A stretch of DNA of 64,000 bases from Clostridiaceae bacterium BL-3 (GTDB lineage: Bacteria; Bacillota; Clostridia; Clostridiales; Clostridiaceae). The translations under genes were made by a program, and so were the position numbers. Under the pieces are notes generated by a model. It was given only the letters and a program-made list of their open reading frames with translations. It was not told the origin of the DNA and ran no database searches. The stretch spans positions 434,001 to 498,000 of the forward strand of contig CADDXC010000002.1 in the NCBI GenBank assembly GCA_902809985.1. The letters are read 5' to 3'. This document shows, piece after piece, positions 1 through 64,000 of the stretch; within the stretch, counting starts at the first letter, position 1, and every line of letters begins with the position of its first letter.

Positions 1-882
1 ATAAGTCCCTCCAGATTCCACCTTGTGGAAAAATTCACTTTCCGTAACTACTTTAGCTGTAGTGGAATGAGCAATGAACTTTACTTCCACGTTGTTGTAT
101 TTCATCTTTATGAACTGATATAAAATGAAGAAAAAAGATCTTGCCAGAAATTTTCTCGTACTGTCCATGGAACCCGAGGTATCCATCACACAGATGACGG
201 CGGCGTTTAATTCGCGTTTTGGTTTTTCCTTCACCCTGAAATATCTTAGATCGTCCTGTCTGAAGTGAAATTTTGACTTCCTCTCTTTATATTCCTGTAT
301 TTTGGTATCCGGAAGTTGTTCCTCCGCTTCTTTGAGGTCCCTTTTTATATTCTGCTGTCTTTTAAGCTTTTCGATGACGGTTCTTTTCTTAGCAAGCCTT
401 GGATTTATACCATTTTTCTGGTAGCCAGTCTTTTTAAGCGAATGTTTTGACAGCAGATCCGAGTATTTTTTCTTGTCCATTAAAGGAAGCTCCAGATCTT
501 CCAGAAGGTAATTTATGAGATCCTCTATGGTTATTTCTGTCTCGTAGATATCTTCCCCTTCTTCATTTCCGGCTCCTGTGTTTCCGGCACCGGAGCCTTT
601 TTTACCGGAAGCTTTTCCAACTTTGTCTCCTCTTTTCTGGGAGCCGTTGCCGCTTCCAACACCCTGCTGGCTGTTGTCTCCATATATAAATTGGTATTCT
701 TTAATGCCCTTTATGGGGATTTTCACTTTTTTGTTTCCGCTCTGACCTATAATACTTTCTTCCGATATTATATCCGCCAGGTTGTCTTTAATTGATTTCT
801 CTACAAGCTGTCTGTGACGTCTTCTATCTTCTAAGGATCTATCATGATGTCCGCCGGTATCGAATTCTCTGAAAATAGCCAT
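1..882 (-). CDS. yhbH: Sporulation protein YhbH (DUF444), 3' end cut off by window
   Basis: This is the first 294 codons of a DUF444/YhbH protein; the reading frame runs off the left edge, so the C-terminus is missing. It starts MAIFREF and has the family's early G-G-H-H motif. A Gly/Ser/Lys-rich linker lies at about residues 70-100. A von Willebrand A-like core follows, with the metal-site-like stretch [14 protein letters not shown] near residue 240. The family is linked to sporulation and is almost always encoded beside PrkA. Here it follows prkA by 4 bp, so the two are surely cotranscribed. Its biochemical role is not established; the VWA-like fold suggests protein-protein or metal-dependent binding. 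The identification is firm. Confidence 0.93.
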
Positions 883-886
883 AATA

Positions 887-2809
887 TCAATCCTTCCACA
901 AATTGTTTGCAGCATATTTCAAAATTACGTCGCAGCAGTGATCGCAGTATCCGTTTGCTTTCATTTCCTCCACCATTGAGTTGTATTTTTCATCCTGATC
1001 CTTGTCCCTTACTTTGGATTTGGTTATAATTCTTGACAGTTCTTTTACAGATACAGTGAGCTTTTTCTCAATAGCTTCTTTAAGAGGCTCATAGGAGGTG
1101 TAGTCGATTTTGCCGCCGTTTCTTATAACGTAGAACATATATGAGGTAACATCTGTTCTAAACCCCTTTGCAGAACTTTCAGGAATGCCTATGTGTTCCT
1201 CTATGGATCTCATAAACACCTCGTCTGGTTCAAGCTCTTCACCTGTAGAGCGATCCTTGATTTTGTTCCTGTTTACATAGGCTTCAGCATGATCCAGGTA
1301 ATTGTCGAAAAGACTTTCTGCCTGTTCTTTGAAGCTGTGTATAAATGCCTTGGTCACTTCCTTTTCAAGTATCTTGTTGTATTCTTTTCTGATAGAATCC
1401 TTTAAAAATGTCAAATATCTTTTTTTATCGTCCTCGGCTATATCCAGCTCCTTTACCGATTTTATCAGGCTCTCCATTACGCTCAGCGGGTTTATGCAGT
1501 TGTATTCGGAATTGGAAAGTGCATCATCCAGAGCCTTGATGATAAATCTTGTGGAAATTCCAGTCATGCCCTCTCTCATGCCTGCTTCTTCCTTTAATTC
1601 CGCAAAGTCGATTTTTTTAGTGCTTCCCTTTTCAACTATATCCTCCCCATTGTAGATCTTTAATTTTGTCACAGGATCCACCTTGTTGGAAGGAGAAAGC
1701 CTTGAGAGAATTGCGAACATAGCTGCAGTTTCAATAGTATGGGGAGCTATATGGGCGTTGAACTGGCTCTTGCCGAGTATTTTCTTATATATCTTGACTT
1801 CTTCATTTAATTCCATACAATAGGGTACTTCAATTTTTACTATTCTATCGAGTATTGCTTCGTTGGTATGGTCGGACTTAAACTTGTTCCACTCCGATTC
1901 ATTTGAATGAGCTAGAATAATTCCATCGAAATAAATCATTGATCCTTTTCCCGGAGATGGAACAGATTTTTCCTGAGTGGCCGTAATAATTGTGTGGAGG
2001 TATTCCACATCATTTTTAAAAACTTCTATAAATTCTACAAGCCCCCTGTTTCCCACATTAAATGCACCGTTTAATGAAAATATTCTTGGATCATCTTCAG
2101 GGTACATATCCATCTTTGATATATCGATAGAACCCGTGAGGACTGACGTATCCTGGTTATTTGGATCAACTGGAGGTACTACTCCAATGCCCTTTCTCGA
2201 CCGAATGGAAAAATCACTGGTTACCACGGGAAATCTCTCATATTCTCCCTTGTATTCGTGTTTTAGCCTGTATTTGCATACGGGGCACAGGTCCCCCTCA
2301 ATTTCCACACCCAGCATTTTTTCAAAATCAGGTTTTAGATGGTTTGGTATCAGGTGAAGCGGTTCCTCCCTCATAGGGCAGCCCTTTAGAGAATAAATAG
2401 GTTCTGAAGTTTCCAGTGCCTTTTTAATTGATTCCACCAGAGAGGATTTGCCTGCTCCCACGGGACCTACCAGATAAAGCACCTGTCTTGATTCTTCACC
2501 TTTCATTGCTGCAGAGTGGAAGTAATTTACAAGTTTCATTATTACCTTGTCAATTCCAAAAAAATCATCTTTGAAAAAATTGTATTTTCTGATTGGTTCA
2601 TTGCCATATAGTTTTTTGATTCTTGGATTTTTCTCAGGTTTCAATACCTCATAGCCTTTGCTTATTATTATGTCGTACATTCTCCTGTGTGCCAATTTTA
2701 CTATATGGGGATTGTCTTTTACGATTTGCAGATATTCGAGAAAAGTACCTTCAAACTCATGCTTTTGTCGAACTTCTCTATCTCTTTCAATTATTTCCTT
2801 AAAATTCAT
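887..2809 (-). CDS. prkA: PrkA family serine protein kinase / AAA+ ATPase
   Basis: The 640-aa protein has the usual PrkA length and layout: an N-terminal AAA+ module with Walker A GPVGAGKS at residues 115-122, then a C-terminal kinase-like region. Two Cys pairs (a CPMREEP stretch and CPVCKYR) lie between about residues 143 and 180. PrkA was first described as a serine kinase and later work supports an AAA+ protease-like activity, so the exact activity is open. In Bacillus it is made in the mother cell and promotes sporulation through the sigma-K regulon. The ATG follows an AGGAGAG ribosome site. The gene leads yhbH. No clear sigma-A promoter is visible upstream, as expected if a sporulation sigma factor drives it. 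Confidence 0.95.
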
Positions 2810-3220
2810 AGTTATCTCTCCTTTAACTTATATTTAAATACTTACGCAGGATGAATTATTATTATGTATAATAGTTGAAAATGCTGCGACTTAGAGGGAT
2901 AAATTAATATGTACTAAATTTTAAGTAATACTCAGAAAAATATATCCGAAATTTTAAGAAGATATTTTGAAGAGCAGTTGAGGTTTCAGCATTAGTAGAG
3001 GGTATCAGTATATGATAAGACTGTTTTGATTTTGGTTATTGAAATTTATTATATTGTCTTAATTCAATTTTGTCAATACACAGTATATTGTGAATTCAGG
3101 TTAAAGATGTAAAATATGGTTTGAAAACTCGGCTGTCAAAATATGGGCCAGGTTTCCAAACTATAATGTTGCTGCCTTTATGAGATCTTATGATAAAGTG
3201 TTTTCAAATGTTCAAAAATT
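2810..3220. other. 410-bp AT-rich intergenic region
   Basis: No plausible gene was found. The part next to 2820-2900 must carry the prkA promoter on the minus strand; it has ATACATAATAAT-like -10 material but no convincing sigma-A pair. The rest lies downstream of the ATC-hydrolase-like gene and contains no strong hairpin with a T tract. Confidence 0.5.
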
Positions 3221-3679
3221 TTAATGTTTTTTGTCCCTGACTAAAAATCTACAGCAATTATCTCCTTTGGTTTTGCACAGGGGTCTTTCAAAGCCTATTC
3301 CGAATTTATCGTACATTATACTGTCTATTTCACAATACAGTGCTCCTATGTCTTCTGCGCCCAGCTGATGCCACATGTCATACATGGGGCAGTAGGTTAT
3401 ATCACAGGGATTGTCAGGATCACTTTCCCAGGAAATAGAAGGCATATCCTTTACCCTGGCATAAGTTTCCGGACTTATTTCAAGACCCTTTTCATGGACT
3501 TCTTCCAGCATGCTCTCTATTCTTGCTTCACCAAATTTTCTTATGGCGGATCTGACAGCTTCTTTTCCCTTCTCCTCGCCTAATCTGTCTATCATTTCCT
3601 TAGCCATGAAATAATGGAGCTCAGCCATAAGTTTTGCCATTCTACCAACTGGTTCATCAGTACTTTTTATTTTACCCAT
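3221..3679 (-). CDS. L-2-amino-thiazoline-4-carboxylate hydrolase-like protein
   Basis: A 152-aa soluble protein that looks like the ATC hydrolase family (PF14196). It is mainly helical at the N-terminus and has a Cys-rich C-terminal half: CDITYCPMYDMW at about residues 93-104, then CKTKGDNCCRFLV near the end. The named family member opens the thiazoline ring of ATC on the way to L-cysteine, but most members are uncharacterised and some resemble V4R-type sensor domains. It lies 70 bp downstream of proC on the same strand with its own ribosome site (GAGAGGAAGG). It may therefore be read from the SAM-riboswitch-controlled proC transcript, which would suit a role in sulfur metabolism. That link is inference. 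Confidence 0.7.
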   Translation of the reverse strand: MGKIKSTDEPVGRMAKLMAELHYFMAKEMIDRLGEEKGKEAVRSAIRKFGEARIESMLEEVHEKGLEISPETYARVKDMPSISWESDPDNPCDITYCPMYDMWHQLGAEDIGALYCEIDSIMYDKFGIGFERPLCKTKGDNCCRFLVRDKKH

Positions 3680-3749
3680 GTTTTTACCTTCCTCTCTCCA
3701 GTTATATTGATAAAGTAAAATTTATCCGAATCTAAATCCGAGAACCGCT

Positions 3750-4592
3750 TTATTCAGATTTCTTAGCTACCTTTTCCATACTGGTTTTGCCGATTTCTAC
3801 AGCATTGATCACAGTTCCCCTGAAACCTCCCTGTTCTAAAGTTCTGACACCTGCTATAGTGGATCCGCCCGGAGAACAGACTCTGTCTTTCAGTGCACCA
3901 GGATGTTCGTGGGTTTCAAGGACCATTTTAGCTGCTCCTAAAGCTGTTTGTGCCGCAAGTGTCTGGGCTATATCTCTTGGAAGTCCCAGCTCAACTCCTC
4001 CGTCGGCCATGGCTTCAATCAGCATGTAAATATATGCAGGGCCGCACCCGCTTATAGCCATTACGGAATCTATTAGATTTTCCTGTACCAGGAAAGTTAT
4101 ACCCAGTTCCTTAAAAATTTTAATTACCAGTTCGGTATGCCTTTGTTCAGCATTTTTCCCCGGTGCAATTCCTGCTGCTCCGGCATTGACTAACATTGGA
4201 GTATTTGGTATTATCCTAACCAGGGGAACCTCAGTTAGATATTTTTCAATAACGGAGGTATTCATACCTCCCACAATTGATATAACCAATTGTTTTTCTC
4301 CATTCCACCTGGATTTTTGAATATATCCTAAAACTTCTTTTAGTACCTGGGGTTTTATACTCAATATTACAATGTCACAATTGTCAACCAGGTAATCATA
4401 ACCGGTACTTTTGTCACTGCTGGAATTGGTTACGCCAAAATTTTCTTTGAGATATTCCAGTCTGCTGTCCAAAATGTCCATAGCATAGATATCCTCAGGA
4501 GAAAAAAGTTTGGATTTAAGCAGTCCTCTAATTATGGCTTCTCCCATCTGTCCAGCTCCGATAAAACCGATTTTTTTATTCAATGTTCCCAT
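3750..4592 (-). CDS. proC: Pyrroline-5-carboxylate reductase
   Basis: The 280-aa length is typical for ProC, which reduces pyrroline-5-carboxylate to L-proline with NAD(P)H in the cytosol. Visible marks are the Rossmann motif GFIGAGQMG at residues 9-17, the mid-protein SGCGPAYIYMLIEAMADGG block and the C-terminal CSPGGSTIAGV signature. The ATG follows AGGAGG. No proA or proB is nearby. Upstream on the same strand is a SAM-I riboswitch with its own terminator and promoter and no gene in between. This is not the regulator expected for proline synthesis. Either the enzyme serves another pathway or the switch mainly serves the downstream ATC-hydrolase-like gene. Confidence 0.95.
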   Translation of the reverse strand: MGTLNKKIGFIGAGQMGEAIIRGLLKSKLFSPEDIYAMDILDSRLEYLKENFGVTNSSSDKSTGYDYLVDNCDIVILSIKPQVLKEVLGYIQKSRWNGEKQLVISIVGGMNTSVIEKYLTEVPLVRIIPNTPMLVNAGAAGIAPGKNAEQRHTELVIKIFKELGITFLVQENLIDSVMAISGCGPAYIYMLIEAMADGGVELGLPRDIAQTLAAQTALGAAKMVLETHEHPGALKDRVCSPGGSTIAGVRTLEQGGFRGTVINAVEIGKTSMEKVAKKSE

Positions 4593-4661
4593 ATCTGTCC
4601 TCCTAAAATTTTATTATTTAATATTAATATTTGCACCTTAAATTTGATAATCTTCAGATAA

Positions 4662-4688
4662 AATAAAAACTCAAGGAAATCTTGAGCT
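4662..4688 (-). terminator. SAM-riboswitch terminator upstream of proC
   Basis: On the minus strand CTCAAG-ATTTC-CTTGAG is followed at once by TTTTTATTTT. It lies between the SAM-I aptamer and proC, as expected for the off-state terminator of the switch. Confidence 0.85.
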
Positions 4689-4700
4689 AATCAAACAAAA

Positions 4701-4807
4701 TATCCTCATCTTTCAGTTCTATACTGCAGGATTTAGCACCAATGTATTATTCACAAATACTGGTTGCCGGGCTTCAAAGGGCCAGTCCCTCCACCTCTCT
4801 TGATAAA
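4701..4807 (-). promoter_or_regulatory. SAM-I (S-box) riboswitch aptamer, proC leader
   Basis: The minus strand carries the S-box core in order: AAGAGAGGTGGAGGGACTGG, then CCC-GGCAACC, a variable hairpin, GGTGCTAAATCCTGC and a closing GAAAGATGAG. SAM binding favours the terminator at 4662-4688 and switches off downstream expression. The target gene is proC, which is atypical for this class. Confidence 0.95.
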
Positions 4808-4839
4808 GCAAGTATTTAATTGTAGTTATATTATTTTAA

Positions 4840-4868
4840 ATTATACCGGCAAATAAATTTTTTGTCAA
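4840..4868 (-). promoter_or_regulatory. Sigma-A promoter for the proC riboswitch transcript
   Basis: On the minus strand TTGACA (4863-4868) and TATAAT (4840-4845) are separated by exactly 17 bp, about 35 bp upstream of the aptamer. Both hexamers match consensus. Confidence 0.85.
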
Positions 4869-4905
4869 CTTTCCAAAGTTGTATGCAAAATACATTTTTT
4901 GATAC

Positions 4906-4934
4906 TTGACATAAGCTGATATTTTAATTAAAAT
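4906..4934 (+). promoter_or_regulatory. Sigma-A promoter of carAB
   Basis: TTGACA (4906-4911), a 17-bp spacer and TAAAAT (4929-4934) precede the carAB leader. It is divergent from the proC promoter about 40 bp away. Confidence 0.75.
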
Positions 4935-4973
4935 TAATTAAAATAGAATTTTAAGTAAAAAATGCACTTTAAA

Positions 4974-5000
4974 TTGGTCCTGTGAGGCCAGAAAGGAATG
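4974..5000 (+). promoter_or_regulatory. PyrR-binding loop in the carAB leader
   Basis: The stem-loop TCC-TGTGAGGCCAGAAA-GGA matches the consensus bound by PyrR in pyrimidine-operon attenuators. Together with the terminator at 5059-5112 it indicates control by uridine nucleotides: PyrR-UMP stabilises this loop and allows the terminator to form. Confidence 0.8.
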
Positions 5001-5058
5001 TATTATTTTGGATAGCTTTTTTTATGTGTTTAAAAAAGTGAACATTTTTAGAAATTCT

Positions 5059-5112
5059 GGCAATAGAAAAATTATTTTATAGATAATTTTTTTCATTGCC
5101 TTTTTATTTTTT
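5059..5112 (+). terminator. Attenuator terminator upstream of carA
   Basis: GGCAATAGAAAAATTAT pairs with ATAATTTTTTTCATTGCC and is followed by TTTTTATTTTTT. It sits between the PyrR loop and carA. Confidence 0.8.
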
Positions 5113-5160
5113 AAAGTTGGTTGAGTGTATTTTTGCTTGTAAAAATACAGGAGGTAATTT

Positions 5161-6210
5161 ATGAAAGCAAAACTTATACTGGAAAATGGAAGTGTCTTTC
5201 AGGGTGAAGCCTTTGGATATCTCAAGGACAGCATAGGCGAGGTGGTATTTAATACTGGAATGACAGGATATGGAGAGATATTGACGGATCCTTCTTATTA
5301 TGGACAGATAGTGACGATGACCTACACTCTTATAGGAAATTATGGAGTTGATTTGAGTGATCTGGAATCAACTTCGCCAAAAGTAAAGGGACTTATTGTA
5401 AGGGAGATATGTCATTACTCCAGTAATTTTAAATCGGAAATGGAACTTGACGACTATCTTAAGATAAATAAAGTGACAGGTCTTTCAGGAATTGACACCA
5501 GGGCACTTACAAAATCACTTAGAACAAAGGGCACTATGAAGGGAATCATAACCGTGGAGAACCTGGATTTTTCCACTGTAAAAAGTACGATTGAATCCTT
5601 TTCCAATAAAAATGCGGTATCTCAAGTGACTGCAGAAAATGAATACACGGTGGGAAATGGTGCAAAGAATATAGCGGTTTTGGATTTTGGCATCAAAAAG
5701 AGCATGATAAAGGCATTTTTGGATCGGAAGTGTACTGTTACGGTATTTCCGGCAGCTGCCAGGGCGGAAGATGTTCTTGAAATTGATCCGGATTTGATAT
5801 TTCTATCGAATGGACCTGGAGATCCTGCAGATTTGAATTTTGAAATAGAGAATATAAAAAAGCTCATAGGTAAGAAGCCAATTGTAGGCATATGCCTTGG
5901 GCATCAGCTTTTGGCACTGGCTCTTGGAGGAACTACGGCAAAACTTAAATTCGGCCACAGGGGGTGCAATCACCCTGTAAAAGATCTTACAGAGGGCAGA
6001 GTCAGAATAACCTCCCAGAACCATGGATATTATGTAAATAAACTGCCTGAGAACATGGAGGTAACCCATATAAGTTTAAATGACGGAACTATAGAGGGAA
6101 TGAGACATAAGTCACTGCCGATATTTTCAATACAGTTCCATCCAGAAGCATGTCCCGGGCCGGAAGACAACAGCTGTATATTTGATGAGTTTATGAAATA
6201 TGCACTTTAA
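5161..6210 (+). CDS. carA: Carbamoyl-phosphate synthase small (glutaminase) subunit
   Basis: The 349-aa protein supplies ammonia from glutamine to CarB for carbamoyl phosphate, the entry to pyrimidine and arginine synthesis. The N-terminal half is the CPSase small-subunit domain. The C-terminal half is a class I glutaminase with the nucleophile Cys245 in GICLGHQ and the partners His327 and Glu329 in QFHPEACPG. The ATG follows CAGGAGG. The PyrR-type leader upstream points to pyrimidine control rather than arginine control. carB follows after 114 bp that contain a repeat element. Confidence 0.97.
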   Translation: MKAKLILENGSVFQGEAFGYLKDSIGEVVFNTGMTGYGEILTDPSYYGQIVTMTYTLIGNYGVDLSDLESTSPKVKGLIVREICHYSSNFKSEMELDDYLKINKVTGLSGIDTRALTKSLRTKGTMKGIITVENLDFSTVKSTIESFSNKNAVSQVTAENEYTVGNGAKNIAVLDFGIKKSMIKAFLDRKCTVTVFPAAARAEDVLEIDPDLIFLSNGPGDPADLNFEIENIKKLIGKKPIVGICLGHQLLALALGGTTAKLKFGHRGCNHPVKDLTEGRVRITSQNHGYYVNKLPENMEVTHISLNDGTIEGMRHKSLPIFSIQFHPEACPGPEDNSCIFDEFMKYAL

Positions 6211-6312
6211 TCAATTGGCAGTTAGAAGTGAAAGATGAATAGTTGATGAAGATTTTCGCCGCCGGCCGAAAATCCATCAATAATTGTGAACTGTGCATTG
6301 TGAATTGTAGAA
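6211..6312. repeat. Long imperfect hairpin element between carA and carB
   Basis: GATGAAGATTTTCG and CCGAAAATCCATC form the core of a hairpin, flanked by AATTGTGAACTGTG-type sequence. Elements at 40778-40848 and 50773-50893 share the layout and the CCGAAAAT core. It is non-coding and lies inside the carAB transcript. Confidence 0.6.
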
Positions 6313-6324
6313 AGGAGCGGCATT

Positions 6325-9300
6325 ATGCCTTTAAATAAAGATATTAAAAAAGTACTTGTAATAGGATCCGGTCCCATAATCATAGGGCAGGCGGCTGAAT
6401 TTGACTATTCAGGAACCCAGGCCTGCGAATCCCTGAGAGAAGAGGGGGTTGAGGTGATACTTGTAAACAGCAATCCTGCCACTATAATGACTGATCGGGA
6501 AGTGGCGGACAAGGTTTATATAGAACCTCTCACGGTGGAATTTGTGGAAAAAATCATGGACAGAGAAAGACCTGACAGCCTTTTGGCCAGTATGGGAGGC
6601 CAGACAGCTCTGAACCTTGCATTGAAATTGCATGAGAGTGGAATACTTGAAAAATACAGTGTAAATATAATAGGGACTTCCATAGAATCCATAAAAAAAG
6701 GTGAGGACAGGGAATTATTTAAAGAGACAATGAACAGGATAGGTCAGCCTGTAGTTGAAAGTGAGATCATAAGGGATGTGAAAAGTGGAAAAGAATTTGC
6801 AGCTAAAATAGGATATCCCGTAATAGTCAGACCTGCCTATACCCTTGGCGGAACCGGCGGCGGAATAGCTTATACCGAAGAGGAACTTGAAACCGTACTC
6901 GAGTCGGGACTTGAGCTCAGTTCCATAGGTCAGGTACTCCTGGAGAAGAGCATAAAGGGATGGAAGGAAATAGAATATGAAGTAATGAGGGACAGTGCCG
7001 GCAATTGTATAACTGTGTGCAATATGGAAAACGTGGACCCTGTTGGAATTCACACAGGAGACAGCATAGTTGTAGCTCCGAGCCAGACGTTATCGGACAA
7101 GGAATACCAGATGCTGAGAACTGCCTCCATTGACATAATAAATGAAGTCAAGATAGAGGGCGGCTGTAATGTGCAGCTGGCCTTGAATCCGGACTCTCTC
7201 CAGTATGCAGTTATAGAAATAAACCCAAGGGTAAGTCGTTCCTCGGCTCTTGCCTCCAAAGCAACAGGTTATCCAATTGCAAAGGTGGCGGCTAAGATAG
7301 CTCTTGGCTACAACTTGGATGAGATAGAAAATGCTGTTACTAAAAAGACCTATGCCTGCTTTGAGCCTTCCCTGGACTATGTGGTGATAAAAATCCCCAA
7401 ATGGCCCTTTGACAAATTTGAGAATGCTAAGAGAGAGCTCGGTACAAAAATGATGGCTACAGGCGAGGTAATGGCCATAGGAAGCAATTTTGAGGCTGCT
7501 TTTTTAAAGGGAATAAGATCCCTTGAAATTGGTGCTTATTCACTGGATTATAAAAAGTTTAGGGGTTTCACCATAGAGGAACTTAAAGATAGAATAAAGC
7601 GTCCTGATGATGAGAGAATATTTGCACTGGCGGAGCTCCTGAGGAGAAAATACAAAATAGAAAAACTGTCGGAGATCACCGGTATGGATAAATTTTTCAT
7701 ATACAAATTCAAATGGATAATAGACGAAGAGGAAAAATTAAAATCCAGCAGTATAGGTGAGCTGAACAAAGACTGGCTTAAAATGCTTAAAAGAAAGGGG
7801 TTTTCAGATAAGGGAATAGCAGACATGATGGGGATTTCTCCCGATGAAATATACAGGCTCAGGAGGATATGGAATATAACACCTTCCTATAAGATGGTGG
7901 ATACTTGTGCAGGGGAGTTTGAAGCTCTTTCACCCTATTATTATTCCACTTACGAGGAATATGACGAGGTTCAGGTTTCATCCAATAAGAAAGTTGTGGT
8001 AATAGGTTCAGGACCTATAAGAATAGGTCAGGGCATAGAATTTGATTATGCCTCCGTGCACTGTATAAAGACACTCAAGAAACTTCACATAGAGACTATA
8101 ATAATAAACAACAACCCTGAAACTGTAAGCACTGATTTTGACATTTCAGATAAACTTTATTTCGAACCTATAACCGAAGAGGATGTATTGAATATACTGG
8201 ACAAAGAGAAACCCTACGGAGTGATACTTCAATTTGGCGGGGAAACTGCCATAAAACTGGCGGAATTTTTAAAGGAAAAGGAAATAGTTACTTTGGGCAC
8301 GACTGCTGATCAGATAGACACGGCGGAAGACAGGGAGAAATTTGATGCACTTCTTCAAAAATTAAATATTAAAAGGCCCCGTGGAAAAGGTGTATGGTCT
8401 GTTGAAGAGGGAATTGAGGAGGCGAAGAGAGTTGAATTTCCTGTTCTGGTAAGACCTTCTTATGTACTTGGAGGACAGGGAATGGAGATAACTTATGATG
8501 AAAGCGAACTTGAGTTTTACCTTTCCATGGCTTTTAGAAAGGACAGGAAGAATCCCATATTGATAGACAAATATCTCATGGGCAGGGAGATAGAAGTAGA
8601 TGCCATATGTGACGGCAGCGAGGTACTCCTGCCGGGAATCATGGAGCACCTGGAAAGAGCCGGAGTTCACTCTGGAGACAGCATAACCATGTATCCGAGC
8701 CAGAATATAAGTGATGAAATGAAGAAAAAGATACTGGACTGTACTGTGAAGCTGGCACTTGGCATAGGCATAAGGGGCATGATAAATATACAGTTTATAG
8801 AATACAATGGTGAGCTCTATGTGATAGAAGTAAATCCGAGGGCTTCAAGAACAGTTCCATATATAAGCAAGGTCAGCGGGATTCCCATAGTTGATATTGC
8901 CACCAGGGTGATGCTTGGTGAAAAGCTTCGGGATATGGAATATGGAGTGGGGATTTCAAAAGAGCCGCCTATAGTAGCTGTGAAAGTTCCTGTATTTTCC
9001 ACACAGAAACTCCCCAATGTAGAAGTTTCCCTGGGACCTGAGATGAGATCCACCGGTGAGGTACTTGGAATTTCCAGCACTTTGTCTGGAGCGCTTTATA
9101 AGGGATTTGTAGCTGCAGGGATGTTTGCGTCCATGAAAAAAGGCGTCATACTTGCCACTATAGGTGATCACGATAAGAATGAATTTCTGCCTATAGCAGG
9201 GGAAATTGATAAAATGGGCATAAAATTCATGGCTACCAAAAACACGGCAAGATTGTTGAGAGATAATGGCATTGAAGTGGAAGAAGTCAGGAAGATGAAA

Positions 9301-9537
9301 GAAGAACATCCAAATATAATAGACGTCATAAAAAATGAACAGGTTGATATGGTAATAAATACGCCCACTAAGGGAAATGATTCCACAAGAGACGGATTTC
9401 ATATAAGAAGGGCAGCAGTGGAAAGAAATATAGAAGTTATAACATCTATTGACACATTTAGAATTTTGGTTCAGATAAAAGGGGAAAAAGTGAATGAAAA
9501 TGAACTCAAGGTATTTTGTAATTGCGGTATCAATTGA
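6325..9537 (+). CDS. carB: Carbamoyl-phosphate synthase large subunit
   Basis: The 1070-aa protein is full length. It has two homologous ATP-grasp halves, each beginning with a Rossmann-like segment ([19 protein letters not shown] near residue 13; [19 protein letters not shown] near 560), each with an [16 protein letters not shown] loop and an ATP-grasp EINPR/EVNPR motif. A C-terminal MGS-like allosteric domain covers about residues 930-1070. It makes carbamoyl phosphate from bicarbonate, ammonia channelled from CarA, and two ATP. The ATG follows AAAGGAG. The M20 gene starts only 29 bp after the stop, so carAB transcripts probably run into it. Confidence 0.97.
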
Positions 9538-9566
9538 ATTTTAAAATAAGTAGGAGGAGTCATATT

Positions 9567-10763
9567 ATGAAGTCGGTAGAATTAAATAGGATAGAGAATA
9601 TAAAAGAACTGGCAAAACAGAATTATCACGGTGTAGTGGAGTTGAGAAGGTATTTTCACATTCATCCTGAACTGAGCAAAAAAGAATTTAATACCCAGAA
9701 AAAAATCATTCAGATACTGGAAAATCTGGAGGAGCTTGAAATCAGAAAAGCAGGGGGAACCGGTGTTATTGCAGATTTAAAGGGCAAAAATCCTGGCAGA
9801 ACTATAGCAATTCGTGCAGACATGGATGCACTGGCTATAAATGATGAATGCGGCAGGCCATATCAATCTCAAAATAAAGGTGCATGTCATGCCTGCGGTC
9901 ACGATGGTCACATAGCCATGCTGCTGGGAGTGATAAAAATTTTATATGATACCCGTGACAGTATCAGTGGAAATATAAGATTCATATTTCAGCCCAGTGA
10001 GGAAGAAGTTGCGGATGGTTCAGGGGCGGCAGCCATTATAAAAGATGGTGGTCTGGAAAGTGTAGATGCCATTATAGGAGCCCACCTGTGGCAGCCTGTC
10101 AGAAGTGGAATTGTGGGAATTTCTGCCGGACCTATGATGGCAGCCAGTGATGAATTTGAAATAACAATCGAGGGAAAAGCAGGCCATGCTTCCATGCCCC
10201 AGCAGACAGTGGATTCCATATTGACTGCATCTGAAGTGGTAGTCGCCCTGAACACGATTGTGGGAAGAGATGTGGATCCAATGAAGCAGGCGGTTGTATC
10301 TGTAGGTGTCTTCAATTCAGGAAGTGTATACAATGCCATAGCAGGAAAGGCTATATTGAAGGGAACTATCAGGACTCTGGATGAAGAGGTGCGCAGACAG
10401 GTATTTATTCACATTAAAAAAATTGTGGAGCATATAAGTGAAATGACAGGAGCTCACTGCAATATCAAAAAGAATACCTGTACTTATGTAGTGGACAATG
10501 ATCCCGAAGTTACAGCCATTGTTTTGAAAGCGGGAAAAGAAATGATAGATGGCAAAGCTCATCCCATAAATCCCTTTATGAGCAGTGAAGATTTTTCATA
10601 TTATCTGCAGAAAATACCCGGCTGTTTCATCTTTGTGGGTGTGGGCAACCGTGAAAAGGGAATCATCTATCCACAGCATCATCCCAAGTATGATATAGAT
10701 GAAAATGCCATGCTCTATGGTATGGAAGTTATAAGTAATGCAGTTTTGAAATTGCTGGAATAG
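9567..10763 (+). CDS. M20D-family amidohydrolase / N-acyl amino acid deacetylase (YxeP-like)
   Basis: A 398-aa M20 family metal-dependent amidohydrolase. Visible motifs are the metal-site CHACGHDGH at about residues 105-113, IRADMDAL upstream of it, QPSEEE, and a C-terminal SSEDFSYY. I chose the ATG at 9567 because of the TAGGAGG ribosome site 9 bp upstream; an in-frame start at 9522 would overlap carB. The family removes N-acyl groups from amino acids. In Bacillus the relative YxeP deacetylates N-acetylcysteine in S-(2-succino)cysteine breakdown. The genes that follow at 11188-16981 supply the other steps, so that role is attractive here. A repeat, a promoter and a SAM riboswitch separate it from them, so it is more likely read with carAB. 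Confidence 0.85.
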   Translation: MKSVELNRIENIKELAKQNYHGVVELRRYFHIHPELSKKEFNTQKKIIQILENLEELEIRKAGGTGVIADLKGKNPGRTIAIRADMDALAINDECGRPYQSQNKGACHACGHDGHIAMLLGVIKILYDTRDSISGNIRFIFQPSEEEVADGSGAAAIIKDGGLESVDAIIGAHLWQPVRSGIVGISAGPMMAASDEFEITIEGKAGHASMPQQTVDSILTASEVVVALNTIVGRDVDPMKQAVVSVGVFNSGSVYNAIAGKAILKGTIRTLDEEVRRQVFIHIKKIVEHISEMTGAHCNIKKNTCTYVVDNDPEVTAIVLKAGKEMIDGKAHPINPFMSSEDFSYYLQKIPGCFIFVGVGNREKGIIYPQHHPKYDIDENAMLYGMEVISNAVLKLLE

Positions 10764-10804
10764 GGTCTGACCCCCTGACAAAAAATGTCAGGGGGTCAGA
10801 CCCC
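10763..10804. repeat. GGGGTC palindrome, copy 1
   Basis: GGGTCTGACCCCCTGACA and its exact inverse flank an A5 loop. It overlaps the TAG stop of the M20 gene. It is one of six related palindromes in this window and probably also ends transcription. Confidence 0.9.
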
Positions 10805-10815
10805 GTTCTTCGTTC

Positions 10816-10843
10816 TTGACATCAGAGATTAAAATGGTATAAT
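10816..10843 (+). promoter_or_regulatory. Sigma-A promoter of the lyase/ABC operon
   Basis: TTGACA (10816-10821) and TATAAT (10838-10843) are 16 bp apart, with a TGG extended -10. The start would lie at the 5' edge of the SAM aptamer. Confidence 0.8.
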
Positions 10844-10851
10844 AAATTTAT

Positions 10852-10957
10852 ATCTTATCAAGAGAGGTGGAGGGACTGGCCCTGCGAAGCCCAACAACCA
10901 GCATTACTATTTTATGTATGGTGTTAATTCCTGCAAGTTGATTTTTGGGAGATAAGA
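10852..10957 (+). promoter_or_regulatory. SAM-I (S-box) riboswitch aptamer, lyase operon leader
   Basis: It begins CTTATCAAGAGAGGTGGAGG, continues with ACTGGCCC and GAAGCCCAACAACC, and closes P1 with GATAAG. The normally conserved CCGGCAACC is CCAACAACC here, a small departure. A terminator follows at 10973-11016. It implies that the downstream operon is repressed when SAM is plentiful, which fits sulfur amino acid scavenging. Confidence 0.9.
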
Positions 10958-10972
10958 AAATGGTAATGAATT

Positions 10973-11016
10973 CAACAGCTATTTTTCTTATTTGAGAAAT
11001 GGCTGTTTGTTTTTAT
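10973..11016 (+). terminator. SAM-riboswitch terminator
   Basis: CAACAGCTATTTTTC and GAGAAATGGCTGTTTG pair and lead into GTTTTTATA. Confidence 0.8.
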
Positions 11017-11035
11017 ATTCCAAATTAAAATTGAA

Positions 11036-11154
11036 CAACAAAAAAGCAATTAACTGACTAGACAAACTAGAGGTTAAGTTTTATTTATGCGTAAATTTCT
11101 GTGTTTACATATTAAATTTACGTTAGGGGAACTTTGACTCTAGTTTTTTTGTTG
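11036..11154 (+). other. Second structured leader segment before the lyase gene
   Basis: Three nested complementary pairs occur after the SAM terminator: CAACAAAAAAG/TTTTTTTGTTG (11036 and 11144), AACTAGAG/CTCTAGTT (11065 and 11138) and CGTAAATTT/AAATTTACG (11090 and 11114). They could form one long stem ending just before the ribosome site. I know of no named RNA class that it matches. Confidence 0.45.
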
Positions 11155-11187
11155 CCTTTAATACTAACTAAATAGGAGGGATGACAA

Positions 11188-12546
11188 ATGGCATCACATG
11201 TAATTGACATGATTATGCTGAAAAATAATTTTGGTACTTCAGAGATGAGGAAGATATGGTCTGATGAAAATCGACTTCAAAAACATTTAGATGTAGAAGC
11301 TGCCCTTGCGCAGGCAGAAGGTGAGCTTGGAATTATTCCCCGGGAAGCTGCGGATACAATTGCCGGGCATGCTGATGTTGGTATGTTTGATATTGAAGAG
11401 CTAGCACTGGAGATGCAAAGGGTCAAGCATTCATTGACACCTACCATTGGGGCCCTTCAGAAGCTGTGCGGGAAGAATGGTGAGTATGTCCATTATGGTG
11501 TGACTACTCAGGATGTCGTAGATACTGGAGCAATTTTGCAACTAAAGGAGGCAAATAAAATTATTGTCAGAGAATTAAAAGATATATGCAGAGAATTGAT
11601 ATCTCTGGCAAAAAAGTACAGGGACACACCCATGGTGGGAAGGACTCATGGAATGCAGGCACTGCCCACAACATTTGGATTTAAGCTGACTGTCGTGCTC
11701 AGTGAAATTGTTCGCCATCTTGAGAGATTAAAGCAGGCAGAGCCAAGGGTTTTTGTCGGGGTTATAGCTGGAGCAGTAGGTACTTATGCTTCTTTTGGAG
11801 ATAAAGGTACAGAGGTGGAAAAGTTGACACTTGAAAAATTAGGGCTTAATGTACCGGAAATCTGCTGGCATTCGTCCCGTGACAGAATTTCGGAATATGC
11901 AGATATTATAGAATTGATAAGCGGGACCCTTGGCAAAGTTGGAAATGAATTTTATAATCTGATGCGTACAGAGATAAATGAAATTGAAGAACCTTTTTCT
12001 AAGGGGAAAATAGGATCTTCGACAATGCCCCAAAAGCGTAATCCAGCTGCCTTTGAAGGCCTTGCTAGTTTGACAAGACCTATATTTCACAGCGTTTCGC
12101 TGATTCATGAATCTTTGATTGTGGAACATGAGAGAGATGCCGTATCCTGGCGTGCCGAGTGGATTGCCCTGCCGGAAATCTGCATTTATATTTCTTCCCA
12201 ATTGGCTGTTATGAAATCAGTTCTGAAAGGCCTGGTGGTAAAGCCCGAAAATATGCTGAAGAATTTAAACATCCAGGGAGGGTTGATATTATCCGAGAGA
12301 ATATTGTTTGCCTTAGGGAAAAAACTTGGGAAACAGACAGCCCATCATCTTGTATACCGATTGGCCATGGATGCATTTGAAAACAAAAAACAATTTAGAG
12401 ATGTGCTTATTGGCGATGAAAAAGTTATGTCCATACTTTCAGAACATGAAATTGACAAACTGCTCAACCCAAAAACCTATTTGGGATTGGCGCCGCAGAA
12501 GGTGGACCAGGTATTGTCCAATATTGAAAAATCCGGAATATTGTGA
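11188..12546 (+). CDS. Fumarase/adenylosuccinate lyase superfamily lyase, candidate S-(2-succino) lyase
   Basis: A 452-aa member of the fumarase/aspartase/argininosuccinate lyase superfamily. The signature GSSTMPQKRNP is at about residues 276-286, with YHYGVTTQDV near 105 and GRTHGMQA at 151-158. These enzymes remove a fumarate unit from a C-N or C-S linked succinyl adduct. It resembles adenylosuccinate lyase in length, but purine genes are absent nearby. Instead it lies with an acetyltransferase, an amino-acid ABC transporter and an MmgE/PrpD gene behind a SAM riboswitch. That is the set described for S-(2-succino)cysteine breakdown in which a lyase (2SL) splits N-acetyl-S-(2-succino)cysteine into fumarate and N-acetylcysteine. 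The superfamily is certain; the substrate is inferred from context. Confidence 0.8.
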   Translation: MASHVIDMIMLKNNFGTSEMRKIWSDENRLQKHLDVEAALAQAEGELGIIPREAADTIAGHADVGMFDIEELALEMQRVKHSLTPTIGALQKLCGKNGEYVHYGVTTQDVVDTGAILQLKEANKIIVRELKDICRELISLAKKYRDTPMVGRTHGMQALPTTFGFKLTVVLSEIVRHLERLKQAEPRVFVGVIAGAVGTYASFGDKGTEVEKLTLEKLGLNVPEICWHSSRDRISEYADIIELISGTLGKVGNEFYNLMRTEINEIEEPFSKGKIGSSTMPQKRNPAAFEGLASLTRPIFHSVSLIHESLIVEHERDAVSWRAEWIALPEICIYISSQLAVMKSVLKGLVVKPENMLKNLNIQGGLILSERILFALGKKLGKQTAHHLVYRLAMDAFENKKQFRDVLIGDEKVMSILSEHEIDKLLNPKTYLGLAPQKVDQVLSNIEKSGIL

Positions 12547-12575
12547 TGTTCCTATAAATTGTGAAGGAAGGTAAA

Positions 12576-13097
12576 ATGATGGAAAGTAAGATTCGTTTAG
12601 CAGTGCTGGAGGATGCGCCTGAACTCTTGACTTTAGTTTTAAAGGCATATGAACCAATACGGAAACTTGGAATTAATTTTGCCGCTGCTACAGCAGATAT
12701 TGAGTTGGTTAGGCAGCACATAATAAACAACATGTGTTATGTAATGGAACAAAAAGGTAAATTAAAAGCTACCATAGCACTTCGCATGCCCTGGGGAATA
12801 AACCCCGGCCCCTGCGGCTTCCCTCATATAGGATGGTTTGCAGTAAATCCAGATATAACCAGGAAAAATGTCGGATCATCTTTATTAAAATGGGTTGAGG
12901 AAAGTGTAGTGAGGGATACATTGAAGTCACCTGCTGTTACGCTGGGAACTGCAGAAAACCATCCATGGCTTGTTGACATGTATGAGAGAAGGGGCTACAG
13001 GAAGATTGGAACTGCGGATCTTGGGAGGGGGCATATTACTGTATACTTGAGAAAAATTTTGATACCAGAGTTATTTGAGAAGTTGAAAAATAAATAG
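12576..13097 (+). CDS. GNAT family N-acetyltransferase (SnaB/YxeL-like)
   Basis: A 173-aa GNAT acetyltransferase; the C-terminal half has the acetyl-CoA-binding region around NVGSSLLKWVEE and a GTAENHPWLVDMYERRGYRK segment typical of motif B. I placed the start at the ATG at 12576 (a second ATG follows at once), behind GAAGGAAGG. It begins 29 bp after the lyase stop, so the two are cotranscribed. In the yxe-type pathway an enzyme of this family acetylates S-(2-succino)cysteine as the first step. The substrate here is inferred only from the neighbours. Confidence 0.8.
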   Translation: MMESKIRLAVLEDAPELLTLVLKAYEPIRKLGINFAAATADIELVRQHIINNMCYVMEQKGKLKATIALRMPWGINPGPCGFPHIGWFAVNPDITRKNVGSSLLKWVEESVVRDTLKSPAVTLGTAENHPWLVDMYERRGYRKIGTADLGRGHITVYLRKILIPELFEKLKNK

Positions 13098-13154
13098 TCA
13101 ATTTTTATATCCAATATTTTATAGATTTAGTCTAAAGTTTAGGAGGAAATTATC

Positions 13155-13955
13155 ATGAAAAAATTGTCAATATTTATCGTCACTGCAATTCTATTGCTTG
13201 GATTGGTTGGATGCGGTAGTAAAACTGCAGGTAATTCATCTGAATCCGGGTCGAAAGTAATCAAAATAGGTACGACAGGTCAGAGCTATCCTAATTCCTA
13301 TAAGGAAGGGGACAAACTGAAGGGTTTTGATGTGGAAGTTACGGAGGAAGTTGCCAAAAGGCTGGGTTATAAAGTTCAGTGGTCATTGTCTGATTTTACA
13401 GGAATAATGGGACAGCTTGAATCCGGTAAGATAGATTCAGTTGCCAATGCAGTAGCTGTTACAGATCAACGTAAGCAGAAATATTATTTTACAGATGCCT
13501 ATTCTTATGCTGGAGCACAGATTGTCACAAATAAAAACAGCAGCATAAACAGTTTGGCAGATCTTAGAGGAAAATCCGTAGGAGGGGTGCTTGGGTCGAA
13601 TAATACTAAGGATCTTGAAGAATATAACAATCAGAAAAAAGCTGGAATTATAGTTAAAACCTATGAGACTCGAGAGGGAGCAGAAAATGATGTATCCCAG
13701 AACCGTATACAGGGCTATATAAATTCAAAGCCTTTCTTGATAGCGGCAATAAAAAAGAAAAATCTGCCTTTAAAATTTGTAGGAGATCCAATAAAGTATG
13801 AGACCATAGCATATCCATTTGCCAAAACTCAAAAGGGCAAGGAATTTGTCCAGAAATTTAATACGGAAATAAAGAAAATGCATCAAGATGGAACCTTGAA
13901 AAAAATTTCTCAAAAGTATTTTAATAATGAGGATATTTCCGTTGAGATCAAGTGA
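13155..13955 (+). CDS. Amino-acid ABC transporter substrate-binding lipoprotein (YxeM-like)
   Basis: A 266-aa family 3 solute-binding protein. The signal peptide ends in a lipobox (LGLVGCGS), so it is anchored to the outer face of the membrane. The mature part shows the family pattern: IKIGTTGQSYPNSY at the start, FDVEVTEEVAKRLG and SGKIDSVANAVAVT. It follows the acetyltransferase by 57 bp behind TAGGAGG. The permease and ATPase lie downstream, separated by a repeat element. The probable ligand is cystine or a modified cysteine such as S-(2-succino)cysteine, judged from the riboswitch and the neighbours. Confidence 0.9.
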   Translation: MKKLSIFIVTAILLLGLVGCGSKTAGNSSESGSKVIKIGTTGQSYPNSYKEGDKLKGFDVEVTEEVAKRLGYKVQWSLSDFTGIMGQLESGKIDSVANAVAVTDQRKQKYYFTDAYSYAGAQIVTNKNSSINSLADLRGKSVGGVLGSNNTKDLEEYNNQKKAGIIVKTYETREGAENDVSQNRIQGYINSKPFLIAAIKKKNLPLKFVGDPIKYETIAYPFAKTQKGKEFVQKFNTEIKKMHQDGTLKKISQKYFNNEDISVEIK

Positions 13956-13959
13956 TTCT

Positions 13960-14150
13960 TAGGTTCAGATGGAGTTTGCTTATAAGGAATACTTTTCTCC
14001 ACCTGAACCTTATTAACAGTATTCTTAGTGTCTTCAGCACTTAGAATACGTTATCCTTTAGGGGCAGAACTTATCCAGGCGCGTAGCAGTGCTTATCTCC
14101 CACTTTGAAAAGCTGGGAGTATTAGCCAATGGTAGCGGTCGGATAAAATA
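13960..14150 (+). repeat. Composite multi-hairpin repeat element, copy A
   Basis: Three hairpins occur in order. The first has AGGTTCAGATGGAG/CTCCACCTGAACCT arms (13961-14010). The second is GTATTCTTAGTG/CACTTAGAATAC (14020-14049). The third is a 76-nt module closed by TTATCC/GGATAA (14071-14146). The first and third recur at 46450-46737. It lies between the substrate-binding protein and the permease gene of one operon, where it could lower permease expression. Confidence 0.75.
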
Positions 14151-14173
14151 ATTTATTACGGGAGCGTATTTAT

Positions 14174-14845
14174 ATGAGTAGCAATTTAATATATATAAAA
14201 GATTCCTTCGTATCCATAATAGAATATACACCGCTTGATGTATCCATAGCTGTAGCATCCATGTTCTTTGCTGTATTGCTGGGGTTGCTCATTGCATTGA
14301 TAAGAAATAATAAAGTTCCTGTATTGTCAAGTATAGCCACACTGTATGTATTATTTTTTAGATCCATCCCCACTCTTGTTGAGTTGTTTTTGATTTATTA
14401 TGGATTGCCGCAGTTAATTAAGAGCTTTAGTAGCATGGATGCATTTACCGCATCGATTATAGGATTGAGTTTAAAAGAAGCAGCTTATCTGGGAGAAATT
14501 TTCAGAGCAGCGCTGAATTCAGTGGATAAGGGACAGCTGGAAGCATGTCTAGGAGTGGGAATAAGCAAATTTAATGCCTACAGAAGGATAATATTACCCC
14601 AGGCGGCATTAAATGCACTGCCTGCTACCAGCAATACTTTTATAAGTCTGATAAAGGAAACCTCTCTGGTATTTACTTTAGGTGTTACGGAACTGTTTGC
14701 CCAGGGTAAAATACTGGCAGCAGCCTCCATGAACTTTTTTCAAACCTATCTTATTGTTGCAATCATATACTGCCTGCTGGTTGGTGTAGCTTCAGCTTTA
14801 CTGCGGTTGTTGGAAAAGAAATTAAGTCGTCCATATTTAGTGTAG
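14174..14845 (+). CDS. Amino-acid ABC transporter permease (YxeN-like)
   Basis: A 223-aa HisM/GlnP-type inner-membrane permease with about five hydrophobic segments. It has the cytoplasmic EAA loop typical of the family (EACLGVGISKFNAYRRIILP at about residues 127-146) and ETSLVFTLGVTEL further on. The ATG follows GGGAG at the end of the repeat element. It pairs with the ATPase 13 bp downstream and the binding protein upstream to form one importer. Confidence 0.92.
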   Translation: MSSNLIYIKDSFVSIIEYTPLDVSIAVASMFFAVLLGLLIALIRNNKVPVLSSIATLYVLFFRSIPTLVELFLIYYGLPQLIKSFSSMDAFTASIIGLSLKEAAYLGEIFRAALNSVDKGQLEACLGVGISKFNAYRRIILPQAALNALPATSNTFISLIKETSLVFTLGVTELFAQGKILAAASMNFFQTYLIVAIIYCLLVGVASALLRLLEKKLSRPYLV

Positions 14846-14858
14846 GAGGGTATCCGTA

Positions 14859-15614
14859 GTGATTAAGATAAAGAATCTTTATAAAAAATTCGATGATCTT
14901 GTGGCTTTAGATCATGTGGATTTTGAAGTCAATAATGGTGAAGTGGTTGCAATTATAGGGCCTTCAGGTTCTGGAAAGTCTACATTGCTCAGGTGTCTCA
15001 ATTTACTTGAAAAACCCGATGATGGATTTATAGAAATAGGAGATGTTAAATTTGATGCTAAAAACTATAAAAGCAGGGATGTTAAATTATTGAGACAGCA
15101 GACAGCTATGGTTTTTCAGCATTACAATCTTTTTAAAAATAAAACCGTTTTGCAGAATGTTACAGAGGCTTTAATACTGAATAAAAAAATGAAAGTCAGA
15201 GAAGCTAATGAAGCTGCGTTGAAGCTGCTGGAAAAAGTTAATATTTCTGAAAAAGCAGATAAGTATCCTGTTACATTATCAGGAGGGCAGCAGCAGAGAG
15301 TGGCTATTGCAAGAGCTCTTGCTGTTAATCCCTATGCTATTTTACTCGATGAACCAACTTCGGCGCTTGATCCGGAGCTTGTCTCAGAAGTACTTGAAGT
15401 AATTAGGGCAATTGCCCATAAGGACACCACTATGATCATAGTTACACATGAAATGAAGTTTGCACGTGAAGTTGCCGATAAAGTCATATTTATGGTAAAT
15501 GGAAATATTGTAGAGAGGGGAACATCAAAAGAAATATTTGATTCACCAAAAAATGACCGTACCAGGCAGTTCCTAAAACAAATATTAAGTGACAGAAAAG
15601 AAGGGGATAGTTGA
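14859..15614 (+). CDS. Amino-acid ABC transporter ATP-binding protein (YxeO-like)
   Basis: A 251-aa ATPase of the polar amino acid importer family. It has Walker A GPSGSGKST at about residues 34-42, a Q-loop in AMVFQHYNLF, signature LSGGQQQRVAIARAL, Walker B AILLDEPTSALD and the switch His in IIVTHEM. It starts with GTG behind TAGGAGGG. Its TGA overlaps the ATG of the next gene (TGATG), so translation of the MmgE/PrpD gene is coupled to it. Confidence 0.95.
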   Translation: MIKIKNLYKKFDDLVALDHVDFEVNNGEVVAIIGPSGSGKSTLLRCLNLLEKPDDGFIEIGDVKFDAKNYKSRDVKLLRQQTAMVFQHYNLFKNKTVLQNVTEALILNKKMKVREANEAALKLLEKVNISEKADKYPVTLSGGQQQRVAIARALAVNPYAILLDEPTSALDPELVSEVLEVIRAIAHKDTTMIIVTHEMKFAREVADKVIFMVNGNIVERGTSKEIFDSPKNDRTRQFLKQILSDRKEGDS

Positions 15615-16981
15615 TGGCGGAGGAACATTTGGAAACTTTAACTTACAGATTTTCTGAGAAAATAGTCAATGCAGAGCCTTTAAATTGTGACAGAGCTGTA
15701 ATAAATGCTAAATATGCCTTGATTGACTATCTGTCTGCAGCTTTTATGGGTGCAGGGGAGGATAGTGTAGATAAATTGCTTTCCCTTATAGAGGATGAAG
15801 GGGGCAGTGAAGATGTTCCTGTAATCGGGCGAAAAACTGAGGCATCCATGCTGCAGTCAGCCCTGGTCAATGGCTATTCTGGGCATATACTTGATTTTGA
15901 TGACGTACATTCCGATGTGCGCGGTCATCCAAGTACGGTTATATTTCCAACTCTTATATCCCTGGCGGCAAATTATGATGTCAGTGGAAAAAGATTTATA
16001 GCTGCATATATTGTGGGATTGGAAGTTATGTGTAGATTGGGAAGAGCCGTAGGAAAATCTCATTATTTAAAGGGGTGGCACAATACAAGCACTTTGGGAA
16101 CCATAGCAGCAGCTGCTGCAGGAGGATATTTGCTGAAGTTTAGTGTTGGTGAAATGGAAAAAGTTATTGGATTTGCTGCTACACAGTCCTTTGGCCTTAG
16201 AATTCAATTTGGTACGGAAACCAAGCCTCTTCATGCAGGCCTGGCCGCTCAGGCAGCGGTAAGGGCAGTAAAATTTGTACAATGTGGTATCAGTGGAACT
16301 TCATCGGTTTTAGACGGAAAAATTGGATTTTTTTCTGTATATGGCGAGGGGTGTGATTATGCAAAAAATATTTTGACAGAGAATTGGAATAGATCATGGG
16401 AAATAGTTGAACCTGGACTGTGGTTTAAAAAATACCCCTGTTGTTCGGCTTCCCACCATGCTATTGATGCTGCTCTGGAATTGTTTAATAAATACAGAAT
16501 AAGTACTGAGGATATCGAAGAAGTTAAGATAATTTTTCCGCCAGATGGAGATTCTGCGCTGATTTATTCAAAGCCGGAAAATTGCAGGGAAGGGATGTTC
16601 AGTGCTGAGTATGTTGTGGCTCTTGCCTTGAGTGGACAGCCTTTAAGCAGAGACAAATTTAAAAGTTCCAATATACCTGAAGATATCAGAAAATTAATGG
16701 CAAAGACACGGAGGTATCATGATTCATCCATTGATATTGCAAAGGATTCAGTTCCCTATGGAAGGTTTACGATAGTCCAGCTGACAACTGAAGATAAAAG
16801 GATATACGAAGCCCGTGTTGACTGTCCCAGAGGTGCTCCCGGCAATGGCCTTTCTCTAGATGAATTAAAGAATAAACTGAGGAATTCCCCCGTATCAAAG
16901 AGTGCAGCCGATAAAATTATAGAGGTGATATTGAAACTGGATACAGGAGAAGATCTAAATAGGCTGCTGAAGTTGTTTTAA
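15614..16981 (+). CDS. MmgE/PrpD family protein (YxeQ-like)
   Basis: A 455-aa member of the MmgE/PrpD fold, whose known members include 2-methylcitrate dehydratase, cis-aconitate decarboxylase and iminodisuccinate epimerase. Family features include the early YLSAAFMGAG segment, the GHILDFDDVH active-site-like motif at about residues 93-102 and GWHNTSTLGTIAAAAA near 155. The ATG overlaps the ATPase stop. The Bacillus yxe operon also carries a relative (YxeQ), so its place here supports the S-(2-succino)cysteine reading. Its step is unproven; epimerising one stereoisomer of the succinyl adduct would be consistent with the iminodisuccinate epimerase precedent. The stop abuts palindrome copy 2. 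Confidence 0.88.
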   Translation: MAEEHLETLTYRFSEKIVNAEPLNCDRAVINAKYALIDYLSAAFMGAGEDSVDKLLSLIEDEGGSEDVPVIGRKTEASMLQSALVNGYSGHILDFDDVHSDVRGHPSTVIFPTLISLAANYDVSGKRFIAAYIVGLEVMCRLGRAVGKSHYLKGWHNTSTLGTIAAAAAGGYLLKFSVGEMEKVIGFAATQSFGLRIQFGTETKPLHAGLAAQAAVRAVKFVQCGISGTSSVLDGKIGFFSVYGEGCDYAKNILTENWNRSWEIVEPGLWFKKYPCCSASHHAIDAALELFNKYRISTEDIEEVKIIFPPDGDSALIYSKPENCREGMFSAEYVVALALSGQPLSRDKFKSSNIPEDIRKLMAKTRRYHDSSIDIAKDSVPYGRFTIVQLTTEDKRIYEARVDCPRGAPGNGLSLDELKNKLRNSPVSKSAADKIIEVILKLDTGEDLNRLLKLF

Positions 16982-17024
16982 GGGGTCAGACCCCCTGACA
17001 AAAAATGTCAGGGGGTCTGACCCC
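16982..17024. repeat. GGGGTC palindrome, copy 2
   Basis: GGGGTCAGACCCCCTGACA and its inverse flank a short A-rich loop between two convergent genes. The TGA stop of the minus-strand histidine kinase lies inside it, so the kinase's last residues (GQTP) are encoded by the repeat. Confidence 0.9.
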
Positions 17025-18228
17025 TTAAAATCACCTTGAATGTGGATCCCTCACCAAGTGTACTTGATACACTTATATCACCCTTGTGTTCTTCAACTAT
17101 GGATTTGGCGATTGAAAGCCCCAGACCGAAATTTCCGTTATTTCCTGATCTGACTTTATCCACTTTATAGAATCTGTCAAATATTTTATCTATGTGTTCA
17201 GGGGCTATGCCTTCCCCTCTGTCCTGAACTGTTATCTGAATTCGGCCTTTAACTCTGCCCAGACTTATTTCAATGGATTTTCCAGCAGGTGTATGTTTTA
17301 TGGCGTTGTGGATCAAAATCGCCATGAGCTGTTTTATGCGTCCCTCATTTCCTAAGAAATTTATCCCAGGTTCTATGTTGGATGTCATGAGTATTTCATG
17401 TTTTATCGCAGAAGCCTCGAAGGGAACAATTGCCTTGGTAACTGCGCCGCTGAGATCAAAATTGGAAAAAGTTAATGCCTTCTGGTGGGAATCGGCTCTG
17501 GCGAGGTACAGCAGATCCTCTATGAGTTTAGTCATTCTTCCCGCCTCCAGTTTGATATTTCCAAGCCACTTGCCCTGGCTCTCTACGGTGTCACTGCGGT
17601 TGCCGAGGACTATATCCAGGTTCGTAGTTATAACTGCCAGTGGTGTGCGCAGTTCATGGGATGCATCTGCTACAAAGGCCTGCTGTTTTTCCCAGGCACT
17701 TATGATTGGCTTTAGGGATATGTTGGCAAGAAACAGGCTTATGATAAATACCAGTATGAGGCTTATTATACAGATCATGACTGATATCATTATTAGCCGG
17801 TGTAGTATTTCGTTGTCGGAGGATCTGTCCATAAAGACTATTATGAAGCCATATTCTTTTGGAACTTTCAGATATCTTAGATTGTAGTTCTTATAGCTTA
17901 TGCTGCCACTTGAATCACTGCTTTTAAAGATATTCGACAGTATGGCTTCATAGGAATTTTTATTGAGATTTGAGTTCTGAGATATTTCAATTATATTTCC
18001 ACTGCTGTCCGTCTTCACAAAAAAACTTTCCATGGGGTTCATATTTCTGCTGTGAGGCTCAAGAGGAGGTATTTTATCCATTTCAGCTGTTTTAAGCATC
18101 TTTGTAAAGGATGAATGTGTGAAGCTCTTGTCCATCAGTATATATATTCCCGAAAATATAGTTATGAGTACCAGACTTGTAAGTATTAAATTAATTAAAA
18201 CCAGTTCTATCTTCAATTTTTTAAACAT
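17008..18228 (-). CDS. Sensor histidine kinase
   Basis: A 406-aa membrane kinase. A transmembrane segment at about residues 10-32, an extracytoplasmic sensor loop of about 120 residues and a second transmembrane segment near 150-172 are followed by HisKA with the phospho-acceptor in SHELRTPLAV. The HATPase domain follows with N box HNAIKHT, G1 DRGEGIAPEH and G2 GLGLSIAKSIV. The ATG at 18228 is chosen over an upstream in-frame TTG; the response regulator stop lies 3 bp upstream, so the genes are coupled. No HAMP domain is obvious. Its partner is the regulator just upstream. Together they probably control the nearby glycosyltransferase genes. Confidence 0.93.
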   Translation of the reverse strand: MFKKLKIELVLINLILTSLVLITIFSGIYILMDKSFTHSSFTKMLKTAEMDKIPPLEPHSRNMNPMESFFVKTDSSGNIIEISQNSNLNKNSYEAILSNIFKSSDSSGSISYKNYNLRYLKVPKEYGFIIVFMDRSSDNEILHRLIMISVMICIISLILVFIISLFLANISLKPIISAWEKQQAFVADASHELRTPLAVITTNLDIVLGNRSDTVESQGKWLGNIKLEAGRMTKLIEDLLYLARADSHQKALTFSNFDLSGAVTKAIVPFEASAIKHEILMTSNIEPGINFLGNEGRIKQLMAILIHNAIKHTPAGKSIEISLGRVKGRIQITVQDRGEGIAPEHIDKIFDRFYKVDKVRSGNNGNFGLGLSIAKSIVEEHKGDISVSSTLGEGSTFKVILRGQTP

Positions 18229-18230
18229 GA

Positions 18231-18908
18231 TCAAACCTCTTTCAGGCAGTACCCCATACCTCTTATTGTCTCAATTTTTACACTGCAGTTAATTTCCCTC
18301 AATTTTTTCCTCAAGTAGGAAAAATATACTTCTATATTGTTGTTCATCTCCACATTGGAATCAATGCCCCATACTCTGTCCAGTATTTGATCCTTTGTAA
18401 TCACCTGGTTTTTATTTCGTGCCAGAAGTTCCAGAAGCTGGGATTCCTTTGCAGTGAGTTTCATTCTATTTCCATTGCATTCAATTTCACCTTTCATTGG
18501 ATCGAAAATCAGGGAAGATAATTTTATATTGCCGTCCTGTATGAAATCCACGTGCCTTCTTCCAAGAGCCCTTATCCTGGCTAAAAGCTCTTCTGTAGAA
18601 AAAGGCTTTATCAGATAGTCATCTGCACCGTTGTCAAGGCCTTCCACTCTGTTGGAGATGGAATCCATGGCGGTTAGTATTATAACCGGAGTTTGAATTT
18701 TATTTTTTCTGATGTCTTTCAGTACATCTATGCCGTTTTTCCCGGGAAGCATTCTGTCAAGTATTATCACATCATATATTTGGGTTTCAGCCAATTCCTC
18801 CCCTTCGATTCCATCATAGGCCGCGTCTACACTGTAGTTGTTTTTTTTGAGAATATACACCAGGGCATCTGAAAGCATGACCTCGTCTTCAATTAAAAGC
18901 AATCTCAT
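18231..18908 (-). CDS. OmpR/PhoB-family response regulator
   Basis: A 225-aa regulator. The receiver domain (about residues 1-115) has the acidic pair in LLIEDE, the phospho-acceptor Asp in DVIILDRMLPGKNG, and the conserved Lys in DDYLIKPFS. The C-terminal winged helix (about 125-225) ends YFSYLRKKL and TIRGMGYCL, as in OmpR/PhoB. The ATG follows AGAGGTG. It is divergent from the GT2 gene. The 170-bp spacer holds an 11-bp-period direct repeat of the kind PhoB-family dimers bind. The same box precedes galU and the Gpi18-like gene. Confidence 0.95.
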   Translation of the reverse strand: MRLLLIEDEVMLSDALVYILKKNNYSVDAAYDGIEGEELAETQIYDVIILDRMLPGKNGIDVLKDIRKNKIQTPVIILTAMDSISNRVEGLDNGADDYLIKPFSTEELLARIRALGRRHVDFIQDGNIKLSSLIFDPMKGEIECNGNRMKLTAKESQLLELLARNKNQVITKDQILDRVWGIDSNVEMNNNIEVYFSYLRKKLREINCSVKIETIRGMGYCLKEV

Positions 18909-19014
18909 AATTTCACCTCTTTATAGTATGATTATACGATATGGCTTTCAAATTTTAAAGATGTATAGTTTGTTCAATTATTGATATTCAAATTTAATTT
19001 ACATTTATTGTTGC

Positions 19015-19056
19015 TTTTTTAAGACTTTTTTAAGGTTAAAACTACAGAATTATAAT
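19015..19056 (+). promoter_or_regulatory. Direct-repeat box and promoter of the GT2 operon (box 1)
   Basis: TTTTTTAAG occurs at 19015-19023 and again at 19026-19034, an 11-bp period, with TATAAT at 19051-19056. The second half-site takes the place of a -35, as in PhoB-activated promoters. The upstream stretch TTCAAATTTAATTTACATTT is nearly repeated upstream of galU. Confidence 0.7.
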
Positions 19057-19089
19057 AGATCAAATTCCTAGAAAACTGAGGTGAATAAA

Positions 19090-20034
19090 ATGCAGCAAGA
19101 TACTGTTTATTCTGTGGTGGTGCCCCTGTATAACGAGGAATTGGTGATAGATGAAAGTTATAAAAGACTTAAAAAAATTATGGATACCACCTCGGAGGGT
19201 TATGAAATCATATTTGTAAATGATGGAAGTCGGGATAGGACTCGTGAAAAGACGGAAAAAATATGCAGTACAGATAAGAATATAAAACTTGTTAACTTTT
19301 CCAGGAACTTTGGGCATCAGCCGGCTATAACTGCAGGTATGAGAGTTTCAGAAGGAGAGGCGGTTATTGTAATAGATGCTGATCTCCAGGATCCACCTGA
19401 GGTCATACCTGAGATGATTGAAAAGTGGAAACAGGGATATGATGTTGTGTATGGAAAGAGGGCTAAAAGAGAAGGTGAATCTTTTTTTAAAAAACTTACA
19501 GCAGGAGTTTTTTACAGGCTTTTAAAGAGCATGACCAGTATTGACATTCCCGTGGATACCGGAGATTTCAGGCTTATAGACAGGAAAGTATGTGATGTTT
19601 TAAATTCCCTGCCTGAAAAAAACAGATATGTAAGGGGACTTGTCAGCTGGATTGGATACAGGCAGACCTACGTGGAGTTTATAAGACAGGAAAGATTTGC
19701 AGGAGATACCAAGTATCCTCTTAAAAAGATGTTCAAACTGGCCTTTGACGGTATAACTTCTTTTTCCTACAAGCCCCTTGTAATGTCAGGCTATTTGGGG
19801 GGAATATCGTTTTTTATAGGGATAATCATGCTTATAATGGGCCTTATAAATTCTGCAGCTAAGGGCTTGGAGCTGATAAATTTTCAATTTCTAATATCCG
19901 TTGATCTGATTATGTTTGGAATTGTACTATTTTGTATAGGTATAATAGGCCAGTATATAGGACGTATTTTTGATGAATGCAGGGGAAGACCCAATTATAT
20001 TATTGAAAACATAGTAAATAAAAGAGGTGAGTAG
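19090..20034 (+). CDS. GT2 family polyprenyl-phosphate glycosyltransferase (DPM/GtrB-like)
   Basis: A 314-aa glycosyltransferase of the dolichol-phosphate-mannose synthase/GtrB group. The catalytic domain has VPLYNEE at the start, FVNDGSRD and the metal-binding DADLQDPPEVIPEM; two transmembrane helices lie at about residues 230-300. Such enzymes load a sugar from a nucleotide donor onto undecaprenyl phosphate at the inner face. I chose the ATG at 19090 (GAGGTGA, 5-bp spacing) over a GTG at 19081. It is the first of three genes. The GtrA-like flippase and a GT39 transferase follow, a complete sugar-to-envelope module. Confidence 0.93.
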   Translation: MQQDTVYSVVVPLYNEELVIDESYKRLKKIMDTTSEGYEIIFVNDGSRDRTREKTEKICSTDKNIKLVNFSRNFGHQPAITAGMRVSEGEAVIVIDADLQDPPEVIPEMIEKWKQGYDVVYGKRAKREGESFFKKLTAGVFYRLLKSMTSIDIPVDTGDFRLIDRKVCDVLNSLPEKNRYVRGLVSWIGYRQTYVEFIRQERFAGDTKYPLKKMFKLAFDGITSFSYKPLVMSGYLGGISFFIGIIMLIMGLINSAAKGLELINFQFLISVDLIMFGIVLFCIGIIGQYIGRIFDECRGRPNYIIENIVNKRGE

Positions 20035-20040
20035 AAAAAT

Positions 20041-20460
20041 ATGAATCAGCTGATCAAAACCATGGATTCTATTTTCAATGGAAGACTTAAATTATTGAGC
20101 CGATTTTCTACCACCGGTGTGTTGAATACCATAATAGATTTTCTGGTATTTACCCTGTGTCAGAGTGTAGTTGGGTTATATTACACTGTAAGCCAGATCA
20201 TAGGCTACAGCTGTGGGGTGATAAATAGTTTTGTATTCAATAAGAAATGGACTTTTCAATACGATAATCCGGATAAAAATATTGTCCGCGAAGTAATACA
20301 ATTTGTTCTGGTAAATGTGTTATCTCTTTTTGTAACAGTTGTGCTTATGAAATTTTTGATAGACAGTTTTAATTTTAATGTATATGTATCAAAGGTAGTT
20401 ATAACGCTTGCAGCCCAGGTGGTAAATTTTGTGTCATATAAATTATGGGTGTTTAATTGA
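20041..20460 (+). CDS. GtrA-like membrane protein
   Basis: A 139-aa protein with four predicted transmembrane helices and the GtrA family pattern: RFSTTGVLNTIIDFLVF near residue 20 and VVNFVSYKLWVF at the C-terminus. Family members are thought to flip or help present the polyprenyl-linked sugar made by the GT2 partner. It starts 6 bp after the GT2 stop, and its own stop overlaps the leader of the next gene. Confidence 0.92.
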   Translation: MNQLIKTMDSIFNGRLKLLSRFSTTGVLNTIIDFLVFTLCQSVVGLYYTVSQIIGYSCGVINSFVFNKKWTFQYDNPDKNIVREVIQFVLVNVLSLFVTVVLMKFLIDSFNFNVYVSKVVITLAAQVVNFVSYKLWVFN

Positions 20461-20471
20461 GGAGTGAAATT

Positions 20472-22754
20472 ATGAAAAAGATAGAATTTACAAAAGAAAA
20501 ACTTGCCTTATTTGCAGTAATGGCCGTATCTGCAGTATTGAATTTTGCAAATTTAGGTGTGGAAGGATACGGAAATGAATACTATGCAGCAGGTGTAAAA
20601 AGTATGCTCGTAAATTTCAAGAATTTCTTTTTTGTGGCCTCTGATCCAGGGGGATTTGTATCTATTGACAAACCTCCCCTGGGTTTTTGGATACAGACTT
20701 TATCTGCCAAGATATTTGGGTTCAGTGGATGGAGCATACTGCTTCCACAGGCTCTGGCAGGAGTAATATCCGTTGGGATTTTGTATTATATGGTTAAGAG
20801 ATCTTTTGGAAAAGCTGCAGCCTTTATTTCTGCGCTGTGTCTTGCAATAACCCCTGTTTTTGTAGCAACCAGCAGGAATAACACTGTGGACAATCTTTTG
20901 GTGATGACGCTGCTTCTTGCCTGCATGTTTTTATCCAGAGCGGCAGAAAAAGGCAGATTTAAGTATCTTCTTATAAGTCTTGTCCTTGTAGGTGTGGGGT
21001 TCAACATAAAGATGCTCCAGGCCTATATGGTTATTCCTGCCCTGTATATTACTTATCTGATCTCTGCTGCCGCACCTTTGAAAAAGAGGTTAAAGCATCT
21101 TGTCATAAGTACTGTTGTACTTGCTGTAGTATCTTTTTCCTGGGCAGTTGTTGTGGATCTGGTTCCTGCTCAGAACAGGCCTTTTGTAGGCAGCAGTACT
21201 AATAACACCGTTATGGAGCTTATATTTGGACACAATGGACTTGAGAGGCTGAGCAGCAGCAGTGGAGGTATGGGCGGCGGACCTGGCGGAAACAGACAGG
21301 GAGGAAATATGGCTTACTTTCAGAGAAACAGAAATTCTTCAGATACGCAGAATGTGACCTCAGGAGCAAATGGAAGCGGCCAGGGCGGTGGAATGATGCA
21401 GGCACCGGGTGGATTCCCTGGAGGCTCCGGAGGCAGCTCTCAGGGCAGCAGCCAGCAAAATGGCAGTTCTCAGGGAGGCAGCTCCCAGAAAAATGGGGTG
21501 AATCCGGCACAGATGCCCCAGGGAGCAGGGCAGAATGGGGAAGGAATGCAGCAAAGACGGGGAAATGGCGGACCCGGCGGAAATGGTGGGCTTTCAGGAA
21601 ATTTTGGCGGTCAGACTGAGGCTGGTATTACAAGATTGTTCTCCAAAAATGTGCTGTCCGATCAGATAGTGTGGTTCCTGCCTTTGTCCATATTGGGATT
21701 TATTGCAGCGGCAATAGTGGAAAAGCTGAGATTTCCTTTTGATAATAGAAGAAAATTGGATTTGGCATTGTGGATGCTGTGGCTTTTACCGGAATTCATA
21801 TACTTCAGCTATACTAAAGGACTGTTTCACCAGTACTATCTGACAATGATGGCACCTCCTGCTGCAGCCTTGTCCGGCATAGGTCTTGTTTCTATGTGGA
21901 AGCTGTATAGGCAGGAAGGCGGAATAAAGGCGTGGCTGCTGCCGATATCCTTTATTGTAGAGGGAGCACTTCATCTGATGATGTTATCCTATTTCTATTC
22001 TTCCATACCTGCGGCAGCTAAAGGCATGATAATAGCTGCAGCTGTATTGAGCTTTGCATCCTCTGTGCTTCTTGTAATTTACAGGATAATAAAGAAGCAT
22101 GATTTGAATCTTGGAAGAAATATAAATTTTGCAAAAGTACTTGCCAGCCTTGCTTTTGTAGGAATACTTGTAACACCTTTTCTGGGATCTGCAGCTGCTG
22201 TAACCCATGGCGTAAACGGGAGCATGCCTGCTGCCGGATTGGAGCTCTTGTCGAACACCGGATCCGGAAATTTCAGAATGGGGACTGCGGGAGGAAATAA
22301 CAGCAGATATTCTAGTGAAAATAAAAAATTGATAGAATTCCTTGACAGCCATGTTAAAAATGAAAGATATGCTCTTGTGGCGTCCAGTTCCAACGCTGCT
22401 GCTGGCATGATAATCGAGAGCGGTAAAAGTATAATGCCTCTGGGAGGGTTCTCGGGCTCTGACAAAATACTTTCTTTGAATCAGTTCAAAGAGCTGGTGA
22501 AAAAGGGCGAAATAAGATATGTACTCACAGGTGGAATGGGAAGGGACTCACAGGATATAATGAGCTGGGTTCAGAAAAACGGCAAACTTGTTCCAGAAAG
22601 CCAATGGAAAAATACCACATCTACCGATACAAATGAAACCGGTGAAGCCAGGGAAGACAGCAGCGCAGAAAATGAGAATTTGGGAAAGAATGGATTTGGA
22701 GGAATGGAAATGAATTCCCAGCAGTTATATGATTTGAAAGGTACTGTAAAATAG
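20472..22754 (+). CDS. GT39/ArnT-like membrane glycosyltransferase (YkcB-like) with Gly-rich insert
   Basis: A 760-aa multi-spanning protein of the PMT/ArnT group. It has an acidic first loop (YGNEYYAAGVKSML) and SIDKPPLGFWIQ, both typical of enzymes that move a sugar from a polyprenyl carrier to an acceptor outside the membrane. About residues 255-385 form an extracytoplasmic insert very rich in Gly, Ser, Gln and Asn with GGMGGGPGGN-like runs; the C-terminus is also low complexity. This resembles Bacillus YkcB, which is paired with the GT2 protein YkcC. The ATG at 20472 follows GGAG; an upstream TTG overlaps gtrA. Acceptor (protein, teichoic acid or other glycan) unknown. Confidence 0.88.
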   Translation: MKKIEFTKEKLALFAVMAVSAVLNFANLGVEGYGNEYYAAGVKSMLVNFKNFFFVASDPGGFVSIDKPPLGFWIQTLSAKIFGFSGWSILLPQALAGVISVGILYYMVKRSFGKAAAFISALCLAITPVFVATSRNNTVDNLLVMTLLLACMFLSRAAEKGRFKYLLISLVLVGVGFNIKMLQAYMVIPALYITYLISAAAPLKKRLKHLVISTVVLAVVSFSWAVVVDLVPAQNRPFVGSSTNNTVMELIFGHNGLERLSSSSGGMGGGPGGNRQGGNMAYFQRNRNSSDTQNVTSGANGSGQGGGMMQAPGGFPGGSGGSSQGSSQQNGSSQGGSSQKNGVNPAQMPQGAGQNGEGMQQRRGNGGPGGNGGLSGNFGGQTEAGITRLFSKNVLSDQIVWFLPLSILGFIAAAIVEKLRFPFDNRRKLDLALWMLWLLPEFIYFSYTKGLFHQYYLTMMAPPAAALSGIGLVSMWKLYRQEGGIKAWLLPISFIVEGALHLMMLSYFYSSIPAAAKGMIIAAAVLSFASSVLLVIYRIIKKHDLNLGRNINFAKVLASLAFVGILVTPFLGSAAAVTHGVNGSMPAAGLELLSNTGSGNFRMGTAGGNNSRYSSENKKLIEFLDSHVKNERYALVASSSNAAAGMIIESGKSIMPLGGFSGSDKILSLNQFKELVKKGEIRYVLTGGMGRDSQDIMSWVQKNGKLVPESQWKNTTSTDTNETGEAREDSSAENENLGKNGFGGMEMNSQQLYDLKGTVK

Positions 22755-22817
22755 TTTGTGTATATTAGTTGAATCTTTCTATAATAATGTTATAATTAAG
22801 TAAAATTTGATAATAAG

Positions 22818-23003
22818 TACGGGTTTGATATGATTGATTAAAAGGGAATCAGGTGAAAGTCCTGAGCTATCCTGTAGCTGTATTAGATGAATCTAATTTA
22901 TATGAGCCACTTGGAAACTGGGAAGGCGTATTTTAGATGATGAATCTTAAGTCAGAAGACCTGCCTGTGCTTTGCACCTTTAACTCTACAGGCGATAGGG
23001 GGG
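22818..23003 (+). promoter_or_regulatory. Cobalamin (AdoCbl) riboswitch
   Basis: The leader shows the class consensus: GGGAATCAGGTGAAAGTCCTG, then GAGCCACTTGG, AACTGGGAAGGC, GTCAGAAGACCTGCCTGT and a 3' GGGGGG stretch that could form the kissing contact. It is followed by a terminator and hemA, so B12 would turn down the route to the corrin precursor. Confidence 0.93.
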
Positions 23004-23055
23004 GCTGTATATTAATGAGTTACTTTTACGGTAATGTGTAATTATATCTGATTGT

Positions 23056-23097
23056 AAATGATCCTTTTGCCAGCTTGGTTGAAAGGATCATTTTTAT
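23056..23097 (+). terminator. Cobalamin-riboswitch terminator
   Basis: AAATGATCCTTTTGCC and GGTTGAAAGGATCATTT pair and run into TTTTTAT just before hemA. Confidence 0.8.
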
Positions 23098-23099
23098 AA

Positions 23100-24314
23100 A
23101 TGGAGGTGATAAAAATTATACAACTTATTGGAGTGAAAAGTGAATGTGATATTGAAATAAGGCAGAAGTTTTCCATTATACCGGCAAGGCTTGTAGACAA
23201 ATTGAGGGACATATATGATGTTACAGGAAATGTGCTGATTTTAAGTACCTGTAACAGAACGGAGATATACGTGAACTCTGATTTACAGAGGGAAGATCTG
23301 ATCTGTGCTGTATTTGATCGCCTGGGATGGGATAGAGAGCTTGAGAACTATATATTCTATGTAGAGGATAAAAATGCAATCAGACATCTCATGGAGGTGA
23401 GCTGTGGTTTTCATTCCAAAATTTTGGGCGAGGATCAGATATTGGGACAAATTAAAACCGCCTATGGTGCTGCTCTTAAAACTGGAACCATTAGAGGACA
23501 GCTTCAGAGGCTGTTCCAGAGTGCTGTAACCTGCGGCAAAAAATTTAAAAACACCTGTGAAATATATAAGATACCCGTATCGGTTCCTTCCATAGTGGTG
23601 AGAGAATCAGAAAAGAGAAAGATGAAAAAATATATGCTGCTGGGTTTTGGCGAAATAGGACAGCTTGTTCTTAAATATTTGAATTCTTTGAGTACGGAAA
23701 TTGTATACGTGGCAGTTAGAAATCTGGATAAAGTGGACAAACTATATAAAAAATGCAGCTGGGTTAGATTTATAACTTTTGACCGGAGAAAGGACTATTA
23801 TAAAGATGTGGACTGCATAATAAGCTGTACGTCTGCACCTCATACCGTAATTTCAAAGGATGAACTTCCTGATAAAAAATTGCTTATATTTGATCTGGCA
23901 GTGCCAAGGGATGTAGACAGGGATGTAATGACATTTTCAAATGTTGAGTTGTATGATATAGACCGTATAAGTGCTATTGATCAGAAAAATAAAATCATGA
24001 GAAAAGAAAAAATGGAAAAGTGCAGGAATATTATAGATGAGCACATAGATGAGTTTTTGAAGTGGCGGTCCCTGGATGAGATTTCTCCTGAAATACAGAA
24101 AATAAAGGAATTTGGCAGCCGGATATGTGAAAAGAGGATAAAGACCTTCAAAAATAAAAGATATACCAAGGACAATGAAAAACTTGTACAAACTATGATA
24201 GAGAGCACCGCCAAGGTGTATATAAATAGGGCCATAAAGGTTTTAAAAGAGGGAAAACTTGAGGGCAGGGAAAAAGAATACATGAAACTTATAAATAAAA
24301 TATTTTGTCAATGA
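23100..24314 (+). CDS. hemA: Glutamyl-tRNA reductase
   Basis: A protein of 400-404 aa that reduces glutamyl-tRNA(Glu) to glutamate-1-semialdehyde, the first committed step of tetrapyrrole synthesis. Visible are the catalytic Cys in [10 protein letters not shown] at about residue 50, the [13 protein letters not shown] motif near 105 and a Rossmann segment [11 protein letters not shown] near 180. The C-terminal dimerisation region is somewhat divergent. I give the ATG at 23100, but the ribosome site GGAGGTGAT lies at 23103-23111, inside the frame. The better-placed start is therefore the ATT at 23115, giving IQLIGVK as the usual N-terminus. The cobalamin riboswitch indicates that the product feeds corrin synthesis. 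Confidence 0.93.
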
Positions 24315-24328
24315 GGAGGCAAATGAAA

Positions 24329-25603
24329 ATGAGAAACGATGATATATTCAACGAGTCCAAATTATATATGCCCGGGGGAGTCAATAGTCCGGTGAGGGCC
24401 TTTAAGGATGTGCCGATGAATCCGCCTGTGATAAAAAGCGGCAGTGGGGCTTACATATACGATGAAGACGGAAATAAGTATATAGACTTTGTCTGTTCCT
24501 GGGGACCCATGATACTGGGTCATTGTGATGAAGATGTGGTGAAGGCCATAAAAGATACCAGTGAAAGGGCCATATCTTTTGGTGCCACTACAGAACTTGA
24601 ACTTCAGCTTGCAAAATATATATGCACTACTGTGGATAATGTGGAAATGCTTAGAATGGTCAATTCCGGAACAGAGGCTACTATGAGTGCCGTGAAGCTT
24701 GCCAGGGGATATACGGGAAGAAATAAAATAATAAAGTTTGCCGGCTGCTATCATGGACATTTTGACGATTTTCTGGTGGAAGCAGGTTCTGGAGTTATGA
24801 CGGAGGGTATTCCGGGAAGTGCAGGTGTGCCTGAGGACAGTATAAAAAATACTCTGGTAGCCCAGTACAATGATATTTCAAGTGTAGAAGATATTTTTAA
24901 GCAGCAGGGCAGTGACATAGCTGCAGTTATAGTGGAACCTGTGGCAGGCAACATGGGTGTGATTCCAGGGGATGAGAATTTTTTGAAATCACTTAGAGCA
25001 CTGTGTGATGAAAATGGGGCTCTTCTCATATTTGATGAAGTGATGAGTGGATTTAGGGTTGCCTATAAGGGTGCCCAGAGCATCTATAAAATAAAACCTG
25101 ATCTTACAACTATGGCTAAGATCATAGGAGGGGGTCTTCCCTGTGGAGCCTACGGCGGAAGAAAAGATATAATGGAAAAGCTTTCGCCTCTTGGACCTGT
25201 GTATCAGGCAGGTACCATGTCTGGAAATCCCCTTGTAATGGCTGCGGGAATTACAACGCTGAGAAAGCTTCATGATCATCCTGAGTACTATGTACATCTC
25301 GAAAAATTGGGAAAGAAATTGGAAGATGGAGTGAAAAATATAGCTGAGCAGAAAAAACTGCCTGTAGTGATAAACAGGTGCGGTGCCATGTTTGCACTGT
25401 TTTTCACAGAGGATTCCAAAGTGAAAAATTACAGCGATGCCAAAAAATGTGATACAGGTATTTTTGCGAAATACTTCACCCATATGATAAAAAAGGGCAT
25501 TTATGTTGCACCTTCACAATTTGAAGCTGTATTTTTGAATGTAAAACACACTGAAGAAGATGTTGACAGATTCCTGCAGGCATTTAATTCCTTTGAAATT
25601 TAA
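24329..25603 (+). CDS. hemL: Glutamate-1-semialdehyde 2,1-aminomutase
   Basis: A 424-aa PLP enzyme that turns glutamate-1-semialdehyde into 5-aminolevulinate. It shows [20 protein letters not shown], the PLP-facing [12 protein letters not shown], and the Schiff-base Lys in [17 protein letters not shown] near residue 263. The ATG at 24329 is 9 bp from GAGGAGG; one at 24323 is closer than usual. It lies 14 bp after hemA and shares its riboswitch. hemB, hemC and the cob genes are not in the window, so the unit here is only the C5 entry. Confidence 0.96.
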
Positions 25604-25624
25604 AATTGCATGTCTGCGTTGTCA

Positions 25625-25669
25625 AAGTGCAAATACCGGAAGTCCACTAAATTCGGCATTTGCACTTTA
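25625..25669. terminator. Bidirectional terminator between hemL and galU
   Basis: AAAGTGCAAATACCGG and CGGCATTTGCACTTT form a stem between two convergent genes. Confidence 0.75.
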
Positions 25670-25688
25670 ATACAGTAGGTTTATTTTT

Positions 25689-26561
25689 TTATATGTCTTT
25701 TTCTTCTATGTCTTTCAGGTAGTCAATTAGATCTTCTCTCAAATCCTGTCTCTTTAGGGCATAGTATATGTTTGCTTCCAAAAATCCCAGTTTATCTCCG
25801 GCATCATATCTTCTGCCTTTAAAATTGTAGGCATACATGGGTTCTATTTTTGCAAGAGCTCTTAAAGCATCTGTCAGTTGTATTTCCCCGTTTTTATCCG
25901 GTATTGTCCTTTCTAGGATTTCAAATATTTTAGGAGTTGTTATATACCTCCCTAAAATTGCCATATTTGAGGGGGCTTCTTTGGCATCAGGTTTTTCTAC
26001 CAGACTTTTTACTCTGTAAATTTTGTCACCTATTTTTGTCCCGTCTACGATGCCATACTTTGAAACTGCACTCTTTTTTACCGGCTGAACTCCTAAAATT
26101 GATCCTCTGTGCTTCTCGTAGCAGTCTATCAATTGCCTGAGGCAGGGTATTCTGTTGTCAACTATGTCATCTCCTAACATGACCGCAAAGGGTTCATCCT
26201 GTATAAAATTCTTAGCCAGACTTACGGCATGTCCTAGTCCTTTGGGTTCTCTCTGCCTTATATAATATATATCCACCATATTTGATATGTTTTGGACCAG
26301 CTTCAGCAAATCTGTCTTGTTGTTTTTCTCAAGCTCATCTTCCAGCTCAACTGATTTATCAAAATGATCTTCGATGGATCTTTTATTTTTACCTGTAATT
26401 ATCAAAATCTCTTCAATTCCAGAAGACACTGCTTCCTCAACTATGTACTGAATAGTTGGTTTGTCTACTATAGGAAGCATTTCCTTGGGCTGTGCCTTTG
26501 TAGCTGGTAAAAATCTTGTACCCAATCCTGCTGCAGGAATTACTGCTTTTTTAATGTCCAT
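25689..26561 (-). CDS. galU: UTP-glucose-1-phosphate uridylyltransferase
   Basis: The 290-aa enzyme makes UDP-glucose from UTP and glucose-1-phosphate. The nucleotide-binding start AAGLGTRFLPATKAQPKEM is intact, as are MLGDDIVD, GIVDG and the VEKP motif. The ATG follows GAAAGGAG. UDP-glucose is a donor for polyprenyl-phosphate-glucose enzymes such as the GT2 at 19090, and the two promoters share a direct-repeat box. Joint control by the two-component system at 17008-18908 is therefore likely. Confidence 0.96.
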   Translation of the reverse strand: MDIKKAVIPAAGLGTRFLPATKAQPKEMLPIVDKPTIQYIVEEAVSSGIEEILIITGKNKRSIEDHFDKSVELEDELEKNNKTDLLKLVQNISNMVDIYYIRQREPKGLGHAVSLAKNFIQDEPFAVMLGDDIVDNRIPCLRQLIDCYEKHRGSILGVQPVKKSAVSKYGIVDGTKIGDKIYRVKSLVEKPDAKEAPSNMAILGRYITTPKIFEILERTIPDKNGEIQLTDALRALAKIEPMYAYNFKGRRYDAGDKLGFLEANIYYALKRQDLREDLIDYLKDIEEKDI

Positions 26562-26602
26562 ATGAATGTTTACTCCTTTCCATACCTTTATTGGTTTCTC
26601 CT

Positions 26603-26673
26603 ATATCAATTCTTGCCTTTTAATCTTAAAAAGTTCTTAAAAAACTCCTATCAAATGTAAATTGAATTTGAAC
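26603..26673 (-). promoter_or_regulatory. Direct-repeat box and promoter of galU (box 2)
   Basis: On the minus strand TTTTTAAG occurs twice with an 11-bp period (plus-strand 26636-26644 and 26625-26632). A GATATA -10-like hexamer at 26603-26608 sits 16 bp beyond, the same distance as in box 1. The upstream TTCAAATTCAATTTACATTT (about 26652-26671) is almost identical to that of box 1. Confidence 0.7.
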
Positions 26674-26686
26674 AATGCCATTTTGT

Positions 26687-28273
26687 TTACAATTTGCTCA
26701 CTATTGCCGGAAGTTGCTTGTCCCTGTCCATGAGCACTTTTACGAGATAGAAGAACAAAAGCACATTTAGCAGAGATATTCCGTCGGTTATTATGCTGTG
26801 GGAGTTGGAATTCATGCGGTTTAATGTTCCGAAGAGTATATAGTATATGTTGCCGTAGATGGTTATGGTATACCCCATGAGCAGTGTGAGGAATCTTTTA
26901 TCCTTCAAGTATATAAATGCCAAAATGCACAGTGCAGTAGCTGGAAACAGATATCTTTCATGCATTCCTGTGGAAAAAGCAAAGACTCCAGAAATTTGAA
27001 CAAGTGCACAGGAAAAGGCCAGGGTTCTGCTCTTCCGTCTGATATAAATTATCCAGGAAAGCACTGTAATTGTAATGATTGCGGCCAATCCCCAGATTTT
27101 ATAACTGAATATTAGAAATGTATTTGAACTGTTTTCATAATTTGCTCCCATCAAGTTAAAGAAATTAAATCCGTTCACAGAAGCATAGGGGTATTCCGAT
27201 ATGGTATTTGAGTATAATTTAAAGATCCACATTATATTTTGGCTGGCGGAAAAGGGTATTATCACTGCTAGGGCAGTTATTCCGGCTGAAATTACCGATT
27301 TTATAAATATTTTCAAATCTTTTTTCCTTATGAGTTCAAAGAAAAGTACGGGAAGGAAGATGATTCCCTGGGGTTTCATAAGTACCGAGCTGGCAAAAAA
27401 TACTGAAGAAAGTGCAGTTTTCCCTTCTGACAGCAGAAATAGTGAAAGTACAACGAGTAATGTAAAAAATGAATCCACCTGTCCCCACAGGGCCGAATCT
27501 ATAAATACAGCCGGGCTGAAGATATAGAATATGCTTAGAAATACACTCATTTCTGCAGAAAGATATTTTTGAGCCAATTTGTATATTAGATAAGCTGTGG
27601 CCATATCCGCTATTATTGAGGGCAGCTTCAGGAGCAGAATATAATATGGGTTTAATGAACTTAAACTTGCTGCTTTGCCTATAAAAAACAGTACGTATAT
27701 ATAGAGTGGAGGGTAGTCGCTGGAACTGGAATTTATGTAAAATTGAGAAAAATTGTTTGCAGCAGAAGACGCCCAGCTTTCGAACAGCCTCACATCTCCT
27801 CCGTATCCCTCCATAAAAGTCGACAATGTGATCTTGAGGAACAGACCCGTAAAGAGCATCGAAAAAATAAGCATTTTGGTATTTACAGATTTTATCTTCA
27901 TATTTTTCTGTATGAAATTGCGATATATTACGATACACAGTGCAAGAAATACTGCCAGGTATACGGTGAGAAGCGGTGCAAACTTGTTATTTGAAGAATT
28001 AAATCCATTCTTACCGGAGTTTATCGTATTGTTGTGGTTATTCTGAGTGTTTGCATTGCTGCCGGGCGGCGTTTGCTTCACACTGTGGTTCCAATTTTTA
28101 TTTCCTGTCTGTCCATTTTGTCTATTAAATTGACTGAATTGTCCTGTCCTGTTTTGTGGATAGGAATTTGACTTGTAGTTTTTTACACTGTAGATGCATA
28201 GTAAAAATGATAATGACATTAAAAAAATTAGGATTATTTTCAATAGACTGTTTTTTGAAAAAATTTTTTTCAT
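26687..28273 (-). CDS. Gpi18-like (GT-C) membrane mannosyltransferase-like protein
   Basis: A 528-aa polytopic membrane protein resembling the bacterial Gpi18-like mannosyltransferases (COG5542). It has an N-terminal transmembrane helix, an Asn/Gln-rich outside segment (about residues 35-95), then roughly ten further helices. The first large loop carries GYGGDVRLFESWA with an Asp, followed by YPPLYIYVLFF, as in GT-C enzymes that use polyprenyl-linked sugars. The ATG follows GAAAGGAG. It is upstream of galU on the same strand but has its own promoter with the shared direct-repeat box. Acceptor unknown. Confidence 0.75.
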   Translation of the reverse strand: MKKIFSKNSLLKIILIFLMSLSFLLCIYSVKNYKSNSYPQNRTGQFSQFNRQNGQTGNKNWNHSVKQTPPGSNANTQNNHNNTINSGKNGFNSSNNKFAPLLTVYLAVFLALCIVIYRNFIQKNMKIKSVNTKMLIFSMLFTGLFLKITLSTFMEGYGGDVRLFESWASSAANNFSQFYINSSSSDYPPLYIYVLFFIGKAASLSSLNPYYILLLKLPSIIADMATAYLIYKLAQKYLSAEMSVFLSIFYIFSPAVFIDSALWGQVDSFFTLLVVLSLFLLSEGKTALSSVFFASSVLMKPQGIIFLPVLFFELIRKKDLKIFIKSVISAGITALAVIIPFSASQNIMWIFKLYSNTISEYPYASVNGFNFFNLMGANYENSSNTFLIFSYKIWGLAAIITITVLSWIIYIRRKSRTLAFSCALVQISGVFAFSTGMHERYLFPATALCILAFIYLKDKRFLTLLMGYTITIYGNIYYILFGTLNRMNSNSHSIITDGISLLNVLLFFYLVKVLMDRDKQLPAIVSKL

Positions 28274-28315
28274 ATATCTTGAAACTCCTTTCCTAAAATC
28301 TAGTATGGGAATATA

Positions 28316-28359
28316 ATTATATATATCTTCTAGGATAAAGCTTAAAATAATCTTAAAAA
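28316..28359 (-). promoter_or_regulatory. Direct-repeat box and promoter of the Gpi18-like gene (box 3)
   Basis: On the minus strand TTTTTAAG (plus 28352-28359) and ATTTTAAG (28341-28348) are 11 bp apart. They are followed by a TATATAAT-rich -10 region at 28316-28324. Same layout as boxes 1 and 2, with one mismatch in the second half-site. Confidence 0.6.
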
Positions 28360-28425
28360 TAACCAGATGGTTGTTGATTCAGAGTGATAGGACTAGCTTT
28401 CTTTACAGACTTGGGGGTTGGACAA

Positions 28426-29382
28426 TTGGATAATTTAATATTTAGTTTTAACGTGATAATGCCTATATTTATTGTAATTGCACTGGGATATTTCATAAAA
28501 GAAGTAGGACTTATAGATGACAGGTTTATAAATACTGCTGTCAAATTTAATTTTAGAGTTGGATTGTCCACACTGCTTTTTGAAAATATATATGTCTCCA
28601 AATTGAGCGATATAGCCAACACTAAACTCATGATATTTGTATTTTTATGTATATTCGGTTCAGTATTGGTACTTTGGCTTATTGTACCGTTGTTTATTAA
28701 GGACAGGAAAAGGGCTTCTGCTGTGATACATACTATATATAGGAGCAATTTTGTGCTCCTTGGAGTTCCCATGGGAATGTACATGCTTGGAAAATCCCAT
28801 ATGGGACCTATTTCTCTTTTGCTGCCCATAGTCATTCCCACCTATAATTTTTTTGCGGTGCTGGTACTTGCGGCTTTTGACGAAAGAGGTGACAAAAGCG
28901 GTATAGGAAGTAAAATAAAGTATACTCTTGTGGGAATAGTGAAAAACCCGCTTATCATAGCATCGTTTCTGGGCATAGTCTTTCAGCTGTTTTCCATAAA
29001 ACTGCCTTTGTTTATGGAAAGGGCTGTTTCCGATGTTGCTTCCCTTGGTACTCCTCTGGCCCTTATAACACTAGGTGCCCAGCTGGAATTTAAGAGTGTA
29101 AAGGAAAATTTGAAATACTCCATAACAGCTTCTGTGGGGAGGCTCATAGTAGTTCCCTGTATAGTTGTCACATTGGCGTTTTTAATGGGATTTAGAAAAT
29201 ATGATCTAGGTGCCATATTTATATTGTTTTCTTCACCTTCTGCTATTTCCTGTTATGTAATGGCTGAGGAAATGAATTCTGATTACAAGCTCACGGGAGA
29301 TGTTGTGATCTTGACCACTTTTTTCTCAATGTTTACTATATTTATAGGCATATATCTGCTTAAAAGCCTGTCTCTTTTGTAG
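28426..29382 (+). CDS. AEC family transporter
   Basis: A 318-aa auxin-efflux-carrier-type permease with about ten transmembrane helices and the family opening NLIFSFNVIMPIFIVIALGY. The family includes transporters of malate and other carboxylates, and auxin carriers in plants; no substrate can be read here. I start it at TTG 28426 behind GGGGGTTGG, because homologues begin near that point. An in-frame GTG at 28384 would add 14 residues of poor quality. It is divergent from the Gpi18-like gene. Confidence 0.85.
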   Translation: MDNLIFSFNVIMPIFIVIALGYFIKEVGLIDDRFINTAVKFNFRVGLSTLLFENIYVSKLSDIANTKLMIFVFLCIFGSVLVLWLIVPLFIKDRKRASAVIHTIYRSNFVLLGVPMGMYMLGKSHMGPISLLLPIVIPTYNFFAVLVLAAFDERGDKSGIGSKIKYTLVGIVKNPLIIASFLGIVFQLFSIKLPLFMERAVSDVASLGTPLALITLGAQLEFKSVKENLKYSITASVGRLIVVPCIVVTLAFLMGFRKYDLGAIFILFSSPSAISCYVMAEEMNSDYKLTGDVVILTTFFSMFTIFIGIYLLKSLSLL

Positions 29383-29447
29383 AATTTGAATAATTTTCCC
29401 TCGGTATGATATAATTTATGGTAAGTATGAGTAGGAGGAGAAACCTT

Positions 29448-30317
29448 ATGGAAAAAATTGCACTTTTGACAGATTCTGCTTGTGACATAGATGATGAAAC
29501 CATAAAAAAGTACAGCATAGAAATATTGCCTTTTAGGATTATATATAAGGATAGGGAATATATAGATAAAGTTGAGATCACTCCAAAAGAAGTATATGAC
29601 AGCATGAAATATGAAATTCCAAAATCTTCTCTACCTTCAATAGACGATATGGAAAGTGTTTTTGACAGGCTGGAAAGGGAAAACTATACTCATGTGGTAG
29701 CTGTTACGATTTCCAGCGGACTTTCAGGTACATATAATGCTTTGAAAATGGTAAGCAAAAAACATAATAAACTGTCATCGTATGTTTATGATTCCAAATC
29801 CACTTCCCTGGGAGAGGGTATAGTTTTAAAAGAGTGTGGAAGGCTTTTGGATCAGGGCAGAAGTTTTAGTGAAATTGTAAACTGTATACCTGGGATAAAG
29901 AAGAGGATGCACTTTTTTTTCGTATTCGGCACTCTGGAGTATGCCAGAAAAGGAGGGCGTATAGGGAGACTGTCGGGTACAATAGGTGAGATTTTGGATA
30001 TAAAGCCAATAGTGTACTTTGACGATGATCAGGGCATATGTTTTACCCGTCATAAGGTGAGGGGAAGGAAGAGATCTTTAAGTAAAATGATAGACATAGG
30101 TAATGATTTTTTAGCTAAATCCCCCTGTGACGTATATGTAGTTCACGGCAATGCCAGAGAAGAAGCCGAAAATATTTATAACAGGATTTCTGGACTTCCC
30201 AACGTGGAAAATATATACATGATAGGTCAGATAAGCCCTATAGTAGGTGTGTATTCAGGACCGGGAACTGTCGGTGTATGCTATGTAGAACGAAATGGGG
30301 AAAATCAGGTATATTGA
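29448..30317 (+). CDS. DegV family fatty-acid-binding protein
   Basis: A 289-aa DegV protein. It begins IALLTDSACDIDDE and has AVTISSGLSGTYNA near residue 85 and GPGTVGVCY near the end, the residues that hold the lipid carboxylate in known structures. In Firmicutes these proteins (FakB) present fatty acids to the kinase FakA. No fakA is nearby. The ATG at 29448 follows TAGGAGGAG; upstream in-frame starts lack a ribosome site. The -35 of the next promoter overlaps its stop codon. Confidence 0.93.
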   Translation: MEKIALLTDSACDIDDETIKKYSIEILPFRIIYKDREYIDKVEITPKEVYDSMKYEIPKSSLPSIDDMESVFDRLERENYTHVVAVTISSGLSGTYNALKMVSKKHNKLSSYVYDSKSTSLGEGIVLKECGRLLDQGRSFSEIVNCIPGIKKRMHFFFVFGTLEYARKGGRIGRLSGTIGEILDIKPIVYFDDDQGICFTRHKVRGRKRSLSKMIDIGNDFLAKSPCDVYVVHGNAREEAENIYNRISGLPNVENIYMIGQISPIVGVYSGPGTVGVCYVERNGENQVY

Positions 30318-30342
30318 CAGGACATATCTAAATGATTATAAT
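30314..30342 (+). promoter_or_regulatory. Sigma-A promoter of the aminotransferase riboswitch transcript
   Basis: TTGACA (30314-30319), a 17-bp spacer and TATAAT (30337-30342): a consensus promoter overlapping the degV stop. Confidence 0.85.
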
Positions 30343-30369
30343 TAATAGCATAATTTAATATAAATCTTG

Positions 30370-30474
30370 AACTTATCAAGAGAGGTGGAGGGAACAGGCC
30401 CTTTGAAACCCGGCAACCAGTACGTTGTTGTATATTGGTGCTAAGTCCTGCAGCGGAAGCTGAAAGATGAGAAT
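30370..30474 (+). promoter_or_regulatory. SAM-I (S-box) riboswitch aptamer, aminotransferase leader
   Basis: CTTATCAAGAGAGGTGGAGG, CCCTTTGAAACCCGGCAACC, GGTGCTAAGTCCTGC and GAAAGATGAG follow the class consensus fully. The terminator is at 30490-30516. Confidence 0.95.
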
Positions 30475-30489
30475 ATATTTTGCGATTTT

Positions 30490-30516
30490 AAGTCTGAGGT
30501 ATATCCCCAGACTTTT
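30490..30516 (+). terminator. SAM-riboswitch terminator
   Basis: AAGTCTGAGG and CCCCAGACTT pair and are followed by TTACTTT. Confidence 0.75.
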
Positions 30517-30571
30517 ACTTTATTCTCAGATGTTATTTGATGTATTGATAATTTGAAAGGATGTGGCTGTA

Positions 30572-31744
30572 GTGCCTGAATTGAGCAGAAAATTAATTAA
30601 TTTTACCGATTCTGTTATAAGAAGAATGACGAGAATATCGAACAAATATGGAGCAATTAATTTGTCTCAGGGTTTTCCTGATTTTGATCCTCCTAAGGAG
30701 ATAGAGGAAGCACTTAGAACAGCAGCAGTCAAGGGACCTCATCAGTATGCCATCACCTGGGGCGCACAGAATTTGAGAGAAGCTCTTGCAGAAAAACAGT
30801 CCAGATTCATGGGACTTGACATAGATCCGGATACCCAGATTGTAATTACCTGCGGCAGTACTGAGGCTATGATGGCTTCTGTCATGACTGTCTGTGATCC
30901 GGGAGATAAGGTAATAGTATTCTCGCCTTTTTATGAAAATTATGCTGCAGATGCCATATTGAGCGGAGCTGAGCCAATATATGTTTCTCTTTATCCGCCT
31001 GATTTTTCTTTCAACAAGACTGAACTTGAAAATGCCTTTAAGCAAAGGCCGAAGGCCCTTATACTCTGTAACCCGTCAAATCCTTCAGGAAAGGTGTTTA
31101 CACTTGAGGAATTGAAATTCATAGCCCGTCTAGCAGAAAAATATGATTCTTTCGTAATAACGGATGAAGTGTACGAGCATATTGTAATGGATCCCCATAA
31201 ACATGTCTATTTTGCTTCACTTCCGGGAATGTTTGACAGAACCTTGAGCTGCAGCTCCTTTTCCAAGACTTATTCCATAACCGGGTGGAGAATAGGCTAT
31301 GTTATAGGTGACGAGAGGGTAATAGAAAATGTGCGAAAAGTACATGATTTTCTTACGGTGGGGGCGGCGGCACCGCTTCAGGAAGCAGTTGTGGCCGGGC
31401 TTAAACTGCCTATGGAGTACTATGACTGGCTGAAGAATTTATATACGAAAAAGAGAGATTTGTTTCTCAAGGGATTGAGCGAGGCAGGACTTAAATATGT
31501 GAAGCCCCAGGGAGCTTATTATGTGCTCATAGATGTTTCGGAATTTAATGTAAAAAATGATTTGAAATTTTGTGAGTGGCTGGCAAAAGAAGTTGGAATA
31601 GGGGCGGTTCCTGGGTCAAGCTTCTTTAAAGAAGATGTGAATTATCTGATAAGGCTTCATTTTGCAAAGAAGGATGACACACTTTTAAAGTCCATTGAAA
31701 AGCTGAAAACCCTGAGGGAAAAAGCCAGATTTTATAAAGAGTAG
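30572..31744 (+). CDS. Class I/II PLP aminotransferase under SAM control
   Basis: A 390-aa fold-type I aminotransferase. It has INLSQGFPDFDPP near residue 25, the CNPSNPSGKVFT block, the PLP Asp in VITDEVYEHI and the Schiff-base Lys in SFSKTYSITGWRIGY. It resembles the kynurenine/glutamine transaminase K-like enzymes that accept methionine. With the SAM riboswitch directly upstream, a role in methionine or methionine-salvage transamination is likely. GTG at 30572 is preferred (AAAGGAT 9 bp upstream); GTG 30563 lies inside that ribosome site. Confidence 0.88.
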   Translation: MPELSRKLINFTDSVIRRMTRISNKYGAINLSQGFPDFDPPKEIEEALRTAAVKGPHQYAITWGAQNLREALAEKQSRFMGLDIDPDTQIVITCGSTEAMMASVMTVCDPGDKVIVFSPFYENYAADAILSGAEPIYVSLYPPDFSFNKTELENAFKQRPKALILCNPSNPSGKVFTLEELKFIARLAEKYDSFVITDEVYEHIVMDPHKHVYFASLPGMFDRTLSCSSFSKTYSITGWRIGYVIGDERVIENVRKVHDFLTVGAAAPLQEAVVAGLKLPMEYYDWLKNLYTKKRDLFLKGLSEAGLKYVKPQGAYYVLIDVSEFNVKNDLKFCEWLAKEVGIGAVPGSSFFKEDVNYLIRLHFAKKDDTLLKSIEKLKTLREKARFYKE

Positions 31745-31774
31745 TCCAGGTTATCCCCGTGAGTAATAAACAGA

Positions 31775-31823
31775 GTTCAGGGCTTAAATATCAGACCTCA
31801 CCATCTGATATTTATGCTTTGAA
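31775..31823 (+). terminator. Terminator-like hairpin after the aminotransferase
   Basis: AAATATCAGA and TCTGATATTT form the core of a stem that can extend to GTTCA/TTGAAC, followed by TTATTTTTG. Confidence 0.65.
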
Positions 31824-31833
31824 CTTTATTTTT

Positions 31834-31899
31834 GCCAATTGTTAATTGTGCACTGTGAACTGTCAACTGTCAATTGTTCATTGTCAATTGTCAATTGAA
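31834..31899. repeat. AATTGT-type degenerate repeat tract
   Basis: Some seven short units of the form CAATTGT or ACTGTGAA follow each other. Similar tracts occur at 6281-6310, 33508-33612, 34386-34432, 50872-50893 and 51376-51416. All are intergenic. Confidence 0.7.
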
Positions 31900-31905
31900 T
31901 AAATG

Positions 31906-31952
31906 TTGCAATTTTATTCTATTTGTTATATATTATATATAACAAATAGAAT
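31906..31952 (+). promoter_or_regulatory. Promoter and perfect palindromic operator of the GntR gene
   Basis: ATTCTATTTGTTATATA and its exact inverse (17-bp arms, 3-bp centre, 31916-31952) cover the -10 TATATT (31929-31934). That hexamer is 17 bp from TTGCAA (31906-31911). The position indicates autorepression by the GntR protein encoded 13 bp downstream. Confidence 0.75.
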
Positions 31953-31964
31953 AGGAGGGTAGTT

Positions 31965-32351
31965 ATGATAATTAAAATTGATTTTGAATCTGAAATGCCC
32001 ATCTATGAACAGCTTAAAAGGAGTATTATAGAGGGAATAGCAGCTGGAGATCTGAAGCCGGGTGAAAGCCTGCCTTCTGTAAGACAGATGGCGGAGGATA
32101 TAGGGATAAATTTGCACACTGTGAATAAAGCTTATAATATATTGAAATCTGATGGATACTTGAATATAGACAGAAGAACAGGAGCTGTTATAAATGAAAA
32201 CTATCCTAAAAATAGTGAGGAATTTAATGAAAAGCTGGTGAGGGAATTGACCTATCTGCTGGCAGAAGCCTATTTGAGGGATGATAAATTGGAAGATATA
32301 TTGAAATTATGTTCCGGTATATATCAAAAATACGATTTGCAAAATAAATAA
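31965..32351 (+). CDS. GntR family (YtrA-type) transcriptional regulator
   Basis: A 128-aa regulator: an N-terminal winged helix (PIYEQLKRSIIEGI, LPSVRQMAEDIGINLHTVNK) with only a short C-terminal helical tail, as in the YtrA subgroup. Such proteins usually repress their own operon, which encodes a membrane protein or transporter. The ATG follows AATAGGAGGG. The next gene begins 16 bp after its stop. The palindrome over its promoter is the evident operator. Confidence 0.93.
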   Translation: MIIKIDFESEMPIYEQLKRSIIEGIAAGDLKPGESLPSVRQMAEDIGINLHTVNKAYNILKSDGYLNIDRRTGAVINENYPKNSEEFNEKLVRELTYLLAEAYLRDDKLEDILKLCSGIYQKYDLQNK

Positions 32352-32367
32352 AGGCAGGTGAATGTTA

Positions 32368-33504
32368 ATGAAGGAAAATTTATTTTTATGTATATATTTG
32401 TGCTTTATATTTTTATTGATACTTGTCATCAACATGCTGACACCGAATTTTACCAGAAAGGAAATTGTATTTGGAGTAAGAATACCTGGAGATAAAATGG
32501 ACAGTGCTGAAATCAAAGATATAAAAAGGCAGTTTATAAAAAATAATCTGATAATAGGGATTCCATTTATGCTGCTGTTTAGTTTTCTAAATTACAAATT
32601 CCTGAGTGCAGCTGTGATTTTGTTTACTGTTTTTGCCTTTGTCTTTATAGATTTTCTGGTATATATGATATCCAACAGGGCTGTTAAAGCTCTTAAATTG
32701 AAGAATTCCTGGTTTGAGGGAAAAAAGCAGGCTGTGGCAGTGGATGTAGGTTACTCCAGGGACAAGGGAAAAACTCTGGTATCGCCATGGTTTTTTCTGA
32801 TTCCCGTATCAATAATTTTGATAAATATAATTTTGGGATATGCAAATTATGCACCTTTGCCCAATAGGGTGCCCACTCACTGGGATCTTTCAGGAAATAT
32901 CAACGGTTATCAGACCAAATCCATATTTTTGATCTGGGAAATGCCTCTTACTGAAATGGCAGTGACTCTCATGCTTTTCATAGTGTATAAGATCATAGGC
33001 TGGTCAAAACAGCAGACAAATGTTTCAAACCCTGAAATTTCCGTGAAAAAAAACAGGAGATTCAGGAGAATATGGTCCATATACGCGGTGTTTTCTGCGG
33101 TAGCGGTGAATTTGATTTTGACTGTTGGAACCATTCAAATATTTGATATAATTGAAATTTCACACCTGTTTGTGCTCATCTTCACCATAGTCTTTGTCAT
33201 ATTTATAACTTTGATCAGCGTGGTGCTGTCTATAAAGATAGGACAGGGAGGAAGCAATATAGAAATAGGAAAACAGGACTTTGGGAAAATCGAATCTGAA
33301 TTTACGGATAAAGATGATGATAATTTTTGGAAGCTGGCGAACACCATATATTACAACCCTGATGATCCATCCCTCTTTGTGGAAAAGAGGTTTGGCATAG
33401 GCTGGACAATAAATGCAGGGAGACCTGCAGGAATGGCCATATATATAGGTCTGATTGTATTTATAATAGCAGTTATAGGCTTTTCAATCTTTGCCCAAAA
33501 TTAA
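32368..33504 (+). CDS. DUF1648/DUF5808-domain membrane protein
   Basis: A 378-aa protein with about eight transmembrane helices. The segment PNRVPTHWDLSGNINGYQTK at about residues 170-189 is the DUF1648 signature, and YYNPDDPSLFVEKRFGIGW near residue 330 fits the DUF5808 domain. The family is often paired with YtrA-like regulators, and some members confer immunity to toxic peptides (SdpI group), but no function is shown for this form. The ATG at 32368 is well spaced from GGCAGGTG. Confidence 0.8.
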   Translation: MKENLFLCIYLCFIFLLILVINMLTPNFTRKEIVFGVRIPGDKMDSAEIKDIKRQFIKNNLIIGIPFMLLFSFLNYKFLSAAVILFTVFAFVFIDFLVYMISNRAVKALKLKNSWFEGKKQAVAVDVGYSRDKGKTLVSPWFFLIPVSIILINIILGYANYAPLPNRVPTHWDLSGNINGYQTKSIFLIWEMPLTEMAVTLMLFIVYKIIGWSKQQTNVSNPEISVKKNRRFRRIWSIYAVFSAVAVNLILTVGTIQIFDIIEISHLFVLIFTIVFVIFITLISVVLSIKIGQGGSNIEIGKQDFGKIESEFTDKDDDNFWKLANTIYYNPDDPSLFVEKRFGIGWTINAGRPAGMAIYIGLIVFIIAVIGFSIFAQN

Positions 33505-33507
33505 AAA

Positions 33508-33612
33508 CCGCCAATTGTGCACCATGAATTGTCAGTTGTGTGTTGTGCGCTGTCAATTGCCCATCGTGCATTTTGTGCTGTCAGTTGTGCATTGTGCACT
33601 GTTCATTGAATA
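33508..33612. repeat. AATTGT-type degenerate repeat tract between convergent genes
   Basis: About ten irregular units such as CAATTGTGCA, TCAGTTGTG and GTGCACTGTTC fill the space between two convergent genes. Confidence 0.7.
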
Positions 33613-33615
33613 AAA

Positions 33616-34314
33616 CTACCAGGGACGGTTATGTTCTAGCCATCCCTGTTCTTCCCAATATTTTTTATCAACAGCATTGAAGGTAAATTTTTTCTGGACA
33701 AAGCGCATAGCGTAAAAGAGGGCCTTTACTTTTAGGCTGGGTTTTACCTTACCGCATCTGTGCAGGATTTTATCGGATAATTTTTTTACATCCCCATGAA
33801 TTTTTACTTTTTTCTTTTCACTTACACCCTCCCAGTCTACGGCGGCAACTGCCCTGCCGTAGGTAAATATCTTACCTGTTCCCCAGAAGGTCAAGCTGTC
33901 CACAATATCTTTAATTGTAGATTTCATTCCGCCGCCGGCAGCCGTTGAAATAACTAAGGCCATTTTGGAGAACATTGTCTTATTAGGACGGTGTACCATC
34001 CACTGAAAGCCGAAATGATCCAGTAATGTCTTCATCTGCCCGCTCACGTGAAATACATATACGGGACTTGTAAGAATAATTAAATCTGCTTTTTCAATTG
34101 CCTCTCTTATTGGATTGACTTGATTATAATGAGGACATGCTTTTTCACCTATAGTAAAACATGAACTGCATCCGCGGCAAAAATTTGGCATATCTTTTGG
34201 CAGAAAAAATTCTGTAATTTCACTTGTCTCCGGTTGTAGTCTTTCTAAAAATAGCTGGCAAATACTATAAGTACTTCCTCGATGTTCTGTACCGTATATC
34301 ACTGCAATTTTCAT
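33616..34314 (-). CDS. NADPH-dependent FMN reductase / iron-sulfur flavoprotein family
   Basis: A 232-aa flavodoxin-fold protein. It has VIYGTEHRGSTYSIC for FMN phosphate binding at the start, a Cys cluster FCRGCSSCFTIGEKAC at about residues 48-63, and LTSPVYVFHVSGQMKTLLD, the usual FMN-site segment. The compact Cys pattern is that of the clostridial iron-sulfur flavoproteins. These act as electron carriers or quinone/nitro reductases, with no defined physiological partner. The ATG follows AAGGAG. It is monocistronic and convergent with the DUF1648 gene. Confidence 0.88.
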   Translation of the reverse strand: MKIAVIYGTEHRGSTYSICQLFLERLQPETSEITEFFLPKDMPNFCRGCSSCFTIGEKACPHYNQVNPIREAIEKADLIILTSPVYVFHVSGQMKTLLDHFGFQWMVHRPNKTMFSKMALVISTAAGGGMKSTIKDIVDSLTFWGTGKIFTYGRAVAAVDWEGVSEKKKVKIHGDVKKLSDKILHRCGKVKPSLKVKALFYAMRFVQKKFTFNAVDKKYWEEQGWLEHNRPW

Positions 34315-34385
34315 AAGATTCTCCTTGTTTTATATATTGATTGATCTCAAAAACTATAAAGTGAGTTTACCAATATTACAGTTTA

Positions 34386-34432
34386 ATTGCAAGCATAATT
34401 GTAAATTGTGTATTGTGAATTGTGAATTGGCA
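34386..34432. repeat. AATTGTGAA-type repeat tract
   Basis: AATTGTAAATTGTGTATTGTGAATTGTGAATTGGCAA-like units lie upstream of the second aminotransferase gene; same family as 31834-31899. Confidence 0.6.
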
Positions 34433-34504
34433 ATGGTTGTGTTAGAATATTTTATATAATTAATCAAATATAATTTAAAATTATTGAGGTAGGGGGTAAA
34501 ATAG

Positions 34505-35680
34505 GTGATATCTGATAAAATGAAGGAATATGTATCTAAAAGCTCCATAATAAGGGCTATGTTTGAGGAGGGAAAAAAGCTCTCTTCAATTTATGGAGAA
34601 GAAAATGTATTTGATTTCAGTCTGGGCAATCCCAATGTAAAACCGCCTGAATCTATAAGAGAGGCTGTATATGAAATATTGAGGGAAGAGCCTCCTAATT
34701 TAGTCCATGGATATATGAACAACTCCGGTTATGAAGATGTAAGGGCCAAAATTGCTGAAAATATCAACAAAAAATATAATGTGAAACTCACTAAAAACAA
34801 TTTAGTAATGACCTGCGGGGCTGCAGGCGGATTAAATATTATTTTGAAAACTCTTTTAAATCCTGGAGATGAAGTTATTGTATTTTCGCCGTTCTTTGGG
34901 GAATATGAAAACTATGTAAAAAATTTTGATGGAAGGCTTGTCATTATACCCTCGGACAGTGAAACTTTTGAGCCCGATTTAAATGAACTTGAGGACAAAG
35001 TGAATTCCAGGACTAAAGCTGTAATAATAAATTCACCAAATAACCCGACGGGGGTTGTATATTCGGAAGAGCTCATTAAGGGCATGGCAGAAGTCTTGAA
35101 TAGAAAACAGCAGAAGTTTAATACCAGTATATATTTGATTTCCGACGAACCCTATAGGGAAATAGTATATGACGGAGTGGAAGTACCCTATATATTGAAT
35201 TACTACAGAAATTCATTTGTCGGATATTCTTACAGCAAATCACTTTCTCTTCCTGGAGAGAGAATAGGATATGTAGTCTGCAGCAGTGATGCAGATGATT
35301 TTGATAACATAATGCAATCTTTGAATGTGGCCAACAGAATCCTGGGATTTGTAAATGCGCCTTCACTGTTTCAAAGGGTCATTGCAAAATGTGTGGATTC
35401 AAAAGTGGATGTGAACATATACAAAAAAAATCGGGATCTTTTGTACAACCATCTTGTAAAAATAGGATTCTCCTGTGTCAAACCAGATGGTGCCTTTTAT
35501 CTGTTCCCAAAATCGTTGATACCGGATGATGTTGAATTTGCACAGCGGGCAAAAAAATTCAATCTTCTTATAGTCCCGGGATCATCTTTCAAATGTCCGG
35601 GCTATTTCAGACTTTCTTACTGTATTTCATATGATAAAATAGAAAAATCACTGGATAGTTTTGATAAGCTAGGGGTCTGA
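34505..35680 (+). CDS. PLP-dependent aminotransferase
   Basis: A 391-aa fold-type I aminotransferase: FSLGNPNVKPPESI near residue 40, MTCGAAGGLNIILKTLL, INSPNNPTGVVY, the PLP Asp in LISDEPYREI and the Lys in YSYSKSLSLPGERIGY. It groups by eye with clostridial enzymes annotated as aspartate or aromatic aminotransferases; the substrate is not readable. GTG 34505 is 8 bp from AGGGGG; an ATG at 34520 is the alternative. The last codons and the TGA stop lie in palindrome copy 3 (...GGG GTC TGA). Confidence 0.88.
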   Translation: MISDKMKEYVSKSSIIRAMFEEGKKLSSIYGEENVFDFSLGNPNVKPPESIREAVYEILREEPPNLVHGYMNNSGYEDVRAKIAENINKKYNVKLTKNNLVMTCGAAGGLNIILKTLLNPGDEVIVFSPFFGEYENYVKNFDGRLVIIPSDSETFEPDLNELEDKVNSRTKAVIINSPNNPTGVVYSEELIKGMAEVLNRKQQKFNTSIYLISDEPYREIVYDGVEVPYILNYYRNSFVGYSYSKSLSLPGERIGYVVCSSDADDFDNIMQSLNVANRILGFVNAPSLFQRVIAKCVDSKVDVNIYKKNRDLLYNHLVKIGFSCVKPDGAFYLFPKSLIPDDVEFAQRAKKFNLLIVPGSSFKCPGYFRLSYCISYDKIEKSLDSFDKLGV

Positions 35681-35715
35681 CCCCCTTCCAAAAAATGTCA
35701 GGGGGTCAGACCCCT
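35671..35715. repeat. GGGGTC palindrome, copy 3
   Basis: AGGGGTCTGACCCCC and GGGGGTCAGACCCCT flank a centre with a two-base mismatch (TTCC against TGTCA). It overlaps the aminotransferase stop codon and ends about 20 bp before the next start. Confidence 0.9.
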
Positions 35716-35736
35716 AAAAAAAGGGAGATAATTATT

Positions 35737-37065
35737 GTGAATGAGCAAAAAGAAGTTTGTGCTTTTATAAACTGTAATATAATTGATGGCAGATTTGAAA
35801 GCAATATGATAAATGAAGGTGTAATGCTAGTAGAGAATGTAGATGGTATAGGAAAGATAAAATCTCTGGGGAATAAAATGGAGGTTGGCATACCTAAGGA
35901 CTGTAAGGTATTTGATTTAAAGAATAAATATGTGGTTCCTGGACTTATAGATGCTCATGTGCATCTTTTCGGGGATGGGAATCCTTTTACAGAAGAAGGT
36001 GTAAAGAGGACTCCGGATGAAAACCTAGAGTTCATGAAGTCATCTCTTGGAAAATATCTTCTCGAGGAGAACATGAAAAAAAATGCAATGGCAGCACTTC
36101 ATGCCGGAGTGACTACTTTCCGAAGCGTGGGAGATCCACTTTACTATGATATAGAAGTTAAAAATGAAATGAAAAACGGCGGTCAAATTGGACCTGACAT
36201 GTTATGTGCTGGACCTATGATATGCATAACCGGAGGGCATGGATATAAACTTGTATCTGAAGCTTCAGATTCACCCTGGGAAGGAAGAAAAAAGGTGAGA
36301 GAACATGTTTATAAGGGTACGGATCTTATAAAAATAGCTAGTACGGGCGGAGTTACCGATTCCAGGAAAATAGGCGAAGCAGGAAGAGTCCAGATGACCT
36401 ATGATGAAATTGCGGCTGTATGTGATGAGGCCCATAGGGCAGGTCTGCTTGTGGCAAGTCACTGCCAGAGCACCAGAGGATTGAAGGAAGCTTTGAGGGC
36501 AGGAGTGGATACCATAGAGCACGGTGCTTCCATGGATGATGAAATAATAGAGCTTTTCAAACACAATCCTAAATCCTTGAGAGGCTACAGTGCTCTTATA
36601 CCTACCTTTGCTCCGGCAATTTATACGTCGGAAATCAGCACTGAGTACACAAAGCTTGATGATGTGCAGTTTGCCAATGGCAGAATTATAAGGGATGAAA
36701 TGACCAGAGGATTTAAAACTGCTATAGATGAAGGTATAAAAGTTGGACTTGGCACTGATGCAGCCATGCCTTTTGTAACCCACTATAATACCTGGAGAGA
36801 ACTGCAGCTTCAGGTAAAATACGGCGGAGCCTTAAATGCACAGGCTATATATTTTGCAACTAAATCAAATTCTGAAATTCTGGGAATTGATAAAGAAGTT
36901 GGAACCCTTGAGCCTGGAAAATTTGCAGATTTTGTTATCCTGGATGGCAACCCTCTTGAAGATCTGAATTGTTTTGAAAAACCGCTGATGGTGGTTAAAC
37001 GAGGAAATATTATAGATAATACAAGAGAGTATATAATACCTGAAGTGGAGAAGTTTGTAAAATAG
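35737..37065 (+). CDS. Amidohydrolase family protein (imidazolonepropionase-like)
   Basis: A 442-aa metal-dependent amidohydrolase of the COG1228 group. Metal-site motifs are present in order: PGLIDAHVHLFGDG near residue 70, KIASTGGVTDS with the family's bridging-Lys position, SHCQSTRGLKEAL, DTIEHGASM and GLGTDAAMP. The group contains imidazolonepropionase and Xaa-Pro/Xaa-Arg dipeptidases. I chose GTG 35737, because a start at 35695 would be translated from the palindrome, and AGGGAG precedes the GTG. It probably forms an operon with the aminotransferase. The TAG stop lies in palindrome copy 4. Confidence 0.85.
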   Translation: MNEQKEVCAFINCNIIDGRFESNMINEGVMLVENVDGIGKIKSLGNKMEVGIPKDCKVFDLKNKYVVPGLIDAHVHLFGDGNPFTEEGVKRTPDENLEFMKSSLGKYLLEENMKKNAMAALHAGVTTFRSVGDPLYYDIEVKNEMKNGGQIGPDMLCAGPMICITGGHGYKLVSEASDSPWEGRKKVREHVYKGTDLIKIASTGGVTDSRKIGEAGRVQMTYDEIAAVCDEAHRAGLLVASHCQSTRGLKEALRAGVDTIEHGASMDDEIIELFKHNPKSLRGYSALIPTFAPAIYTSEISTEYTKLDDVQFANGRIIRDEMTRGFKTAIDEGIKVGLGTDAAMPFVTHYNTWRELQLQVKYGGALNAQAIYFATKSNSEILGIDKEVGTLEPGKFADFVILDGNPLEDLNCFEKPLMVVKRGNIIDNTREYIIPEVEKFVK

Positions 37066-37111
37066 GGTCAGACCCCCTGACAGAAAATGTCAGGGGGTCT
37101 GACCCTATTTT
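37059..37111. repeat. GGGGTC palindrome, copy 4, extended to perfect 24-bp arms
   Basis: Arms 37059-37082 and 37088-37111 are exact inverses (AAAATAGGGTCAGACCCC...). The palindrome contains the stop of the plus-strand amidohydrolase and touches the stop of the minus-strand LysM gene. AAAA and TTTT at the ends make it a terminator in both directions. Confidence 0.92.
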
Positions 37112-37868
37112 AATAAGTAAATACCATCTTGCCATCTCTCAGTGCAATTGGTTTTGACCACAGCCATGTGTTGGTAGTGCTGTCATCAAAATAGTAGAGT
37201 GCACCTTTGGTAGGATCGTAGCCGTGAAGCGCATCATAAGCTGCTTTTTTCGATTCCTCCGAGGCGGGTTTGTTTATCCAACCGTTCAATACAGGAGTGA
37301 ATTGATAGTATCCACCTGATTTTTCATATATTACACCCTTTATAGTGGATGGGTATTTTGGATTGCGGACTCTGTTTAAAACCACAGCAGCCACACCGAC
37401 CTTAGCTTTATAGGACTCGCTTTGTGCCTCTGCGTTTACCAGCCTTGCAAGTAGATCCAGGTCGCTTTGGCTGTAGGGTACTATAGCGGGAGGAGCTGCT
37501 CCTTTGAAGATGTACCCTGAAGGTATATTGAGCACCTGACCCGGATAAATATACTTGTCCACATTAGAGTTGGCGGCAATCAATGTATTTAAAGATATAT
37601 TAAATTTTTTTGCTATTAAATAGAGAGTATCAGTAGCTTGTACAATATAAGTTTTCGAATTTACCTTTAAAATCTGATTTGGATATATGGTAGTTTGACT
37701 TAAATTGTTGTCTCTCATTATCGTATCCACACTGTTCTTGAACAACACGCCTATTTTAAATATAGAATCACCTGATTTTACTGTATAACTTGCTGCATGA
37801 ACCTGGGTAAAAGATACAGCACAAAGAGATATTGCAAAAAGTATACTCCTCATTTTCTTGAAATGCAT
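37110..37868 (-). CDS. LysM and SleB/CwlJ-type cell wall hydrolase
   Basis: A 252-aa exported protein. It has a signal peptide ending VHAA, two LysM domains at about residues 26-70 and 72-116 (YTVKSGDSIFKIG, YIVQATDTLYLIAKKF), and a Hydrolase_2 domain (about 130-252; LLARLVNAEAQSESYKAKVGVAAVVLNRV). LysM binds peptidoglycan; the C-terminal domain is a lytic transglycosylase-like cortex or wall hydrolase fold. The ATG follows AAGGGGGAT. A c-di-AMP riboswitch in its leader places it among wall-remodelling genes turned off by high c-di-AMP. Confidence 0.93.
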   Translation of the reverse strand: MHFKKMRSILFAISLCAVSFTQVHAASYTVKSGDSIFKIGVLFKNSVDTIMRDNNLSQTTIYPNQILKVNSKTYIVQATDTLYLIAKKFNISLNTLIAANSNVDKYIYPGQVLNIPSGYIFKGAAPPAIVPYSQSDLDLLARLVNAEAQSESYKAKVGVAAVVLNRVRNPKYPSTIKGVIYEKSGGYYQFTPVLNGWINKPASEESKKAAYDALHGYDPTKGALYYFDDSTTNTWLWSKPIALRDGKMVFTY

Positions 37869-37891
37869 ATTAGATTATCCCCCTTAATTTT

Positions 37892-37997
37892 GCCTACGGA
37901 GTTAGTTGACGGGTTCGGGACTGTGGGATACCCCTACTTTAAAAGAAAGATTCACCCCTAGATATTATCCCCCGCATTTCATCACTGAAATTTAGGC
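37892..37997 (-). promoter_or_regulatory. Cyclic-di-AMP (ydaO/yuaA) riboswitch
   Basis: On the minus strand the conserved blocks appear in order: GCGGGGGATAAT, AGGGGTGAATC, GTAGGGGTATCC, CCCGAACCCGTCAACTAAC and CGTAGGC, closed by GCCTA/TAGGC. It leads the LysM/SleB hydrolase gene, a classic target of this class. Confidence 0.95.
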
Positions 37998-38055
37998 TTG
38001 TCTTGTTTGCTATTCTAACAGTATTTCCAGAAAATATCCATGTAAAATTAGTGGG

Positions 38056-38084
38056 AAACCTGGTAAATTAAACCAGGTTTTTAA
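38056..38084 (-). terminator. Hairpin downstream of the chemoreceptor gene
   Basis: AAACCTGG and CCAGGTTT pair around a 9-nt loop; the T tract is short (TTT) on the minus strand and longer on the plus strand. Confidence 0.5.
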
Positions 38085-38094
38085 CATCTTAACT

Positions 38095-39807
38095 CTACAA
38101 CTTAAATTCACCTATTGTCTTTGCAATATTCTGTGCCAGTGCTGCCAGGTTCTGTGATGAATCGGCAATACCTGAAGAGGCCTTGGTGACTTCTTCAACA
38201 CTGCTCAATATTTCTTCAGATCCGGCAGCAGATTCTTCAGCTGTAGAAGCCGTATTTTCAACAGCTGAATTTATACCTGTCATCATTTCTTTCATTTGTT
38301 TTGAAGAAGTGTCCATGTGTTGTGACATGGTATTTATAAAATCAGCATCATTTTCATAGTGCACTCCCGTTTCCATCAGGAGGTTGTAATTGGGCTGGAC
38401 GCTGTTTGACATGTAATCCAGAATCTCGTTGCCGCTGGAAGATAGATTTTTAAAAGCTGTCTCTACAGAAAGTACCATTTTATTTATACCCTCCACGGTA
38501 TTGGAGGATTGTTCTGCAAGCTTTCGTATTTCCTCCGCCACTACTGAAAAGCCCTTTCCTGCTTCCCCTGCTCTGGCGGATTCGATGGCGGCATTTAATG
38601 CCAGCAGATTAGTCTGTTCTGCTATATTTCCGATTGTTTCCGACATGACTTTGACCTGTGAAACTGCCTCTCCCGCTTTTATAGCTTCTACGATTTTATT
38701 TTTTTTCTCATTGTATATGGCCTCTCCCTCTTTTATGCTCTGTGAGGCTTTTTCTTTTATATTTTTAGCACGTTCTTTTATCTCTGAAGAAGTTTTAGAC
38801 GTCTTTTCAGCATCTCCCAGAAGGATGTCCACACTTTGTGCCATTTTCTGGGAAGATGTGCTTATCTGCTGGGTTACGCTGCTTAGATTTTGAGAACCCG
38901 TTGCTATATTTGCCGTAGACTCATTTACAGAATTCATCATTGAGGATATTTCTTCTGTAGATGCGGATAGTTCTTCGCTGGATGCACTCATTTCCTCAAT
39001 GCTGTTATTTATCTGGCTGATTAAATCCCTTATATTATTTTTTGCATTGTTCAGATTGGTGGCGATATCTCCAATTTCATCTTTGCTGCTGGCCTTTAAA
39101 GACTGGCTTAAATCCCCCTTGCTTATTAAATCTGTAAAAGACAGTATCTTGTTGATTCTTTTTATGAGTCCGGCGGTGATCCTGTTGCCTAAAATTATTG
39201 CTGCAATTATTCCAATTAGAGTCAGAGCTATAATTGTATAGAAAGAAGTCCTGAATGTATTGTTAATACTTATATACTGCTTTTCGGCCTTTTCATTTAT
39301 AATTTTAATCAATTGTTCAATACTTTCAGTGAGTTTGTTTCTATAAGAAGCCGCCTGTTTGTTTAAAGTCATGGCATCATCGTATTTGCCCGAAGCCATG
39401 AGGTTTATAATATTATTGCATATGTTCAGCCATTCAGCCCTTTGCTTGTTTAAACTTGCCAACTGAGTTTTTTCCTCCGGTGTAAGATCTGATTTTTCAT
39501 AAGTACTGATTATATTTGTATTTTGATTTTGTAATTCCTTCATAGCTTCAGCCGTATCTTTTACATTGTTTTTGTCCCTGCTTTCAACTAGATTTATTAT
39601 CTCGAGGCGAAGCTTCATTGAATTGGCGTCAAATCTGTCTAAATTTTCTATAGATTTCAGATTGGCATTGTACAGTTCGCTGGATTTTTTATTTACCGTG
39701 TTTAAATTGATTGTGCCTATCATGCCTATTATTATGATAAACAAAGATGTCACTAGAAATCCTGTTAAAAGTTTTTTACCTATTTTTAGATCCTTGAACC
39801 ATGTCAT
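38095..39807 (-). CDS. Methyl-accepting chemotaxis protein
   Basis: A 570-aa chemoreceptor. A transmembrane helix at about residues 13-35, a four-helix-bundle ligand domain (about 36-190), a second helix near 195-217 and HAMP are followed by a coiled-coil signalling domain. The hairpin tip shows [20 protein letters not shown] and [18 protein letters not shown]. Ligand unknown; the 4HB domain gives no hint. The ATG at 39807 follows GAGGAGG. It is monocistronic, with no che genes close by. Confidence 0.95.
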
Positions 39808-40076
39808 ATTGATCCTCCTCTTTTTAGTTATGTGCAAAACCATGAACTCGTTTAAGAATACCTTACAACCTCAATTTTATATATGCCGTCTTGATTTTGC
39901 AATTAACTTAAATATAATTTAACAATAACTTAACTATAGTACCCATAATCATAACACTTTTAACTTACAAATTACACCTAAATTTTTCATATAACTACAA
40001 AAAATACTATAATATAGCTGTAACATAATTTAATTGCCGTAATACTATGTAATAAGAATTGTTTAGCTGTATCAAA

Positions 40077-40112
40077 CCTTTGTTTTTATGTTACATAAAA
40101 ACAAAGGAGGTG
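40077..40112 (+). promoter_or_regulatory. Perfect hairpin overlapping the ribosome site of the kinase-like gene
   Basis: CCTTTGTTTTTATGT (40077-40091) and its exact inverse (40093-40107) flank one T. The right arm contains the first half of AAAGGAGGTG (40103-40112). In RNA the ribosome site would be partly paired, so translation may depend on melting or a ligand; in DNA it could be an operator. Confidence 0.65.
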
Positions 40113-40117
40113 TTATA

Positions 40118-40669
40118 TTGAGAAATTGGTGTATTCATTCCAGAAAAATTCCGATAAGTTTGAGACACTGCAAGTACCTGGGAGAAGGCCATAGTGGGCA
40201 GGTATACCTTATGCCCGATGGAAGAGCTTTAAAAATATTTAACAGTTCAGACAGCTGCAGGAATGAATATGATATATTAAAATCGGTAGAAAAAAGCAGG
40301 TATTTTCCGAAGGTTTATGAAGTCGGTAAGTATTATATTATAAGAGATTATGTAGGCGGAATGAATGTAGAAAAGTATCTGAAGAAATATGGACTGAGCA
40401 GGGAATTTGTCATAAAAGTGGCTGATTTGATAGATGACATGAAAAAGATGGGCTTTAAAAAATTGGAGATCAGGTTTCCCCACCTGTTTGTTCAGGAAGA
40501 TGGATCTCTCATGGTAATAGACCCCAGAAAAAGCTACGAGCAAAATATACCTTACCCCAAATCCTTCTTGAAGAAGCTGAAAAAAATGGGAATGCTGGAG
40601 CAGTTTATAAAGATACTGGATGAAGAGAGGCCCTGCATGAATTGGGGAAAGTATGTGAAAATCAAATAA
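40118..40669 (+). CDS. Small protein-kinase-like protein (RIO/Bud32-like fold)
   Basis: A 183-aa protein that looks like a minimal kinase. YLGEGHSGQVYLMPDGRALKIF provides a Gly-rich loop and the ATP-binding Lys. An Asp-rich helix (ADLIDDMKKMG) follows. The catalytic-loop HxD is not clear, but MVIDPRKSY near residue 140 stands where a metal-binding DFG-type Asp would be. It may bind ATP without being a normal kinase. I start at TTG 40118 because AAAGGAGGTG lies 5 bp upstream; ATG 40088 lies within the hairpin. No obvious operon partners. Substrate unknown. Confidence 0.75.
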   Translation: MRNWCIHSRKIPISLRHCKYLGEGHSGQVYLMPDGRALKIFNSSDSCRNEYDILKSVEKSRYFPKVYEVGKYYIIRDYVGGMNVEKYLKKYGLSREFVIKVADLIDDMKKMGFKKLEIRFPHLFVQEDGSLMVIDPRKSYEQNIPYPKSFLKKLKKMGMLEQFIKILDEERPCMNWGKYVKIK

Positions 40670-40777
40670 AAATGGACAAGCAAAGTAGCCGTAATTGCAA
40701 AGCATCCTTTGAACTTTTAGGTTAAATGCTGCAGCTGTAGATTATATACTATACCTCTGTTTACTGAATATTTAATG

Positions 40778-40848
40778 GAGAGTGAATAGTAAATCAGTAT
40801 TTCTGGTTTTTACCGAAAATTCACCAAAATTCTACACTATTCACTCTG
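40778..40848. repeat. Imperfect hairpin element with GAGTGAATAGT arms
   Basis: GAGTGAATAGT (40780) and ACTATTCACTC (40836-40846) form perfect 11-bp arms around a centre with TACCGAAAAT. The layout is shared with 6211-6312 and 50773-50893. Confidence 0.65.
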
Positions 40849-40967
40849 CAGTTTAGATTTGATGTTTGTACTTTATTTTTTCTGTTTATTGAAAAAGAGT
40901 TGAAATATTTGGACAAAAATACTAATATACTTGTATGTGATAAAAATTGTATAATGAAGGTGTAAAT

Positions 40968-42326
40968 ATGAAAGTAATTTTTATTGTTCCGGCAGCAGAT
41001 ATAAGGAGAAATGCCATATATAGGTTTGGAGATAAAATTTATGGACATTCTAATTCTATTTCAGGGCCGTTGATACTCGGCAGGATATTGAAAGATGCAG
41101 GGTATGATGTAGAAGTATATGAGGAGCTTTATAAAGACTTGAATTTCAATAAATTTGAAGATGCGGATTTAATAATGCTCTACACCATGACTTCTTCTTC
41201 CACAAGGGCTTATCACATTGCAGACTATTTTAGGAATGTCAGGCACAAGAGAGTGGTCATAGGGGGCATACATGCTTCCAGCATGCCTGAAGAGGCCCTT
41301 CAGCATGCAGATCAGGTAGTGGTTGGAGAAGGTGAAAGGGTAATTGTAGACGTGGCCGGCGGGAAAATCAAGGACAGGATAGTTTATTCAAAATGCATAG
41401 AGAATCTGGACGAGATACCTTTCCCGGATTACAGTCTTTTAAAAACTCCCTGCAGGGCCGCCAATGTCATGACCTCCAGGGGATGCCCTTTTAGCTGCTC
41501 TTTTTGTACCACTTCCAGAATGTTTCATCCTTATAGAAAGAGGACTCCTGATAATGTCATAGAAGAGCTGAGGATGTATAAAAACCAGGGATTTAAATAT
41601 GTAAATTTTGAAGATGACAATTTTACTGCAGACAAAGATAGAGCGAAAGAAATACTTAGAAAGATGATTTCAAATAACCTGGTGTTTAGAGAGACCTTTT
41701 TCTTTGGACGGACAGATATGGCAAACGATGAAGAACTGCTTCAGCTCCTTCATGATGCCCACCTGAACAGGGTGCTTATAGGAATTGAATCCCTGAATCA
41801 AAAATCCCTGGACAACATAAACAAGAAACAGAAGATTTCCGATATTGAAAAATGTGGTACAGCCCTTGTCAAGCACAAGATAAGACTGATAGCCAGCCTT
41901 GTACTGGGGCTTGATGATGACAGTAAAGAGGACATGGAAAGAGGAGAGAAATTCTGTGAGAGGATAAATGCCTATCAGTTCCAGCCGGCAATTTTGACCC
42001 CATTTCCCAACACGCCTGTTTATGAGCAGTATAAGAAGGAAGGCCGCCTGCTGGATAATGACTGGCAGTACTATGACATGATGGTTGTAAACTTCAAACC
42101 TAAAAAGATGTCTCCTTATGATCTGCAGAGTGAATTTTTTAGAGTGGCAAAATTGTTCTATACTTTTAAATCCTCTTTCAACATACTCAAGATCTTTGGA
42201 TTTGTAGCCTGGATTAGGAGAATTGGACTGTGGATTGCGGTAAAATTTGGAGAAGCTCTTTTCAGGAAAAAATCCAATATAAAAGATGGAAACATATATA
42301 ACAAAATAAAAGAGGTGTCCATTTAG
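40968..42326 (+). CDS. B12-binding-domain radical SAM protein
   Basis: A 452-aa protein. A cobalamin-binding-like Rossmann domain (about residues 1-140; GPLILGRILKDAGYDVEVYEE) is followed by a radical SAM core with the cluster motif CPFSCSFC at about residues 172-179, then GFKYVNFEDDNFTADK. This is the BchE/methyltransferase-like class (MiaB-unrelated). Such enzymes do methylations, ring closures or other C-C chemistry on many substrates. A C-terminal extension of about 80 residues carries a hydrophobic stretch. The ATG is inside AAGGTGTAAATATG; an upstream start at 40947 lacks a site. Monocistronic. Substrate unknown. Confidence 0.88.
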   Translation: MKVIFIVPAADIRRNAIYRFGDKIYGHSNSISGPLILGRILKDAGYDVEVYEELYKDLNFNKFEDADLIMLYTMTSSSTRAYHIADYFRNVRHKRVVIGGIHASSMPEEALQHADQVVVGEGERVIVDVAGGKIKDRIVYSKCIENLDEIPFPDYSLLKTPCRAANVMTSRGCPFSCSFCTTSRMFHPYRKRTPDNVIEELRMYKNQGFKYVNFEDDNFTADKDRAKEILRKMISNNLVFRETFFFGRTDMANDEELLQLLHDAHLNRVLIGIESLNQKSLDNINKKQKISDIEKCGTALVKHKIRLIASLVLGLDDDSKEDMERGEKFCERINAYQFQPAILTPFPNTPVYEQYKKEGRLLDNDWQYYDMMVVNFKPKKMSPYDLQSEFFRVAKLFYTFKSSFNILKIFGFVAWIRRIGLWIAVKFGEALFRKKSNIKDGNIYNKIKEVSI

Positions 42327-42356
42327 ATCTTTTTATTTTCAGAAAAATTTTTGCGG

Positions 42357-42400
42357 AAATAAAGGGCTTAGAGTAAATTGCTTTAAGCCCTTTTCATTTT
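42357..42400. terminator. Bidirectional terminator
   Basis: AAAGGGCTTA and TAAGCCCTTTT form a stem between the radical SAM gene and the convergent histidine kinase gene, with T tracts outward on both strands. Confidence 0.8.
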
Positions 42401-44250
42401 TCAAGAGAATATATATCGGAAAACTCTATATTTATCTTTTCTACATTGGTTTTAAACAATTCATTGTTTTTCACGTCATTTTCCTTCACCAGTTCTGCCG
42501 GAAGTTCTATAAAAAATTTACTTCCCTTTCCTTCCTCGCTTTTAACACTTATTTTACCGTTGTGCAGATCTACCAGGCTCTTTACCAGATACAGTCCTAT
42601 GCCGCTTCCCTCGCAGTCCCTTGAAAGGGAACGATTTGCCTGGCCGAAGCGTTCAAATATGAGATTCAGCTTGTCTTTGGGGATTCCCTTGCCGTCATCT
42701 TCTACGCTGATAAGCACTGTCTTTCCCCTGTCTTCCACATTTACATATATGTGTCCCCTGGAATCAGTATATTTAAAGGCATTTGACAGCAGGTTGAGCA
42801 TTATACGCTCCAATTTGACTGGATCGAAGGCCATGATCTTCTCTTCTACATTTGTATCAAATATCAGCTCTATATCCTTGCTGTTTATATAGGAAGCCAC
42901 TGATTGGGTGATGTCTTCCACCACGCTTACTATATTCTGATTTTGCCTGTTTATTTTAATAGCTCCCGAATCAAGCCTGGTTATGTCTAAAAGATTGTTT
43001 ACAATTCTTATTAATCTCAGGCAGTTCTGCTTCATGGTTTTTAGGTAGAATTTGCATTTTTCAGTGCTTTTGCTGCTGCATTTATTCACATATATGTCCA
43101 TGGTCTGGATGGCAACGAATATCACATTTATAGGAGTCTTGAGCTCGTGGGACATATTTACGAAGAATTCTGTTATGAGGGAATTGAATTCCCTGGTTTC
43201 ATTGAGCAGTTTCAAGTTCTTTTCCGCAGTGTTTTTAAGGGTTTCCATCTGTTTTTCAGATGTCAGATCGAGAAGCAGTGTCATCACTGCAGGCTTACTG
43301 TCATAGACGAAAAATGAAGATGTATTTCTGACGGATATGGCATTCCCCTGACAATCCAGTATGTTTTCCTCCATGGTGACTTTTGACAGCTTTTTCTCTG
43401 TTATGTCGCTGTATTTTTCCTTGGAGGTCATTATACATTCCTTTGGGTAATGCCTGTATAGTAATTTATCGTCCAGATCCAGCGCCCTGGAATAGCCAAG
43501 GAGTTTTGCAGCACTTTCATTGGCGTATATTATCTTTCCGCCTTCATGGACTATGACTGAGTTTATGGAGTTCTCAAAGAGCATTTCAAAACATACCTTG
43601 TTTTTCAGCAGGGAGGATTCCATATCTTCTCTTTTTATACTCTGTTCCTTTAGTTTGTGGCTCAGCAGGTTTAGCCTGTTGTCCTTGCTTTTATTGTTTT
43701 CAGCTTCTATGTCCACATAATATCCCAGCACCCAGGATATGAATATGAATATTCCCACCAGTATCAGATCCCTCTGGAAATATATATTTATGCCGTTGGA
43801 AGTGGGGGCGTACAGCAGATCCGCCGTAAGTACAAAAGTTGAACAGAAAAGCGAAGTTACAATGCCGTATCTGGAGCCGTACTGTATTACGGAAGACAGT
43901 ATCAGGAGCAGAAACAGGTATTTGTATTCACTTTCGTAGGAGTTGGATATATATATGGGTATGGCGATAATGAGCGTAAAAAAAAGGGTCTCCATGAGCC
44001 AGGATTTTTTAAATACATTCGAAGAACGTTCTAATTTAGTATTGATTATTAATGAAGCCGCATAAATTGATAACATAATGCATAATATGAAAATAGTGTT
44101 ATATAAATTGAAATAATTGTTATCTGAGTTAACTTTTAAAACTGAATAATATTGAGGCAAATCAATGCATATTATTATGACAGTGAATACAACTATGGCT
44201 ATCTTTATGATGGACAGCATAACGGATATGCTGTTTGCAATGTATTTCAT
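42394..44250 (-). CDS. Membrane histidine kinase with PAS domain, agr-linked
   Basis: A 618-aa kinase. Six or so transmembrane helices occupy residues 1-185, then a coiled stretch, a PAS domain (about 215-330; MLFENSINSVIVHEGGKIIY), HisKA with SHELKTPINV near 370 and HATPase with NLLSNAFKYT, EDDGKGIPKDK and GSGIGLYLVKSLV. It follows agrD on the same strand and could act as receptor for the Agr peptide. However, its HisKA/PAS layout is not that of AgrC. No response regulator gene is adjacent, so an orphan kinase feeding Spo0A is another reading. The C-terminal 300 residues closely match the kinase at 48609. The ATG follows GGGAGG. Confidence 0.88.
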   Translation of the reverse strand: MKYIANSISVMLSIIKIAIVVFTVIIICIDLPQYYSVLKVNSDNNYFNLYNTIFILCIMLSIYAASLIINTKLERSSNVFKKSWLMETLFFTLIIAIPIYISNSYESEYKYLFLLLILSSVIQYGSRYGIVTSLFCSTFVLTADLLYAPTSNGINIYFQRDLILVGIFIFISWVLGYYVDIEAENNKSKDNRLNLLSHKLKEQSIKREDMESSLLKNKVCFEMLFENSINSVIVHEGGKIIYANESAAKLLGYSRALDLDDKLLYRHYPKECIMTSKEKYSDITEKKLSKVTMEENILDCQGNAISVRNTSSFFVYDSKPAVMTLLLDLTSEKQMETLKNTAEKNLKLLNETREFNSLITEFFVNMSHELKTPINVIFVAIQTMDIYVNKCSSKSTEKCKFYLKTMKQNCLRLIRIVNNLLDITRLDSGAIKINRQNQNIVSVVEDITQSVASYINSKDIELIFDTNVEEKIMAFDPVKLERIMLNLLSNAFKYTDSRGHIYVNVEDRGKTVLISVEDDGKGIPKDKLNLIFERFGQANRSLSRDCEGSGIGLYLVKSLVDLHNGKISVKSEEGKGSKFFIELPAELVKENDVKNNELFKTNVEKINIEFSDIYSLEK

Positions 44251-44355
44251 AGATAATTTCCTCCCAGGTATAAATGAAAAATTCAGATTAAAAAGTAAAA
44301 ATTACCAATTTTTTAAATCAGTAATTTTTACCCTAGAGCTTTTTAAGTTTTTAGG

Positions 44356-44490
44356 CTATTTTCTCAAGCAGTCAGGTTCCTCTGGCTGATAAAAACACCA
44401 CGTGCATGCCGAAGCTGAAACTGTAAATGCCATGAGTGTGCACACCAGTGCAGATAAAGTGATGAATAATTTTACTATTTTACCCTTCAA
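44356..44490 (-). CDS. agrD: AgrD-like autoinducing peptide precursor
   Basis: A 44-aa frame on the minus strand starting with TTG at 44490 behind a G-rich ribosome site, 21 bp after agrB. The N-terminal amphipathic/hydrophobic leader is MKGKIVKLFITLSALVCTLM. The core is SASACTWCFYQPEEP, then a charged tail DCLRK. AgrD proteins are cut by AgrB after a Cys-containing ring segment and keep a conserved acidic QPEEP-like tail. By analogy with the C. perfringens-type peptide, the ring would be the five residues CTWCF closed by a Cys29 thiolactone. Small size makes it easy to miss, but position and motif make it convincing. Confidence 0.88.
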   Translation of the reverse strand: MKGKIVKLFITLSALVCTLMAFTVSASACTWCFYQPEEPDCLRK

Positions 44491-44511
44491 TTGAATTCCC
44501 CCCCTTTTTTC

Positions 44512-45153
44512 CTACTTTTTTAACATTGAATCGGCCTTTTTTAAAATTACTGATCCCCGGTCCGTCAGGGTGATGGACTGCCACAGGCAGCCAAAGCTTA
44601 TGCAGTCTATGATTTTTAAATAATACAGTTGGTTGTTTGTATTATAAAGCAGGCAAAGTGCAATTATCATTATAGAAAATATTGTCAAGGTGATGATGGA
44701 GTCTTTTTTAAACATCTTTTTCATTTTTTTACTGGTAATGGGTTTTTGAGGGCTGTCTACCGGGGCCTTCAAAAATACTGTTACAAAGGCAGCCGCCATG
44801 CAGAATACACTCACTGCTGCAGTAGCCGGGAAAGAAAAACTGTAAAAAAATCTGTCCACCAGCAGTCCCGCAGCAGCAGCGGAAATTGTTCCGCTTATAA
44901 TACATAGATTAGGAGATGAAGAATGAAAGCCGCCTGAATATTTTCTCAGTATGCTCATTGACACGGAAAATATGAGAGCTTCATACAGTACACCTAAAAC
45001 TGCACCTGCTGCTATTACCCAGAATATAGAAAATATGGTCTGAAGCAGACTGATTGCCCCGTACACTATTATTTCCTCTTTTTCCTTGTCTGCTTTTAGA
45101 ACAGTTCTGGCTTTTTTCCCCAGAGAAACTGCCAGCCTTTCAGTCAGGTACAT
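44512..45153 (-). CDS. agrB: AgrB-like accessory gene regulator protease
   Basis: A 213-aa membrane protein of the AgrB family, the cysteine endopeptidase that matures AgrD and forms its thiolactone. The catalytic pair is visible in KYSGGFHSSSPNLCIISG at about residues 70-87 (His and Cys eight apart), with about five transmembrane helices around it. The ATG follows GAGGAAT. Its start overlaps the end of the upstream membrane-protein gene by 14 bp, and agrD follows. agrC and agrA in the staphylococcal form are absent. Confidence 0.95.
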   Translation of the reverse strand: MYLTERLAVSLGKKARTVLKADKEKEEIIVYGAISLLQTIFSIFWVIAAGAVLGVLYEALIFSVSMSILRKYSGGFHSSSPNLCIISGTISAAAAGLLVDRFFYSFSFPATAAVSVFCMAAAFVTVFLKAPVDSPQKPITSKKMKKMFKKDSIITLTIFSIMIIALCLLYNTNNQLYYLKIIDCISFGCLWQSITLTDRGSVILKKADSMLKK

Positions 45154-45604
45154 TTTTAATTCCTCTTTTTCTTAATAGATAACGTATTATGACAAGAAAT
45201 AAAAATAACATTACCAGTGATGGAATACCCATCAGGGATTTTTTTATAGGTTCCATGGAATTTATATTTGTGTTGATGCCAAGCAGTTTGAGCATAAGCA
45301 TATTTAAAAATTCACTTACTGAAAACATTAAAGACATAAACAAAGTTGCATATATAGAGATAAGCAATGGTATTCCTACAATTACCATAGCCCCTATAAT
45401 TAAGATCATCAAAATTATGGTATGAACTCCAAAATATATTGGCAGCTCTCTTACGAGAAAAGAAACTATACCCAGCAACATACTTATGAATATGTATTTT
45501 TTTATCTCAAGTGGTTTTTTAGCTATAATGTGTATTCCCCAAACTACCAAAAGCATTTCGGGAATACTTCTTAAAAAAAGTTCTACCCAATTGATCCCGA
45601 GCAT
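45140..45604 (-). CDS. Agr-linked small membrane protein, paralogue 2
   Basis: A 154-aa, very hydrophobic protein with four to five transmembrane helices. It is clearly related to the product of 45774-46229: both have an early IPEMLL segment and SFLVRELPIYFGVHTII in the middle, and a shared S-L-x-x-L-P/IPSL region near the end. I do not recognise the family. It overlaps agrB by 14 bp, so translation is coupled and a role in Agr peptide processing, export or sensing is likely. The ATG at 45604 follows GGAGAGACGTG; an upstream in-frame ATG at 45658 lacks a site. Confidence 0.8.
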   Translation of the reverse strand: MLGINWVELFLRSIPEMLLVVWGIHIIAKKPLEIKKYIFISMLLGIVSFLVRELPIYFGVHTIILMILIIGAMVIVGIPLLISIYATLFMSLMFSVSEFLNMLMLKLLGINTNINSMEPIKKSLMGIPSLVMLFLFLVIIRYLLRKRGIKNVPD

Positions 45605-45727
45605 ATTCACGTCTCTCCTTTTGTTGTTATTTACAATCCATTCGACAAATATATACATTTTATGAATTTATTTCACATTGTCTAATTTATGTTATTCTCC
45701 ATAAAATATGAAAATCCTTCTTTAAAT

Positions 45728-45766
45728 AAAAAAATATCCTATAAAAATATTTTATAGGATATTATA
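45728..45766 (-). terminator. Terminator between the two membrane paralogues
   Basis: On the minus strand AATATCCTATAAAA and TTTTATAGGATATT pair and are followed by TTTTTTATTT. It would cut most transcription from the 46266 promoter before agrB unless it is read through. Confidence 0.7.
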
Positions 45767-45773
45767 TTTCATT

Positions 45774-46229
45774 TTACTGTATTTTAAGGTTTTTTTTTAC
45801 AATATTTTGGATGATGATTATAGAGAGAAAAAGTATGATCAATGAGGGGAGGGTAAGTATGGATTTTTTAACGGGGTCTATGTTGGTAAATATAAAAGAT
45901 ATATTAAAAAGGCTGAGTATAAGTTTGTTTAGAGTTTCGCCTATCATAAGTATCAGCAGCATTGCCAGGGTGCTGTAAATGGAAGTAACCAGCGGGATGC
46001 CCTGAATTATCATGATACTTATTATTGAAATCGTTATAATTATGGTGTGGACACCGAAGTATATGGGGAGCTCTCTTACTAAAAAGGAATATAAACCCAG
46101 AATACAGCTTAGAATTATATAATTTCGCACGTTAAAAGATTTTCTGGCCAGTACGTATATTCCCCATATAATCAGCAGCATCTCGGGAATACACCTTAGA
46201 AAAATTTCTATCCATTGAAGTTTCAGCAT
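45774..46229 (-). CDS. Agr-linked small membrane protein, paralogue 1
   Basis: A 151-aa integral membrane protein with four to five helices, paralogous to 45140-45604 along its full length (SFLVRELPIYFGVHTII is identical). No known domain recognised. The ATG follows GAAAGGAC. It has its own promoter with a palindromic operator and is followed by a terminator. Tandem duplication next to agrBD suggests a conserved accessory protein of clostridial Agr loci. Confidence 0.8.
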   Translation of the reverse strand: MLKLQWIEIFLRCIPEMLLIIWGIYVLARKSFNVRNYIILSCILGLYSFLVRELPIYFGVHTIIITISIISIMIIQGIPLVTSIYSTLAMLLILMIGETLNKLILSLFNISFIFTNIDPVKKSILTLPSLIILFLSIIIIQNIVKKNLKIQ

Positions 46230-46265
46230 TGCAAATGTCCTTTCCTGTAACTACATTATTTATAT

Positions 46266-46299
46266 ATTATAGTAAAAATTGTACATATTTGTACAATTT
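46266..46299 (-). promoter_or_regulatory. Promoter with palindromic operator upstream of the Agr-linked genes
   Basis: AAATTGTAC and GTACAATTT (46276-46284, 46291-46299) are exact inverses 6 bp apart. On the minus strand they lie just before TATAAT (46266-46271) and overlap the -35 region. Confidence 0.55.
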
Positions 46300-46449
46300 G
46301 TTTACGTTAAGAAATTCTACGTAAAATAAAAAAATCCTCCTTCTTGAAAAAGTTTTTTTTCGACTCCTGGGAGTAGTGAACAAATTGTGAACTGATCATT
46401 TGGAATTATGTAATTCTGGACTTTGGACAAACTATTGATGTATAATCTT

Positions 46450-46737
46450 ATTTATCCGAACGCTACCATTGCTAATATTTCCAGCTTCCTAAGCTGGAAG
46501 ATAAGCACTGCTACGCGCCTGGATAAGGTGATTCTTAGGTTAGCAGTAATTTGCTTATGAGAAAAATTTTTTCAAGAACTTTAGAAGAGCCAATCCAGTG
46601 GCGTAACAGTTTTTAACCTATCATGTTGTAAACTGGGAGGTTTAGAACTGGCAGCCATCGGATAAGTTCTTCTTAGGTTCAGGTGGAGAAAAGTATTCCT
46701 TATAAGCAAACTCCACCTGAACCTAAGAAGAACTTGA
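46450..46737 (-). repeat. Composite multi-hairpin repeat element, copy B (rearranged)
   Basis: Read on the minus strand it begins with the AGGTTCAGGTGGAG/CTCCACCTGAACCT hairpin (46734-46685), nearly identical to copy A. An inverted, diverged copy of the TTATCC...GGATAA module follows (46597-46670). It ends with a close copy of that module (46527-46452). It lies upstream of the MATE gene; an open frame starting inside it at 46683 is not a real N-terminus. Confidence 0.7.
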
Positions 46738-46778
46738 TTATTATTTTTATTACTAATTTATTATGGGAGAAAGATCAA

Positions 46779-48131
46779 GTGAATTTTATAAGAAAAGACG
46801 TATTTAAATTGGCAGTGCCTATTTTAACCGAGCAGTTGTTTGTCATGTCCCTGGGTGTGGTGAATACCATGATGGCAGGGCATATCAACAAGGAGGCAGT
46901 TTCTGCTATTGGTATGGTGGATTCCATCAACAATATATTTATTGCCTTTTTTTCAGCCCTGGCAGTAGGCGGGACTGTGGTAGTGGCACAATATGCCGGC
47001 AGAAAAAATATAAAAAGGGCAAATGAAGCAGTCAAGCAGGCACTTTACTCTGCTGTGTTGATATCTCTTGCAATTACCACTGCCATGTGGATATTCAGAA
47101 AACAGCTTGTAACTCTGCTGTATGGTTCTGCAGATGTACAGGTTATAGATTATGCTTACACCTATCTCGAAATAACACTTTTAACGTATCCTCTTGTTGC
47201 ACTGAACCTTTCCGCCAATGGCGTGCTGAGGGGAGCAGGCGATACCAAAACACCCATGAAAATTACTATGTTCATGAATGTGATAAACGTAATATTGGGA
47301 TACTGCCTGATTTACGGCGTGCATATAAAAAACTTCAAAATTTCAAGTCTGGGAGTGGAGGGGGCTGCGATTGCCATTGCTGCGGCCAGAACTCTTGGTG
47401 CAGTTATGGTATTCATTGTCCTATTGAGAGGTACAGCCATCGTAAAACTTGCTAAAGTAGCTCAATTTAATTTTGACAGGAAATTATTGAAACCCATATT
47501 TGGAGTGGGGATTCCCGCCAGTGTAGAATCCTTTTTGTTCAATGGAGGAAAACTTATAACTCAGATATTTATTGTAGACATGGGAACCATATCCATAGCG
47601 GCCAATACAATTACCAATTCCATAACAAATATGCTCAACATACCTGGAATGGCTCTGAGCATTGCGGCTACTGCTCTGGTAGGACAGTATATGGGAAGAA
47701 AAGACAGCAGCGGAGCGGAAGACTGCTTATCCTATTTGAATAAGGCTTCCACCATATGCCTTGTAGTTTTAGCACTTATTTCCGTACCTGCTGCAGGCTT
47801 TTTATCCTCTCTCTACACCACAGATTCCTCTATAGTACATTTGTGTGTGAATTTATTGAGAGTAAATGCACTGTTTATTCCGCTCTGGTCCATTGCCTTC
47901 GTCCTGCCTGCGGGGCTGAAGGGAGCAGGTGATGTCAGGTATACCTTGGTGACTTCCATCATAGGAATGTGGATTTTCAGGATAACTATGGGATATATAT
48001 TGGGAATACCCTTAAAAATGGGTGTTATAGGAATTTGGCTTGGAATGTATATAGATTGGCTTGTGAGGGGAATATTGTACTATATGAGATTTAAAAAAGG
48101 AAAGTGGAAGAGCCTTGTGCTCATAAAATAA
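46779..48131 (+). CDS. MATE family efflux transporter
   Basis: A 450-aa NorM/DinF-type exporter with twelve predicted helices. It shows the two-fold MATE pattern: VPILTEQLFVMSLGVVNTMMAG at the start of the first half and GVGIPASVESFLFNGG at the start of the second, plus the LRGAGDTKTPM and LKGAGDVRYT loops. It exports cationic drugs or metabolites with sodium or protons. GTG 46779 follows GGGAGAAAG with 5-bp spacing; the frame open upstream runs into a repeat element. The stop is followed at once by a GC-rich patch. Confidence 0.93.
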   Translation: MNFIRKDVFKLAVPILTEQLFVMSLGVVNTMMAGHINKEAVSAIGMVDSINNIFIAFFSALAVGGTVVVAQYAGRKNIKRANEAVKQALYSAVLISLAITTAMWIFRKQLVTLLYGSADVQVIDYAYTYLEITLLTYPLVALNLSANGVLRGAGDTKTPMKITMFMNVINVILGYCLIYGVHIKNFKISSLGVEGAAIAIAAARTLGAVMVFIVLLRGTAIVKLAKVAQFNFDRKLLKPIFGVGIPASVESFLFNGGKLITQIFIVDMGTISIAANTITNSITNMLNIPGMALSIAATALVGQYMGRKDSSGAEDCLSYLNKASTICLVVLALISVPAAGFLSSLYTTDSSIVHLCVNLLRVNALFIPLWSIAFVLPAGLKGAGDVRYTLVTSIIGMWIFRITMGYILGIPLKMGVIGIWLGMYIDWLVRGILYYMRFKKGKWKSLVLIK

Positions 48132-48608
48132 TCAAGCCAGCCTCCGGGTACAAGCTGTCCTCGGGGGCCGTGAACAGGCCGCGAGCGGAATGTTAATGTG
48201 TAGTAAATAAATTGTGAATAAATATTTAAAATTTAATTAAAAAATTTAAAATTCAATTATAATTTACGCGGATTTTAGCGTTTTAGACGGTGAAAAATGT
48301 AGTATTATCTTTTTATTAATGTAATTTTTATACATAAAAAATAAAAATTGCAAAAATATTCTTATTATAGGTTTATTTTTAGAAAAAGAGGTGATATAAT
48401 TAGCTTGTTGGATTATTTACATCTTAATTGCAATTTAAAACATTTTCATAAGTATTTAAGTTTAAGTCTCCACGGTGCATAATTAAGTTAAAATATATTT
48501 TTTTATAAACAGTTCATATAATACAATAATTATCAATATAATTTATGTGTAGGGCAGTTTGTGTAATAAGAATATAATTATTAATGATATGGAAATGGGT
48601 GTGAGAAT
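48132..48608. other. Intergenic region with a GC-rich patch
   Basis: The first 59 bp (48132-48190) are about two-thirds G+C, with CCTCCGGG, CTCGGGGGCC and GGCCGTGAACAGGCC, in sharp contrast to the rest, which is extremely AT-rich. No gene or named RNA recognised. The AT-rich part must hold the promoter for the kinase gene. Confidence 0.55.
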
Positions 48609-49553
48609 ATGAAAAGTTTTAGTGAACAGGATAAAGGCAGGTATAGTAAAGTACAAAAATCTTCTGTATTAGACGTTTTTTGTGATGCCACTCTGGAAAA
48701 ACAAGTTCAACAGCTTAAAAATGACGTAGAAAGAAATACTGAACTTTTAAACGAAAGCCAGGAGCTTAATAAAAAGATTACAGAATTCATATCTAATATT
48801 TCTCATGAATTAAAAACACCTCTCAACGTTATTTTTTCTGTGATACAAGTATTGGCACTGTGTAAGGATTATACAGACAAAAATTACATAAACAAGCAAA
48901 GCAAGTATCTGGAAATTATGAAACAAAACTGTTACAGACTTATGAGGCTCATAAATAACCTGCTTGATATAAGCAAGCTGGATTCAGGATTTATAAAATT
49001 AAATCTTCACAATAGAAATATTGTAAGCGTAGTTGAGGATATCACTTCTTCATTAGCTCCATATGTGGAAGACAAGGGAATCAATTTGACCTTTGACACC
49101 AATGTGGAGGAAAAGATAATGGCCGTGGATCCGGATAAAATGGAGAGAATAATTTTAAATTTGCTCTCAAATGCAGTGAAATTTACTCCCGAGAATGGTG
49201 AGATATACGTAGATGTTCTGGATAAAGGGGATAATGTATATATTAAAGTAAAGGATACAGGTGTTGGAATACCGGAAGACAAACTTCAGGTCATATTTGA
49301 AAGATTTGGGCAGGTGGGCAGAGATTATGTAGACAACAGCAAGGGCAGCGGAATAGGTCTTTACCTGGTAAAATCATTTGTAGAGCTCCACGGCGGTGAA
49401 ATCAGTGTAAAAAGCACCTTGAACGTCGGAAGCGAATTTACCATAAGGCTTCCCGCCAAAGTTATAGAGGAAGAGTACTGTGAAGAGAGCGATTATGGGA
49501 ACAGAAAAGAACAGATTGGCATGGAATTCCCGGATATATACTATAAAACTTGA
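48609..49553 (+). CDS. Soluble histidine kinase, paralogue of the agr-linked kinase
   Basis: A 314-aa kinase with no transmembrane or sensor domain. About 45 residues of unknown type are followed by a coiled coil, HisKA with SHELKTPLNV near residue 67 and HATPase with NLLSNAVKFT, DTGVGIPEDK and GSGIGLYLVKSFV. It aligns with the last 300 residues of the kinase at 42394, down to a shared C-terminal EFPDIY/EFSDIY. This suggests duplication with loss of the sensor part. All catalytic boxes are intact. The ATG follows GGGTGTGAG. Orphan: no regulator nearby. Confidence 0.88.
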   Translation: MKSFSEQDKGRYSKVQKSSVLDVFCDATLEKQVQQLKNDVERNTELLNESQELNKKITEFISNISHELKTPLNVIFSVIQVLALCKDYTDKNYINKQSKYLEIMKQNCYRLMRLINNLLDISKLDSGFIKLNLHNRNIVSVVEDITSSLAPYVEDKGINLTFDTNVEEKIMAVDPDKMERIILNLLSNAVKFTPENGEIYVDVLDKGDNVYIKVKDTGVGIPEDKLQVIFERFGQVGRDYVDNSKGSGIGLYLVKSFVELHGGEISVKSTLNVGSEFTIRLPAKVIEEEYCEESDYGNRKEQIGMEFPDIYYKT

Positions 49554-49619
49554 TTTTGCAGGAATCTTGATTCCATCTTTATAAGTGATATAATATTCTG
49601 GTAAAGGTGGGGTGATGGC

Positions 49620-50486
49620 ATGAGCAAAATTGGAGGGAACGGATGCGAAATACTGGTTCCCTTTAATGAGAGAAAACCGTTGAAAGAAATAGAGCATAGT
49701 ATCACTAAAAGGTATAGAACCCATATATGGTCGAGATTTGTAAGGGCTATAAGCGAATATCATTTGGTAGAAGAAGGGGATAAAGTTGCAGTGGCAGTAT
49801 CCGGAGGCAAGGACAGTCTGCTCATGGCAAAATTGTTCCAGGAACTGAAAAAACACTGGAAAGTGGATTTTCAGCTGGAATTTATTTCTATGGATCCGGG
49901 ATATCATAAGAGCATTCGGGAACTTTTGGAAAGTAATTGTGAATATTTAAAAATTCCACTGCATATTTTTGAATCTGATATTTTTTCTGTAATAGATAAA
50001 ATTGCCAGAGATTACCCCTGTTATATGTGTGCCAAGATGAGAAGGGGAGCACTTTATACCAAAGCCCGGGAACTTGGCTGCAATAAACTTGCCCTGGGAC
50101 ACCATTTCAATGACGTAATAGAGACAACTCTTCTTAATCTTTTATATTCTGGAAGCTTTAAAACCATGCTTCCAAAATTGAAGTCCAAAAACTTTGAAGG
50201 TCTGGAACTCATAAGACCTCTTTATTACGTGGAAGAAGTCTATATTCAGCGTTTTATACAAAACAGCGGTATATGGCCTCTTAATTGTGCCTGCATGGTT
50301 GCAGCAGAGAGAATAGGCAATAAGCGCTATGAGATCAAGGACTTGATAGCGGAGTTAAAGAAGAGATTTAAAGATATAGATAAATCCATTTTTCACGCGG
50401 CGGAAAATGTAAATTTAGACGGCATTCTCGCCTGGGAGAAAGATGGAGAGAAACATTCTTTTTTGGAAGATTATGATAGACAGTGA
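49620..50486 (+). CDS. TtcA/PP-loop family tRNA 2-thiolation protein
   Basis: A 288-aa PP-loop ATPase. The pyrophosphate loop AVSGGKDSLL is at about residues 59-68. A Cys pair (CYMC, near 138-141) and a third Cys further on (NCAC) match the iron-sulfur site of the TtcA/TtuA group. These enzymes thiolate tRNA (position 32 cytidine or the wobble/54 uridine). The ATG follows GGTGGGGTGATGGC. The next small gene overlaps its end by 14 bp. The family is sure; the tRNA position is not. Confidence 0.88.
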   Translation: MSKIGGNGCEILVPFNERKPLKEIEHSITKRYRTHIWSRFVRAISEYHLVEEGDKVAVAVSGGKDSLLMAKLFQELKKHWKVDFQLEFISMDPGYHKSIRELLESNCEYLKIPLHIFESDIFSVIDKIARDYPCYMCAKMRRGALYTKARELGCNKLALGHHFNDVIETTLLNLLYSGSFKTMLPKLKSKNFEGLELIRPLYYVEEVYIQRFIQNSGIWPLNCACMVAAERIGNKRYEIKDLIAELKKRFKDIDKSIFHAAENVNLDGILAWEKDGEKHSFLEDYDRQ

Positions 50487-50775
50487 GTTGAATCAAATGA
50501 TAAAGATATGGGGAAAGCTCATAAAACACAATAAAATAATCAAAGACAAAGTGGTCACAGCTGGCGGCGGGGAAAATTATCAGCAGGATCTCAAGAAATG
50601 TATAATTGTGCTCTGCAGTGAATTTGACATTGAAAAACCCTACTGGCTTCCCGCCAACCTGGAGGAGTACAACAGGAGAGGCAAAACTATTTTTACACAG
50701 GATAATTTTATAGACAGATTCTCTTTTGACAAATTTGTCATAGAAGAACTTAAAACAAAAAATAAAAAACAGTGA
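50473..50775 (+). CDS. Conserved-looking small protein of unknown function
   Basis: A 100-aa soluble protein that I do not recognise. It is basic and rich in Lys/Ile, with YQQDLKKCIIVLCSEFDI in the middle, a PYWLPANLEEYN segment and a FDKFVIEEL end. It overlaps the TtcA-like gene by 14 bp (ATG 50473 behind GGAAG), so it is translationally coupled and probably a true gene. No transmembrane segment or signal. Confidence 0.65.
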   Translation: MIDSELNQMIKIWGKLIKHNKIIKDKVVTAGGGENYQQDLKKCIIVLCSEFDIEKPYWLPANLEEYNRRGKTIFTQDNFIDRFSFDKFVIEELKTKNKKQ

Positions 50776-50893
50776 AAAGCTGACAGCTGGGAGTATACAG
50801 CTCTTGTTGATTTTTAGCGACTGCCGAAAATCTTCATTTACTATACACCCTGCGCTTTTAACTTTTCACTTTAAATTGTGAATTGTCTAAGAC
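50773..50893. repeat. Imperfect hairpin element with AATTGTGAA tail
   Basis: AGTGAAAAG and CTTTTCACT are the outer arms; the centre carries GATTTTTAGC...GCCGAAAATC, as in the carA-carB element. AAATTGTGAATTG follows. Together with 6211-6312 and 40778-40848 it defines a family. Confidence 0.6.
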
Positions 50894-51336
50894 TGTCCAT
50901 TATCGAATATAACCACGAACTTTATGGAATATATATCTGCCAGTTCTCTGGCATTCGTACCCTCTTCCCTCAGTATTATATAGCTTATTCCTACATTTTC
51001 CAGTATTCCTGTCCTGTCCTGCATAGTGCCGGTGCCCAGCAAGAAGGTAACCCTCACTCTTTTCCCTATCTGAGTTCTTAAGTAACCTTGAACATAATTT
51101 ATATCCTGTTGTATTGGAGAACCTGGTGCCATCTCGAAGCTGGTGGGTGTCGGGGTGATATGGGGTGCCTGAGAAGGCGTCTGCTGGTTTTGTCTTGCGT
51201 CAGAACTTTCGTCTGTTTCCTCAGGTGTTTCTTCAAGTGTTTCCTCCGGGGGAGGAGCTCCTGGCATTTCCATTTCAGGCATTATCTCCGGTGACATTGG
51301 CATAGTCCTGAAATAATCAGGGTAATTTGATATCAT
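50887..51336 (-). CDS. GerQ-like spore coat protein
   Basis: A 149-aa protein. A Pro/Met/Glu-rich N-terminal half (residues 1-75) precedes a compact C-terminal domain of about 70 residues. That domain has YVQGYLRTQIGKRVRVTFLLG, GILENVGISYIILRE and an IYSIKFVVI end, which resembles the GerQ domain of Bacillus coat proteins. It lies directly downstream of a cwlJ-like gene, the arrangement known for cwlJ-gerQ. GerQ is cross-linked in the coat and is needed for CwlJ function. The ATG follows ATGGAGGT. The family call rests on short motifs plus context. Confidence 0.72.
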   Translation of the reverse strand: MISNYPDYFRTMPMSPEIMPEMEMPGAPPPEETLEETPEETDESSDARQNQQTPSQAPHITPTPTSFEMAPGSPIQQDINYVQGYLRTQIGKRVRVTFLLGTGTMQDRTGILENVGISYIILREEGTNARELADIYSIKFVVIFDNGQS

Positions 51337-51410
51337 TAAAATACCTCCATGTTATATTGATTAATCTGGCTAAATTTCAATTGTCAATTAAAAATTAAAT
51401 TGTGCATTGT

Positions 51411-51851
51411 CTAAGTTTGTGCGTACAGCTCCGTGGGGTTGTAAAAGCAGTGGTTTAATATCCTTATCTGAAAAGTTCCTACACCGTTATAGGGAAATAT
51501 ACCGGGACATGGGGCATAGGGATTAAAATACCATAGAGAATAACCTATGTTAAATAACCTGTTTCCTGCAAGTGCCCAGTCTGCTATGTCATAGTGTATT
51601 TGATCAGGAGGAATGGACCAGACATTTTGATTATTGGGTACGCCGTTTATTTCAGTACGCATGCAGTCGAATTGACCAGCCTGAAAAAGTACACGCCTGA
51701 GATCACCCTGGCCTATTCTATGATATTCCCCGTAGGGAACCCGTACCCTGTTCATGATAGTGGTAGCTACAGCCCTCATTCCGTTATCCCCTTCTCCGCC
51801 TGCTTCACACTTTATGATTCTGGCAAGGAGTTCTCTATCTGAGAAAGCCAT
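51411..51851 (-). CDS. CwlJ-like spore cortex hydrolase
   Basis: A 146-aa protein that is almost only a Hydrolase_2 domain: ELLARIIKCEAGGEGDNGMRA at the start with the catalytic-type Glu, TTIMNRVRVPYG, and WYFNPYAPCPG near residue 108. It lacks a signal peptide, as CwlJ does, and would be deposited on the coat from the mother cell for cortex lysis in germination. The ATG follows TGGAGGTG. A gerQ-like gene is 74 bp downstream on the same strand. Confidence 0.9.
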   Translation of the reverse strand: MAFSDRELLARIIKCEAGGEGDNGMRAVATTIMNRVRVPYGEYHRIGQGDLRRVLFQAGQFDCMRTEINGVPNNQNVWSIPPDQIHYDIADWALAGNRLFNIGYSLWYFNPYAPCPGIFPYNGVGTFQIRILNHCFYNPTELYAQT

Positions 51852-52044
51852 AGACTTTCACCTCCATATTTTACTTACAGTATTATTTTATTTGGAAAAG
51901 TTTAAAAGGTTACAATTATTTACTTAAACTCTTATTTCCATCAATTACATGGATAAGAAATTCTTATATTGACTGTAAAAAAATTTTGTGTTGTTATATA
52001 ATAAATTGTATATATTGATGATAATTGAAAGAGAGGTAAACTAT

Positions 52045-53112
52045 ATGGCGAATAAGAAAAGGTTTTTGAGCCCCCTGTTGACTGCGCTGGTGCTGTCACT
52101 GACACTTGGAGTTGGAAGTGTAGGTGTACAAGCAGATGACAGCAGTGATAATATAAACAGAATAGGGGGAAGCGACAGGATAGGTACTGCTGACCAGGTG
52201 GCGCTGGATCTCTTTGGAACTTCCCAAAATGTAGTTCTTGTAAATGGATACGGATATGCGGATGCAGTGAGTGCCACTCCACTGGCAAAACAGCTCAATG
52301 CCCCCATACTTTTGACAGGCGGGGAGGATGCTCTGGAATCCCAGGTATCTTCAACCATGGACAGTCTTCATGTGTCCAATGTATACATAGTAGGCGGCAG
52401 CGGAGTTGTATCCCAGTCCATAGAAGACAGTTTGAAGGCTAAATATGGGACGGAACACGTTCAGCGTATAGAGGGAACCACTGACACCACAAGAATGGGT
52501 ACAAATGCAGCAGTTGCCCAGAAAGTGCTTGATAAGACCGGAAAGAAATCTGCAATCCTTGTAAATGGACAAGATGGATATGCGGATTCACTTTCAGTAG
52601 CTTCCGTTGCAGCACAGGAGGGATATCCCGTTTTATTTGCAAATAGCACGGAAGTACCTGATGTGGTTAAGGATATAGTGACTTCCAACAGCTTGAGTAA
52701 TATAAAAGCTGTAGGGGGAAGCGGAGTCTTGCCTGAAGCTGTAGTGAATTCAGTAAATGGGACTAAAATCACCAAGGATTCCGATATGTTGAACAGATTT
52801 GCCACCAATCTGGCAGTCCTCAATTATTTTAAAAGCAGCCTTAAATTTGACAATGTGTATGTAGCAGCTGGGGGAGCGACAAGCAATCAGTTTGCAGATG
52901 CCCTAGTGGCCTCTGCAGCAGCAGCAAAGACCGATTCACCTTTGGTGCTCAGCGGAGTTGGTGCAAATCAGACTCAAATAGATAATGCCAGAGATTATGT
53001 ATTGTCCAATACCGATCCGGACACTTCAAAGATAACCATAATTGGAGGAACGGCTTCCGTTTCACAGGCAATAGAAGACAGTTTTACTTTTTCTATAATA
53101 GGTATCGAATAA
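52045..53112 (+). CDS. Cell-wall-binding-repeat-2 surface protein
   Basis: A 355-aa exported protein: a signal peptide ending GVQADDS, then three cell wall binding repeat 2 modules (PF04122; about residues 40-135, 140-240, 245-350). Each has the RIGGSDRIGTA- or RFATNLAVL-type start and a VYIVGGSGVVSQS-type middle. These triads bind anionic wall polymers and anchor S-layer-like proteins. There is no further effector domain. The ATG at 52045 follows GAGAGGTAA. A strong terminator touches the stop codon. A much larger protein of the same type lies downstream. Confidence 0.93.
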   Translation: MANKKRFLSPLLTALVLSLTLGVGSVGVQADDSSDNINRIGGSDRIGTADQVALDLFGTSQNVVLVNGYGYADAVSATPLAKQLNAPILLTGGEDALESQVSSTMDSLHVSNVYIVGGSGVVSQSIEDSLKAKYGTEHVQRIEGTTDTTRMGTNAAVAQKVLDKTGKKSAILVNGQDGYADSLSVASVAAQEGYPVLFANSTEVPDVVKDIVTSNSLSNIKAVGGSGVLPEAVVNSVNGTKITKDSDMLNRFATNLAVLNYFKSSLKFDNVYVAAGGATSNQFADALVASAAAAKTDSPLVLSGVGANQTQIDNARDYVLSNTDPDTSKITIIGGTASVSQAIEDSFTFSIIGIE

Positions 53113-53140
53113 AAAAACCCGCTTTCGCGGGTTTTTTATT
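53112..53140 (+). terminator. Strong intrinsic terminator
   Basis: AAAAAACCCGC, loop TTTC, GCGGGTTTTTT directly after the stop codon. Confidence 0.95.
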
Positions 53141-53883
53141 CGTTATTCGAGCTTTGAACTTTTGATTGTAAATTATAGAAACTCTTCTGAAATTTATATA
53201 ATAAATATATTCATTTTATAATAAACATAGTCATTTGCGATATAAATGACTATGTTTATGACGAATGAATATGATAGGTGAGCATAAAATTAAATCAAAA
53301 AAAGCGGATTTTTAAATTTATTAACAATATAAAAAAAGGATTTTTATAGGTTATGTAGAATAATATATCAAATATATAAGTATAATTAACTAGCTTTATA
53401 AAAAGCATCCATATTTTAAGGAATATATTTCTTGTAAAACCTTAACTTACTAGGGATTGAACTATGGAAAAATTAGAAATGTTGTTGTATAATTGAAACA
53501 TGGGTTGTTCATTACCAGATGAGAAATTATTTATCATAGGAGGTATACTGTAGAAATTATGGATTTATTATGATATAATCAAAATAAATTATAAGGAATA
53601 CCATGTAAATAATAAATTTTTGTGAAAATTTATGTTAAATTGTACAATGTTACTAGTATGTACGATCCATATGTGGTATAATAAAGTCTGTTTTAAGGAT
53701 GTTGACCAAGCAGTATTGGCATGGGAAAGATGAAATTTCACAGAGTACATAAAGTTAAAAATTGATTTGTACATGCTTATGTTACTTGGATTGGCATTTT
53801 AATAAAGTATATATTTTAAATATATATATATATATAAAAGAATTTTAATTAAAATTCACTTAAATCGAGGAGGGTATTACAAT
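53141..53883 (+). promoter_or_regulatory. Long 5' region of the large surface protein gene
   Basis: No gene in 740 bp. It contains a perfect 16-bp inverted repeat (ATAAACATAGTCATTT, 53221-53236, with inverse at 53244-53259) and an extended -10 promoter candidate TGGTATAAT at 53674-53682. That would give an untranslated leader of about 190 nt, and an AT dinucleotide run lies near 53818. A long leader is usual for abundant S-layer-type transcripts. The ribosome site before 53884 is GAGGAGGG. Confidence 0.5.
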
Positions 53884-56800
53884 ATGAGTAAGAAAAGTAC
53901 AAAGGCACTTGCAAGTGCTGCTCTTATGTCCTTGGTTTTAACTACAGCTTTATCAGCTGGTCCAGTTAAAGCAGCTCAAGGAAAAGTAACTAGAGTAAGC
54001 GGTGCCGACAGATATGCAACAGCTTCCCAGGTTGCAACAGCAAACTGGGAAAGTGGAAGTGACAGCGTGGTATTGGTTTCAGGTGAAGGTTATGCAGATG
54101 CAGTTAGTGCTTCAGCATTGGCTAAGAAACTGGGTGCACCAATACTTTTGACTGAACCAGGTTCACTTAACGCAGATGCTCAGAAAGCACTTGATACGCT
54201 GAAACCAAAGAATGTATATGTTATTGGCGGAAATGCTTCAATTTCTCAGAGTATAAGAGATGGACTTAAAGACAAATATACTTTGACAGAATTGGGCGGA
54301 GCCAATAGATATGAAACAAATGCAGCAGTAGCTGATGAACTGGTTAAATTGGGAGTTGACGCCAGCAATGCATTGGTTGTTGGAGGAGAAGGATTCTCGG
54401 ATGCCCTTTCAGTAGCACCAGTAGCAGCTGCAAAGGGACAAATACTGTTATTGGCAACCAATGACCAGGCTAAAACTCAGCCAGTAATAGATTTTGTAAA
54501 GAAAAACAATTCAAAGGTTACAGTTGTTGGAACTAAGAATATAATAAATGACACTATCTACAATGCCCTTGGAGCATCTTCAAGAGTAGATGGCGGCGCA
54601 GATAGATTTGCTACAAACATAAAAGTATTGAATAATTTCCAGGGTGACTTGAAGAGTGACAAGGTGTACGTTGCAAATGCAAGCAGAGCTGTACCGGACA
54701 ACCTTTATGCAGATGCACTGGTAGCTTCCGCAGTAGCTGGAAAATATTCAGCACCACTGGTATTAGTGGACAAAGATCCTTCAGGATCAACAACTGCTCC
54801 AAATGCAACAGACAATGCAATAGCTTACTTGAAGAACAACACTACTTCCAGCACTGATTTCCAGGTAATTGGAGGAACAGGAGTTGTTTCCCAGGCAGTA
54901 GAAGATGGCATCAATGCTATTTACAATAATAATAATACAAATCCAGAAGTTTCTTCAATAAGTGCCGTTGGATTAAATCAGATAAAGGTTGTGTTCAACG
55001 AGGAAGTAGATTCAGATACAGCTGAAGATGTAGCTAACTACAAGGTTGATGGTCAGCAACTTACTAAACCTTCAGGTGCAGCTAAAACAACTGATGCTAC
55101 TGCGTCACTTCAGGATGACAATAAGACTTTGCTTATTACTCTTGCAAATAAGCAAAAACAAAATGATGATGTGGATGTAACAGTAAAGAAAGGAATACTT
55201 AGTGCCGACAAAGCACAAACTGTACCTGAATTTACGCAGACAGTAACTTTCTCAGATACTACAGCTCCTACATTAGATTCTGTATCTGTTAGAGGAAATA
55301 ACAAATTAGACATAAAATTCTCGGAGCCTGTTAAAGCATCTGGTACAACTGAATCACAAGCACTTAAGTCTATAGTTGGAAAGCTTAAGATAAATGATAA
55401 AAACTTGTCTTCATTTGGAATTAATTATGATGTTGATACTGATAATTCACTCAAATATTCTGCTTTGGATGATGCAGTTAAAGCTAAGGATGATGCGTCG
55501 GCATCAGATTATTATTATACAGATGAGGTAGAATTGTATTTTGATTCAGCACTTCCAACTGGGAATAATACTTTGAAGGTTTCCGATGCTGATGACAATG
55601 TATTATCAGATTCAGCTGGATTCCCAATTGCAGATACTACTAATGATTTTACAGTAGATACCTTAACTACTGCACCTGAGATTAACAGTATAACAGCTGA
55701 AGACAGCGGGAAAATATATGTAAATTTTGATAGACCAATGGATGCTAAGACTGCAACTGATGTAGCAAATTATGTACTTAACGGTGGATCAGGAGTAACT
55801 ACTGGTAATATATCAGATGCGACAATTGATTTAAAGAAAAATGATACTCAGGTTAAAATAAGTGGAGTATCTCTTAATAAAAATTCAAATAAATTATATA
55901 TCAGTAATAAAGTAAAAGACGCTTATGGAAACAAAGTGGCTGATGATACTTATGAATCCTTCGATTTAACTCAAGATACTACTAAGCCAACGGTAAATTC
56001 AGTAGTTGCTCTTGATGATAGTACAATAAGAGTTAGATTTAGCAAAGATGTAGATGCAAGTTATGCAAAGAGTGTATCTAATTATAAATTGAAAGATAGT
56101 AATGGAACGGATATAACTAGTGAAATAGATCCTAATGGAATTACTATAGTTGATGGAAAGAATACAGATTCAACTGCAAGTGTATTTGACATTAAATTAA
56201 GTGGTAGCAATAAGCTATCTGATTCTAAATATACTATTACAATAAAGAATATTCAGGATAAAGCTTCTACTCCGAATGTAATGGATGAGGTTGCTATTCC
56301 ATTTGATGGCTCAAGTGATGTAAATGCAACTGTGACTGCTTATAAAGCAGGAACAGAAAATGGAAGAGATAAAATAGCTTTGGTATTTAACAAAGAAATG
56401 GATTCAAGCTCTCTTGGAAACACTTCAAATTATCAGTATGTTAATAATAATGGAGATACAAAAACTCTTCCAAGTGGATCTGATATTTCTGTAAGTTCAG
56501 ATAATAAGAGTGTAATTATTAAACTTCCATCTTCCTTTACTACTGATTTAGATTCTTCTTCGTTTGATAATTCTAATAAAGTAAAGGCAATTTATGCAAC
56601 AAATGTTAAAGATGTGGATGGTAATACTCTAAGTGTAGGCAATAATGGTGGAATTTTAAATCCAGCTAATGATGGTAATACTAAAATTAAACCAACTTCG
56701 GTAAGAGTTTATTATAATGACGGTGGAGATGATTTAAAGGCTGATGTAAGCTTTACTAATCCTATTGATGAGGATAGCTTAGTAAATGAAAACTTTAAAT

Positions 56801-57747
56801 TAGCGGGTCAAATTCCAACTTCAGTTAGTGTAGATGGTAGTAAGGTAACTCTTACATTTGCTAGTGATAAACTGCCTGATGGAACTGCAAGTGATGATGA
56901 AAGTATCGCTGGTACGTTGATTAATACTATTAAAGCTGCAGGAACTACTGCTCCACTTGAAATAATACCTAATGCAATCGGTACTGATGGTAAGCAATAT
57001 ACAGTTGATGATATTACTGGAGCAGCAGTGGATACAAGTGTTGAACCTCAAGTGTACTCTTATGAGGCAGCACCAAAATTAATCATTAATAGGGATTCTA
57101 ATGATGTAGCAAGTAATTGGAATTCAAATGTTGACGCAACTAATCCAGCTGCTTTTGATATAAATGTTAAATTTGATACTCCAATTGAGAATTCAAGTGT
57201 AAAACCTTCTGATTTTACTTTCAATGTTGGTGGTACTACAGTAGATGCTACTGAAGCATCTGCAGCAGGAACAACCGTAACATTTAAGTTTGAAGGCAGT
57301 GATTTGACTAAACTTAAAACTGCTGTTGGAACTGGTTCAACTATAAAGGTTACACCAACTACTTCTTCTAAGATATCTAGTAAGAAAGATTTAAATGGTG
57401 AGTATGCATATTATGTACCTTCTACAAATGATACAAAGACTACTTATGTAGCAGTATCAGCTAGCGATATAGCTAATGCATCTGATCAAACAGCAGTTAA
57501 TACAGTAGCATCAGGTATAACTTCGTTTACTCCAGCATCTGCAGTAGCAGGGACCGCTGAATTGCCTACAGTACCTACTGGATATACTATTGCTGTTAAA
57601 ACAACTGATACTCCGACAGTATATGATACCGATGGTAAAATTCAATCAAACGGTACAGCTAATGTAGTTTATACAGTAACTAATACAGCAAGTGGAAAAA
57701 CAGCTGATACTGTTTCAGTTCCAGTAACTGTTACTGTTACACCATAA
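53884..57747 (+). CDS. Large S-layer-like protein with cell-wall-binding and Ig-like domains
   Basis: A 1287-aa exported protein. The signal peptide ends PVKAA. Three cell wall binding repeat 2 modules fill about residues 35-355, close in sequence to those of the 52045 gene. The remaining 930 residues form a chain of Ig-like modules with the recurring pattern I-x-V-x-F/F-x-x-x-V/M-D-x-x-T/S...NY (VVFNEEVDSDTAEDVANYKV, VNFDRPMDAKTATDVANYVL, VRFSKDVDASYAKSVSNYKL, LVFNKEMDSSSLGNTSNYQY). The last 150 residues are Thr/Ala/Val-rich. No LPXTG or transmembrane anchor. It is a probable main cell-surface layer protein. The Ig-like part has more A/T-ending codons than the anchor part. Confidence 0.9.
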   Translation: MSKKSTKALASAALMSLVLTTALSAGPVKAAQGKVTRVSGADRYATASQVATANWESGSDSVVLVSGEGYADAVSASALAKKLGAPILLTEPGSLNADAQKALDTLKPKNVYVIGGNASISQSIRDGLKDKYTLTELGGANRYETNAAVADELVKLGVDASNALVVGGEGFSDALSVAPVAAAKGQILLLATNDQAKTQPVIDFVKKNNSKVTVVGTKNIINDTIYNALGASSRVDGGADRFATNIKVLNNFQGDLKSDKVYVANASRAVPDNLYADALVASAVAGKYSAPLVLVDKDPSGSTTAPNATDNAIAYLKNNTTSSTDFQVIGGTGVVSQAVEDGINAIYNNNNTNPEVSSISAVGLNQIKVVFNEEVDSDTAEDVANYKVDGQQLTKPSGAAKTTDATASLQDDNKTLLITLANKQKQNDDVDVTVKKGILSADKAQTVPEFTQTVTFSDTTAPTLDSVSVRGNNKLDIKFSEPVKASGTTESQALKSIVGKLKINDKNLSSFGINYDVDTDNSLKYSALDDAVKAKDDASASDYYYTDEVELYFDSALPTGNNTLKVSDADDNVLSDSAGFPIADTTNDFTVDTLTTAPEINSITAEDSGKIYVNFDRPMDAKTATDVANYVLNGGSGVTTGNISDATIDLKKNDTQVKISGVSLNKNSNKLYISNKVKDAYGNKVADDTYESFDLTQDTTKPTVNSVVALDDSTIRVRFSKDVDASYAKSVSNYKLKDSNGTDITSEIDPNGITIVDGKNTDSTASVFDIKLSGSNKLSDSKYTITIKNIQDKASTPNVMDEVAIPFDGSSDVNATVTAYKAGTENGRDKIALVFNKEMDSSSLGNTSNYQYVNNNGDTKTLPSGSDISVSSDNKSVIIKLPSSFTTDLDSSSFDNSNKVKAIYATNVKDVDGNTLSVGNNGGILNPANDGNTKIKPTSVRVYYNDGGDDLKADVSFTNPIDEDSLVNENFKLAGQIPTSVSVDGSKVTLTFASDKLPDGTASDDESIAGTLINTIKAAGTTAPLEIIPNAIGTDGKQYTVDDITGAAVDTSVEPQVYSYEAAPKLIINRDSNDVASNWNSNVDATNPAAFDINVKFDTPIENSSVKPSDFTFNVGGTTVDATEASAAGTTVTFKFEGSDLTKLKTAVGTGSTIKVTPTTSSKISSKKDLNGEYAYYVPSTNDTKTTYVAVSASDIANASDQTAVNTVASGITSFTPASAVAGTAELPTVPTGYTIAVKTTDTPTVYDTDGKIQSNGTANVVYTVTNTASGKTADTVSVPVTVTVTP

Positions 57748-57759
57748 TTAACAATTTAA

Positions 57760-57809
57760 GGTTATAAAAGGTTATAAAAGGTTATAAAAGGTTATAAAAG
57801 GTTATAAAT
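57760..57809. repeat. Five tandem copies of a 10-bp unit
   Basis: GGTTATAAAA is repeated four times, then GGTTATAAAT, 12 bp after the stop codon of the large surface protein and before its terminator. Confidence 0.95.
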
Positions 57810-57821
57810 TGTAACGTTTAT

Positions 57822-57852
57822 AAGAACAGTCCTTATGGACTGTTCTTTTTTA
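57822..57852 (+). terminator. Terminator of the large surface protein gene
   Basis: AAGAACAGTCC, loop TTAT, GGACTGTTCTT, then TTTTA. Confidence 0.92.
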
Positions 57853-57893
57853 TAGAAACTAATTCACGGAACTTATAAAAAAATATGAATAAT

Positions 57894-57930
57894 ACAAAAA
57901 AGAATCGCCAGAAATGGCGGTTGTTTTTTA
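57894..57930. repeat. AAGAATCGCC hairpin repeat, copy 1
   Basis: ACAAAAAAGAATCGCCAGAA and ATGGCGGTTGTTTTTT form a terminator-like hairpin. A near copy is at 63805-63840. The remaining intergenic DNA to 58147 is AT-rich with no recognisable element. Confidence 0.7.
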
Positions 57931-58147
57931 CTATTTAGTTTTATTTTATAAAAAATGATAAAAATCAAAATAAAAATTCTAGAAACATATTATACGAAGA
58001 TCTAATTACTTGATTTTCAGTATGAACAATGTCAGAATTTTGATTGTGTGGTTATATAGAGCTCAATACTGGATTTCAACAATCGACATGAATACGCTTT
58101 ATTATAGTTTAATGTAAGGTGTAAAATGAGGATGGGGGTGAGTATAA

Positions 58148-59506
58148 ATGGCGTTTGCGATGAAACAAATTGACGGCATAACAGTTATCAATAACAGTGG
58201 CAAGGTTGTCTTTCATGCTAAGTATAATCCGAGATTTAGTAAAGACAGTACTTTCTTAAGAGATCCCGATAAGAACCTTTTTGAATTGTATCCTGGACTC
58301 CAGCCTGAAGACAGTACCTTGGTCGAATGTGTAAAAAATGGGAAACGTATTTACCGTGAAGATCAGAAATTTTATGATTGTAATGGTAATTTGATTAATA
58401 CTGACAATGTGACTCTGCCTATTGTAAAGGGTGGCAAGGTGGTTGGGGCAATTGAGTTGTCCAGGGATATTACTTCTATTAATGATCTGGCTGGTGACTG
58501 CAGTGATGAAGTCAGTGTGGGGCATAAAGACGGGAAGTCCTATGCGCATTTTACTTATGGAGATATCATAACTCAAAATAAAGTGATGATTGAAATAATC
58601 GAGAAGACGAAGATTATTGCAGATAGTATATCTCCTGTGTTGATTTATGGGGAAACAGGTACTGGGAAAGAACTGTTTGCCCAGTCGATTCATAATTACA
58701 GTGATAGAAAAAATAAACCTTTTATTGCGCAGAATTGTGCGGCATTACCCGAATCTCTTTTTGAATCCCTGCTGTTTGGGACAGTTTCAGGAGCTTTTAC
58801 GGGTGCACACAATAAGCCGGGACTGTTTGAGATCGCCGATGGTGGTACGTTGTATCTTGATGAGATAAATTCGATGCCTCTCAATCTTCAATCCAAGCTT
58901 TTGAGGGTTTTACAGGATCGGCATGTAAGGAGGTTGGGGGATATTAAATCCAGTAAGATTGACGTTAGAATAATAACTTCTATGAATATAAATCCAGTAG
59001 ATGCGGTGCATAAGAATATTTTGAGAGAGGATCTCTTTTACAGATTGAATGTAGTTGGTATAAAAATCCCGCCTCTCAGAGAAAGAAGAGATGACATTCC
59101 TGTTCTTGTGAACTTTTTTATAAGAAAATATAATGATTTGTTCCGGCATAACGTGAAAGGGATTGAAAAAGAAGTATTTGATATGTTTCAAGAGTGCAGT
59201 TGGAATGGCAATGTCCGGGAACTGGAACATGTGATAGAATCTGCAATTAATATTGTCAGGGATGGGTATATACATTTTCGTGATTTGCCTGTGTATCTTA
59301 TTGATGAGATGGAAGAAAAAATGATTAACGTAGACAAAGAAAATGATATTCATTCCCTGAGCGGAGTAGTTGAAGAAGTCGAGAGAAAAATAATAAAAAG
59401 ATCAATTGAAAGATGCATGGGAAATATATCGCAGACTGCAAAGCTGTTAAATATACCACGGCAGACGCTGCAGTATAAAATCCAGAAATATAATATTAAA
59501 ATTTAA
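58148..59506 (+). CDS. Sigma-54-dependent transcriptional activator with PAS domain
   Basis: A 452-aa enhancer-binding protein. A PAS-like sensor domain (about residues 1-125) is followed by an AAA+ domain with Walker A GETGTGKE near 168, the sigma-54 contact loop GAFTGA near 217, Walker B GGTLYLDEINSM and the R-finger region FYRLNVVGIKIPPLRERRDDI. A Fis-type helix-turn-helix ends the protein (GNISQTAKLLNIPRQTLQYKI). No receiver domain, so it probably senses a small molecule, as RocR-type regulators do. Its likely target is the alanine dehydrogenase/permease pair, which has a -24/-12 promoter. The ATG follows GGGGGTGAG. Confidence 0.95.
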   Translation: MAFAMKQIDGITVINNSGKVVFHAKYNPRFSKDSTFLRDPDKNLFELYPGLQPEDSTLVECVKNGKRIYREDQKFYDCNGNLINTDNVTLPIVKGGKVVGAIELSRDITSINDLAGDCSDEVSVGHKDGKSYAHFTYGDIITQNKVMIEIIEKTKIIADSISPVLIYGETGTGKELFAQSIHNYSDRKNKPFIAQNCAALPESLFESLLFGTVSGAFTGAHNKPGLFEIADGGTLYLDEINSMPLNLQSKLLRVLQDRHVRRLGDIKSSKIDVRIITSMNINPVDAVHKNILREDLFYRLNVVGIKIPPLRERRDDIPVLVNFFIRKYNDLFRHNVKGIEKEVFDMFQECSWNGNVRELEHVIESAINIVRDGYIHFRDLPVYLIDEMEEKMINVDKENDIHSLSGVVEEVERKIIKRSIERCMGNISQTAKLLNIPRQTLQYKIQKYNIKI

Positions 59507-59539
59507 TATAAAATACTTATTATAATACTATGCTGTAAT

Positions 59540-59569
59540 TTCAGCAGGACTGCTTAAAATTCAGCTGAA
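59540..59569 (+). promoter_or_regulatory. Candidate upstream activator sites for the ald promoter
   Basis: TTCAGCAG-GA-CTGCTTAA (59540-59557) and the perfect palindrome TTCAGCTGAA (59560-59569) lie about 150 bp before the -24/-12 promoter. This is a usual distance for enhancer-binding-protein sites. Confidence 0.45.
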
Positions 59570-59627
59570 AACGTTTTTGAGAAATTCCGTGTAAATAATG
59601 ACCTTCGAATATGAATTGCTTTATTGA

Positions 59628-59654
59628 GCTGCCTGAAATCGGGCAGTTTTTTTA
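59628..59654 (+). terminator. Terminator of the sigma-54 activator gene
   Basis: CTGCC and GGCAG flank a short loop, followed by TTTTTTT. Confidence 0.75.
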
Positions 59655-59667
59655 TTTGGGCTTATTA

Positions 59668-59707
59668 CCTTAACCCAGGCAGATTGCGGGTTTAAGGCTG
59701 TTTTTTA
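59668..59707 (+). terminator. Second hairpin with T tract upstream of ald
   Basis: CCTTAACCC and GGGTTTAAGG pair around an 11-nt loop; CTGTTTTTTAT follows. Confidence 0.6.
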
Positions 59708-59710
59708 TAT

Positions 59711-59726
59711 TGGTATGCATTTTGCT
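59711..59726 (+). promoter_or_regulatory. Sigma-54 (-24/-12) promoter of ald
   Basis: TGGTATGCATTTTGCT has GG (59712-59713) and GC (59724-59725) with 10 bp between them, the invariant sigma-54 spacing, and matches TGGCAC-N5-TTGCT well. The ald start codon is 41 bp downstream. Confidence 0.8.
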
Positions 59727-59766
59727 CCAGACATGTAAATGAAATAAATTATAAGGAGGAATATAT

Positions 59767-60882
59767 ATGTTAATAGGAGTACCAAAAGAAATAAAAAACA
59801 ATGAGTATCGTGTAGCCGTGACTCCAACCGGGGTTAGAGAATTTGTCAAGCATGGACACGAGGTCATCATTGAAAAAAATGCGGGAATAGAAAGTAATAT
59901 TCCAGATAGTGATTATGAAAAGGAAGGCGCTGGAATTGTTTCAAGGGAAGAGGTGTTTTCCAGAGCTGAGATGCTGTATAAGGTAAAGGAAATTCTACCT
60001 GAAGAATACAAGTACATGAGGGAAGGGCTTATAGTTTTTACCTATATACACTCAAATGCCCACAGGGAGGAAACTGATGTTTTGCTAAAAAATAAGATCA
60101 TAGGTGTGTCCTATGAAGATATTGAAGACAAGGATGGAAAATTTCCTCTATTAAGTCCTATGAGTAAGATTGCAGGTAGAGGAGGGTTTATAGCTGCCTG
60201 TGAATATTCCCAGAAGATAAAAGGGGGGAGAGGGCTGCTTTTAGCCAATGTTCCAGGTGTGAGATCTCCCAAGATAACTATTATAGGTGCTGGTTCTGCG
60301 GGATTAGGAGCTGCGGAACTTGCTTCAGCATTTGAAAATCGGGTTTCTTTACTGGATATCAGCATGAAAAAGTTGGAATATGCAAAGCTGGTACTTCCCA
60401 AAAATGTAGAGTTGTTATATTCTAATGAAATTAACATTATGAAGTGCATTAGAGATTGCGACGTGCTTATAAACTGTATATTGTGGCCTAAAAATAGAAA
60501 AGACCATCTTGTATCCAGAGATATGCTAAAGCTTATGAAAAAAGAAGCCATGATAGTTGATGTTGCTTGTGATGAGAATGGTGCCATAGAAACATGCAGA
60601 TCCACTTCTCATGATGATCCGGTTTATTTTGATGAAGGTATAATGCACTATTGTGTGGACAACATACCTTCTGCTTTTTCTGAAACTGCTACAACTCTTT
60701 TGTGTAATGCCACGCTGCCGTATGCTCTTAAGATAGCCAATAAGGGAATTAAAAAAGCTATGCTGGAAGATGAGTATATGAGAAAGGGACTGTGCTTTTA
60801 TTACGGTACCCTTACCTTGAAAGAGACAGGGTTGAAGCAAAATAGGGAATTTAAATCACCGGAAGAAGTACTTGGTATGTAA
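59767..60882 (+). CDS. ald: Alanine dehydrogenase
   Basis: A 371-aa NAD-dependent L-alanine dehydrogenase (alanine to pyruvate and ammonia). The N-terminal substrate domain has GVPKEIKNNEYRVAVTP with the active-site Arg and Lys. The NAD domain has TIIGAGSAGLGAAELAS near residue 176. It departs from the standard form in places: the usual H-x-YxHLA block reads FTYIHSNAHREET, and MSKIAGRGGFIAACEYSQ replaces the MSxVAGR-x-A segment. A related opine- or lysine-type substrate cannot be excluded. The ATG follows AAGGAGG. A sigma-54 promoter precedes it and the permease follows after 29 bp. Confidence 0.88.
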   Translation: MLIGVPKEIKNNEYRVAVTPTGVREFVKHGHEVIIEKNAGIESNIPDSDYEKEGAGIVSREEVFSRAEMLYKVKEILPEEYKYMREGLIVFTYIHSNAHREETDVLLKNKIIGVSYEDIEDKDGKFPLLSPMSKIAGRGGFIAACEYSQKIKGGRGLLLANVPGVRSPKITIIGAGSAGLGAAELASAFENRVSLLDISMKKLEYAKLVLPKNVELLYSNEINIMKCIRDCDVLINCILWPKNRKDHLVSRDMLKLMKKEAMIVDVACDENGAIETCRSTSHDDPVYFDEGIMHYCVDNIPSAFSETATTLLCNATLPYALKIANKGIKKAMLEDEYMRKGLCFYYGTLTLKETGLKQNREFKSPEEVLGM

Positions 60883-60911
60883 AGTGATTTTATTTGGGAG
60901 GTATTGTGTAT

Positions 60912-62285
60912 ATGAGTAATAATGTACAGACCGGAGGAAAGTTGAAAAAGGATCTTGGGTTTCCCGCAGCAGTTGCCATGGTAGTTGGCAGTGTAATTGG
61001 ATCCGGTATATTTATGGCCCCGCAGAATATGGCAGAAGCTACAAATCCCAAAACTGCAATGCTGGCATGGATCATTACAGCTGCGGGATCAATATGTATT
61101 GTATTGAGTTTTTCGCATATGGTTGAATTGATCCCAAGGACAGGTGGACCTGTAATATATGCAGATGCTGCTTTTGGTCAGTGGGGTGGATTTTCTATTG
61201 CATGGAGTTATTGGGCGTGTGCCTGGATTTCACAGGCGGCTTTTATAACCGGTGGAGTTAGGTATTTAAGCGTTATTTTTCCAATTATAGATCAAAATAG
61301 AGTGATAGCTTTTGTTGTAGCATCATCACTGCTGTGGATTTTAAATATAATAAATATTTTTGGAGTTAAAAAAGCCGGATATGTTCAGGTTGCTACAACT
61401 ATATGTAAGCTTGTTCCATTAATAGTGTTTGTGATATTGGCTCTATTTCACTTCAATATTATTAATTTTAATACGGTATCTTCACCGCAGGTTGATAATT
61501 CGGGAACTTTACCTTCAGCTATAGCTATAACCATGTGGGCGTTTTTAGGTTTTGAAATGGCTACGGTACCTGCAGGAGAAACAAAAAATGCTGGAAGTAA
61601 TTTAAAAAAGGCAGTACTGTATGGAACGCTGTTTGTGGCTATTGTTTATCTTATAATAAATTTCCTGGCAAGTGGGATATTGCCTCAAAGTCAGCTTGCA
61701 AAATCTACAGCTCCCTTTGCTGATATGATAAATTTCATGGTAGGAGGAACCTGGGGTGGTAAATTTATAGCAATTGGTGTAGTTATTTCTGTTTTAGGGG
61801 CGGCAAATGGCAATGTGATTGTAATTTCAAGAACAGCCTATGGCGCTGCTAAAATTAAATTGTTTCCCGATATATTCACCAGAATAAATTCAAAATATGG
61901 TACTCCTGTGATCTCAATAATTATAAGTGGAGTGCTCACCAATCTTATATTGACTTTGAATTATGTAAAATCGTTAAATGCAGCTTTTACTTTTATGATC
62001 CTTATAGCTACATTATCAAGTATGCCTGCATACCTTATGACTGAAGGTGCAGAAATACTATTTTTGAAAAATAAGTTTGATAAAATAAGCATAGGTAAGT
62101 TTTTAAAAAGTTCTGCAATTCCATTGATAGCATTTATTTATACGCTGTATATTACTTATGCAACAGGTGCTAAAGCAGTTATGTGGGGATTTATGCTTAT
62201 AGCAGTAGGAATGCCGTTTTATATTTATATCAAAATCAAAAATGGTGAAACAGAAGTACCAGATAGGGATAAAGCAGAAATATAA
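60912..62285 (+). CDS. APC family amino acid permease
   Basis: A 457-aa transporter with twelve predicted helices. The first helix carries VVGSVIGSGIFMAP, the APC substrate-binding Gly motif. TMWAFLGFEMATVPAGETKN near residue 205 is typical of the basic amino acid/antiporter subgroup. The ATG at 60912 is 10 bp from GGGAGG. It is in the ald operon, so import of alanine or of an amino acid exchanged for it is likely. Palindrome copy 5 follows the stop by 3 bp. Confidence 0.92.
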   Translation: MSNNVQTGGKLKKDLGFPAAVAMVVGSVIGSGIFMAPQNMAEATNPKTAMLAWIITAAGSICIVLSFSHMVELIPRTGGPVIYADAAFGQWGGFSIAWSYWACAWISQAAFITGGVRYLSVIFPIIDQNRVIAFVVASSLLWILNIINIFGVKKAGYVQVATTICKLVPLIVFVILALFHFNIINFNTVSSPQVDNSGTLPSAIAITMWAFLGFEMATVPAGETKNAGSNLKKAVLYGTLFVAIVYLIINFLASGILPQSQLAKSTAPFADMINFMVGGTWGGKFIAIGVVISVLGAANGNVIVISRTAYGAAKIKLFPDIFTRINSKYGTPVISIIISGVLTNLILTLNYVKSLNAAFTFMILIATLSSMPAYLMTEGAEILFLKNKFDKISIGKFLKSSAIPLIAFIYTLYITYATGAKAVMWGFMLIAVGMPFYIYIKIKNGETEVPDRDKAEI

Positions 62286-62288
62286 AAT

Positions 62289-62333
62289 GGGGGACTGACC
62301 CCCTGACAAAAATTGTAATGGGGTCAGTCCCCC
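62289..62333. repeat. GGGGTC palindrome, copy 5 (GACTGACC subtype)
   Basis: GGGGGACTGACCCC and GGGGTCAGTCCCCC form the arms; the centre is imperfect (CTGACAAAAATTGTAAT). It differs from copies 1-4 by AC for TC in the first half. Confidence 0.88.
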
Positions 62334-62571
62334 TTCCTTTTTCTGCCAAAAAAGATTATCAGATTTACAGGTTTAAATGTGATTTTCACCTCCAGGAATT
62401 ATTTCTACTCACAGATATTTTTAGTAAATTCAGCATCCTGCTTTTATTACACTGTAGATTATCATAAGATGTTTTGATAAAATAAAAATAGAAATATATA
62501 ATAAGTTGTATAGGAACAGATGTTCTGGCAAATACTAATAATACAGTAAGATATTATTAGGAGGAGATGGT

Positions 62572-63684
62572 ATGCCGGAAGATAGAGTTCATCATGAACA
62601 TGACGTAGGTTACAAATATATATTTTCTCATAAGGAAACATTTCTGGAACTGCTGCGGGGATTTGTCAAAAAAGATTGGGTTGATTTAATCAAGAGTGAG
62701 GATCTGATACTTATTGACAAGTCATATGTACTTGAAGACTTCAGTGAGGAAGAATCTGATATTGTATACAAAGTAAATTTAGATGGGCGGGATGTTATAT
62801 TTTACATCCTTCTGGAATTTCAGTCCAGGGTAGACTACAGGATGCCCATGAGACTGCTGTTTTATATAGTTGAGATATGGAGAGAAATTTTGAAGAATAC
62901 CTCAAAGAAGGAAAGACGCAGAAAAGATTTTAAATTGCCCTCAATTATTCCCATGGTGCTCTACAATGGTAAAGGCAGGTGGACTGCTTGTAGAAATTTT
63001 AGGGATGTACTGAGTGGTGGTGAACTGTTTGGCGAGAATATAATAGACTTTAGGTATATACTGTTTGATATTTACAGGTATGATGAAAATAATCTCAAAG
63101 CCATGGCAAATATGGTATCTACTGTATTTCTATTGGATAAAGAGATAAGCAGGGAAGATTTGATAAGGAGACTTAGGCTTACAGTCTATGCTCTTAAAAA
63201 GATAACACCGGAACAATTTGATATACTTAAAACCTGGCTTAAAGGCATAATGAAGCCAAAGTTAGATGAAAAATCCAGAGTTGAGGTAGAGAAAATATTG
63301 GAGAAATCCAGTCAGAGGGAGGTGAATTCCATGGTATCCAATTTGGGCAAAACTATAGAGAATATTGTGAGAGAGGGTAAAACGAAGGGTCTGGAAGAAG
63401 GCAGGAAACAAGGTATAAAAGAAGGCAGGGAAAAGGGTAGAAGAGAAGGTATGAAAGAGGGCAGAAGAGAAGGTAGAAAAGAAGGTAGAAAAGAAGGTAG
63501 AAAAGATGGATTGCTTCAGGGATTGGAAAAGTTATTGGGTATTAAATTTTCTGATACTTCCTGTATTGGCAGAATAAAAAAGATAGAAGATGAAGATGTA
63601 TTGAGTTCTGTGTTTGAAGATGCAGTTAAGAGCAATTCCATTGGAGAGTTTGAAGAAAAATTGAGGCGGAGAAAATTAAATTAA
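62572..63684 (+). CDS. Rpn family recombination-promoting nuclease / putative transposase
   Basis: A 370-aa protein of the Rpn family (PF04754). It opens HDVGYKYIFSHKETFLELL and has the PD-(D/E)XK-type core in the stretch ending FYILLEFQSRVDYRMPMRL at about residues 77-95 (E-x-Q). The C-terminal third is a charged coil with tandem EGRK/EGRR repeats encoded by near-perfect 12-bp repeats (GAAGGTAGAAAA at 63469-63504). Known members are DNA endonucleases that stimulate RecA-independent recombination and probably move genes. The number of such repeats often varies between strains. The ATG follows TAGGAGG. Flanked by palindromes 5 and 6. Confidence 0.9.
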   Translation: MPEDRVHHEHDVGYKYIFSHKETFLELLRGFVKKDWVDLIKSEDLILIDKSYVLEDFSEEESDIVYKVNLDGRDVIFYILLEFQSRVDYRMPMRLLFYIVEIWREILKNTSKKERRRKDFKLPSIIPMVLYNGKGRWTACRNFRDVLSGGELFGENIIDFRYILFDIYRYDENNLKAMANMVSTVFLLDKEISREDLIRRLRLTVYALKKITPEQFDILKTWLKGIMKPKLDEKSRVEVEKILEKSSQREVNSMVSNLGKTIENIVREGKTKGLEEGRKQGIKEGREKGRREGMKEGRREGRKEGRKEGRKDGLLQGLEKLLGIKFSDTSCIGRIKKIEDEDVLSSVFEDAVKSNSIGEFEEKLRRRKLN

Positions 63685-63703
63685 TGATAGTATTGGCTGA
63701 TTT

Positions 63704-63733
63704 CCGGATAAAACCGGAAATCTTTATTTTTCA
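63704..63733 (+). terminator. Terminator of the Rpn gene
   Basis: GATTTCCGG, loop ATAAAA, CCGGAAATC, then TTTATTTTTC. Confidence 0.88.
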
Positions 63734-63735
63734 AG

Positions 63736-63782
63736 CTGGGGACTGACCCCATGACAATTATTGTCATGGGGTCAGTCCCCAG
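63736..63782. repeat. GGGGTC palindrome, copy 6 (GACTGACC subtype)
   Basis: CTGGGGACTGACCCCATGACAA and its exact inverse flank TTA-type centre bases; same subtype as copy 5, but with a perfect stem. Confidence 0.9.
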
Positions 63783-63804
63783 TTAGCGGACAAATTATGA
63801 ACAG

Positions 63805-63840
63805 TACAAAAAGAATCGTCAGAAATGGCGGTTCTTTTTG
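63805..63840. repeat. AAGAATCGCC hairpin repeat, copy 2
   Basis: ACAAAAAGAATCGTCAGAA and ATGGCGGTTCTTTTTG repeat the element at 57894-57930, including part of the upstream flank (ATGAA-AGTACAAAAA). Confidence 0.65.
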
Positions 63841-63954
63841 TATAGAATTATGTCATAAAAATTAATAAAGTGTAAAATTTAAGAAGGAATTATGAATTTT
63901 TTGTAGAATACTCATATAATTCTTGACTCACTTCAATAAGGAGGATATGACTTT

Positions 63955-64000
63955 ATGAAAAATTTTAAATTGGCTTTTACTGTATTCCTAGCTTGTATGA
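63955..64000 (+). CDS. Start of an exported protein, cut by window end
   Basis: ATG at 63955 behind AAGGAGGATATG opens MKNFKLAFTVFLACM, which looks like the beginning of a signal peptide (Lys at positions 2 and 5, then a hydrophobic run). Only 15 codons are present, so no function can be assigned. Confidence 0.6.
   Translation, partial: MKNFKLAFTVFLACM

Follow-up and report, generated by a model that had tools for sequence, protein, structure and literature searches.

Succinated cysteine arises as a damage product and serves as a disease marker. Its salvage by a lyase has already been described, together with the expected oxygen independence of that route: the S-(2-succino) lyase (2SL) of Enterococcus italicus, assayed in 2022, releases fumarate and N-acetylcysteine from 2SNAC, its preferred substrate, and 2SL acts in vitro on several small thiols, including coenzyme M (PMC9706529). 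We analysed a 64,000-nucleotide stretch of clostridial DNA (the window) and read one of its loci as a lyase-type scm (yxe) operon under two-terminator control with a putative epimerase, an explanation to which, as a whole, we give a probability of about 0.68. The pathway is a member of the published lyase-type scm/yxe kind, and comparison with related loci makes it highly probable that it salvages S-(2-succino)cysteine (2SC).

Operon, upstream gene and lyase

Pfam and NCBIfam assignments agree with the gene reading of the original prediction for all seven ORFs between 9567 and 16981. The features are as follows.

9567..10763, + strand: M20D amidohydrolase, a separate upstream unit not placed with ScmP (ORF, families, identities)
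10763..10803, + strand: palindromic terminator-like element ending the M20D unit (18-bp stem)
10816..10843, + strand: operon promoter with consensus -35/-10 and extended -10 (12 of 12 sigma-70 matches; a consensus match only, promoter-like sites as a class not being enriched in that stretch, 25 versus 23.5 in shuffles)
10852..10958, + strand: SAM-I riboswitch aptamer (RF00162, 79.2 bits, E 5.5e-17, gathering score 44.4)
10950..10993, + strand: predicted antiterminator 1, overlapping the P1 3' strand and the 5' arm of terminator 1 (folding)
10974..11007, + strand: intrinsic terminator 1 of the SAM-I riboswitch (terminator-like hairpin, folding)
11046..11082, + strand: second regulatory element, a conserved, antiterminator-like CTAG hairpin (model R1, 47.5 bits; covariation)
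11064..11146, + strand: intrinsic terminator 2, with a 5' arm formed by the hairpin's 3' half (folding)
11188..12546, + strand: predicted 2SL (61% identity to E. italicus DSM 15952 locus L094; tree)
12561..13097, + strand: GNAT N-acetyltransferase, ScmL/YxeL-like (Pfam; 75% identity to its counterpart in L052)
13155..13955, + strand: solute-binding lipoprotein, ScmM/YxeM-like (family models, scm-locus comparison)
14174..14845, + strand: amino-acid ABC permease, ScmN/YxeN-like (top NCBIfam match cystine permease, under cut-off)
14859..15614, + strand: ABC ATPase, ScmO/YxeO-like (top NCBIfam match TcyN, under cut-off)
15611..16981, + strand: YxeQ-group MmgE/PrpD protein, proposed to be a 2SC/2SNAC epimerase (7bra 1.1e-134, IDS-epimerase 6.3e-60, residues, tree)
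16983..17023, strand not given: palindrome of the same type as 10763-10803, 3' of the operon (sequence palindrome)

The predicted operon of lyase, GNAT enzyme, three-part importer and MmgE/PrpD protein behind a SAM-I riboswitch is borne out by the ORF list (11188-16981, all on the + strand), by the families and by an RF00162 score well over gathering. The L, M, N, O and Q genes adjoin the lyase, which places the locus among scm/yxe loci; none of the seven genes encodes a monooxygenase, and no ScmP ortholog lies within or beside the operon. The GC profile gave no genomic-island border. Half-sites of the palindrome number 11 in the window, and the 43-base palindrome had no match in the plasmid search.

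The M20D gene was expected to encode the deacetylase (YxeP/ScmP), a role that the comparison does not support. It lies upstream of the operon promoter, in another transcription unit with its own terminator-like palindrome, and starts at ATG 9567 (the listed ORF opens at TTG 9522), 29 bases 3' of a 1070-aa ORF that we take, by eye, to be carB. Its product shares 33-39% identity with 33 P proteins of scm loci, versus medians of 43-60% among those proteins, and stands on a long branch of the M20D tree without clear placement with ScmP; ScmP orthology was dropped on these grounds. Two rows of the M20D paralog table represent one gene. Identities among the three B. subtilis deacetylases and YkuR are themselves just 35-50%, so the M20D protein might still have deacetylase activity.

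The lyase is identical at 275 of 452 aligned positions to that of E. italicus DSM 15952, which was identified by strain and locus rather than by accession, and at 83% to that of the sister locus L052 (G119). The phylogenetic check suggested earlier, against 2SL, PurB and ArgH, came out for 2SL: the lyase falls inside a 43-row clade of scm-locus lyases that includes E. italicus (support 97/99), apart from the four other Lyase_1 proteins of its own genome, which on reading we take to be PurB-like, ArgH-like, FumC-like and AspA-like; of 68 candidate rows, this tree omits 15 (14 of Gilliamella type plus the truncated L088), and it contains neither the D. dadantii enzyme nor PcaB. PurB was rejected as its identity on 26% identity to the PurB-like paralog (L005) and a separate branch, although the lyase nonetheless exceeds the TIGR00928 purB cut-off (389 over 326). 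On sequence grounds it is very probably a 2SL. The original prediction of a clostridial lyase version of cysteine and fumarate recovery is partly supported: it stands for the lyase clade, for the scm/yxe gene set without a monooxygenase and for the riboswitch, and gains no support for the M20D protein as deacetylase.

The same operon might instead act on another succinyl-type adduct, for instance an itaconate- or other dicarboxylate-cysteine adduct, or a small thiol like coenzyme M in succinated form. The in vitro range of 2SL would allow this, and among NCBIfam models the lyase scores second-highest with XcbD, of coenzyme M synthesis (466 bits, under the cut-off of 600). We consider it improbable given the identity to, and the gene set in common with, a locus at which 2SNAC is the preferred substrate of the lyase; moreover, the GNAT enzyme and cystine-type importer indicate a cysteine derivative, and no Xcb model is among the families listed for the other six genes.

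The YxeQ-group protein

The MmgE/PrpD protein (Q) falls in the YxeQ group, annotated as being of 'unknown function'; the original prediction gave it no role. Its closest solved structures are B. subtilis 7bra and 7e9d (1e-134 and 2e-133), followed by iminodisuccinate (IDS) epimerase (6e-60) and CAD (4e-29), with 453 bits to 7bra versus 206 to IDS-epimerase. Aligned with 2hp0, it keeps H106, Y152, H92, D95, H157, K205 and K273, that is, the two-base His/Tyr pair and the carboxylate-binding residues. The base His is present in 54 of 54 scm-locus Q proteins and the base Tyr in 51, CAD having Ile at the Tyr position; Tyr is missing from the Q proteins of L072 (outside the Q clade) and of L103 and L105 (inside it); a related Q protein, that of L054, also inside, lacks it as well. 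The Q clade (41 rows, support 99/96) includes 7bra and excludes IDS-epimerase, and it stands apart from CAD, represented by a single row on a long branch, in a tree from which 15 of 78 rows, Gilliamella-type, were left out.

The gene often accompanies the lyase. Of the 58 loci whose lyase reaches ≥55% identity (57 of the 62 lyase-search loci plus L052), 53 have Q within about 10 kb, as do 44 of the 45 in which the lyase start has >7 kb of sequence to its left and >8 kb to its right. In L053 it accompanies L, M, N, O, P and a luciferase-like monooxygenase, without 2SL. Since Q occurs in both 2SL and monooxygenase loci, its substrate should be common to both routes. Q is dispensable, being absent from L052 within its 17 kb, from L066 within 10 kb and from most family genomes (matches at 1e-40 in G000 and G096 only, of 206).

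We lean towards a role for Q in epimerising the succino carbon, so that the lyase could use both diastereomers. This reading is weakened by the base Tyr, which 13 of 21 other MmgE/PrpD proteins also keep and which separates Q from CAD only; within those 21 it does not single out the epimerases whose function is known. Members of the fold family include 2-methylcitrate dehydratase and CAD, and Q could be a dehydratase, a decarboxylase or a side-product enzyme rather than an epimerase, which we regard as unlikely. The B. subtilis relative is deposited as 'IRG1', cis-aconitate decarboxylase (CAD), and is treated as such in PMC7347537, but the parts of that paper covered offer structure and docking and no activity. 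The parts of PMC12290011 covered state that enzymatic evidence for the B. subtilis protein is lacking and that it does not group with CADs, and propose a His/Tyr two-base mechanism for epimerases. The separation of the Q clade from the one CAD row also speaks against these alternatives, as do the different C4 products of the YxeK and 2SL routes, because a role acting on the product would not be common to both. Wording on 2SC stereochemistry is absent from PMC9706529 and PMC11820211, and none was found among the full-text matches listed.

Riboswitch, probable second attenuator and hairpin distribution

Antiterminator 1 folds at -10.0 kcal/mol (10945-11000) and also appears in the fold of a transcript ending at 10992. 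In the full-length leader, terminator 1 still folds with P1 blocked, so the SAM switch would need to act during transcription. A strict SAM-I text pattern across 62 loci occurs in the window only, a weak result, as the genuine SAM-I of L101 escapes the pattern; the loci scanned with Rfam were 19 of the 62 lyase-bearing ones plus L052, L053, L030, L031, L032 and L051.

A second attenuator (11046-11146), absent from the original prediction, lies between the riboswitch and the lyase. Terminator 2 folds at -26.6 kcal/mol, or -20.5 with the hairpin enforced. The hairpin consists of a variable outer stem, a GA/AG internal loop, a CYAG stem and an A-rich five-base loop. In alignment A1 (10 rows from the 14 listed of 56 pattern sites, with L138, L142, L146 and L160 dropped as coding-looking or without outer stem, and the L006 variant omitted) it is 98.6% paired, with both-side changes in five of seven pairs; across 62 distinct rows these occur in six of seven. 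A shuffle test on the ten rows left one of five measures, further pair types, not exceeded. Model R1 was trained on ten hand-picked rows, the window copy among them, and a raw 17-base pattern with ≤3 mismatches is not commoner than its reversed control (26+30 versus 32+29). In 53 of 56 copies, a fold of ≤-7 kcal/mol ends in a T-run no more than 130 bases from the second CTAG arm, versus 202 of 1,120 random positions, coding DNA included; the 56 were drawn from 72 matches by omitting genomic-place duplicates and the weakest, and contain some near-identical copies from related genomes. No description of the hairpin was found in the literature searched or in Rfam: 4,227 families gave no credible match in the window (10940-11220, to E 10) or in L195 (1361-3676, to E 5), every match there falling well short of its gathering score.

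The window's own genome (G000) has 13 hairpin matches, and 51 of 200 family genomes carry the hairpin, which is clustered in some (34 matches in G148). It follows seven of the 20 SAM-I loci examined, of 21 in the own genome, and occurs both by itself and in series with SAM-I riboswitches and a T-box. In a gene-context survey (36 sites, mostly one per locus) it often precedes sulfur-related genes; prominent among the genes marked are those for sulfur and methionine uptake, metK and nitrogenase-like genes. In a relative, locus L195 has hairpin arrays beside Cys-rich short reading frames, adjoining metK; in the own genome, a search for an array downstream of L133 found only one copy.

Judged by its pairing and surroundings, the second attenuator is quite probably a real regulatory RNA. 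An ordinary repeat or DNA operator would also be a short palindrome in many, sometimes clustered, copies, DNA dyads keep pairing as well, and a gene for a ROK-family DNA-binding regulator lies 3' of the hairpin in L174. This explanation seems improbable to us, because the outer stem varies freely with pairing kept, the inner stem is flanked by a conserved GA and AG that break the dyad symmetry, and terminators and gene context go with the hairpin. A plain mobile repeat was rejected on the terminator association and the pairing-preserving changes.

Recognition by ANTAR antiterminators is less probable still. The overlap with a terminator resembles that in eut and nas leaders; an ANTAR domain occurs in 36 of the 51 genomes that carry the hairpin, and ANTAR genes lie ~2 kb from a hairpin copy in G147 and inside a hairpin-rich stretch in G133. 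However, no ANTAR domain was found at E 0.001 in the own genome or in 14 other hairpin-bearing genomes, G148 included (six of these 15 listed with zero and nine absent from the 122 matching genomes; five have weak hairpin matches only). According to the part of PMC3369931 covered, an ANTAR target comprises two hairpins, each with a six-base loop that has A at position 1 and G at 4; the second element has only one hairpin and a five-base loop. As a general reader of the hairpin, ANTAR was rejected, since ANTAR-free genomes carry it. The partner of this putative regulatory RNA could equally well be a protein or something else, and the hairpin, when held, would exclude terminator 2.

Proposed pathway and comparison with known systems

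Non-enzymatic addition of fumarate to a thiol is expected to give both diastereomers, which is why we propose epimerisation at C2. The ABC importer would take up 2SC, the GNAT enzyme would acetylate it to 2SNAC, Q may epimerise the succino C2, and the lyase would split the usable diastereomer into fumarate and N-acetylcysteine, from which an M20-type deacetylase, probably encoded elsewhere, would free cysteine. Expression would require passing two terminators in series, the first set by SAM through the riboswitch, the second excluded by the hairpin when held, most likely by a protein common to other hairpin-bearing genes. A wider joint reading is tentative and, in our estimate, somewhat doubtful: the sulfur genes of the family would use an undescribed attenuation hairpin with a non-ANTAR regulator, the L195 array would be a cysteine-attenuated sponge RNA titrating that regulator, and YxeQ/ScmQ would be the missing epimerase.

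An epimerase would explain why Q travels with both the oxygenase and lyase routes; YxeQ is the scm protein listed as of unknown function, and the locus gives a concrete, cheap test. The hairpin, spread across a sulfur-rich gene set, points to a regulator yet to be named.

The leader shares the aptamer and the predicted P1/antiterminator/terminator logic of the Firmicutes S-box/SAM-I regulon; it differs in its target, an scm-type operon not found as a SAM-I target in the literature searched, and in the second hairpin, which recurs at other SAM-I loci of the genome. With ANTAR dual-hairpin antiterminators it has in common a hairpin 3' part that serves as terminator 5' arm, whereas the window element is a single hairpin with another loop, in a genome where no ANTAR domain was found. 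Q shares the MmgE/PrpD fold, base His, base Tyr and two Lys with IDS-epimerase (2hp0, aligned) and, according to the parts of PMC12290011 covered, with (S)-(R)-methylsuccinate isomerase; its score against IDS-epimerase is under half of that against 7bra, and IDS-epimerase lies outside the scm Q clade. As in the 2SL-type scm/yxe loci of E. italicus and D. dadantii (PMC9706529), a predicted 2SL takes the place of YxeK beside an acetyltransferase, a three-part importer and a YxeQ homolog; unlike them, the window has SAM-I and a second attenuator in its leader (a T-box, 96.2 bits, in E. italicus) and no ScmP ortholog in its cluster. The L, M, N, O and Q components are those of B. subtilis scm (yxeKLMNOPQ), in which the YxeK monooxygenase and CymR control (PMC2743287, in the part covered) stand where the window has a lyase and predicted RNA control.

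Gene order and the predicted first switch

ORF calling placed seven genes on the + strand of window positions 9567-16981, with the M20D gene first, followed by the lyase through the MmgE/PrpD protein (Q). The original prediction of a lyase, GNAT, importer and MmgE/PrpD protein behind a SAM-I riboswitch was borne out: these are six consecutive genes, with spacings of 14, 57, 218 and 13 bases plus one overlap, and ahead of them lie two leader features.

10816-10843, + strand, promoter match (12 of 12 to the consensus)
10852-10958, + strand, SAM-I riboswitch

In predicted folds of 10945-11000 and of a transcript ending at 10992, the 3′ strand of P1 is able to base-pair with the terminator's 5′ arm (10950-10993). 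Longer leader transcripts are predicted to fold as P1 plus terminator, and with P1 blocked the predicted full-length leader fold retains the terminator all the same. The BL-3 genome has 21 SAM-I matches; according to an Rfam scan, two more in the window lie at 30370-30473 (+) and 4703-4809 (-), together with one cobalamin (22804-22982, +) and one c-di-AMP riboswitch (37876-38008, -).

An 18-bp terminator-like palindrome closes the M20D gene. It belongs to a repeated palindrome, around GGGTCTGACCCCCTGAC, that flanks the operon on either side, with 11 half-sites in the window (≤2 mismatches) versus 0 expected; its copies are as follows.

10763-10803, palindrome copy
16983-17023, palindrome copy
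35673-35713, palindrome copy
37065-37105, palindrome copy
62291-62307, palindrome copy
63739-63779, palindrome copy

The lyase and the deacetylation step

Family models were ambiguous for the window lyase: a PurB-type model and XcbD scored highest, each under its own cut-off, and the protein lies above the cut-off of TIGR00928 (purB). Phylogeny agreed with the predicted S-(2-succino) lyase (2SL) rather than PurB or ArgH. A tree of 53 rows put the window lyase, together with that of L052 (the sister locus in G119, from another genus of the same family; 83% identical), in a 43-member clade of lyases from scm loci (97/99), apart from the four other Lyase_1 proteins of BL-3, which we read as FumC, AspA, ArgH and PurB. 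Searching the genome collection with the window lyase gave 62 related loci, including L094 from Enterococcus italicus DSM 15952, whose lyase is 61% identical (275/452). This strain is the source of the assayed 2SL (PMC9706529, available text), and we equate the two proteins via strain and locus rather than accession. A tandem lyase pair in a Desulfocapsa MAG (L111, from 10001; 41% and 40% identity) lies outside the 2SL clade.

At E 1e-90 the lyase occurs in 2 of 225 genomes of the order (BL-3 and G119), and at 1e-40 Q occurs in 2 of 206 family genomes (BL-3 and one 29% match), a distribution which suggests that the genes came from outside.

The M20D gene lies upstream of the operon promoter, 29 bases after an ORF that we read as carB. 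Its proposed role as the YxeP deacetylase was not supported: the protein shares 33-39% identity with 33 scm-locus deacetylases (P), versus medians of 43-60% among those proteins, and forms a long branch placed without support. The P of L052, by its median of 58%, fits in with the other deacetylases. The window M20D may be a candidate for the deacetylation step. B. subtilis has three redundant deacetylases according to the accessible part of PMC12757645, so by analogy another M20 protein of BL-3, where TIGR01891 has 12 matches (8 above cut-off), may perform it. Elsewhere in this genome, a distant M20 hydrolase (C1:848406-849389) sits right behind a SAM-I riboswitch at 849527-849640 and is a candidate deacetylase of the sulfur regulon.

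A proposed epimerase

The closest solved relatives of the window Q are, in order, 7bra (a B. subtilis MmgE/PrpD structure deposited as IRG1; 50% identity over 436 columns), iminodisuccinate epimerase (2hp0) and cis-aconitate decarboxylase (CAD). In the tree, 7bra lies within the scm Q clade and adjoins the Q of L053, a YxeK-type locus that combines L, M, N, O, P and Q with a luciferase-like monooxygenase and lacks 2SL. Because of this position we take 7bra to be, probably, YxeQ.

In the available part of PMC7347537, the B. subtilis protein and iminodisuccinate epimerase agree at every active-site residue; the pair put forward as epimerase bases is H99 and Y145. The B. subtilis protein does not conserve two residues that matter in mammalian IRG1 (same source). 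The portion of PMC12290011 at hand groups the protein with no known CAD, leaves its function undetermined and gives a 1,4-dicarboxylate backbone as common to the substrates of all known MmgE/PrpD family members; YxeQ is listed as of unknown function in the available text of PMC9706529. In our alignment, in which many Gilliamella rows are near-copies, the base His is present in 54/54 and the base Tyr in 51/54 scm-locus Q proteins, and the Tyr also occurs in 13 of 21 other MmgE/PrpD proteins.

Related loci contain the scm/yxe gene set in variable order. Q lies within ~10 kb in 53 of the 58 loci whose lyase is at least 55% identical, one of these Q proteins (L072) falling outside the Q clade; the loci lacking it are L052, L066 and three that either are short or run into a contig end (L062, L064, L088). 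The C4 product is oxaloacetate by the YxeK route and fumarate by the 2SL route (PMC9706529, available text). Since Q accompanies both types of locus and these products differ, the common dicarboxylate substrate would be S-(2-succino)cysteine (2SC) or its N-acetyl form (2SNAC). Fumarase-superfamily lyases are stereospecific, and thiol addition without a catalyst is not. On these grounds we propose, with a probability only slightly above one half, that Q is an epimerase of 2SC or 2SNAC. In the available text of PMC9706529, both compounds were at first prepared by the method of a previous paper and subsequently by means of 2SL, and the terms stereo- and diastereo- do not appear.

L054 (in G349) carries a parallel set from 8396 to past 13516, comprising a Q without the Tyr, a solute-binding protein, two permeases, an ATPase, a GNAT and a lyase at 35% identity that belongs to another clade. 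This set may serve a similar pathway acting on some other adduct.

Probable sulfur-linked leaders and a predicted second attenuator

Whole-locus Rfam scans of 19 of the 62 related loci, plus L052 and L053, found no SAM-I riboswitch ahead of scm genes; the one in L101 precedes a metK-like gene. In place of SAM-I, two 2SL operons have T-box leaders.

L052:10552-10787, T-box leader before the 2SL operon
L094:8425-8639, T-box leader before the 2SL operon

Reading the specifiers by eye on the usual T-box layout, we take them to be TGC (Cys) in L052 and ATG (Met) in L094. With SAM-I in the window and T-boxes in these two loci, related scm operons seem to be wired to sulfur status through different RNAs.

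Querying the BL-3 genome with 11022-11165 returned two further places, each just 3′ of another SAM-I riboswitch, and the shared piece is a hairpin leading into a terminator. The window copy of this CTAG hairpin (11046-11082) lies upstream of the lyase. Among ten hand-picked copies, 98.6% of cells are paired and 5/7 pairs show changes on both sides; pairing falls to 14-43% in slid-structure controls, and one of five measures in a shuffle test (further pair types) was not exceeded. A covariance model built from these copies (R1) has 13 matches in BL-3, and the hairpin is present in 7 of 20 SAM-I loci of that genome. Across the family, 51/200 genomes have at least one match (maximum 34); with stricter filters, the other 149 gave no match at E 0.05. 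Covariation is seen in 6/7 pairs over 62 distinct rows of an alignment fitted to R1. A fold of ≤-7 kcal/mol ending at a T-run lies ≤130 bases from the second CTAG arm in 53/56 copies, versus 202/1120 random positions drawn from the same loci, coding DNA included. Fold prediction makes the window hairpin and terminator 2 mutually exclusive: the free fold reaches -26.6 kcal/mol, and imposing the hairpin gives -20.5. Terminator 2 also contains a reading frame of 16 codons, one of them for Cys (11087-11137), which may be chance.

At 33 of 36 hairpin sites, a same-strand ORF of at least 80 aa starts ≤700 bases away. Family searches of 21 downstream proteins identified 11 ABC importer parts (SsuA-like, SsuC-like, MetQ/NlpA, SBP_bac_3 and others, one of them, in L176, sugar-type). 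The other ten were one metK; three proteins of the nitrogenase component 1 type, one of the NifH type and one NifB; and single examples of an M20 hydrolase, amino-acid permease, ROK regulator and ferredoxin-type protein. A sulfur role is not provable for every gene in this set. The nitrogenase-like set may be methylthio-alkane reductase.

ANTAR domains occur in 122/200 family genomes; BL-3 has none at E 0.001, and the hairpin-bearing genomes divide into 36/51 with and 15/51 without. An ANTAR gene lies ~2 kb from a hairpin copy in G147 and within a hairpin-rich stretch in G133, so the two may be linked in some genomes. In a member of the same genus, the region after metK (L195:1361-3676, - strand) contains, by eye, short frames with ...CSCCMCCC... 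and ...YCCC... and one Met-rich frame. It also holds T-run hairpins, and R1 matches it at six places, of which five form two close groups; this suggests the idea of a cysteine-attenuated sponge RNA.

Among the literature matches listed, for the most part open-access papers, we found no SAM-riboswitch-controlled scm operon, no description of the hairpin and no epimerase role for YxeQ/ScmQ. The available part of PMC2965389 mentions an attenuator, depicted in its supplement, that a sulfonate transporter operon has in common with one other gene, and that of PMC11477304 lists C. difficile SAM-I targets and names no scm operon. The main points of interest are whether Q is an epimerase, and the hairpin. 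The pathway itself is one more member of a published system; new here is the combination of the scm operon with a SAM-I riboswitch and a predicted second attenuator.
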